A stretch of 36,077 bases of DNA from Candidatus Gastranaerophilales bacterium (GTDB lineage Bacteria > Cyanobacteriota > Vampirovibrionia > Gastranaerophilales > JANQFW01): positions 1-36,077 of the forward strand of contig JANQHM010000176.1 of NCBI GenBank assembly GCA_028282645.1. Direction: 5' to 3'. The position numbers and the translations under genes are program-made. The notes under the pieces were generated by a model. The model did no database searches, had not been told where the DNA came from, and saw nothing but the letters and a program-made list of their open reading frames with translations. Positions 1-36,077 of this stretch are shown here, one piece after another (position 1 is the stretch's first letter; every line of letters begins with the position of its first letter).

Positions 1-3
1 CGT

Positions 4-99
4 TGATAATGATTTTATCAATGTTAAACCCTCCCTAGTATACATATACATGAGGAAGGTTCTTTATTCAAGTACTTTTTTTTCTTTGCTATATCTCTA
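4..99 (+). repeat. Terminal inverted repeat, left copy
   Basis: Positions 4-99 match the reverse complement of 35982-36077 with one mismatch (position 57, A vs G). Contains TGATAA...TTATCA and AACCCTCC...GGAaGGTT internal inverted repeats. Confidence 0.95.
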
Positions 100-319
100 A
101 ATAAAGCTGGATATATTCTGAAAAGAGTAATCTGAAATTTAATAAAGAAAAACCACAAGCTAAAAAACTTAAAATTGGCAGAAAACCTTGCAAAGAGATC
201 ACCCAAGATTTTATCAGCAATTTTACATACAGTAGTAGCAGCCCCTGCTGTTATTGTCGGTGCAATTTTAGGAACTGCTACTGCTAAATTTGTTAAAAAT
301 AAGGAAAAATAGTTATATA

Positions 320-1669
320 TCAAGTGTTTTCATTGTCTTCCGGTAATATTTTACCAATAGCTCTTTCCAATGCGGCAACCGCAACATTATAATCGTGTAA
401 TGCTCTGTAATATTGTAATTTTACATTTCTGTAAGTTAACTCAGCATCTTTTAATTCAATAGGATCACCCTCGCCAACGTTGTATCGTCCGCTGGCAAGA
501 TCATAGCTTTCTTTAGCTTGTTTTAAAGCTACTTTTGCAACAGGTATTTTTCTTTGTGACTCTATAAAGTTAACATGTGCCTCTTTTATTTCGTAATAAA
601 TATTCTGTCTTACGGTCTCAGCTTCCATTAAGTCTTTTTGATATTCAGCTTTAGCCTCATCTACCTGTTTTTTTATTGAATATGCGTTAAATACAGGAAT
701 TTGAAAGCTAAAGCCAAGGTTCCACCCGGGATCAATATTAGAATTGGTACCTTGTACCGAATACCCTGCAGATCCTTTTAAATCAGGAAAATAAATTTTA
801 TTTGCCAGGCTGATATATTTTTTATCAGCATTTGTTTTAATTACTGCTGATTTATAATCAGGTCGCTTTTCATAAGCAATATTTAAGGCTTCATCAAAAT
901 TATACTGTTTTTCTTTATATTCAAGCTTGTCTTTTAAAGTATATTCAGGCGGCGCAGATATACCCATAGCCCTGTTAAGGTTTGCAATAGCCACGTCAAT
1001 ATAGTTATCCGCCTGAATTAGTTGTAGCCTGGCGTTGCTTAAATTTACCTCAGCGGTAAGAACATCTATTTTAGGCCTTGTTCCTACTTTATAAAAAGCC
1101 TTTGCCCTTTCCAGGTGTTGTTTATATACTTTAACAGATTCAATTATTACTTTTTTATTATGATAAGTTAATAATAATTGGTAATAAGCCTTCTTAACAT
1201 CAAAAACAATATTATTTTTAGTTGTTTTTAACTGATGTTTAGAAATATTATGATAATCTTTACTAATAGCTATGGTAGTCCCGGTTTTACCAAAATCACT
1301 AATCAGCTGATTTACGGATATTCCGCCCAGTTCGTAAGAATTAAATGAGTTATCATTAGTAAAGTTTCTGTTTTGCCTTGTGATAGAACTGTTTAACCTT
1401 GAAAAACCGGTAGATAAAGATAGCTTGGGAAAATGCCTACTTTTTTCTATACCTATTTTACTGTTAAATATATGTGTATTGCTTATTGCCGCTTTGATTG
1501 CAGGACTGTTATTCAATGCAATATTAATACATCTGAACATAGTCAAGTTTGCATTTTTTTCTATGCCGCTTTTTATAACACTAACTTTTTTTTCTTCTGC
1601 TATTGAACTTCCAGCGGCTATATTAATTAAAAGAACAAGTATAACCAGTTTATTAATTAACTTTCTCAT
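320..1669 (-). CDS. TolC-like outer membrane efflux protein
   Basis: Signal peptide MRKLINKLVILVLLINIAAGSSIA, OEP-type repeats (SARYNVGEGDPIELKDAELTYRNVKLQYYRALHDYNVAVAALERAIG). Start set at internal Met with GAGGGG RBS. Confidence 0.93.
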   Translation of the reverse strand: MRKLINKLVILVLLINIAAGSSIAEEKKVSVIKSGIEKNANLTMFRCINIALNNSPAIKAAISNTHIFNSKIGIEKSRHFPKLSLSTGFSRLNSSITRQNRNFTNDNSFNSYELGGISVNQLISDFGKTGTTIAISKDYHNISKHQLKTTKNNIVFDVKKAYYQLLLTYHNKKVIIESVKVYKQHLERAKAFYKVGTRPKIDVLTAEVNLSNARLQLIQADNYIDVAIANLNRAMGISAPPEYTLKDKLEYKEKQYNFDEALNIAYEKRPDYKSAVIKTNADKKYISLANKIYFPDLKGSAGYSVQGTNSNIDPGWNLGFSFQIPVFNAYSIKKQVDEAKAEYQKDLMEAETVRQNIYYEIKEAHVNFIESQRKIPVAKVALKQAKESYDLASGRYNVGEGDPIELKDAELTYRNVKLQYYRALHDYNVAVAALERAIGKILPEDNENT

Positions 1670-4600
1670 ATACAACCCCTCTTTCTTGTATATTAAAATT
1701 ATTATTACTGTCATTATTACTGCTAAAATATTCTTTTATAGATTGAATTAAAGCATATATCGCCGGAACTAAAAATGTTCCTATCACGGCAGCGGCTATC
1801 ATTCCGCCAAAAACCGCAATACCTATAGAGCGTCTGCTTTCAGCACCTGCCCCCATGGCTGTAACCAAAGGTATGATACTAAAGATAAATGACAATACTG
1901 TCATCATAACAGCTCTGAATCTTAACTTTGCTGCAGTTATTGCGGCTTCCTTTATAGGCATACCGTTTTCTCTTTGTTTTTTAGCAAATTCAACTATAAG
2001 AATAGCATGCTTTGTTGCCATACCAATCAGCATAACCAAACCAATTTGTGAGTACATATTCAAGCTCCCTCCGGTAAAAAACATCGCCATTAGTCCTCCC
2101 AAAATTGCAACAGGGGCGACCAATATTACCGCAAAAGGTATTGTCCAGCTCTCATATAGAGCGACAAGAAATAAATAAACAAATACTATTGCCAATCCTA
2201 AGATAAGAAATGTTTGGCCGGAAGATTCTTTTTCCTGTTTTGATGTCCCGGACCAGGTATAAGCGTAACCTTTCGGTAATATTTTTCCAGCAAGTTCTTC
2301 CATAGCTGTTAATGCCTGGCCGGAACTAGTGCCAAAAGCAGCAGCACCTTTGATACTTACTGATCTGAATAAGTTATATCTGCTTAATTTTCGTGGACCC
2401 ACTTTAGAATCTAAATTTACCAAAACATTAAGCGGCAGCATTTTACCGTCTTTGTTTCTTACATATAGGTTGCTTATATCGTTGAGAGAATTTCTGAATT
2501 GTTTGTCCGCCTGCATTTTTACCTGAAATACCCGCCCAAGCTTGTTAAAATCATTAACATACAGTGAACCCAATTGTACTCCAAGCGTGTTATATATATC
2601 AGAGATGGGAACGCCTTGAGCCAAAGCTTTTTCTCTATCTACATCAACAAACACCTGTGGCAAATTTGCCTGATAAGTAGTAAAAACTCTTTGTAATCGG
2701 GGATCTGTATTAGCTGCAAATATTAGCTTCCAAGCTACTTCTGCCAGTTCTTGAGGGGTGTGATCACCTATATCCTGCAACATAAAGTCAAATCCGCCAA
2801 ACATACTCAATCCGGTTATGGCCGGGGGGACAAACGCAAAAAGGTTACCCTCTTCTAGCATGCCGTATCTTCCGTATATTTGGCCAAGTATTGCTTTTAA
2901 TGATTTATCAGGTGTTGTTCTTTTATCCCAAGGTTCTAATATAGCAATAATAATAGCTGAATTAGAGCCGTCCCATCCGCAATGGCCTATTACTCTACTG
3001 ATACCGGAGATTTGTTGTATGCCTGCTTCTACTTTTTTAGATACTTCGCTGGTTCTTTGCAAAGATGCACCATCAGGTAATTGTAAACTGGCTAATATTA
3101 CCCCTTGATCTTCCTGTGGTAAAAAGCCGGCAGGTACAAATTTGAATAATGCAACACTGCTACCTATTAACATAGCAAGTGTTAATACAATAACAACAGG
3201 CCTTTTAACAAGGTCTTTAGCTATATCAAGATAAAGTTTAGTAACATAGTCGAATAATACATTAAACCAGCCGAATAATTTTTTGCTGGCGCTTGTTTTA
3301 CTGGTTTTTATCATGGTTGCACATAATGCCGGAGCAAGTGTAAGAGCTATTAAAGAAGATATAGTAACTGCTATAGATATAGAAGAGGCAAAGTGTTTAT
3401 ATAGCTTACCGGAAATGCCGGGAAGAAAAGCAACAGGTACAAATACTGCCAACAATACTGCTGTGGTTGCAATAATCGCACCGCTGACTTCTTCCATTGT
3501 TTTAAGTGCGGCTTCTTTTGGTTTTAAACCTTTTTCCAGGTGTCTTTGAACGTTTTCGATAACAACGATTGCGTCATCAACTACAATACCTACTGCCAGC
3601 ACTAATCCGAACATTGTAAGAGTATTAATAGTAAACCCTAGAGCCTGCAATGCTGCAAATGTACCTATTATGGATACAGGTATAGCAACAACAGGAATCA
3701 AAGTAGCTCTGCTATTTTGTAGAAATACAAAAGTAACGCCAGCGACCAGTAATAATGCTACTAATAGCGTTATTACCAACTCTTTTAGCGATTCTTTTAT
3801 AAACTTTGTATCATTCCATACCGTGTTAACCTCTATGCCTTCCGGGAAGTTTTTTGATAAAATTTTAACCTCTTTTATTACTCTGTCTGCGACATCTATT
3901 GCATTAGCATCACTTAGTTGAGTAACTGATAAAGCAATTATATCTTTTGAGTCTACTCTGCCGAATGAGCTATAAGATGTAGCCCCGAGTTCTACTTTTG
4001 CTATATCTTTTAATCTGACTAGTGAACCATCTTTATTTGCTCTTATAATTATATTTTCAAATTCTTGAGGGCTTTTGAACCTGCCCTTTGTAATTATAGG
4101 AAAATTAAATTGCTGGTCTTTATACATAGGCTCTTGCCCGATACTTCCTACAGCAACCTGAACGTTTTGGGTTCTTATTGCATTTTTTACGTCACTGACT
4201 GTAAGTCCGAGGCCGGCCATTTTTTCAGGGTTTGTCCAGATTCTCATACTATAATCCTTTACCCCGAACAATGTAACTTCAGCGACCCCGGGCAGTCTTG
4301 CAATTTTATCTTTCAACTGAATTGAAGCAAAGTTATGCAAAAACAAGCCATCATATTGATTGCTTTTTGAACTTACACTTAGAACCAGTATACCCGGCCC
4401 CCCTACGGTTTGTTTTACTACAAGTCCTTGCCTTTTTACTTCTTCTGGCAATCTGGGGGTGGCAAGAGAAAGCCTATTTTGAACGTTTACAACTGCCATA
4501 TCAGGGTCAGTGCCAACTTTAAAAAATACACTTAAGCTATACACTCCGTTAGAGCTTGAAGATTCCATATATAACATATCTTCAACACCATTAATCTCTG

Positions 4601-4802
4601 ATTCTATGGGTGCAGCAATTGTTTCTTCGATAACTTCTGCGTTAGCTCCGGGATATGCTGTTCTTACTACAACCTGTGGAGGTGTAATTAAAGGGTATTT
4701 TTCAAGAGGCAAAAGTGTCATGGATATTAAACCTACCAAGACTATCAGCATAGATATTACTACTGCAAATCTTGGTCTAAAAATAAAGAACTTACTGAAC
4801 AT
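1653..4802 (-). CDS. RND (HAE1/AcrB-type) multidrug efflux permease
   Basis: 1049 aa, N-term FIFRPRFAVVISMLIVLVGLISMTLLPLEKYPLITPPQVVVRTAYPGANAEVIEETIAAPIE, GLVLAVGIVVDDAIVVIENVQRH motif. Confidence 0.97.
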   Translation of the reverse strand: MFSKFFIFRPRFAVVISMLIVLVGLISMTLLPLEKYPLITPPQVVVRTAYPGANAEVIEETIAAPIESEINGVEDMLYMESSSSNGVYSLSVFFKVGTDPDMAVVNVQNRLSLATPRLPEEVKRQGLVVKQTVGGPGILVLSVSSKSNQYDGLFLHNFASIQLKDKIARLPGVAEVTLFGVKDYSMRIWTNPEKMAGLGLTVSDVKNAIRTQNVQVAVGSIGQEPMYKDQQFNFPIITKGRFKSPQEFENIIIRANKDGSLVRLKDIAKVELGATSYSSFGRVDSKDIIALSVTQLSDANAIDVADRVIKEVKILSKNFPEGIEVNTVWNDTKFIKESLKELVITLLVALLLVAGVTFVFLQNSRATLIPVVAIPVSIIGTFAALQALGFTINTLTMFGLVLAVGIVVDDAIVVIENVQRHLEKGLKPKEAALKTMEEVSGAIIATTAVLLAVFVPVAFLPGISGKLYKHFASSISIAVTISSLIALTLAPALCATMIKTSKTSASKKLFGWFNVLFDYVTKLYLDIAKDLVKRPVVIVLTLAMLIGSSVALFKFVPAGFLPQEDQGVILASLQLPDGASLQRTSEVSKKVEAGIQQISGISRVIGHCGWDGSNSAIIIAILEPWDKRTTPDKSLKAILGQIYGRYGMLEEGNLFAFVPPAITGLSMFGGFDFMLQDIGDHTPQELAEVAWKLIFAANTDPRLQRVFTTYQANLPQVFVDVDREKALAQGVPISDIYNTLGVQLGSLYVNDFNKLGRVFQVKMQADKQFRNSLNDISNLYVRNKDGKMLPLNVLVNLDSKVGPRKLSRYNLFRSVSIKGAAAFGTSSGQALTAMEELAGKILPKGYAYTWSGTSKQEKESSGQTFLILGLAIVFVYLFLVALYESWTIPFAVILVAPVAILGGLMAMFFTGGSLNMYSQIGLVMLIGMATKHAILIVEFAKKQRENGMPIKEAAITAAKLRFRAVMMTVLSFIFSIIPLVTAMGAGAESRRSIGIAVFGGMIAAAVIGTFLVPAIYALIQSIKEYFSSNNDSNNNFNIQERGVVYEKVN

Positions 4803-5967
4803 TAGCAGCCTCCTTTTTCTTCATAGGCATTTTAGGCATTTGGGAGGCTAGCATTACAGGCATTTGCGGCCTGATTTTCAAAAGACCGGAGCCTATAATT
4901 TTATCACCGGCTTTTAGGCCTTCTTTTACAATCCAGTAAGTCTCGTGTTCGCCTTCAATTTTTATTCTTTTTATTTCAACAATGTTATTTTTTCCTAGTG
5001 TATAAACATATTTGCCCACACCGTCTTCTAAAACCAAAGCTTGCTGAACAACAACTTTAAGTGTTGGGATATTGTTATATAACAATACATTTACGTATTG
5101 TCCAGGGATTAACAGATTAGCAGAATTTTTAAACTCTGCTCTTAATTTAATAGTGCCGGTTGTTTCGTCTATTTGATTATCGGAAAAATTTAGAATGCCC
5201 TTAGTATCAAACTTAGTACCGTCAGAAAATTTTAAGCCAACTTTTAAATTATTATTTTTTTTGTGTTTTTTACCAGTTAATTTGTATTTTGTATAATCTA
5301 TAGCCGGTACGTTAAAACTTACATTAACAGGGTTGAACTTTACAATAGATGCAAGTGCCCCGGATTGAGGACCTACATAGTTGCCCAGTGTAATATTAAC
5401 GCTGCCTATTTTTCCGTTAATTGGAGAATAAATTTCAGTGTAACCTAAGTTTATCTCAGCTTGTCTTAATCTGGCAATTTTAGCTTTAATACTGGCTTGA
5501 GACTTTTGAACGGCTGCAAGGCTATTATCATATTTTGATTTGCTTATATAATCATTTTTTATTAACTCTTCTGCTCTAGTTAGATTCTTTTTTAATTCTT
5601 CTAAAGCAGCTTTTTCTTTTAAAATATCAGCTTCTGCTCTTTCTACAGCCGCTATATATTCTTTTTGCTCAATTCTATAGAGTAAATCGCCCTTTTTGAT
5701 TATTTGACCTTCTTTAAAATATCTTTTATCAAGATATCCTTTGACCCTAGCCCTTATATCAACTTTATCCTGGGTTTTTACTCTTCCTACATATTCTTTA
5801 ACCTCAATAATATTTTGTTCTTTTATTGTTTCTAATTTAACAACAGGAGGAGGCATTTTAGACATTTGCTGCATTTGTTGCGATTTCATTTGCTTCATTG
5901 ATATAGCATGGTTAATACCAAAGCCTAATGCCCCTAAAATAATTAAAATAACTATAATTTTTTTCAT
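4792..5967 (-). CDS. RND efflux periplasmic adaptor (HlyD/AcrA family)
   Basis: VDIRARVKGYLDKRYFKEGQIIKKGDLLYRIEQKEY lipoyl half, coiled coil, GLKAGDKIIGSGLLKIRPQMPV C-term; overlaps the RND start. Confidence 0.95.
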   Translation of the reverse strand: MKKIIVILIILGALGFGINHAISMKQMKSQQMQQMSKMPPPVVKLETIKEQNIIEVKEYVGRVKTQDKVDIRARVKGYLDKRYFKEGQIIKKGDLLYRIEQKEYIAAVERAEADILKEKAALEELKKNLTRAEELIKNDYISKSKYDNSLAAVQKSQASIKAKIARLRQAEINLGYTEIYSPINGKIGSVNITLGNYVGPQSGALASIVKFNPVNVSFNVPAIDYTKYKLTGKKHKKNNNLKVGLKFSDGTKFDTKGILNFSDNQIDETTGTIKLRAEFKNSANLLIPGQYVNVLLYNNIPTLKVVVQQALVLEDGVGKYVYTLGKNNIVEIKRIKIEGEHETYWIVKEGLKAGDKIIGSGLLKIRPQMPVMLASQMPKMPMKKKEAANVQ

Positions 5968-6011
5968 TAACCTATCCTCTTTTTACCAATACCTTTTAAT
6001 TCATTATTGAA

Positions 6012-6644
6012 TTAATTGGACTTTATATCATTTATACCCGCTTTCATAAAGCTTACTGATCTATTCACAAGTTGATCTATCTGTTCTTTGCTTGGCTGTT
6101 CGCTGCCAAATAGCTTATGTTTTACACCTATACCTTTGCATAAGAACATAGTTTGAGCTATTACTTCCATACAACAAAAGTTAACGTCAAATTCATCTGC
6201 ATCATTACCAAGCAAGCCTTTCATTATATTTTTAATGATTTGATAATGGGGTTCTAGCACATTTTTCATAATATAATCTTTAACTTCTAATGTATAAGCT
6301 ATATTTTCTTCATTTGATAATATTTTGTAGAACCAGCTGTCTTTTTCGTTACTAAATATTGAAGATAATCTTGATCTAACCAGTTCGGTTAGTTGATCTT
6401 CCGGCTTATATTGTTTTATATTTTTTAAAAATTTATATACATTGGTAAACTCATAAGCTTTAACGCAGGCTTCTTTAAACAAGTTTTCTTTATTTCCAAA
6501 GTAATAGTTAACAGAAACCTGATAAGTATTTGCTTCTTTACAAATATCCCTAATTGTAGTAGATTTATAGCCTTTTTCCGCAAATAGCTTACAAGCAACT
6601 TCCAGAATTTCTTCCCTAGCGTTTTTTTCTAAAATTTCGTTCAT
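6012..6644 (-). CDS. TetR/AcrR family transcriptional regulator
   Basis: HTH AREEILEVACKLFAEKGYKSTTIRDICKEANTYQVSVNYYFGNKENLFKEA. Start set to MNEILEKN so that the upstream palindrome is 5' of the CDS. Confidence 0.93.
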   Translation of the reverse strand: MNEILEKNAREEILEVACKLFAEKGYKSTTIRDICKEANTYQVSVNYYFGNKENLFKEACVKAYEFTNVYKFLKNIKQYKPEDQLTELVRSRLSSIFSNEKDSWFYKILSNEENIAYTLEVKDYIMKNVLEPHYQIIKNIMKGLLGNDADEFDVNFCCMEVIAQTMFLCKGIGVKHKLFGSEQPSKEQIDQLVNRSVSFMKAGINDIKSN

Positions 6645-6673
6645 ATTTAGTTCCAATTTTTTAAAATGTTTGT

Positions 6674-6691
6674 ATAATACAGTTGTATTAT
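6674..6691. promoter_or_regulatory. Candidate TetR operator (perfect inverted repeat ATAATACA-gt-TGTATTAT)
   Basis: 18 bp perfect palindrome just upstream of the TetR CDS; TTGACA-like -35 on the minus strand at 6705-6710. Confidence 0.6.
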
Positions 6692-7044
6692 GCAAGCGTA
6701 TTAATGTCAAGTCTAAAATTTTTAAGTCTGTAATATTAATTTATAAATATTTTAAACGCTAAACTTTATTGCTTAAAAATCAAGCAATAAGTTAAAAAAA
6801 GAGTAACCTAAAATTTAATTTAAAACCTGTATTAAATTTTAAGAAATATAAAACCACAGCTAAAAAAATAAAAGCTCCACAGCCTTAATTTAGGAATGTC
6901 CCTTGTGTTTTTTATTTTGCCAAAAAGAGTTTATGATTTTCGAAAATATATATTTTTAATTATAATGCCGTATTATTTAAAATACAATCGTTTTTGATGC
7001 CACTTTTTACAATATTTAACTTTTCAAAAATGCATTTCTTAAAA

Positions 7045-7077
7045 AAGAAAAAACAGGATTTTTTCCTGTTTTTTCTT
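7045..7077. terminator. Hairpin terminator
   Basis: AAGAAAAAACAGGA-TTTTT-TCCTGTTTTTTCTT, 14 bp perfect stem. Confidence 0.75.
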
Positions 7078-7185
7078 GAAGGGTTTTTTATAATTTATTC
7101 AACTTTAGAGGGAGAAAGCTTTTTTTGATTAAATTAACAAAAAGTTACTTAAATATAAAATTAATATATATATTAAAAATAAAAA

Positions 7186-7215
7186 CAAAAGACAGGAATA
7201 GGTCCCTGTCTTTTG
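7186..7215 (-). terminator. Terminator downstream of prepilin-like gene 1
   Basis: CAAAAGACAGG-AATAGGTC-CCTGTCTTTTG. Confidence 0.75.
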
Positions 7216-7262
7216 CATTTGTAAGTAATTTTATATGGTGTATTTAAATATTACATACTAAC

Positions 7263-8942
7263 TTATGGCTTGATCCCAGTCCTTTCATTGATGTTATTAG
7301 TGCCGTTTGGTTTATCTTTATAATCAGACGAGTCAGTAGTATTCATAGGGTCAGTAGTATCATTAAGGTCATCAGGGTCAATAGAATCAGGTGGCATTTT
7401 TTCTGGTGGAAGTTGATCAACAACCTCAACCGGTTTTTCGTATGCTTTAGGGTCAATTACACATATATTATTTTCTTTTTTTCCATTGAGAGAATCGCAT
7501 AGGGCATCGTTATTATAACTACCTGTAAATATTTCAAAGAAGTTACCTTCTAAATATACTTCTATTTTTTTTGCAATATCATCTTTAACTTCTTGACTTA
7601 TATTTGGGTCATTATAAATTTCTTCTAATTTTTCTTTTATAGCTTTTAATTTAATAATATTGTTCGTTGTTGTATCAGGGTTAGTAATAATATTATATCC
7701 GTTGTTTATAACATCATAGGTACAGCCCCATCCTGTAGTATTACATGTACCTTCATGTTCTGTACCCGGAGCCCCCATTGGGGTTATTCCTGTTGCTGTA
7801 ATTTCGAACCCGAAAAAGTCAACCCCCATATTCTTGTCCTCAAAACTATCTACCGGTCCATTAGTTACCCATAAATTATAACTGCCAGAAGTATTTTTTG
7901 AACCTAGGTACATTTCTTGTCCGTTTGCAAATTTAAACCAACCATTCCATAATTCTTGTGTTATGGACATACTACGCGAGTCCTTTTGTTTTACTGTAAA
8001 AGGAGTGTCATAGCTGGCCTTATCCTCTATATAGGAAACAAGATCAAACTCTTTTTCATCTAAGTAATCCCTAAGTATACGATCAAAGAAATCTTTTTCA
8101 TTAATATCTATTGAACCATCTTTATCGATGATGGTTGCAGAAAGCAGCTGTAACCTATCCCAGCCTTGGATAAAAGTTGTTGTGTCTATACTATCGGCTG
8201 ATGATTCTTCTGGTAAAGATTCAACAATCTCAACAATTTCTTCTAATATTGTTTCTCTACTGTCGATTGTATAAGTAAGCTGTTCACCCATTTTAAGTAA
8301 ATCTTTTGTATAAGTTTTTAACAAACTTTTTTCCGGACCTTCTGGTAGTTGATTAAGAATCTTATTTAACTCTGTATATAAATCTTTTGCAACATCACCT
8401 TCTTTTTTTAAATCTACTGCAATATCCAGATCGTTAATTACTTTAAGCAATGGATCATTTTTTCCACTAACAGTGGCTTCGTCTTTTAGTATGTATTCGT
8501 CTATTGTGTCATTATATATTTTTAGTGCCTGATCTAATCCTGAAGTATGAATATTAGTAGTTTCAGTTATTTTTTGAATTTGAGCAATATATTTTTTGGC
8601 AATATAAGCAAGGTCTTTCATGTTACCGGCGGAACCGTTAGTTTCAATTAACTTTCCACCACCTGAGCTACTTCTTATATAGGCTTCAATAGGTGTTTTT
8701 AAAACCTGGCCGCTAAGAGTTAATTCAGTATTTGTTAATAAACTGGGACTTACTTTGGGAATATCAGCTCTACTGGAATTTGATTCAAACATAGCTAATT
8801 TGCCTTTATCCTGGAATATATTTGAAATGTTATCACCAAAGAGAGCAAAAGAAAAAAATCCGACCAAAAGCACCCCTGCGGTAATTAGGCCTATTTCTGC
8901 AGGAGTGGAGCCGTTTTTGTACTTAAAGTTTTTAATACACAT
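7263..8942 (-). CDS. Flp-type prepilin-like surface protein, paralog 1
   Basis: N-term KNFKYKNGSTPAEIGLITAGVLLVGFFSFALFGDNISNIF resembles the Flp prepilin N-terminus followed by a long exported domain; paralog of 9137-11041. Confidence 0.6.
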   Translation of the reverse strand: MCIKNFKYKNGSTPAEIGLITAGVLLVGFFSFALFGDNISNIFQDKGKLAMFESNSSRADIPKVSPSLLTNTELTLSGQVLKTPIEAYIRSSSGGGKLIETNGSAGNMKDLAYIAKKYIAQIQKITETTNIHTSGLDQALKIYNDTIDEYILKDEATVSGKNDPLLKVINDLDIAVDLKKEGDVAKDLYTELNKILNQLPEGPEKSLLKTYTKDLLKMGEQLTYTIDSRETILEEIVEIVESLPEESSADSIDTTTFIQGWDRLQLLSATIIDKDGSIDINEKDFFDRILRDYLDEKEFDLVSYIEDKASYDTPFTVKQKDSRSMSITQELWNGWFKFANGQEMYLGSKNTSGSYNLWVTNGPVDSFEDKNMGVDFFGFEITATGITPMGAPGTEHEGTCNTTGWGCTYDVINNGYNIITNPDTTTNNIIKLKAIKEKLEEIYNDPNISQEVKDDIAKKIEVYLEGNFFEIFTGSYNNDALCDSLNGKKENNICVIDPKAYEKPVEVVDQLPPEKMPPDSIDPDDLNDTTDPMNTTDSSDYKDKPNGTNNINERTGIKP

Positions 8943-9085
8943 AATATAATCCTTTTCATTATCATGTTTCTATAGTTTATATTCCCAAAAATTTGATTTT
9001 TTAAACATTTTTTTTGATTAAATTAACAAAATGTTACCTGAGTATAAAATTAATATATGTATTGCAAATAAATAAATAATAAAAA

Positions 9086-9121
9086 CAAAAGACAGGGACC
9101 TATTCCTGTTCCTGTCTTTTG
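9086..9121 (-). terminator. Terminator downstream of prepilin-like gene 2
   Basis: CAAAAGACAGG-GACCTATTCCTGTT-CCTGTCTTTTG. Confidence 0.75.
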
Positions 9122-9136
9122 CAGTTATAAGTAATT

Positions 9137-11041
9137 TTATTGTGAAGCCTGTATATTAATATTTACATTATTCTTGTCATTGTTGTTTGGATTAACGGTA
9201 GAGTCAGGAGCAATATTTGTACTATCATTAGGATTAATTGGTTTCACACTAGTTGTATCAATAATCTCTGGTGGCATTATATCGATAACAGGTGGCGAAT
9301 TAATAATATCTGTGGGCGGAGTATCAATAGGCTTGCTATAAACATTAGGGTCAATAACACATTTGTTATTTTCTATAGTTCCCTGCAAGGTACTACATAA
9401 GGCATCGTTATTGTAACTGCCTTTAAATACTTCAAAGAAATTACCTTCCAAATATACTTTTATTTTTTTAGCAAGATCTTCTTTTGTTTCTTGAGCAATA
9501 TTTGGATCATTATAAATTTCTTCTAATTTTTCCTTTAATTTTATTAAATTTTGATATTTAAGAAGTGTTGTACTTGTACTACTGAATGTATTGTTGTTGG
9601 ATAATTTAGCCATGTCACTGGTACATCCATATCCGGTAGTGTTACATGTACCCTCATATTGTGATCCCGGATCTCCCATAGAAATTATACCTGTTGGAGT
9701 TACTTCAAATCCAAATAAGTCGGTTCCGATAGTCATAGGGTCAGTAGATGCAGTCAATGTTACCCAAAGTTTATGATAGCCGGTAACAGGATCTTTTGTA
9801 CCTACAAACATTTCTTGTCCGTTTGAAAATTTAAACCAGCCATTATATGTTTCTGTCGAACCGGTGAATATTTGAATATAACTGCTGCTGCTACTACTGC
9901 TTGATGATGATGAACTTGAACTGCTAGAGCTTGCACTGCTTGATGATGAGCTTGAACCGTTACCTGAGCTGCTTGCACTGGCACTACAAGCAGTTGTGGT
10001 ATTTATATCTACAATATCTCCACTTGCGCTTGCAATACAGCCGTTTGTAGCTCCATATGCATATATTGATGACTCTACAAGATCAAATTCTGATCCGGTT
10101 AAGTAATTTTTTAGATAGTCATATGCGTAGTCTGGAGGCGTAATTGTAACTTCAGTAGCTATAATAGTATCAGATAACAAGTTTAACCTGCCTATACCTT
10201 GTCCAAAAATATTAGTAAGGCTAGTGTTAACTAGTGTAGAAGAAGATGGGGTTGTATCATTTAAAGCAGGGTCAGTATTGGCACCGGTTGTAGTAGTGTC
10301 TTGAGCAGTATCATTTATAACTAGCTCAATTATTTCTTCATAAAGCAGTTGTTTGTTTCTGCTATCTACAAAATAAGTAATCTGTTTGCCCATATTTAGT
10401 AAATCATTTACATATGTTTTTAAAATAAATTTTTCCGAACTATCAGGTAATTGATTAAGGGTACTATCCAATTCTTTTGATAAAATTTTTGCGGCATCAC
10501 CTTCCTGTGCCAGGTCTATAGCAAAATCCAGTTCATTAATTATTTTAATCAGAGGATCTTTTGTACCGCTAACTATTGAATCATCTTTTGCTATATATTC
10601 ATCAACAATATTATTAAATGACTTTAATGCATTATCCAGACCCGAAGTATCAGCATTAACTCTTTTAGAGTTTTCTTGAATTTGAACTATATAATTTTTT
10701 GCAATATAAGCAAGGTCTTTCATGTTACCTGCAGATCCGTTTGTTTCAATTAAATTGCCTCCTCTGGAAGTACTTCTTATATATGCTTCGACAGGAGTTT
10801 GCAAAGACTGATTATTTAAAAATACTTCAGTGTTTGATAATAAATTGGGGTTAACATTAGGAATGGAAGCTCTGCCTGAATTAGATTCAAACATTACTAA
10901 ACTGCCATTATCTCGAAAAATTTCTCCAATGCTACCACCAAAGAGGGAATAAGCAAAAAAGCTTACTAAAAAAATTCCGGCTGTAATTATACCAATTTCA
11001 CCTATGTTGGAGCCTTTTTTGCAGTTAAAGTTATTACGCAT
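9137..11041 (-). CDS. Flp-type prepilin-like surface protein, paralog 2, with poly-Ser tract
   Basis: CKKGSNIGEIGIITAGIFLVSFFAYSLFGGSIGEIF N-term; shares ESNS.RA.IP, ETNGSAGNMKDLAYIAK, EGTCNTTG.GCT and LEGNFFE.F.GSYNNDALC blocks with paralog 1. Confidence 0.6.
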   Translation of the reverse strand: MRNNFNCKKGSNIGEIGIITAGIFLVSFFAYSLFGGSIGEIFRDNGSLVMFESNSGRASIPNVNPNLLSNTEVFLNNQSLQTPVEAYIRSTSRGGNLIETNGSAGNMKDLAYIAKNYIVQIQENSKRVNADTSGLDNALKSFNNIVDEYIAKDDSIVSGTKDPLIKIINELDFAIDLAQEGDAAKILSKELDSTLNQLPDSSEKFILKTYVNDLLNMGKQITYFVDSRNKQLLYEEIIELVINDTAQDTTTTGANTDPALNDTTPSSSTLVNTSLTNIFGQGIGRLNLLSDTIIATEVTITPPDYAYDYLKNYLTGSEFDLVESSIYAYGATNGCIASASGDIVDINTTTACSASASSSGNGSSSSSSSASSSSSSSSSSSSSSSSSYIQIFTGSTETYNGWFKFSNGQEMFVGTKDPVTGYHKLWVTLTASTDPMTIGTDLFGFEVTPTGIISMGDPGSQYEGTCNTTGYGCTSDMAKLSNNNTFSSTSTTLLKYQNLIKLKEKLEEIYNDPNIAQETKEDLAKKIKVYLEGNFFEVFKGSYNNDALCSTLQGTIENNKCVIDPNVYSKPIDTPPTDIINSPPVIDIMPPEIIDTTSVKPINPNDSTNIAPDSTVNPNNNDKNNVNINIQASQ

Positions 11042-11181
11042 AATATTATCCTTTATAATTTTTATGTCCTATAGTTTATATTCCCAAAATTTTAAATTTT
11101 TAAACATTTTTTTTTATTAAATTAATAAAATGAAACATTTCTTTATAAATATTATTTTGGTACCTATTTTATGAATACTTG

Positions 11182-11241
11182 ATAATTATATTAAAAATAC
11201 TGCCCCCTAATTAGAGAGGGCAGTATTTTTAATATAATTAT
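11182..11241. terminator. Strong hairpin terminator, 24 bp stem
   Basis: ATAATTATATTAAAAATACTGCCC ... GGGCAGTATTTTTAATATAATTAT, 12 nt loop. Confidence 0.85.
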
Positions 11242-11281
11242 ATGAGGATTATTTTTGTATATATGTGTATGTCTTTTTACT

Positions 11282-11375
11282 ACTGGTACTCAATTAAATT
11301 TCAAATTATAGAATGAGCCTGTACACTTTTTAACGCTCCTGCTTCGCTATTCAGAATTTAGCCTATTTTATCAGC
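11282..11375 (-). repeat. Dispersed repeat family R1, copy C
   Basis: Reverse complement reads GCTGATAAAATAGGCT..CTGAATAGCGAAGCAGGAGCGTTAAAAAGTG..TTGAAATTTAATTGAGTACCAGT, matching 14741-14860. Confidence 0.8.
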
Positions 11376-11436
11376 TATTTACTCGATTGAATAAAAAGTA
11401 TTTAAGTATAAATAACATTCAAATGTTTTTGATTAA

Positions 11437-12129
11437 TTAATTAACTAAGCCAAACATTTGCATCATAGCTAGTATAAACGGTGGAATACCGGCAAATTGA
11501 TCTTGACATTGATCATCGCCATATTCATCATTTTTTTCAAATAAATAAGGATGGTCCTTTTTAAACTCTTCCAAATCCTCTTTGCTAATAATCTCATCCG
11601 GAGTACCTTTAGGATTTTTTGCTGTATCCAGGTCTTCAAGAAGTTTCGGATTATCCAGCAAGACCTTTGCGGCTTCTACTAATTCCGGTGAATATTTCCC
11701 ATCTTTGTTTTTTGCGATGGCCTTTAGATCACCATTACCCATCAATCCATCTTTATCCTTTTCTCCGTTTCTAGCATTTTGTACTTGATCAAAATTTTCT
11801 ATGATTAAATCTAATGCTGTTCCTACATCCATTTTTTTATTTTCACTTTCGACTTTATTACAGGTTCCACCTAATAAGGAGAAAAACATCATCATTAATG
11901 GATTACCTTGACATCCTCCCATCATAGACATCAGTATCATCATTATCATTGAATCAGAAGTATTTTCATTTTCTCCCATCATGGACATCATCATCATCAT
12001 TAACGGATCAGGAGTACCCTGCCCCGGAAAAATTGAACCTCCAAAATTTGCTTGACCACCAGAAGAATAACTCTGCCCATACGGTACCATCATAAATGGG
12101 TTAAACCCAGTATTCGAACAATTACACAT
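11437..12129 (-). CDS. Met-rich MCNC protein with EF-hand-like/helical C-terminal domain, paralog 1
   Basis: MCNC start, DPLMMMMMSMMG and NPLMMMFFSLLGG segments, then ALDLIIENFDQV..GNGDLKAIAKNKDGKYSPELVEAAKVLLDNPKLLEDLD; RBS AGGAGG. Confidence 0.75.
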   Translation of the reverse strand: MCNCSNTGFNPFMMVPYGQSYSSGGQANFGGSIFPGQGTPDPLMMMMMSMMGENENTSDSMIMMILMSMMGGCQGNPLMMMFFSLLGGTCNKVESENKKMDVGTALDLIIENFDQVQNARNGEKDKDGLMGNGDLKAIAKNKDGKYSPELVEAAKVLLDNPKLLEDLDTAKNPKGTPDEIISKEDLEEFKKDHPYLFEKNDEYGDDQCQDQFAGIPPFILAMMQMFGLVN

Positions 12130-12407
12130 ATAATACCTCCTACACCTTATACCTTATACCTTATTTTTATTGCATTTTTAGATTTATGTTTAGATATAAA
12201 TAAAATCTAATTTTTTCTGACTTGTATTAAAAATTTATTTTTTTATATTTTTTGACTTTACCTTAACACTATAACCTATTATTATAAAAACAAAACTCTT
12301 TAAATAATTGCCTAAATTAAATAAAAAATTTTAAAAAAATATATTTTATTAAAAACTATTATAATGATACTACCCTAATCAGACAGGCTCTTAGCATATT
12401 ATATGAG

Positions 12408-13007
12408 TTATATATCAAACTTTTTATCTACAAAACTAGGATTCTCTTCAATATATTTATCGATGTCTCCTATTGTAAACTTTTCATCTTTGTCATTGTC
12501 TTTGTCATTTGCTTTTTCCATATTGTCAAATATGTCACGATGATTTAACAGGAACTGTGCAGCGTCTTTTAACTCTTGGCTATAACCATTAGTATCAACT
12601 ATTTTTTGTAAATCGCGAATGTGTACTTTTTGATTAGCCTTACCATCTATTGTGTCTATTATCGAAAAATTAGCTTTAATTATTTCTAATGCTTCGCGAG
12701 CAGAAATTTGGTTATTATCATCTTCTTCCAGATCTTCTTCTGCTGGCTCGTATGATTTTTCTACATTACTTTTTTCCGTATTTTGATTTTTTTTCCCGCA
12801 TATTGATCCCATTAACCACATCATGGGGATCATCATAGGATCAAAGCTTCCAGCTTGTCCATTATTATATTGAGGCACACTAGTACCATTACATGTTGTT
12901 GAAAAAATTGAGCTTGTACAGGGTGTTTGATTAAAACCCTGGCCTGTTGAGCTTAAAGGCCAATTACCGAAAAATGGGTTCATTCCGGCAGTTGCACAAT
13001 TACACAT
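12408..13007 (-). CDS. MCNC protein, paralog 2
   Basis: MCNCATAGMNPFFGN, DPMMIPMMWLMG, ALEIIKANFSIIDT..RDLQKIVDTNGYSQELKDAAQFLLNHRDIFD; same AGGAGGTATTATATG translation start region as paralog 1. Confidence 0.75.
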   Translation of the reverse strand: MCNCATAGMNPFFGNWPLSSTGQGFNQTPCTSSIFSTTCNGTSVPQYNNGQAGSFDPMMIPMMWLMGSICGKKNQNTEKSNVEKSYEPAEEDLEEDDNNQISAREALEIIKANFSIIDTIDGKANQKVHIRDLQKIVDTNGYSQELKDAAQFLLNHRDIFDNMEKANDKDNDKDEKFTIGDIDKYIEENPSFVDKKFDI

Positions 13008-14009
13008 ATAATACCTCCTACCTTGTATACCTTATCTTTTATGCCTTAAATTACCATTTTTGATTAAAGATAACAGTTGCATAATTCTTTTATAGTTATA
13101 ATAGATATTTATTAAAATCTTATTTCTACAAAACCAATATCTATCATTTCATTTAAAAAATTTACTAGCGTTATTATACTGTTTCCAAAGTCAATTTTAG
13201 ATTAATCTTTATAAACACTGTTGAATAATCTGAAAAGTATTTTAGAGATAGTATACAGCCTGTAACAACTGTTGAAATTTTTACACATTTTTAAGTTTTA
13301 CCTTAATACCTTCATCTATTATTATAAAAACAAAATTCTTTTTAAAATTGTCTAAAATTATAAAAAGAATGTTTTTTTATACTCATTAGTAATAAAATAT
13401 TTTTGAGTTGATATTAAAGTAAGCTGTTGTAACATTTATTAATATTTTTATTATTATTTAGCAATTTTATAATTTTGTTTGTCTTTATATAAATAAGCAA
13501 GGCAGTAAATTAAGATAATCAATGGTGGTAACATAGACACTTAGGTAGTCAAAATTTAGGAGGTTCAAAACGAAGTCATACAGCTTATTTATCCTGATTT
13601 AAAGAATGGAAAAAGTATAAAAAATAAGTTGTTTAGTTTAACCAGGTTTAAATTATTGGTAATTAGAAATTAAATAGTTGAGCATATCATAATAGTATTG
13701 TTATATACTAACCAGGTTGAAATACTTTGAGCATCATATAATTTAGATTTAGTAATTGAGGTAAACAAAAACAAGTCAGAATCAGTTTAAATTAAAATGA
13801 AATATTTATAATGAGCTACTGTTATTAGAATTTAGCTATAATGTAAAATTGAGTTTAAATATTAAGCAGAAAAATTCTATATAATAAAAAAATGAATTTT
13901 TTCTTAATATATAAACAAATGTAAAGTTTGATTTTATAAAATATATAATCTCTTAAAAACAAACAAAGTTAAGTTAACTCTCTCTCTAAGTAATTATCTG
14001 GTAATAATC

Positions 14010-14037
14010 TCTGGTATTAATATACCAGATTTTTTTT
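14010..14037 (+). terminator. Intrinsic terminator in a long non-coding region
   Basis: TCTGGTAT-TAAT-ATACCAGA-TTTTTTTT. Confidence 0.8.
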
Positions 14038-14183
14038 GTTCAATAGCAATTATTAGAAATATATTGTTTTTATAAAAATAGAGAGAGTAAATATTAAATA
14101 TATACAAAATAAAGGCTTAAATATAAACTCTTAATTTAATAAACAAAATAAAATTTGAAAGAAGATAAAATAGGAGAGAGAAA

Positions 14184-14648
14184 ATGAGCATTAATAATAT
14201 GTTTAATTTTCCTACCATAAATCCCAATGGTCTACAAACCGGCGAATTACAGGTAGGCAAGCAGGGTATTTATCAAAACGGTGAAAATATTTTCACTACA
14301 GCAACAAGCGGTTTCCCTGATAATATACAGGCTAATAGCAACTACCAATTAAACTTGGGAGCATTTACAGATAATGCTGTTTTACAAAACACGGCTACTC
14401 AGCCATATGCCGCAGGTCCAAATGATATTAATATTGGGCATAGCATTCAAGATAATATAAATTTGTTCGGTAATAATGTAAATGAATCAAATGTTTTAAA
14501 TAAAAAAGATTACACTGCACCCGGCCAATTAATGGGTGGATTTAAGGTACCAAACGTTAATGTAGATACAAATTTACAAATAAACTCAGCAATTGGTGAT
14601 CCTACCCAAGGTATTATGGGGCAATTAAAAGCTCTTTTAAACTTTTAA
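14184..14648 (+). CDS. Hypothetical protein (Asn/Gln-rich)
   Basis: 154 aa ORF with GGAGAGAG RBS; no recognisable family. Confidence 0.7.
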   Translation: MSINNMFNFPTINPNGLQTGELQVGKQGIYQNGENIFTTATSGFPDNIQANSNYQLNLGAFTDNAVLQNTATQPYAAGPNDINIGHSIQDNINLFGNNVNESNVLNKKDYTAPGQLMGGFKVPNVNVDTNLQINSAIGDPTQGIMGQLKALLNF

Positions 14649-14740
14649 TCAGATAGAATTATAGAATAAAATTAATAAACAAAGGCTATTCATTTTATAC
14701 TAATTCAAAAATAATTTTCAGATTATTTAATAGTGTTAAA

Positions 14741-14860
14741 GCTGATAAAATAAGCTATTCGTCTGAATTGCGAAGCGGGAGCGTTAAAAAGTGAAATGGT
14801 CAATTTTACTTTTTATAAGCTCATTTAAAGAGAAATCTGAAATTTAATTGAGGACCAGTA
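14741..14860 (+). repeat. Dispersed repeat family R1, copy A
   Basis: GCTGATAAAATAAGCTATTCGTCTGAATTGCGAAGCGGGAGCGTTAAAAAGTG ... CTGAAATTTAATTGAGGACCAGTA. Confidence 0.8.
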
Positions 14861-14996
14861 TAATTAATGAATGGCTTTTGTTTTTATTACAGTTTTAAAA
14901 CTTTAAGTTATATTAACATTTATAAAAATTTACTAATTAATTTATCATTTGTTTAGTAAAATAATAAAAAATAAACAGTGGTGGTTTAGTTTTAAA

Positions 14997-15422
14997 ATGA
15001 ATGTTTCAAAATTAGGTTTTAGGTCTAATCTGCTTAATAATAAGCAAGATAATAATAAAGTAAAAACCGGAGCTTTAGTCGGGGTAGGACTAGGCTCTGG
15101 CATCGGTATATTTGAAATATCAGGTTTAAATCCCGATGAGATGGCTAAAGAGACTAAAAATCTATTAGACCAACCTGTTGGATATAGAGAATCTTATTAT
15201 AAGTCACTTAAAGAGACTTATTGCATAAAAAAACGCATCTCTTTATCTACTATTCTTGATAATAAGCAATTGCAGAAAGAAATAAAATATTGGAATTTTG
15301 TGAAAAATAATCCTAAAGTGGCTAAAACAGGTATTATAACAGCACATGCTCTTGTTATGGGAGCAATAGCCGCTGGTACTACTTATTTAATAACATATGC
15401 AAGAAGTAAACTATCTAAGTAG
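14997..15422 (+). CDS. Hypothetical small membrane-associated protein
   Basis: Two hydrophobic glycine-rich segments (TGALVGVGLGSGIGIF; GIITAHALVMGAIAAGTTYLITYA); start uncertain. Confidence 0.6.
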   Translation: MNVSKLGFRSNLLNNKQDNNKVKTGALVGVGLGSGIGIFEISGLNPDEMAKETKNLLDQPVGYRESYYKSLKETYCIKKRISLSTILDNKQLQKEIKYWNFVKNNPKVAKTGIITAHALVMGAIAAGTTYLITYARSKLSK

Positions 15423-15635
15423 ATGATAAAAAGTTTTTATTTTAGTAAAAACTTTGATTTCTGAATTTGCCTGATTTTGTTAATACTTTTTTAATTGTAA
15501 AAAAAAATTAAGTTTTAGATATATTTTTTTAATAATAGCAATTTTTTTTTGTGTTCTTGTTTTAATATAATCGAAAAGGGAAAAATAAATTTATGATAAT
15601 ATAGACAAATTTTGTTCGGAGGTTATAACATAAAA

Positions 15636-16913
15636 ATGGTTACTATTGAAAAACCACCTGTAAGAGAGAGAGCATCAAATGACGATGTATCCGAGGGGAT
15701 TGAAGTGCTAGATTTGCAGGACAAAAAAATTGTTACAAAAAAAAATTTGCATCGTATTGATATAAGCGAGCTGCCAAGCAAGCTGCCAGACTTTGATGAT
15801 TCAAATGAAACAAAGGATAATATTCTTGCAAACTGGTTAATAGAATGGATTGAAGAATCATTCAAGAAAGGAAAAGTTCATGTAAATGAATTATTACCAA
15901 AGAAAAATGTCCTTGCTGCTCATTTAGGAATTAGTATAGGCACTGTTCAAACAGCTATCCGTTATATTGAAGACAAAGGTTACGTTGAATCAAAACAAAG
16001 AATTGGTACCTTTATACGTGATTATACGCAGCCGGTTGCCCAATTAAGAAAGCAAACCTCTAAAAGAGAGCAAGCAGTTCTTGCCTTAAAGAAAATTATT
16101 ATTACAAATGGTTATAATATTGATGAGCCTCTTCCTTCATCAAGAGAACTGGCTAAAATAATTGGAAGTGCACCTAATACAACTTGCTTGGCTTTAGAAT
16201 ACTTAGCCAGTAATGGTATTCTTGAATCTAAAGGCTCTAGGGGGAATAAAGCCAACTGGGTGTTAAAACAAATTCCTGCATTCAATAAAGAAAAATTAGC
16301 AACTGATGTAGTATTAGATTCTGATACGTTAGTTGATCAAGTGGAAAGAGATTTAAAAGAATTAATAAATAAAAGATACGAAGTAAATGATAAGCTTCCC
16401 TCTCATTTTGAATTAGCTGAAATACTTAAAGTAAGTATAAAAACTGTTCACGATGCAATGAAAAGATTAGTGGCTCAGAATATTTTAAGATCAAAACGAG
16501 GACGCTACGGTACTTATATCTTAAGAATGCCTTCTGATTTACAAACTGCTTCGGGCAAAGAAAATGCTATATTTGCCCCGGCAGAGGATGCCAGCTTGTA
16601 TAACTACGAAAAAATAGAATGCCATTTAAAAGTACTAATTAAAGAAAATTACAAAGTTGGTGATAAATTACCTGCAATGGGCAAACTGGCCGGTGAATTA
16701 AATGTAAGCAGCAATACAATAAGAAAAGCTCTTCAAAGATTATCTGATGATAACATCGTTAAATTTTCCAGAGGAAGATACGGCGGTACATTTGTTACAC
16801 AGATACCCTTGGAGTCTTTTGAAGATTTAACACAGTTTACTTGGCTGGCAGTTAACCAAGAACATATGTCCGCTTATAGTAATGGTATATCAAGTAATGA
16901 CGATTCTAGGTAA
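15636..16913 (+). CDS. Transcriptional regulator with four tandem GntR-type winged helix domains
   Basis: Four repeats of the LP-x(3)-LA-x(2)-L-x-VS-x(2)-T-V-x(2)-A-x(2)-L-x(4)-I-x-S-K-x-G-R-Y-G-T type; no recognisable effector domain. Confidence 0.88.
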   Translation: MVTIEKPPVRERASNDDVSEGIEVLDLQDKKIVTKKNLHRIDISELPSKLPDFDDSNETKDNILANWLIEWIEESFKKGKVHVNELLPKKNVLAAHLGISIGTVQTAIRYIEDKGYVESKQRIGTFIRDYTQPVAQLRKQTSKREQAVLALKKIIITNGYNIDEPLPSSRELAKIIGSAPNTTCLALEYLASNGILESKGSRGNKANWVLKQIPAFNKEKLATDVVLDSDTLVDQVERDLKELINKRYEVNDKLPSHFELAEILKVSIKTVHDAMKRLVAQNILRSKRGRYGTYILRMPSDLQTASGKENAIFAPAEDASLYNYEKIECHLKVLIKENYKVGDKLPAMGKLAGELNVSSNTIRKALQRLSDDNIVKFSRGRYGGTFVTQIPLESFEDLTQFTWLAVNQEHMSAYSNGISSNDDSR

Positions 16914-16940
16914 ACTTAAATCAGGTAAAAACTAATAGAA

Positions 16941-17010
16941 TAAACTATTTTTTGAATTGCGAAGCGGGAGCCTTAAAAAGTGAAGTCTGAAATTTAATTG
17001 AGTACCTGTA
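16941..17010 (+). repeat. Dispersed repeat family R1, copy B
   Basis: GAATTGCGAAGCGGGAGCCTTAAAAAGTGAAGTCTGAAATTTAATTGAGTACCTGTA. Confidence 0.8.
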
Positions 17011-17171
17011 TAAAACATCCGAATGAAATAATAAAAAAAGAAACCGATTAGTAATAAACCGGCTTCTTTTTTTATTATTAATTACTTATGCCCTTTTTTC
17101 CAATATATTTATTAATAACAATTTGCTTAAATTAAGTATGTATTAAATATAAACAAATAGAGCGGTTTAAA

Positions 17172-19511
17172 ATGGTTAAAGCATATTTGTATCGAAAAAA
17201 ACGCTATCCGAGTTTGTATAAAAAGCTTTTGCCGGAAGCTGAACTTATAAAGAAAAAAGAATCTTTACTGAGAAGAATAAGTAAAAAATTTTCAGAAAAT
17301 TATAATTTAAAAGAAGTTGTAAAAATATTATCTGAAGAAGTGTCCAGGGAATTTGACTTTGAAAACCTGGTTTTTCTGGAGCTTTTTCCCAGGTTTGAAG
17401 GCAAAGTAAGAATCAAGAGTGAATATGAAAATTTTGCATCAGTTAATGGTGATAAAATTATAAATCTGAATGCGGATGATTTTCAGCTGCTAAGTGAAAC
17501 TATTTTTAAAGATCAGCCAAGTTTAATAATTGATAGTATAAATAATAGTAAATTTTCAAAACAGTTTAAAAATAGTTGCAGAAAGCAGGGGATAAACTTT
17601 GCAGCTTTTTTCCCGGTAAGAAGTAAAAATGAAATATGGGGTCTTATTGTATTTACAGGCAAGTCTTACAGATATCTTTATCCGCCTTTAGTTGAACTGT
17701 TAAAGGGCTTATCTGATGAAATGTTTTTAATGATAAAAAATGCAAAACTTCTTACAACTTGCGAAGCTTTGTTTGAAAGGGAAAGTATTCTTAAAAATAT
17801 AACTAATAAAACTCTTAGTTGCAAAAATCTTACTTACGCACTAAATAGCATATCAGAAGAAATAGCTAGGATTTTTGATATTGATACTGTGGCTATAAGG
17901 CTTTTTGATAAGACATTGATGACTTTTTCCGATACACTTGGAGAATATCGACGAAGTGAAGATATACCTTCAGTAAAAGGAAAATTTTTGAATAAAAAAA
18001 ATCTTAATGACTTTATATGGAATAAACTTTTTATAAATTATGAATCTATAATTGTAGATGACATAAATAAAGCAGACCTCCCCGAAAACATAAAGAACAG
18101 TCTGTTGGATCTGAATGTTAGGTCTGCTGTTTTCTTTCCTATTTTGTATAAAGAAGAGCCCATGGCAACTATTTTCCTTGCAAATACCAGAGAAACTTAC
18201 CCTATTAGAAAAGACTTGTATGAGTTTTTGATACCTATTGCCAATCAACTGGCTGTTTGTATAAACTTATTTGAGGCTAATGAAAAGTTAACGCAGTCAC
18301 TTGCTGTTGAAAAAACTACAAAAGAATTGATATTTAAGTTAAAGGAAGATGATCATCATGACAAAATTTTTAGCTCATTTTTACAGCCTTCTCTGGAATT
18401 ATTTGATGTAGAAAGAAGTATGCATTTGCACTTTGATAGAGACCAAAATATACTTGTAAATCTCGAAGATTTAAAGAATCCTGCTTTTACAAAACTTTTA
18501 AATAAACAGATTCTTGATTCAAATAATACTATAGAATTTATATTAAACAGTAAAAAAAATATATGGGCAGTTAATAATGTTGAAACTGATATAAACAATG
18601 AAAAACTTAAAGAATTTCTGCTCGCAAATAATATTAAAGCTTTTCTTGCACATTATAATGCTTGTATTTGTGAAGAATGTTATGCCCCGGCATTAGAAAA
18701 ATTTAATAAATATGCAGTTAATCTTATTTGTTCTTCAACACCCAGAATTTGGCATTCTTCTGAAATAGAAAGCTTTAGGCTTATAGCCGAGACCATTACA
18801 CTGATTTACAGGCAAATGTCTCAAAGAAAAGAGATTGAATATACTAAGAAAACTTTTCTTGCTACCCTTACTCATGATTTGAGAAGTCCCATAATGGGTG
18901 AACAAAAAGCTCTTGAATATATAATTGCTAAAAAACCCGAAACTTCTTTAAGCAGCTTTGTTGAATTTTTGCAGGATATGTATTATACAAACCAAGATTT
19001 GCTTAATATAGTAAATAACATACTTATGGTTTATCATTATGAGTCAGGCCAAATAGATTTAAATATCAGCAGAGCAGAAATTAAGGATATAATAGATGCT
19101 TCTGTCCGTTCTGTTCAACACCTTGCAAAAGAAAAACAGACAATAATAAATGTAAAATACGAAGATACGATTTCTTTGGTCAGGTTGGATAAAAATCAGA
19201 TATCTAGAATTCTTACGAATTTGATAAGTAATGCTGTAAAACATAATCCTCCAGGTATAAATATAGATATTGAAGTTAAAAAATCAGATAATGATATACG
19301 TTTCTCTGTAATAGATAGCGGCAAGGGAATACCTGAGGAAAATAGAGAATGTATTTTTAACAAATATCCTACCCGCAAAGGGCAAATAGGTACAGGACTC
19401 GGGTTGTATCTTTCAAAGCAAATTGTTGAAGCTCATAACGGTAAAATATGGTTTAAAACACAAGAAGGTAAAGGTACAGGCTTTACTTTCAGCATACCTT
19501 TGAACCTATAA
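17172..19511 (+). CDS. Multi-GAF sensor histidine kinase
   Basis: At least two GAF-like regions, H-box FLATLTHDLRSPI, N box NLISNAVKHNP, G boxes DSGKGIPEE and GTGLGLYLSKQIVEAHNG. Confidence 0.93.
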   Translation: MVKAYLYRKKRYPSLYKKLLPEAELIKKKESLLRRISKKFSENYNLKEVVKILSEEVSREFDFENLVFLELFPRFEGKVRIKSEYENFASVNGDKIINLNADDFQLLSETIFKDQPSLIIDSINNSKFSKQFKNSCRKQGINFAAFFPVRSKNEIWGLIVFTGKSYRYLYPPLVELLKGLSDEMFLMIKNAKLLTTCEALFERESILKNITNKTLSCKNLTYALNSISEEIARIFDIDTVAIRLFDKTLMTFSDTLGEYRRSEDIPSVKGKFLNKKNLNDFIWNKLFINYESIIVDDINKADLPENIKNSLLDLNVRSAVFFPILYKEEPMATIFLANTRETYPIRKDLYEFLIPIANQLAVCINLFEANEKLTQSLAVEKTTKELIFKLKEDDHHDKIFSSFLQPSLELFDVERSMHLHFDRDQNILVNLEDLKNPAFTKLLNKQILDSNNTIEFILNSKKNIWAVNNVETDINNEKLKEFLLANNIKAFLAHYNACICEECYAPALEKFNKYAVNLICSSTPRIWHSSEIESFRLIAETITLIYRQMSQRKEIEYTKKTFLATLTHDLRSPIMGEQKALEYIIAKKPETSLSSFVEFLQDMYYTNQDLLNIVNNILMVYHYESGQIDLNISRAEIKDIIDASVRSVQHLAKEKQTIINVKYEDTISLVRLDKNQISRILTNLISNAVKHNPPGINIDIEVKKSDNDIRFSVIDSGKGIPEENRECIFNKYPTRKGQIGTGLGLYLSKQIVEAHNGKIWFKTQEGKGTGFTFSIPLNL

Positions 19512-19583
19512 TATATTTTTAAAAATTTTTATTATTTATTTTAAATTTATTAAAAGCCTTTTGGGGAATATATTCAAAATTAA

Positions 19584-19671
19584 AACACCTTAAAATTGTT
19601 ATAAGTATTATAAGCTCTACTGGTATACTTTAAATTTATTTAGAAACATCAGAACTCGATATACAATACTT
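19584..19671 (+). repeat. Dispersed repeat family R2, degenerate copy 3 (upstream of kaiB)
   Basis: CACCTTAAAATTGTTATAAGTATTATAAGCTCTACTGG..ACTTTAAATTTATTTAGAAACATCAGAACTCGATATACAATACT resembles copies at 26969 and 32782. Confidence 0.5.
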
Positions 19672-19691
19672 AGGAAAAAATTAAAAAAATT

Positions 19692-19967
19692 ATGAACAAG
19701 AAATACATATTTAAACTTTTTATATACGGGCAATCTGATGATTGTAAAAATGCAATAAAAAACCTGACAAAAATATGTGAAGAAAAACTTCACGATAATT
19801 ATGATTTAAAAGTTATAGATATTAAAGAAGCTCCTGAAGAGGCGGAAGAAGAAAGATTGATCGCAGTTCCAACGCTCATAAGGGAATTGCCTGCACCCGA
19901 GAGAAGGATAATAGGCAACTTTAAAGACAAGGATAAGGTTCTGGCAGCTTTAGATCTTACTGAATAA
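19692..19967 (+). CDS. kaiB: KaiB circadian clock-like protein
   Basis: FKLFIYGQS...LKVIDIKEAPEEAEEERLIAVPTLIRELPAPERRIIGNFKDKDKVLAALDL, canonical KaiB pattern. Confidence 0.95.
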   Translation: MNKKYIFKLFIYGQSDDCKNAIKNLTKICEEKLHDNYDLKVIDIKEAPEEAEEERLIAVPTLIRELPAPERRIIGNFKDKDKVLAALDLTE

Positions 19968-19986
19968 TTGCAAAAAGAGGTTAACT

Positions 19987-21528
19987 ATGGAAAAAACATA
20001 TTTTAGTGCAGCCGAAAATGAAGTAAAAAAGGTAAAAACTCATATAGAAGGATTTGATCAAATATCACGAGGAGGAATTCCATATCAAAGAAATACATTG
20101 ATTGCAGGTACATCCGGTTGCGGGAAAACTATTTTTGCAATGCAGTTTTTGGCTAATGGTATTACTTGTGATAATGAAAATGCAGTTTTTGTAACTTTTG
20201 AAGAGCCACCAAAAAACATAATTGAAAATATGAGGTCTTTTAACTGGGATATAAAAAAATGGGAAGAAAAAGGAGAATTTATTTTTGTTGATGCTTCTGT
20301 AGCTCATGAGCCGGTACCAACCGGAGAATATAGTTTAATAGCTCTATTAACTCGTATTGAAAATGCAATTAAAAAAGTTAATGCAACTAGAGTGGCCATA
20401 GACTCGCTAGGCTCTCTATTATATCAATTTCAGAATGATAGAATTATCAGACGTGAGTTGATTGTACTGGTAAACAGATTAAAACAGCTCAACGTAACAG
20501 TAGTCATGACTGCAGAAAGAGTAAGTGAATACGGTGAAATTTCAAGATATGGCATCGAAGAGTTTGTTTCTGATAATGTAATTATTTTAAGAAATAATAT
20601 TATCGAGGAAAAAAGGCGTAGAACCGTTGAAATATTAAAATATAGAGGAGCCTTTCATCAAAAAGGTGAATATCCTTTTACTATTCTTCCCAGAAAGGGA
20701 ATAGTAGGAACTTCTCTGACTACACTTAAAATGAATCAGCCGGTATCTGCAAAGCGTATTACATCAGGTGATAAAAAACTTGATAAAATGTGTAACGGAG
20801 GCTTTCTAAGCGGATCAATCGTTTTAATCTCGGGAGCTACAGGAACAGGAAAAACACTCTTGGTTACAGAATTTTTAAAAGGTGGTGTAGAGGCAGATGA
20901 AAAAAGCTTATTATTTGCATTTGAAGAAAGTAAGGAGCAAATTGTCCGCAATGCCAACGGATGGAGCGTTGACTTTAATAAGATGGAAAAAACCAATAAG
21001 TTAAAAATAATTGCTTTATACCCGGAAGTTTTAAACCTTGAAGAACATCTTATTGAAATTAAAACACATATTGAGAATTTTAAACCACAAAGAATAGCAA
21101 TAGATAGTTTATCCGCATTGGAAAGAATGTCATCTCCTACAAGTATTACAGAATTTGTAATAGGGCTGACTTCTTTTATTAAGGAGAAACAAATTAGCGC
21201 AATGATAACTATCAGTGCACCGACAATTATGGGTGCAGGAACTATAACGAGTGCTCATATTTCAACAATTACCGATTCAATAATTCTTTTAAGATATTTG
21301 GAACATAGAGGGTGCGTAAAACGTGGAATTACAATATTAAAAATGCGCGGTTCTTTCCATGACAGAGAAATAAGGGAGTTTTCAATAGATGATAAAGGTA
21401 TACATATTAAAAAGCCTTTCAAAAACATCCAGGGCATTTTAAGTGGCCATCCGGTTGAATACATGTATGAAGTTGTTGTTAATGAAAAAGGTATTTCTAA
21501 GGAAATTTCCAATGTTCTGGATAACTAA
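19987..21528 (+). CDS. kaiC: KaiC double-domain ATPase/kinase
   Basis: Two RecA-like domains (GTSGCGKTIFAMQFL; GATGTGKTLLVTEFL), catalytic EE pairs (VTFEEPP; FAFEESKEQ), phosphosite region SAHISTITDSIILLRYLEHRG. Confidence 0.97.
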   Translation: MEKTYFSAAENEVKKVKTHIEGFDQISRGGIPYQRNTLIAGTSGCGKTIFAMQFLANGITCDNENAVFVTFEEPPKNIIENMRSFNWDIKKWEEKGEFIFVDASVAHEPVPTGEYSLIALLTRIENAIKKVNATRVAIDSLGSLLYQFQNDRIIRRELIVLVNRLKQLNVTVVMTAERVSEYGEISRYGIEEFVSDNVIILRNNIIEEKRRRTVEILKYRGAFHQKGEYPFTILPRKGIVGTSLTTLKMNQPVSAKRITSGDKKLDKMCNGGFLSGSIVLISGATGTGKTLLVTEFLKGGVEADEKSLLFAFEESKEQIVRNANGWSVDFNKMEKTNKLKIIALYPEVLNLEEHLIEIKTHIENFKPQRIAIDSLSALERMSSPTSITEFVIGLTSFIKEKQISAMITISAPTIMGAGTITSAHISTITDSIILLRYLEHRGCVKRGITILKMRGSFHDREIREFSIDDKGIHIKKPFKNIQGILSGHPVEYMYEVVVNEKGISKEISNVLDN

Positions 21529-21544
21529 TTTATTAATTAAGTAT

Positions 21545-22555
21545 TTATTTTAATGCTTTTTCAACTACTAATGCTTCTTTAGCTTCTTTTTCCAATTTGT
21601 TAAAAATTTCTTTTACTGAGAGAATTTCATTGTACTTTTCTATATTTCCGCCGGAAAAGAATAAACCTTCATCCAGGTTGCCTTTTTGTGCTTGATGTAA
21701 AGCATTCATTATACAAAAAGATCTACTGCATTTTTTTAAACAACTTTTGCAGGATTTAACACAAACAGAAGGATCACCACTTAAAAATTTTTCTACAAAT
21801 TTAGTTTTAATAGCTCTTGCCTTCAGCCCAACCGGACTTTCTATTAAAACTAAATCTTTAGCCTTGGATTTTATATATAATTTTTTAAACTCTTCTGCCA
21901 CTTCGCATTCTTTGCTTAAAACAAATCTGGTGGCCATTTGTACACCACTGCAACCTAATTTAAGCATTTCTATAATATCTTTACCGGAAGTTATACCACC
22001 AGCTGCTATAATAGGAATATTTTTTTTAAAGTAACCTTCTGTAGCTGCGAGAGCATTTTTAATTTCCGGAATCAAGTCTTTAATAGTTTTGCTGGTTCCC
22101 AAATGGCCGCCAGCTTCTCCACTTTCTACAATTATTCCGCTTGCGCCAAGTTTTTTAGCAATAATAGCAAGTTTAGTAGAACTAACAATTGGTATAATAG
22201 GAATATTATATTCTTGTCCAACATTAAATATATCTCTGGAGAATCCTGCTCCAAAAATAACTAGATCAATACCTTCATTCATGGCAGTATGTACAAGATC
22301 TTTAAAATCTTTAGCCGCAAACATTATATTTATAGCAAGCAAACCGTCATTATTTTCCATAAGTTCTCTTGCTTGCTTTATTTGTGTGACCAGTTCATCT
22401 TTTGTTAAGCCCGATGCTGCAATAACACCGACTCCGCCACAATTTGCCACAGCCGCCGCAAGTTTTGCAGTGCTTACTCGAATAGCCATACCGCCTTGTA
22501 TAATAGGTTTAATAGCTTTTAGAGATTCATTTATGTTTAGCGTTGGAAATATCAT
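21545..22555 (-). CDS. Nitronate monooxygenase/FabK-like FMN oxidoreductase with Cys-rich C-terminal segment
   Basis: PIIQGGMAIRVSTAKLAAAVANCGGVGVI, SGEAGGHLG, PIIAAGGI, GVQMATRFVLSKE; CVKSCKSCLKKCSRSFC cluster. Confidence 0.9.
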   Translation of the reverse strand: MIFPTLNINESLKAIKPIIQGGMAIRVSTAKLAAAVANCGGVGVIAASGLTKDELVTQIKQARELMENNDGLLAINIMFAAKDFKDLVHTAMNEGIDLVIFGAGFSRDIFNVGQEYNIPIIPIVSSTKLAIIAKKLGASGIIVESGEAGGHLGTSKTIKDLIPEIKNALAATEGYFKKNIPIIAAGGITSGKDIIEMLKLGCSGVQMATRFVLSKECEVAEEFKKLYIKSKAKDLVLIESPVGLKARAIKTKFVEKFLSGDPSVCVKSCKSCLKKCSRSFCIMNALHQAQKGNLDEGLFFSGGNIEKYNEILSVKEIFNKLEKEAKEALVVEKALK

Positions 22556-22617
22556 TATTAATTCTAACTTTCATAATTTAATTAAAGTAAAACAAGAACT
22601 ATTATACAATCAATTCT

Positions 22618-23625
22618 CTAGTTGGTTACATCCCATTTTCCGCAAGAACCTCCCCATCTTGCAATAATATTTCCTTTAACTTCTTTGGGGCTCTTAGGAT
22701 TAGGTGATTCGGGCTCACCTTGCAGAATAGTAATAACTTCACAGGAATTTGAGCAATCATTACATTCATGAGTTAAAGAATTAAACTTGAATTCGCTCAC
22801 TTCCCAGCCTTTAAACCTAGTTGGAGTATTTGTAAATTCATAATTTTCCATTGCAAGAAGTGCTGCACCTATTGCGCCCATTGTTTGATGATTTTCAGGT
22901 ACAATAATTTTTTGATTTAAAGCTTCTTCAAATGCTCTAACCATACCTATATTAGTAGCAACACCACCTTGGAAGACAACAGGACCTAAAATTTCTTTCC
23001 CTAAGGCAAGATTGCTAAGGTAATTTCTTACCAATGCCTGACATAATCCGTATAGCAAATCAGGAATAGGATAGCCCAGCTGTTGCTTGTGAATCAAATC
23101 ACTTTCTGCAAAAACACCGCATCGACCTGCAATTCTTGCAGGTGATTGGGACTTAAGTGCAGTAGGCCCGAATTCATTAATTGGCACGTTCAATCTGCTT
23201 GCTTGCTGATCAAGAAAACTGCCTGTTCCTGCAGCACATACTGTATTCATTGCAAAATCCGTTACTATTCCGTCTCTTAATAAAATAATTTTACTGTCTT
23301 GCCCGCCTATTTCTAAAATAGTTTGAACTCCAGATACTGTTATACTTGCAGCAACGGCATGTGCAGTAATTTCATTTTTGATAACATCAGCTCCGATTAA
23401 TGCTCCGGCAAGATTTCTACCACTTCCCGTAGTTCCAACGCCTAAAACTTCATACTTATCATTTAGTTTTTCTAAAAGATTTATCATACCTTTTTGTGCA
23501 GCAATGACAGGTTTACCAGATGTTCTTAGCATTGTGCTTTCTATATAATTACCTTGTTTATCAACTAATGCCAGCTTTGTAGTAACCGACCCAACATCTA
23601 TACCCAAGAATGCTTTTTTTGACAT
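22618..23625 (-). CDS. BadF/HgdC-type acyl-CoA dehydratase activase (ASKHA ATPase)
   Basis: FLGIDVGSVTTKLALVD, GTTGSGR, EIGGQDSKII, NTVCAAGTGSFLDQQA, GRCGVFAESD, FQGGVATN. Confidence 0.93.
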   Translation of the reverse strand: MSKKAFLGIDVGSVTTKLALVDKQGNYIESTMLRTSGKPVIAAQKGMINLLEKLNDKYEVLGVGTTGSGRNLAGALIGADVIKNEITAHAVAASITVSGVQTILEIGGQDSKIILLRDGIVTDFAMNTVCAAGTGSFLDQQASRLNVPINEFGPTALKSQSPARIAGRCGVFAESDLIHKQQLGYPIPDLLYGLCQALVRNYLSNLALGKEILGPVVFQGGVATNIGMVRAFEEALNQKIIVPENHQTMGAIGAALLAMENYEFTNTPTRFKGWEVSEFKFNSLTHECNDCSNSCEVITILQGEPESPNPKSPKEVKGNIIARWGGSCGKWDVTN

Positions 23626-24098
23626 TATATTTTTATCTCCACTAAAAAAGCTCTAAAAAACACTTTACTTACCTCATAACAAAAATACGCAAAACATACT
23701 AATATGTAAAGAGATTAATATTAATTTTAATGCTAATAACTAAATTGTAAAAATTTTACTACAGAGTTATACTTCAATTATTTTAACTATAACTTAAACA
23801 GAGTTTAAATTATAAAAAAACATATTTTCTAAGGTAAAGATTTCTCTAAAACCACTTTACAAAAGAATTAATATTGTTTTTAATAAAAAAGATTATTTTT
23901 TTATTAATAATAATCTTTAAATTTGCAAACGCAGACCTCTGAAACTTAATAGTATACTCCCTCAAAAATACTTTTCAGATTCTTTAATCAGATAGTAGTT
24001 AAAAACTCTTCAAAGATAAATAAAAAAATTTAGACAATAATTAATATTCAGTATCTTTAATAATAATGACGAATAATGTAGAAAAGGGTAGGAATTTA

Positions 24099-25514
24099 AT
24101 GGGAAAATCGAAATTAACGTTATTTATTTTTGCAGCTCTTATTTTAGGCGTATTATTTGGCTGGCTGCTGCCGGACACTGCAGTGCAATTAAAGCCATTG
24201 GCTGATTTGTTCCTTAAAATGATTAAAATGATCATTGCTCCTTTGCTATTTGCAACGCTTGTTGTGGGAATAGCAGGACACGGCTCATCTAAAGGCTTAG
24301 GTAAAATCGGTCTAAAAACTATTATTTACTTTGAAATAGTAACTACAATTGCTCTTATAATAGGTTTGGTAACAGCAAATTACTTTCAAATTGGTAAAGG
24401 CTTTGCATTGCAAGCATCTCAACAAGGAATGGAAGATCTTACAAAATTGACTCAAAGTGCAATGCACCATGGTGGTCAGGGCATGAAAACTTTTGCTCAA
24501 CCAGAGTCATTCTTGGATGTGATAAAGCATTTTATGCATATGCTTGTTGATATGGTTCCAACAAGCGTAATTGAAGCAATGGCAAGTGGAAATATATTAC
24601 AAATTGTTGTTTTTGCCGTATTTTTTGCACTGGCTCTTTCCACCGTTGGGGAAAAAGGCCGTCCGGTTATTCAAGGACTTAATTCTTTAGCTGAAGTAAT
24701 GTTTAAGTTTACTGAATACGTAATGTTCTTTGCTCCAATGGGTGTATTTGCAGCTATAGCAACTACAATCGGTCAAAATGGTATCGGCATTATTGCTGAA
24801 TATGCTAAATTAATTGGTGTATTATATTTGGCTTTAGTTGTATTTGTAGTCTCAGTTTTAGTTGTTGTATGCTCTATAGTAAAAATACCGTTTTTAACAT
24901 TGATTAAGGCAATAAAAGAACCGGCTGTACTGGCATTTTCTACGGCCAGCAGTGAAGCCGCATTGCCCAAAGCAATGGAAATAATGGAAAAATTTGGTGT
25001 TCCTAAGAGAATTGTCAGCTTTGTAATGCCAACAGGTTACACTTTCAACCTGGACGGCAGTACTTTGTACTTATCCCTTGCAACTATATTTGTTGCTAAT
25101 TTGTCCGGGGTGGAGCTTTCTATAGGTCAACAAATTATGATAATGTTGGCGTTGATGTTAACAAGCAAAGGTATAGCTGCTGTACCTAGGGTTTCACTAG
25201 TTGTACTGACCGGAACATTAATGAGTTTCAATATTCCAATTGCAGGTGTAGCTGTTTTATTGGGTATTGACCAATTACTAGATATGGGAAGAACAACTGT
25301 AAACCTAATAGGTAATTGCGTTGCAACTGTTGTTGTCTCAAGGTGGGAAAACTGTTTTAATTTTGAAAGAATGAAAGCATTTGCCTCAAATGAAAATCAT
25401 ACTCTGGAAGCAGAGTTTGAAGAATTTAAATTAAAAGTTGATCATGAACAGACTGAACCTATAGCTATACAAACAACTAAGCCGGAAAAAGCTGAACAAT
25501 GTTTTATAGAATAA
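24099..25514 (+). CDS. Dicarboxylate/cation symporter (DAACS family)
   Basis: FLKMIKMIIAPLLFATLVVGIAGHGS, STASSEAALPKAME, PTGYTFNLDGSTLYLSLATIFVA, MLTSKGIAAVPRVSLVVL. Confidence 0.95.
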   Translation: MGKSKLTLFIFAALILGVLFGWLLPDTAVQLKPLADLFLKMIKMIIAPLLFATLVVGIAGHGSSKGLGKIGLKTIIYFEIVTTIALIIGLVTANYFQIGKGFALQASQQGMEDLTKLTQSAMHHGGQGMKTFAQPESFLDVIKHFMHMLVDMVPTSVIEAMASGNILQIVVFAVFFALALSTVGEKGRPVIQGLNSLAEVMFKFTEYVMFFAPMGVFAAIATTIGQNGIGIIAEYAKLIGVLYLALVVFVVSVLVVVCSIVKIPFLTLIKAIKEPAVLAFSTASSEAALPKAMEIMEKFGVPKRIVSFVMPTGYTFNLDGSTLYLSLATIFVANLSGVELSIGQQIMIMLALMLTSKGIAAVPRVSLVVLTGTLMSFNIPIAGVAVLLGIDQLLDMGRTTVNLIGNCVATVVVSRWENCFNFERMKAFASNENHTLEAEFEEFKLKVDHEQTEPIAIQTTKPEKAEQCFIE

Positions 25515-25536
25515 AAATTTTTATATAATTTACAGT

Positions 25537-25583
25537 AAAAAAATACCCCCTAAAAAGTATTATAACTTTGGGGGTATTTTTTT
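25537..25583. terminator. Terminator downstream of the symporter
   Basis: AAAAAAATACCCCC ... GGGGGTATTTTTTT. Confidence 0.88.
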
Positions 25584-25720
25584 AGTCTCCTAAATATTTC
25601 AAATGTATCCTTTCTATTCCTGAAAAAATTTTAAATGATTACATAATTAATTATGTGCTATTTAAATCAAGAGTATATCTTGTCTGGTTTAAACATTAAG
25701 TTTTATTAACATGAATTTAA

Positions 25721-26923
25721 TTATTTTAATACATTTTTATAAATATAATCATTTATAATGCAATAAATACCTTTTAATGATTTATTTTGTGCTAACTTAA
25801 GGCAATCCTCATATTCAGGTTTTGCCGTTATTATTTTTCCTTGGTTATTTTTACCTATTTTTATTCTTATTTCTCCCAGATTTTCAATGTTAGCGGTAAC
25901 TATTTCTCTGTCCAAAGTACTTCTATCAATACTATAGCTTCTGATTCCAAAGGAGGTTGTTTCTTTAAAGATTATATTTTCCAGATTATTTTTATATTTT
26001 TGCTTGCAAATAACTTTTAAAACACATGCCGGACGTGATTTTTTCATTATCACAGGAATTATATAGGCTTCCAGAGCGTTATTTTCATAAAGTTTATTCA
26101 ATACATTTTCGTATAGTTCAGGCTGCATATCGTCAATATTGGTTTCCAAAACTAAAATATTATCCTGATAATTAGTATTTTCCTCTGCTTCTCCTATGGT
26201 CAAGCGCAGCACATTAGGAAGATTTTCTAAATCTTTTTTTCCTGCACCGTAGGCAACTTTGTTAATCTTGCTCAATTTAGGATATGTTATGAATTCATCG
26301 CATATTGTTGTTAAAATAGCTGCGCCGGTAGGAGTTAACAGCTCTGCTTTTTCTATGCCTTGATTATCAATCGGCCAGTGTGACTGATTTATTAAGTAAA
26401 GCGTTGCCGGTGCAGGTACCGGTATTGTGCCATGTGCGCATTTTACCAATCCGCTACCTGTATTTACAGGGCTAATATAAACTTTATCTATACTTAAAGA
26501 TGTATAAAGGATAGAAAAGCCTACGATATCAACAATTGCATCAATTGCTCCAACTTCATGGAAATGAATTTCATCGAGTGATTTTTGATGAATATGCGCC
26601 TCTGCTTTTGCCAGGTTTGTAAAGATTTTTTTTGCTAAATTTTTTGCCCCAACTGATATTTCAGAGGAATCAATAATATTTACAATACAGTTCAAGCCTC
26701 TGTGGTGATGTTCGTGTTTTTCCAGTTCTACGCTAGCGTCAGTTGCTTTTATACCTTTTTTTAGGGTGTTTGATATTTTTATTTTATATTGATTGTTAAT
26801 TTCTTTTATTTTTTTTAATTCTTTAAAAAACCAGTCCTGGTCAATATCTAAATCCAATAGAGCCCCCAAAATCATATCGCCGCTGGCTCCTGCAAAGCAT
26901 TCAAAAAAAGCTACTTTTTTCAT
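25721..26923 (-). CDS. larC: LarC nickel insertion protein family
   Basis: FFECFAGASGDMILGALLDL, FHEVGAIDAIVDIVG, NTGSGLVKCAHGTIPVPAPAT, LTPTGAAIL, ETNIDDMQPE. Confidence 0.94.
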   Translation of the reverse strand: MKKVAFFECFAGASGDMILGALLDLDIDQDWFFKELKKIKEINNQYKIKISNTLKKGIKATDASVELEKHEHHHRGLNCIVNIIDSSEISVGAKNLAKKIFTNLAKAEAHIHQKSLDEIHFHEVGAIDAIVDIVGFSILYTSLSIDKVYISPVNTGSGLVKCAHGTIPVPAPATLYLINQSHWPIDNQGIEKAELLTPTGAAILTTICDEFITYPKLSKINKVAYGAGKKDLENLPNVLRLTIGEAEENTNYQDNILVLETNIDDMQPELYENVLNKLYENNALEAYIIPVIMKKSRPACVLKVICKQKYKNNLENIIFKETTSFGIRSYSIDRSTLDREIVTANIENLGEIRIKIGKNNQGKIITAKPEYEDCLKLAQNKSLKGIYCIINDYIYKNVLK

Positions 26924-26968
26924 ACTATCTTAAATCCTTATTTTAAGTTATTATCAGATTAGTTATTT

Positions 26969-27060
26969 GGTAATGGTCATCACTTTTTTTATCTCATAGC
27001 TACAAGCTTTAATAGAACTTAAGTTTGATTAAAAATATCAAAATTCGATAGACCACTACC
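26969..27060 (+). repeat. Dispersed repeat family R2, copy 1
   Basis: GGTAATGGTCATCACTTT..CATAGCTACAAGCTTTAATAGAACTTAAGTTT..ATTCGATAGACCACTACC; ends are imperfect inverted repeats. Confidence 0.8.
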
Positions 27061-27104
27061 GGTTTTATTTTATAATGATAAGAAAAAAAAATTAAGAGGG
27101 AAAT

Positions 27105-27419
27105 ATGCCTGATAATATCAATGTTAATGTTTATCCAAGGCTCACATTAAAATGTAAGTGCGGAAATGAATTTAGTATTAATGTAATGAGATTGAGAGAT
27201 AATGAGCCTGTTATTTGTATGATATGCGGTAAGCAGTTTAATTCTGAGCTGGGAGAAAAATTTGCAAAAGCACTAGAGGATTTATATCACGTTAAATATC
27301 AACTGGAAAGAGATTGTTATCCGTTTCATTTCTCTTTTGTCTATAATACTTCCTATCCTCAGCCGCCTATTCCGTGTTCGTTTGAAAAATTTGAAGAAGC
27401 CGAAAAATCAGCTGATTAA
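27105..27419 (+). CDS. Small CxC/CxxC zinc-ribbon-like protein
   Basis: LTLKCKCGNEFSINVMRLRDNEPVICMICGKQF. Confidence 0.75.
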   Translation: MPDNINVNVYPRLTLKCKCGNEFSINVMRLRDNEPVICMICGKQFNSELGEKFAKALEDLYHVKYQLERDCYPFHFSFVYNTSYPQPPIPCSFEKFEEAEKSAD

Positions 27420-28094
27420 TCGGCTTGCTACCAAATCGATCAAAAATACAATAATATAAAATACAATATTTGAAATTTCATAAATAAAACCAAAACCGGT
27501 TGTGTATAATAAAAAAATAAGAATCAAAAGACCGTAGGGTGCTATTTTAAAGTATGCTTCGGCTATTTTTTCGGGTAATAGGTTTCTTATAATATTAGCG
27601 CCGTCTAAAGGTGGTATGGGTATTAAGTTAAATATACCCAAAAGAATATTCACTCTTATAATTAAAAAAAGCATGCGTTCAAATATTGATAAATTTGTAA
27701 TTTCGCCCCCGTTAGAGCTAAAAACAGTAAAGTAAAATATGCTCGTAAATAATATTGCCATTAAGAAGTTGCTTAATGGACCGGCTAAGCCTACTAATGC
27801 AATTTTATACCTGCCGGAAATATTCTGCGGATTGATTATTACGGGCTTAGCCCAACCTATGCCCACTATAAACAGCATTAGTGTACCTGCAATATCAAGG
27901 TGAGCAAACGGATTTAGAGTAAGCCTGCCTTGCTCTTTAGGTGTGTTATCACCAAACTTGTAGGCTGTAAATCCATGAGCCCATTCGTGTATGACTATGC
28001 TTATAATCAATGGTATTGATATTGTTGCAAACACCGTTAAAAATTCTACAAAGCCTTTTTCAGTAAGTATTTTAAATAATTCTACAATTAGCAT
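27408..28094 (-). CDS. Site-2 protease family (M50) membrane metalloprotease
   Basis: IHEWAHGFTAYKFGD (HExxH) and NLIPIPPLDGANI motifs. Confidence 0.93.
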   Translation of the reverse strand: MLIVELFKILTEKGFVEFLTVFATISIPLIISIVIHEWAHGFTAYKFGDNTPKEQGRLTLNPFAHLDIAGTLMLFIVGIGWAKPVIINPQNISGRYKIALVGLAGPLSNFLMAILFTSIFYFTVFSSNGGEITNLSIFERMLFLIIRVNILLGIFNLIPIPPLDGANIIRNLLPEKIAEAYFKIAPYGLLILIFLLYTTGFGFIYEISNIVFYIIVFLIDLVASRLIS

Positions 28095-28200
28095 AATTTT
28101 TTCCCTAGTTGTTTTAATTATTAATTTATAAATTAAAAACTTTAGATTTTCAATAATTTAACTTTTTTTCATTCAAATTTTAAAAAATTAAAATAAAAAA

Positions 28201-28224
28201 TGACTACTAGAACCCTAGCAGTCG
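28201..28224 (-). terminator. Terminator downstream of the 28260-29651 gene
   Basis: Minus strand CGACTGCTAG-GGTT-CTAGTAGTCA-TTTTTT. Confidence 0.8.
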
Positions 28225-28259
28225 GAATATCGATAAAAGAGAAAAAAAAATTATGGTTT

Positions 28260-29651
28260 CTAAATCCCAAAATACTTCTTAACTAAGTCGGGATTAAGCT
28301 TAGGTTGTTCATTAGCAATAACATCATATGGTATACCCGCATGGTGTATCTTAGGTATTAACTCACGTGCTGATATCTCGATAGGTCCGTCATAATCATC
28401 ATCTGTATCATTACAAATGAAGGTTATATTTCCGTTTTTATCTTGCTTTGATCCAATTACGGTTATTTCATGACCGCCAATGATAGATCTGTTTCTGTCA
28501 ATTTCCGTGATGCCGATTATAATATTAGTTTCCTTTTTTAATGACTTTAATAAATGATTTAAAGTTGAATTATAGTCATAATTAAATCCGGTTAATTTAG
28601 CATCATCATCAACTTCTTGATAAGTCACGGATGTTTTTCGGCTTTCGCTATCCACAATAGTCTCTGCAAAGTTCTTTTCAGCTTCTGTTAAGCCTTTACC
28701 ATCTACTACACTTTCTTCTTCTCTTTTATCATTCAGTGTATTATAAGTATTAGCACTACCTAATTGCATAAATGTAGACTGCATCAGTACATCCAATGCC
28801 GAGCGTGTAGTTGCCTTATGGAAAAAGCTTTGAGCCCTGGCTCTTTCAATTGCATTTCTATCCGGCCTTATGCGGACTTCGACAGTATCATTATCAAGCA
28901 TTTTATAGTCTAGTCCATAGCCTTTCATTGCTTGTTTTGCTTCTTCCTTGCTTTCGGAGATATTATCTATTTTTAATTTTGATTTTACACACATATCCTG
29001 ACTGGTTAGTCCTGCTACAAATCTGGTGTATTCAGCGGGTTTTTTATAAGCCAGATTAAACTCCATACTTGCTGCTACACAAGTACCGCTATAGTTTACC
29101 TTCATATTATGTGGAATATCAATAGCTTTAAATTTTTTAGTTGGTGATGTAGGATCACTATAAGGTGTGGTTAAAGAATTAAACCAATGATTTGCAATTA
29201 ACGTACCTGTTAAGTAGTCGGGTATGTCGCCAAACCGCTGATTGATTTTAAAAGGATTATTTAGGGTTTTGAGTGTTTCATTATATATTTTTCTTTGATT
29301 TAGTCCTTTAATCCTTGGCTCATAAAGGATTTTATATAAGTTCTGCAAAGTTGAAGATTTATCATTGGATTTAGTTGAGGTTAACCTTCCGGCTTTTAAC
29401 AAGTTATCAAGATATTTTTGCTCTTCCGGTGTGGAAACTTGCATTAGGATATTATAAATTTTTTTATCCAATGGATTTTGGATAAAGTTAGAAGGTACAT
29501 TAAGTATTACACCACCTGCTTTAAAGCTTAATTGCGGTGCAGGCGTGCATCCTTCTGTATTTATGTTGGTAGATAGTGGAGCATTATTCTTTACCAATGC
29601 CATACTATGCAAATATGCTGATTTTATATTTGGTACAAACTTAGCTTCCAT
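28260..29651 (-). CDS. Hypothetical protein, candidate papain-like cysteine protease
   Basis: NYSGTCVAASMEFNLAY (possible nucleophile Cys) and IIGGHEITVIGSKQDKNGNITFICNDTDDD (possible His and Asn/Asp). Confidence 0.5.
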   Translation of the reverse strand: MEAKFVPNIKSAYLHSMALVKNNAPLSTNINTEGCTPAPQLSFKAGGVILNVPSNFIQNPLDKKIYNILMQVSTPEEQKYLDNLLKAGRLTSTKSNDKSSTLQNLYKILYEPRIKGLNQRKIYNETLKTLNNPFKINQRFGDIPDYLTGTLIANHWFNSLTTPYSDPTSPTKKFKAIDIPHNMKVNYSGTCVAASMEFNLAYKKPAEYTRFVAGLTSQDMCVKSKLKIDNISESKEEAKQAMKGYGLDYKMLDNDTVEVRIRPDRNAIERARAQSFFHKATTRSALDVLMQSTFMQLGSANTYNTLNDKREEESVVDGKGLTEAEKNFAETIVDSESRKTSVTYQEVDDDAKLTGFNYDYNSTLNHLLKSLKKETNIIIGITEIDRNRSIIGGHEITVIGSKQDKNGNITFICNDTDDDYDGPIEISARELIPKIHHAGIPYDVIANEQPKLNPDLVKKYFGI

Positions 29652-29846
29652 TTTCCCCTGAGTCTATTTTTATTTATTTAACTATAATAAAAAAAAACAA
29701 AAAGACTAAAAAAATGCCCTTGAAAATAAAAATGTTAACATTTTTAAATAAGAATATTTTTTATATATTTTTAATTTAATTTTTTACTTAATGTATAATT
29801 ATCTAAGAATAATAATTTCTACCAGTTATGAATAAAGGTAGTTTTA

Positions 29847-31196
29847 ATGAGAATAAAAAGTATTGAAGTAGAAAATTTTAAGAACTTTGAGCAGGAGCGC
29901 GTTGAGTTTGATGATTTTAATGTGTTTGTCGGGGCTAATGCTGCGGGGAAATCTAATTTTGTCAATTTAATTAAATTTTTTAAAAATATAAATGAAAAGG
30001 GTTTAAAGAAAGCTATCGGTGAGCTTGGTGGGTATAAGTATTTTAAAAATATTAATTGCCCTGATAAGCCATTTAGATTTCGTATAGAGTTTGATTATGA
30101 GAAAGAGTTAAAGTTATATGAAAAATTTTTTGTAGATAGTGATGTTATAATAATTTATATCCAAAATTTTATTTACGAATTTGTCATAGATATAAAAGAT
30201 GAAAAAATTTATATTATAGATGATAAATTAAACGTTAAAGGTCAATCTAAAAAACTGTATCTAGCAACTAGTGATATAAAAAAATATGCTGATCAACATG
30301 ATATAGATATGAGTAAAGCCATAGACATTGCAACTTTTAATCCATCAATCATTAAGGGAGATACAAAACCAGATGACTTTAGTATAAATGTATTAAGTAA
30401 AGATTTAAAAGCAATAGACTCTACTCAAAAAGACATTGATGTAAAATTTGAGGCTCCAGATTATCTTAAGAAAGATTACTTCATTCCCGTTATAAATCAA
30501 AGTACTGAAAAAGGAAAGCTTATTTTAGAGTCAGACTATTTTGATAGGTTAATTAGAAGGTTAAAGCCTTTTAAAGTAAACTTATATGACTTTAACCCTA
30601 AAAAGGCCGTAAGACAATGCACTATATACGATGAAAACTTACTGGAAGAAGACGGCAGCAACTTGCCAATGGCAATAAAAAATATTTTAAAAGATGAGAA
30701 AAAGAAAAATAAGTTTCATAACCTCGTAAGCTATGCACTACCATTTATAGAAAGCATTGATACTCTTGAACTGCCTTACGACAATATTTTCTTTGAAGTA
30801 AAAGAAAAATCATCAGGCAAAACGTTTCTGGCAAATGTGCTGTCCGACGGGACAATAAATATAATAGCAATAATCGTAGCACTGTTCTTTGAAGATAATG
30901 ACGTAGTTGCACTGGAAGAGCCGGAAAGATTTATACACCCAAGCTTGATATCAAGCGTAGTAAGTCTGTTAAACGACGTAGCAGGCGCAAAGCAAATTAT
31001 TGTATCAACTCATAACTCCGAAGTAGTAAGATACTCAGGAGCTGAGCGGTTGCTTTTGGTATCCAGAGACAAAAACGACACGTCTAAAATCACTCGCCCC
31101 GCAGAAAGCGAAAACTTAAAAGTGCTCCTTGAAAATGATTTAGGAGTAGCGGATCTATTTGTTGATAATATGTTGGAAGGGCTGGACAAGTGTTAG
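29847..31196 (+). CDS. AAA ATPase (AAA_21/OLD-like)
   Basis: IKSIEVENFKNFEQERVEFDDFNVFVGANAAGKSNFVNLIKFF Walker A; VVALEEPERFIHPSLI Walker B; QIIVSTHNSEVV. Confidence 0.93.
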   Translation: MRIKSIEVENFKNFEQERVEFDDFNVFVGANAAGKSNFVNLIKFFKNINEKGLKKAIGELGGYKYFKNINCPDKPFRFRIEFDYEKELKLYEKFFVDSDVIIIYIQNFIYEFVIDIKDEKIYIIDDKLNVKGQSKKLYLATSDIKKYADQHDIDMSKAIDIATFNPSIIKGDTKPDDFSINVLSKDLKAIDSTQKDIDVKFEAPDYLKKDYFIPVINQSTEKGKLILESDYFDRLIRRLKPFKVNLYDFNPKKAVRQCTIYDENLLEEDGSNLPMAIKNILKDEKKKNKFHNLVSYALPFIESIDTLELPYDNIFFEVKEKSSGKTFLANVLSDGTINIIAIIVALFFEDNDVVALEEPERFIHPSLISSVVSLLNDVAGAKQIIVSTHNSEVVRYSGAERLLLVSRDKNDTSKITRPAESENLKVLLENDLGVADLFVDNMLEGLDKC

Positions 31197-31311
31197 TCAT
31201 TTTTGTAGAACAAATTATTTACTTGATATATTACAAGATTATGATATTAATGAAGCAATGGAGCGAAATAAATCGTTTAATGACTTTGTTATAAAATATA
31301 GCTTGGTATAG
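31191..31311 (+). pseudogene. Possible remnant of a second gene following the AAA ATPase
   Basis: GTG overlapping the ATPase stop gives VLVIFVEQ in one frame; another frame gives NYLLDILQDYDINEAMERNKSFNDFVIKYSLV*, resembling a C-terminus of small TOPRIM/DUF proteins. Confidence 0.35.
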
Positions 31312-31326
31312 GAGAGAGGAGAAATT

Positions 31327-32082
31327 ATGAATATCGCAATAATATCTGACATACACGGAAACATGGAAGCACTAGGTGCAGTGCTCGAGGATATCAAAAA
31401 ACAAGACATAAATAAAATACTAATTTGCGGTGACTTGGCAATGGCCGGACCTGAACCGGTAGAAACCCTGGACTTTATAATGGAATACGCCAAAAGTAAT
31501 GACGTGGAAATAATCCGGGGCAACACTGATGAAATGCTGGTAAATGCAACCGGCGAGCCGGATGATAAATTCACCCCTCCTAACAAAATTATGGCAGAGT
31601 CTTTGTTTTATGCGCAAAAGCTGCTTGAGTCCGAACACACAGACTTTTTAAAGAATTTACCCCCACAAAAAACAATTAATATAGGTGCATCATCCATCCT
31701 TATGGTACACGGCTCTCCCAGACGAAACAATGAAGATATCTTGCCTGCAATGAAAGAACAAGCCTTAAGAGAAATTATTAGTGGTGTTGAGGAAGACATA
31801 ATTGTTTGTGGCCATACTCATTTACCGGCAGTTTATAGAGTTGACCACAAAGCTGTAATAAATGTAGGTAGCGTAGGCCGACCATTCACCGAAGACCAAA
31901 AGGCTTGCTATGTAGTGTTAAAGTTTGACAGTAAGTCTAAGGATTTCCGTATAAATATTAAAAAAGTAGAGTATGACGTGGAAAGCGCGGCAAAGAAGCT
32001 GGAAGAACAGAAGTTTGAAGGTGCTGATAAGTTGGCGCACATGCTTATAAAAGCTACGTCAAGATATCCTGAAGTTGTATAA
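31327..32082 (+). CDS. YfcE/MJ0936-type metallophosphoesterase
   Basis: IAIISDIHGNMEAL, ICGDLAMAGPEP, RGNTDE, VCGHTHLPAVYRV, NVGSVGRP. Confidence 0.93.
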   Translation: MNIAIISDIHGNMEALGAVLEDIKKQDINKILICGDLAMAGPEPVETLDFIMEYAKSNDVEIIRGNTDEMLVNATGEPDDKFTPPNKIMAESLFYAQKLLESEHTDFLKNLPPQKTINIGASSILMVHGSPRRNNEDILPAMKEQALREIISGVEEDIIVCGHTHLPAVYRVDHKAVINVGSVGRPFTEDQKACYVVLKFDSKSKDFRINIKKVEYDVESAAKKLEEQKFEGADKLAHMLIKATSRYPEVV

Positions 32083-32093
32083 GGTAAATAATT

Positions 32094-32786
32094 ATGAGCA
32101 AAAAGGGTTTATTTATAACATTTGAAGGTGCTGACGGCTGCGGTAAATCAACGCAAATGGAGAAAATTACACAGTATTTGTTATCAAAGGATCTTGAACT
32201 TATGGTTACAAAAGACCCGGGCGGTACTGATTTAGGTAAAAAATTAAGAGAAATATTACTCGGATACAAGGGTAAGATTTATGAAAACTGCGAGCTATTC
32301 TTGTATCTGGCCGATAGGGCGCAGCATATTGATGAAAAAATAATCCCTGCTTTAAAACAAGGTAAAATAGTGCTTTGTGACAGATATATTGACTCTACCC
32401 TAGCGTATCAGGGATATGGCCGGGGTTTGGATAAGGATAAAATATTAGAGCTAAACAATATTGTTTCGCACGGGTTAATCCCGGACTTGACCTTATATTT
32501 TGATGTTGATACTGAAATTGCAATGCAAAGAATCGGTAATGATAAGGATAGGTTAGAATCTGAGGGCATTGAATTTTATAAAAAAGTACGCGAGGGCTTT
32601 TTAGACCTTGCTAAAAAACAAAAAAGAATTAAAATTATAGATTCTGCTCAGGATATAGAAAGCGTTTTTACGCAGGTTAAAGCTGAGATAGACAAATTTT
32701 TAATTCCCGGTAAAAATAATAGATCTTTAGATAAGGGGCAACTTCTTAGGCAGAACCTTAGAAAAGCAGATTCAAAAAATAGGTGA
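32094..32786 (+). CDS. tmk: dTMP kinase
   Basis: GLFITFEGADGCGKSTQMEKI, LFLYLADRAQHI, CDRYIDSTLAYQGYGRGL. Confidence 0.95.
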   Translation: MSKKGLFITFEGADGCGKSTQMEKITQYLLSKDLELMVTKDPGGTDLGKKLREILLGYKGKIYENCELFLYLADRAQHIDEKIIPALKQGKIVLCDRYIDSTLAYQGYGRGLDKDKILELNNIVSHGLIPDLTLYFDVDTEIAMQRIGNDKDRLESEGIEFYKKVREGFLDLAKKQKRIKIIDSAQDIESVFTQVKAEIDKFLIPGKNNRSLDKGQLLRQNLRKADSKNR

Positions 32787-32879
32787 TGGTCATCACCTTT
32801 CTTATCTTATGGCATAGCTGTAAGCTTTTGATATAACTTGAGTTTACTTGTAAGCATCAGTACTCAACTGACCACTACC
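32782..32879 (+). repeat. Dispersed repeat family R2, copy 2
   Basis: GGTGATGGTCATCACCTTT..CATAGCTGTAAGCTTTTGATATAACTTGAGTTT..ACTCAACTGACCACTACC. Confidence 0.8.
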
Positions 32880-32913
32880 CAAAAAATATATGCAGCAGAG
32901 AATAATAAGTATC

Positions 32914-33378
32914 CTATTCCCTACTATGATTGAATAAGCTGTTACCGTGAGAGTCAACCACTATTGATGTATTAACTTGACCAAATCCCGCAATAGTATC
33001 GTTTACTTCTCTTAGTTCATTAACCGATTTTACTACGACTTTTAGCATAAAATCATTAGTACCGGTGATTCTTAGGCATTCAACAATTTCCGGTATTGTT
33101 TTGACCAGCTCTACAAACTTTTTTTCCTGAAATCCGAATATACCTGAAATATTTACCAGGATAACTGCCATAATGTTTAAATCCAACGATTCATAGTTTA
33201 CCTTGATAGTGTATTTATCTATAATACCCAAATCTTCAAGTTTTCTTACTTTATCTGCTACTGTTGAAGATGATAAATTTACTATTTTACCAATTTCTGT
33301 ATATGAAATTCTTGCGTTTTCTTCTAAAAGGGCAAGGATTTTTAGTGAAGTATCATCTATTTTAAAATTTAGTGTCAT
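32914..33378 (-). CDS. Lrp/AsnC family transcriptional regulator
   Basis: DDTSLKILALLEENARISYTEIGKIVNLSSSTVADKVRKLEDLGII HTH plus RAM domain; start set to MTLNF with an AAGGA RBS. Confidence 0.95.
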   Translation of the reverse strand: MTLNFKIDDTSLKILALLEENARISYTEIGKIVNLSSSTVADKVRKLEDLGIIDKYTIKVNYESLDLNIMAVILVNISGIFGFQEKKFVELVKTIPEIVECLRITGTNDFMLKVVVKSVNELREVNDTIAGFGQVNTSIVVDSHGNSLFNHSRE

Positions 33379-33493
33379 TTTTAAATATTCCTTTATTTTT
33401 AAGGTAAAAAACAAAAATATTATATAAATTCGGGTAGTTTTAGTCAAACTTTTGTACTTTTATTAATATAGAGAATAAATCGGAGGCTATATC

Positions 33494-34183
33494 ATGAAAA
33501 CCATAGGCTTGCTTGGAGGAATGAGTTGCGAGTCGACAATTGAATACTATAGAATTATCAATCAAGAAGTGCGAAAAAGGCTGGGCAAAAATAATTCCGC
33601 TAAGATATTACTGCATAGTTTTAATTTTCAGGAAATCGTGGATTTGCAATTTAAAAGTGAATGGGATAAATTAGGTGAATTATTAGCAGAAAATGCGATG
33701 AAATTAGAAAAAGACGGTGCTGATTGTATTCTAATATGTACAAATTTAATGCACAAAGTCGCGCCTGCTATACAAGAGAAGATATCAATACCTTTAATCC
33801 ATATGTGCGATAGTGTGGCTAATGAAATTAAAAAACAAAATATAGATACTGTCGGACTTTTAGGGACTATTTTCACCATGGGTGAGCACTTTTATAAAGA
33901 TAGAATTAAAGATCACGATATAAAGGTATTAACTCCTCAGGCTAAAGATGCCGGTGTTGTTAGCGATATTATATATCAAGAATTATGCCGGGGCATCTTA
34001 ACTGATGAATCTAAGGAAACATATTTAAAAGTGATCGGAGAACTAAAAGAAAAAGGCGCTAAAGGTGTTATTTTAGGCTGTACAGAGATCCCGCTTCTTA
34101 TACAGCAACAGGATACTGATTTACATGTCTTTAACACTACTCAAATACATGCGCTCAGTGCAGCTGAATTTGCATTGAGCTAA
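33494..34183 (+). CDS. Aspartate/glutamate racemase family protein
   Basis: IGLLGGMSCESTIEYYRIIN, ILICTNLMHKVA and GVILGCTEIPLL catalytic Cys motifs. Confidence 0.94.
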   Translation: MKTIGLLGGMSCESTIEYYRIINQEVRKRLGKNNSAKILLHSFNFQEIVDLQFKSEWDKLGELLAENAMKLEKDGADCILICTNLMHKVAPAIQEKISIPLIHMCDSVANEIKKQNIDTVGLLGTIFTMGEHFYKDRIKDHDIKVLTPQAKDAGVVSDIIYQELCRGILTDESKETYLKVIGELKEKGAKGVILGCTEIPLLIQQQDTDLHVFNTTQIHALSAAEFALS

Positions 34184-34237
34184 TCCCCTATAAACTTTCC
34201 AAATCAAACTTTCAATGTTTGGTATTTTTCCCGCCTA

Positions 34238-34277
34238 AAGTTTTTAAGGAAGAGATCTATTTTCTCCTTAAAAACTT
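34238..34277 (+). terminator. Terminator downstream of the racemase gene
   Basis: AAGTTTTTAAGGA ... TCCTTAAAAACTT ATTTTTTT. Confidence 0.85.
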
Positions 34278-34369
34278 ATTTTTTTATTTATTATATAGGT
34301 GCATAAAAAAATTTACTGTTTTTAATATAATGATTCTAGTAATTGAATTTTGGCAGGGGAGTAAAATTT

Positions 34370-35833
34370 ATGAATGCTAATATAACAATTATTTCTTCTG
34401 ATACAATAACCAAAACAGTTTCTGAATTGTGTAGGTACGCTAATATATATATCTATAAAGACTTGTATGATTCTATTTTACAAGCATATAATAAAGAAAC
34501 TGCCGAAAGTGCAAAAGATATACTTGCTCAGCTCCTGCAAAATATCGAACTTGCAGCAAAAAAGCAGCGTCCTATTTGTCAGGATACAGGAATGACAGTT
34601 GTATTTGCAGAAATAGGTCAAAATGTCCTAATAAAGGGTGAAGATATCGAATCAGCAATAAATAAAGGAGTTAAGCAGTCGTATAAAGAAAATTTTTTCA
34701 GAAAATCTGTTGTGGATGATGCGGTTTTTAAAAGAAAAAATACCGGCACAAACACCCCTGCTGTTATTCATTATGAAATGGTCCCGGGAGATACTGCCAA
34801 AATTACGGTTGCGCCTAAAGGCTTTGGCAGTGAAAATATGAGTGCTATTGCAATGCTAAAGCCGGCAGTTGGAGTAGAAGGTTTAAAACAGTTTGTTATT
34901 GAATCAATTAAAAAAGCAGGCTCAAATCCTTGTCCGCCTATTAAAATTGGAGTAGGCATAGGTGGAACTTTTGAAAAAGCAGCACTTTTATCAAAAAAAG
35001 CATTGTTAAAATCCATAAAATCAGAAACAGAACTGGTTAAAAATCAGGAAATTGATCCGTTTGCAAGACTGGAATTAGAACTGACAAGAGAAATAAATGA
35101 ATTAAATATTGGCGCAGCAGGTTTGGGCGGTGATACTACCTTGTTAGGGGTAAGCGTATTAGGCTATCCTACTCATATTGCATCTATGCCAGTTGCCGTA
35201 AACGTATGTTGCCATGCTGCAAGACATGCCGCTGCCATAATAACAGGTGCAGAAGTTGACTTTTTGCTGGACGATTTAAAAACAGATTTTCATAATGGAA
35301 TAGATACCAAATTAGACGGTATTAAAGTAAATGCAGATGACGCAGAATTAATAAAAAAGCTTAAAAAAGGCGAAAAAGTACTTTTAACCGGTGAAATTTA
35401 TACAGGTAGAGATGCAGCACATAAAAAGCTTGTTGAATGTATTAACAAGGATGAGTCTTTACCGTTTGACCTCAAAGGAAAACTAATATATTACGTAGGG
35501 CCATGCCCTTCAATTAACGGTGAAATTATCGGGCCGGCAGGGCCTACAACAGCCTGTAGAATGGATAAGTATGCACCTGTTTTAATGGATAAAGGATTAT
35601 TAGGCTCTATAGGCAAAGGTATGCGTTCTTTAGAGGTAATTCAATCTATAAAGAAAAACAATTCTATATATTTTATAGCAACAGGCGGAGCAGCTTCTTT
35701 ACTGGCAGAAAAGATATCATCCTGTGAGCTTGTCGCCTATCCTGAACTGGGGCCCGAAGCCATATATAAAATACACGTTATTGATTTTCCGCTGATTGTT
35801 GCTATTGACAGTACAGGTGATAGTATTTATTAA
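34370..35833 (+). CDS. Class I fumarate hydratase, alpha and beta domains fused
   Basis: RPICQDTGMTVVFAEIG, GTNTPAVIHYEMVPGD, PCPPIKIGVGIGGTFEKAALLSKKALL, then beta domain GEIYTGRDAAHKKL, YYVGPCPSINGEIIGPAGPTTACRMDKY. Confidence 0.95.
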   Translation: MNANITIISSDTITKTVSELCRYANIYIYKDLYDSILQAYNKETAESAKDILAQLLQNIELAAKKQRPICQDTGMTVVFAEIGQNVLIKGEDIESAINKGVKQSYKENFFRKSVVDDAVFKRKNTGTNTPAVIHYEMVPGDTAKITVAPKGFGSENMSAIAMLKPAVGVEGLKQFVIESIKKAGSNPCPPIKIGVGIGGTFEKAALLSKKALLKSIKSETELVKNQEIDPFARLELELTREINELNIGAAGLGGDTTLLGVSVLGYPTHIASMPVAVNVCCHAARHAAAIITGAEVDFLLDDLKTDFHNGIDTKLDGIKVNADDAELIKKLKKGEKVLLTGEIYTGRDAAHKKLVECINKDESLPFDLKGKLIYYVGPCPSINGEIIGPAGPTTACRMDKYAPVLMDKGLLGSIGKGMRSLEVIQSIKKNNSIYFIATGGAASLLAEKISSCELVAYPELGPEAIYKIHVIDFPLIVAIDSTGDSIY

Positions 35834-35981
35834 ATAATATTCTTATGTTTTCCCTGTTTTTTGCTGTTTCAATCACATAAGCAATAATATCAGGGCAAAT
35901 AGCCCATTTTGAGCTTTCAGCTTGTTCAATATACTTGCATTCAAGACCAGACTCCTGACCTGTTACATATAGAAGATTATG

Positions 35982-36077
35982 TAGAGATATAGCAAAGAAA
36001 AAAAAGTACTTGAATAAAGAACCCTCCTCATGTATATGTATACTAGGGAGGGTTTAACATTGATAAAATCATTATCA
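35982..36077 (-). repeat. Terminal inverted repeat, right copy
   Basis: Reverse complement of 4-99, 95/96 identical; this copy has a perfect AACCCTCC/GGAGGGTT stem. Confidence 0.95.

What the first reader, a model, noticed from the sequence alone, without database searches (positions are those of the whole stretch)
19692..21528. Complete kaiB-kaiC pair in what looks like a non-photosynthetic genome
KaiB and a two-domain KaiC sit 20 bp apart. KaiC keeps both Walker A motifs, both catalytic Glu pairs and the adjacent Ser-Thr in HISTITD that aligns with S431/T432 of Synechococcus KaiC, with the T426-equivalent also present (TITSAHIST). It could therefore carry out an ordered phosphorylation cycle. 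No photosynthesis genes are in the window. If the host is a Melainabacteria-like organism, this is a possible clock, hourglass or stress timer in a dark relative of cyanobacteria.
Basis: partly seen in the sequence, partly recalled or inferred. Interest (0 to 1): 0.8.

Follow-up and report, generated by a model that had tools for sequence, protein, structure and literature searches.

The report
KaiB-KaiC timer in dark cyanobacterial cousin
A non-photosynthetic relative of cyanobacteria (its sister species comes from a coral-skeleton sample) keeps an intact, actively maintained pair of clock-type genes, kaiB and kaiC, but has no third clock partner KaiA, so it probably runs a simple hourglass-like timer rather than a free-running clock.

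Summary
In detail: kaiB (19692-19967) and a full two-domain kaiC (19987-21528) lie 19 bp apart, with both Walker A motifs, both Glu pairs and the Ser-Thr phosphosite. The host is a Melainabacterium of the order Gastranaerophilales. It has no photosystem reaction-centre gene, and the kaiBC contig is genuinely its own. A sister species, from a Porites lutea coral-skeleton sample by its name, has the same locus; dN/dS is 0.055 (kaiC) and 0.07 (kaiB).

"Complete clock" is not supported. KaiC belongs to the widespread KaiC3-type clade, not to cyanobacterial KaiC1. In 58 related loci a KaiA3-type protein accompanies kaiBC, usually just upstream of kaiB. Both genomes of this family lack it; the window's genome also lacks KaiA and SasA. 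KaiC lacks the C-terminal E-x-x-R-L-x-x-(L/M)-F motif found in all KaiA3-containing loci. Phosphosite residues R393 and D/E427 (Synechococcus numbering), conserved in 80/81 and 81/81 relatives, are T and S here. RpaA and RpaB are present, and a GAF-rich histidine kinase sits where KaiA3 usually is.

Best reading: a KaiA-less KaiBC hourglass or energy timer, probably signalling through that kinase. Rhythm, phosphorylation and output are untested. New variant of a known kind.

The parts
19692..19967 (+). kaiB, 91 aa, presumed fold-switching KaiC partner
   Evidence: PF07689 E 7.9e-25; about 30-55% identical to KaiB of other kaiBC loci; conserved residues kept except T62V, D79N, L80F in T. elongatus numbering; dN/dS 0.07 against the sister species
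19987..21528 (+). kaiC, 513 aa, two-domain KaiC3-type autokinase/ATPase; phosphosites S426/T427
   Evidence: TIGR02655 574 bits over the 546 cut-off; motifs; tree; dN/dS 0.055
21247..21267 (+). phosphosite region of KaiC, T421 to T427 (TSAHIST): S426/T427 kept, the E/D427 equivalent replaced by S422
   Evidence: alignment of 81 relatives, 81/81 E or D at this position; residue numbers
21148..21150 (+). codon of T388, where relatives have R393, a contact of both phosphosites in S. elongatus KaiC
   Evidence: 80/81 relatives have R; contact from PMC3161067
21433..21525 (+). KaiC A-loop and C-terminal tail; lacks the ExxRLxx(L/M)F motif present in all KaiA3-containing loci
   Evidence: tail score -11.2, against leave-one-out scores of 11 or more in all but one KaiA3+ locus and a shuffled 99th percentile of 7.9
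17172..19511 (+). GAF-rich sensor histidine kinase, 779 aa; candidate input/output kinase
   Evidence: PF01590, PF13185, PF00512, PF02518; syntenic in the sister species, 79% identity, dN/dS 0.13; no KaiB-like (SasA) domain
19512..19691 (.). 180-bp gap between the kinase and kaiB, where KaiA3 lies in related cassettes; no coding remnant
   Evidence: six-frame translation full of stops; KaiA3 directly upstream of kaiB in 47 of 49 assessable named loci
15612..16913 (+). protein with four tandem GntR winged-helix domains, conserved upstream neighbour; role in the system unproven
   Evidence: PF00392, 4 stretches; syntenic in L060, dN/dS 0.07

Best explanation
This is a functional two-protein KaiB-KaiC timing module of the KaiC3 type, in a lineage that has most likely lost KaiA3. 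Inferred mechanism: the KaiC hexamer autophosphorylates S426/T427 without a KaiA partner, to a degree set by the cell's ATP/ADP or redox state. Phosphorylated KaiC recruits fold-switched KaiB onto the CI ring, which promotes dephosphorylation. Without KaiA to synchronise and re-start phosphorylation, the system measures elapsed time after an external change (an hourglass or damped timer) instead of oscillating freely. The neighbouring GAF-rich histidine kinase is the most likely signal carrier, possibly to the RpaA/RpaB regulators that the genome keeps. Shown here: gene identity, motif conservation, no detectable KaiA, KaiA3 or SasA, absence of the tail motif, substitutions at the phosphosite, purifying selection, presence of RpaA and RpaB. 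Inferred: phosphorylation, hourglass behaviour, kinase output, loss (rather than primary absence) of KaiA3, and the ecological cue.
For: Identity. Purifying selection between two species: kaiC dN/dS 0.055, kaiB 0.07, like neighbouring metabolic genes at 0.03-0.05. Only one KaiB-domain protein, so no SasA. No KaiA over cut-off. The KaiA3 profile finds nothing at E<=10 in both family genomes but rings in four control genomes at 1e-30 to 1e-48. KaiA3 directly upstream of kaiB in 47 of 49 related loci; its modelled C-terminal domain has KaiA C-terminal structures at the top of the PDB list. KaiC tail motif in 54/54 KaiA3+ loci and absent here. RpaA ortholog (PDB RpaA E 1e-84, next best 1e-38) and RpaB (360 bits over the 330 cut-off). 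Literature: cyanobacterial KaiC1 and KaiC3 and archaeal KaiC proteins incorporate phosphate without KaiA (PMC5520375, PMC6989803); the KaiA-less R. sphaeroides pair is an hourglass driven by ATP/ADP (PMC10076222); KaiA-less S. elongatus gives a damped, KaiBC-dependent oscillation (PMC7205874).
Against: No expression, phosphorylation or rhythm data exist for this organism. R393T and E427S could alter or abolish the normal two-site cycle: R393 touches both phosphosites in S. elongatus KaiC (PMC3161067) and R393C shortens the period to about 15 h (PMC7205874, PMC6712028). KaiC here lacks the coiled-coil C-terminal extension that makes the R. sphaeroides KaiA-free system work. The kinase-to-RpaA link rests on gene position only. 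A KaiA substitute too diverged for the profile could exist, and both genomes are drafts.
Confidence: 0.5

Rival explanations
1. Non-clock stress or energy module: KaiC is an ATPase scaffold that, with KaiB and the adjacent GAF kinase, sets stress or redox resistance without measuring time, as proposed for Legionella kaiBC.
For: Altered phosphosite contacts (R393T, E427S), no KaiA, and a GAF sensor kinase next door. KaiB/KaiC homologs in Legionella and Pseudomonas act in stress responses (cited in PMC11372060).
Against: Both phosphosites, T426, R385 and all catalytic residues are kept in both species, and KaiB is under strong constraint, as expected if phosphorylation-dependent KaiB binding still matters.
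Confidence: 0.3
2. Self-sustained oscillator without KaiA, or with an unrecognised activator such as the GAF kinase standing in for KaiA3 at the same gene position.
For: The kinase occupies the position that KaiA3 takes upstream of kaiB. KaiA3-KaiB3-KaiC3 of Synechocystis oscillates in vitro (PMC11372060).
Against: The KaiA3 profile scores the kinase at noise level (E 0.54, 3.9 bits), and the KaiC tail, the presumed docking site in relatives, has no motif.
Confidence: 0.12
3. Vertical inheritance: kaiBC comes from the ancestor shared with oxygenic cyanobacteria (a question of origin, separate from function).
For: The host shares RpaA and RpaB with cyanobacteria. One Melainabacterial KaiC clade (this family plus Obscuribacterales-type) is not rejected (dlnL 1.0, p-AU 0.50).
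Against: KaiC groups with a multi-phylum KaiC3-type clade (SH-aLRT 97-98) apart from cyanobacterial KaiC1. Holding it with KaiC1 costs 44 lnL units, p-AU 0.057. No other sampled member of the order has an ortholog. Holding it with cyanobacterial KaiC3 is equally allowed. The branch is long, so the origin stays open.
Confidence: 0.15
4. Contaminant contig or decaying acquisition without function.
For: The genome is a 307-contig draft with 2.75% contamination; the KaiC branch is long.
Against: Thymidylate kinase on the same contig is closest to 83 genomes of the same order before any cyanobacterium, at about 48-62% identity. A second species has the same gene order at 81-87% DNA identity. dN/dS is 0.055-0.07.
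Confidence: 0.03

Closest known systems
Synechocystis KaiA3-KaiB3-KaiC3 system (Nat Commun 2024, PMC11372060)
   Same: KaiC3-type KaiC with Ser-Thr phosphosites and a KaiB partner; the window KaiC falls in the clade that also holds the Crocosphaera, Microcystis and Aphanothece KaiC3-type proteins (56-58% identity)
   Different: No KaiA3 found in the genome; no KaiC tail motif; R393T and E427S; a GAF kinase sits in the KaiA3 position
Rhodobacter sphaeroides KaiBC hourglass (PMC10076222)
   Same: Two-component KaiB-KaiC without KaiA
   Different: R. sphaeroides KaiC is KaiC2-type (35% identical) with two Ser sites and a coiled-coil C-terminal extension that the window KaiC lacks
Synechococcus elongatus KaiABC clock
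   Same: Catalytic motifs, S431/T432, T426 and R385 equivalents; RpaA and RpaB present in the host
   Different: No KaiA and no SasA; KaiC about 52% identical to the KaiC1 of T. elongatus; R393 and D427 replaced
kaiBC of Obscuribacterales-type Melainabacteria (L041-L047, L110)
   Same: Same class; kaiB-kaiC adjacent with a histidine kinase nearby
   Different: KaiC 50-54% identical; at least two genomes have KaiA3 and the tail motif

Membership tests
KaiC (circ_KaiC) | two RecA-like KaiC domains with both Walker A motifs and catalytic Glu pairs | tested here: met
   TIGR02655 574 bits over 546
KaiC (circ_KaiC) | Ser-Thr dual phosphosite plus T426 and R385 equivalents | tested here: met
   S426/T427, T421, R380
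KaiC (circ_KaiC) | R393 and D/E427 around the phosphosite (conserved in relatives, not a formal family criterion) | tested here: not met
   T388 and S422 in both family members; 80/81 and 81/81 conserved elsewhere
KaiC3-type | groups outside KaiC1 and KaiC2 in a tree | tested here: met
   grouping with KaiC1 costs 44 lnL, p-AU 0.057, so strongly disfavoured but not formally rejected
KaiB | KaiB domain with conserved core | tested here: met
   PF07689 E 7.9e-25; below the NCBI circadian KaiB equivalog cut-offs; T62V, D79N, L80F
KaiABC clock | KaiA gene | tested here: not met
   best PF07688 hit in the genome 15.7 bits, below the 22.2 cut-off
KaiA3-KaiB3-KaiC3 oscillator | KaiA3 gene (and the KaiC C-terminal motif that accompanies it) | tested here: not met
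cyanobacterial clock output | SasA with KaiB-like domain | tested here: not met
   only one KaiB-domain match in the genome
cyanobacterial clock output | RpaA | tested here: met
   L149 ORF, PDB RpaA E 1.3e-84 against next 1.2e-38
Rhodobacter-type KaiBC hourglass (KaiC2) | KaiC C-terminal coiled-coil extension of about 50 aa | tested here: not met
   KaiC is 513 aa and ends about 24 residues after the A-loop Gly
circadian clock | about 24-h free-running, temperature-compensated, entrainable rhythm | not testable with these tools
   needs protein or culture experiments

The most novel reading that the evidence does not exclude
A reversal of clock evolution: a lineage of dark cyanobacterial relatives has dropped KaiA3 from an ancestral KaiA3-KaiB-KaiC oscillator, lost the KaiC docking tail and rewired the phosphosite contacts (R393T with E427S), leaving an hourglass read out by a GAF kinase and RpaA, timed by the daily oxic-anoxic cycle of its habitat.
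Probability: 0.3. Interest if true: 0.72.

Novelty: new variant of a known kind. Interest (0 to 1): 0.55.

Why it matters
Melainabacteria are a main source of evidence on what the cyanobacterial lineage had before photosynthesis. Published work reports RpaA and RpaB there but, in the papers I could search, no Kai proteins. A KaiBC pair without KaiA, next to genomes of the same class with KaiA3, gives a natural comparison for what KaiA adds: oscillator against hourglass. The link between KaiA3 and a short KaiC C-terminal motif is a directly testable docking prediction across about a dozen phyla.

Tried and rejected
Generic RadA/KaiC-like ATPase: rejected.

KaiA3-like domain hidden in the adjacent kinase: hmmsearch without filters gives noise only.

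KaiA3 elsewhere in the genome: not found, with positive controls.

Weak KaiA hit at C60 (15.7 bits): below cut-off and not followed further; the KaiA3 profile does not see it.

Remnant of KaiA3 in the 180-bp gap: none.

Contamination: argued against. The FabK-like neighbour was uninformative because the order members sampled lack close homologs.

Phylogenetically independent test of the KaiA3/tail association: 51 rows with both and 16 with neither, fully concordant, with 8 changes on the best tree, but only 2 pairs on well-supported branches, so not significant by itself. Exceptions: L045 and L047 were left out of that count; they keep the motif although no KaiA3 was found in their genomes. 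L068, L076 and L106 keep partial motifs.

tRNA-Ile called inside kaiC on the minus strand: judged a false positive.

Full report
OBSERVATION. The window holds kaiB at 19692-19967 and kaiC at 19987-21528, both on the + strand and 19 bp apart. KaiB matches PF07689 at E 7.9e-25, and KaiC matches PF06745 in both halves at 1.7e-117. KaiC passes the curated circ_KaiC equivalog model (574 bits against 546) and aligns end to end with solved KaiC structures.

HOST. G000 is a 3.11-Mb draft, 96.8% complete. It sits in the same phylum as cyanobacteria and the same order as many 1.8-2.0 Mb genomes. The only other member of its family held, G585, has KaiC 91% identical. Its KaiC coordinates match record JANQFW010000027.1, titled 'Candidatus Gastranaerophilales bacterium isolate PL23b_bin.2'. 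PL23b is a Porites lutea skeleton sample in a paper that reports Vampirovibrionia among the dominant classes of such samples (PMC9868349). The window's own sample is unknown. No photosystem reaction-centre protein is found, while the Synechococcus control rings. Thymidylate kinase on the same contig is closest to 83 genomes of the same order before any cyanobacterium, so the contig belongs to the host.

CONSERVATION. The gene block GntR4 - kinase - kaiB - kaiC - FabK-like - activase is syntenic in the sister species at 81-87% DNA identity. dN/dS is 0.055 for kaiC, 0.07 for kaiB and 0.13 for the kinase. The pair is maintained by selection.

DISTRIBUTION AND ORIGIN. In 382 genomes of the class, KaiC orthologs occur in this family and in one other family of large genomes (f46; 52-54% identity). 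That family includes a named Candidatus Obscuribacterales MAG (L110, identical to L046) and has adjacent kaiB and a kinase. The closest other KaiCs are from Thermodesulfobacteriota, Chloroflexota, Spirochaetota and cyanobacterial KaiC3-type loci of Crocosphaera, Microcystis and Aphanothece. I call the latter KaiC3-type because they lie outside the KaiC1 clade and, where kaiB is adjacent, have a KaiA3 gene upstream. In trees the window KaiC falls, on a long branch, in a multi-phylum KaiC3-type clade apart from KaiC1. Holding it with KaiC1 costs 44 lnL (p-AU 0.057). Holding it with the other Melainabacteria (p 0.50) or with cyanobacterial KaiC3 (p 0.62) is allowed. The data do not settle vertical against horizontal origin.

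KAIA3. An iterated profile, started from a receiver + C-terminal-domain protein beside kaiBC in an Obscuribacterales genome, found the same C-terminal domain in 58 loci. It lies directly upstream of kaiB in 47 of 49 assessable named loci, over about a dozen phyla, and weakly recovers the probable canonical KaiA genes upstream of KaiC1 loci (E 1e-3 to 2e-2). An AlphaFold2 model of the domain (pLDDT 90) has KaiA C-terminal structures as its first six PDB matches (Foldseek probability 0.99-1.0, TM about 0.5-0.7; E only 0.07-0.17). This matches KaiA3 of Synechocystis, which was reported in only five non-cyanobacterial genera (PMC11372060). Neither genome of the window's family has it at E<=10, while controls ring at 1e-30 to 1e-48. 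No remnant lies in the 180 bp between kinase and kaiB.

KAIC TAIL. All 54 KaiA3-containing loci with a readable tail have a C-terminal E-x-x-R-L-x-x-(L/M)-F-like motif. The window (score -11.2) and its sister (-1.7) lack it; both scores lie within the range of shuffled tails. Fisher p for the association is 1e-9 with a stricter pattern, but the rows are related. On the tree the two traits agree in all 67 scored rows, with 8 changes, of which only 2 are on well-supported branches. I infer that the motif is the KaiA3 docking site, by analogy with the KaiA-binding C-terminus of KaiC1. The pattern was defined on the KaiA3-containing set, so an independent set should be used to confirm it.

PHOSPHOSITE. 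Two positions, R393 and D/E427 in Synechococcus numbering, are T388 and S422 in both family members but R in 80/81 and D/E in 81/81 relatives (the window numbers printed are 3 too high). R393 contacts S431 and T432 in S. elongatus (PMC3161067), and R393C shortens the period to about 15 h (PMC7205874, PMC6712028). The joint change suggests a rewired phosphosite; this is inference.

OUTPUT. There is no SasA (one KaiB-domain protein only). RpaA (L149, contig C225) and RpaB (L147, contig C250) are present, in line with published Melainabacteria (PMC3787301, PMC4040986, PMC5877343). The adjacent kinase has a GAF domain recognised by Pfam and, by eye on the sequence, one before and one after it, then HisKA and HATPase. 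Its kinase core resembles kinases just upstream of KaiA3-KaiB-KaiC in L067 and L098, so an ancestral order kinase - KaiA3 - KaiB - KaiC with KaiA3 deleted is plausible but not shown.

VERDICT. A real, constrained KaiB-KaiC pair in a dark cyanobacterial relative, KaiC3-type, probably secondarily without KaiA3, best read as an hourglass or energy-state timer (0.5). It may instead be a non-timing stress module (0.3). Literature searches found RpaA/RpaB but no Kai report for Melainabacteria; only open-access papers were searchable, so a report elsewhere cannot be excluded.

Noticed in passing
L046, L061-L064, L067, L070-L075, L077-L080, L082-L105, L118 and others, upstream of kaiB: KaiA3-type proteins (receiver or larger sensor N-terminus plus KaiA-like four-helix C-domain) are directly upstream of kaiB across about a dozen phyla, far wider than the five non-cyanobacterial genera reported; some are part of proteins of up to about 660 aa (L088, L074, L077).
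   Followed up: partly
KaiC C-termini of the same loci: A short ExxR(L/I/M)xx(L/M)F motif at the extreme C-terminus of KaiC tracks the presence of KaiA3 and is a candidate docking helix.
   Followed up: partly
window 15612-16913 (+): Protein made of four tandem GntR-type winged-helix domains with no effector domain recognised; conserved upstream of the kinase-kaiBC block.
   Followed up: no
window 7263-8942 and 9137-11041 (-): Two paralogous large proteins with pilin-like hydrophobic N-termini and no Pfam match; one carries a long poly-serine linker.
   Followed up: no
window 11437-12129 and 12408-13007 (-): Two paralogous proteins starting MCNC with EF-hand-like acidic stretches; one has a weak NolX match (21.8 bits, below cut-off).
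   Followed up: no
window 21545-23625 (-): FabK/nitronate monooxygenase-like protein and an acyl-CoA dehydratase activase, convergent with kaiC and syntenic in the sister species; the FabK-like gene had no close match in the other order members sampled.
   Followed up: partly
window 25721-26923 (-): LarC-type nickel insertion protein (PF01969).
   Followed up: no
window 20603-20692 (-): ARAGORN tRNA-Ile call inside kaiC on the opposite strand, probably a false positive.
   Followed up: no
L049, L052, L057, L059 (f46 family genomes): Divergent KaiC-like genes of the f46 family, several with in-frame stop codons.
   Followed up: no
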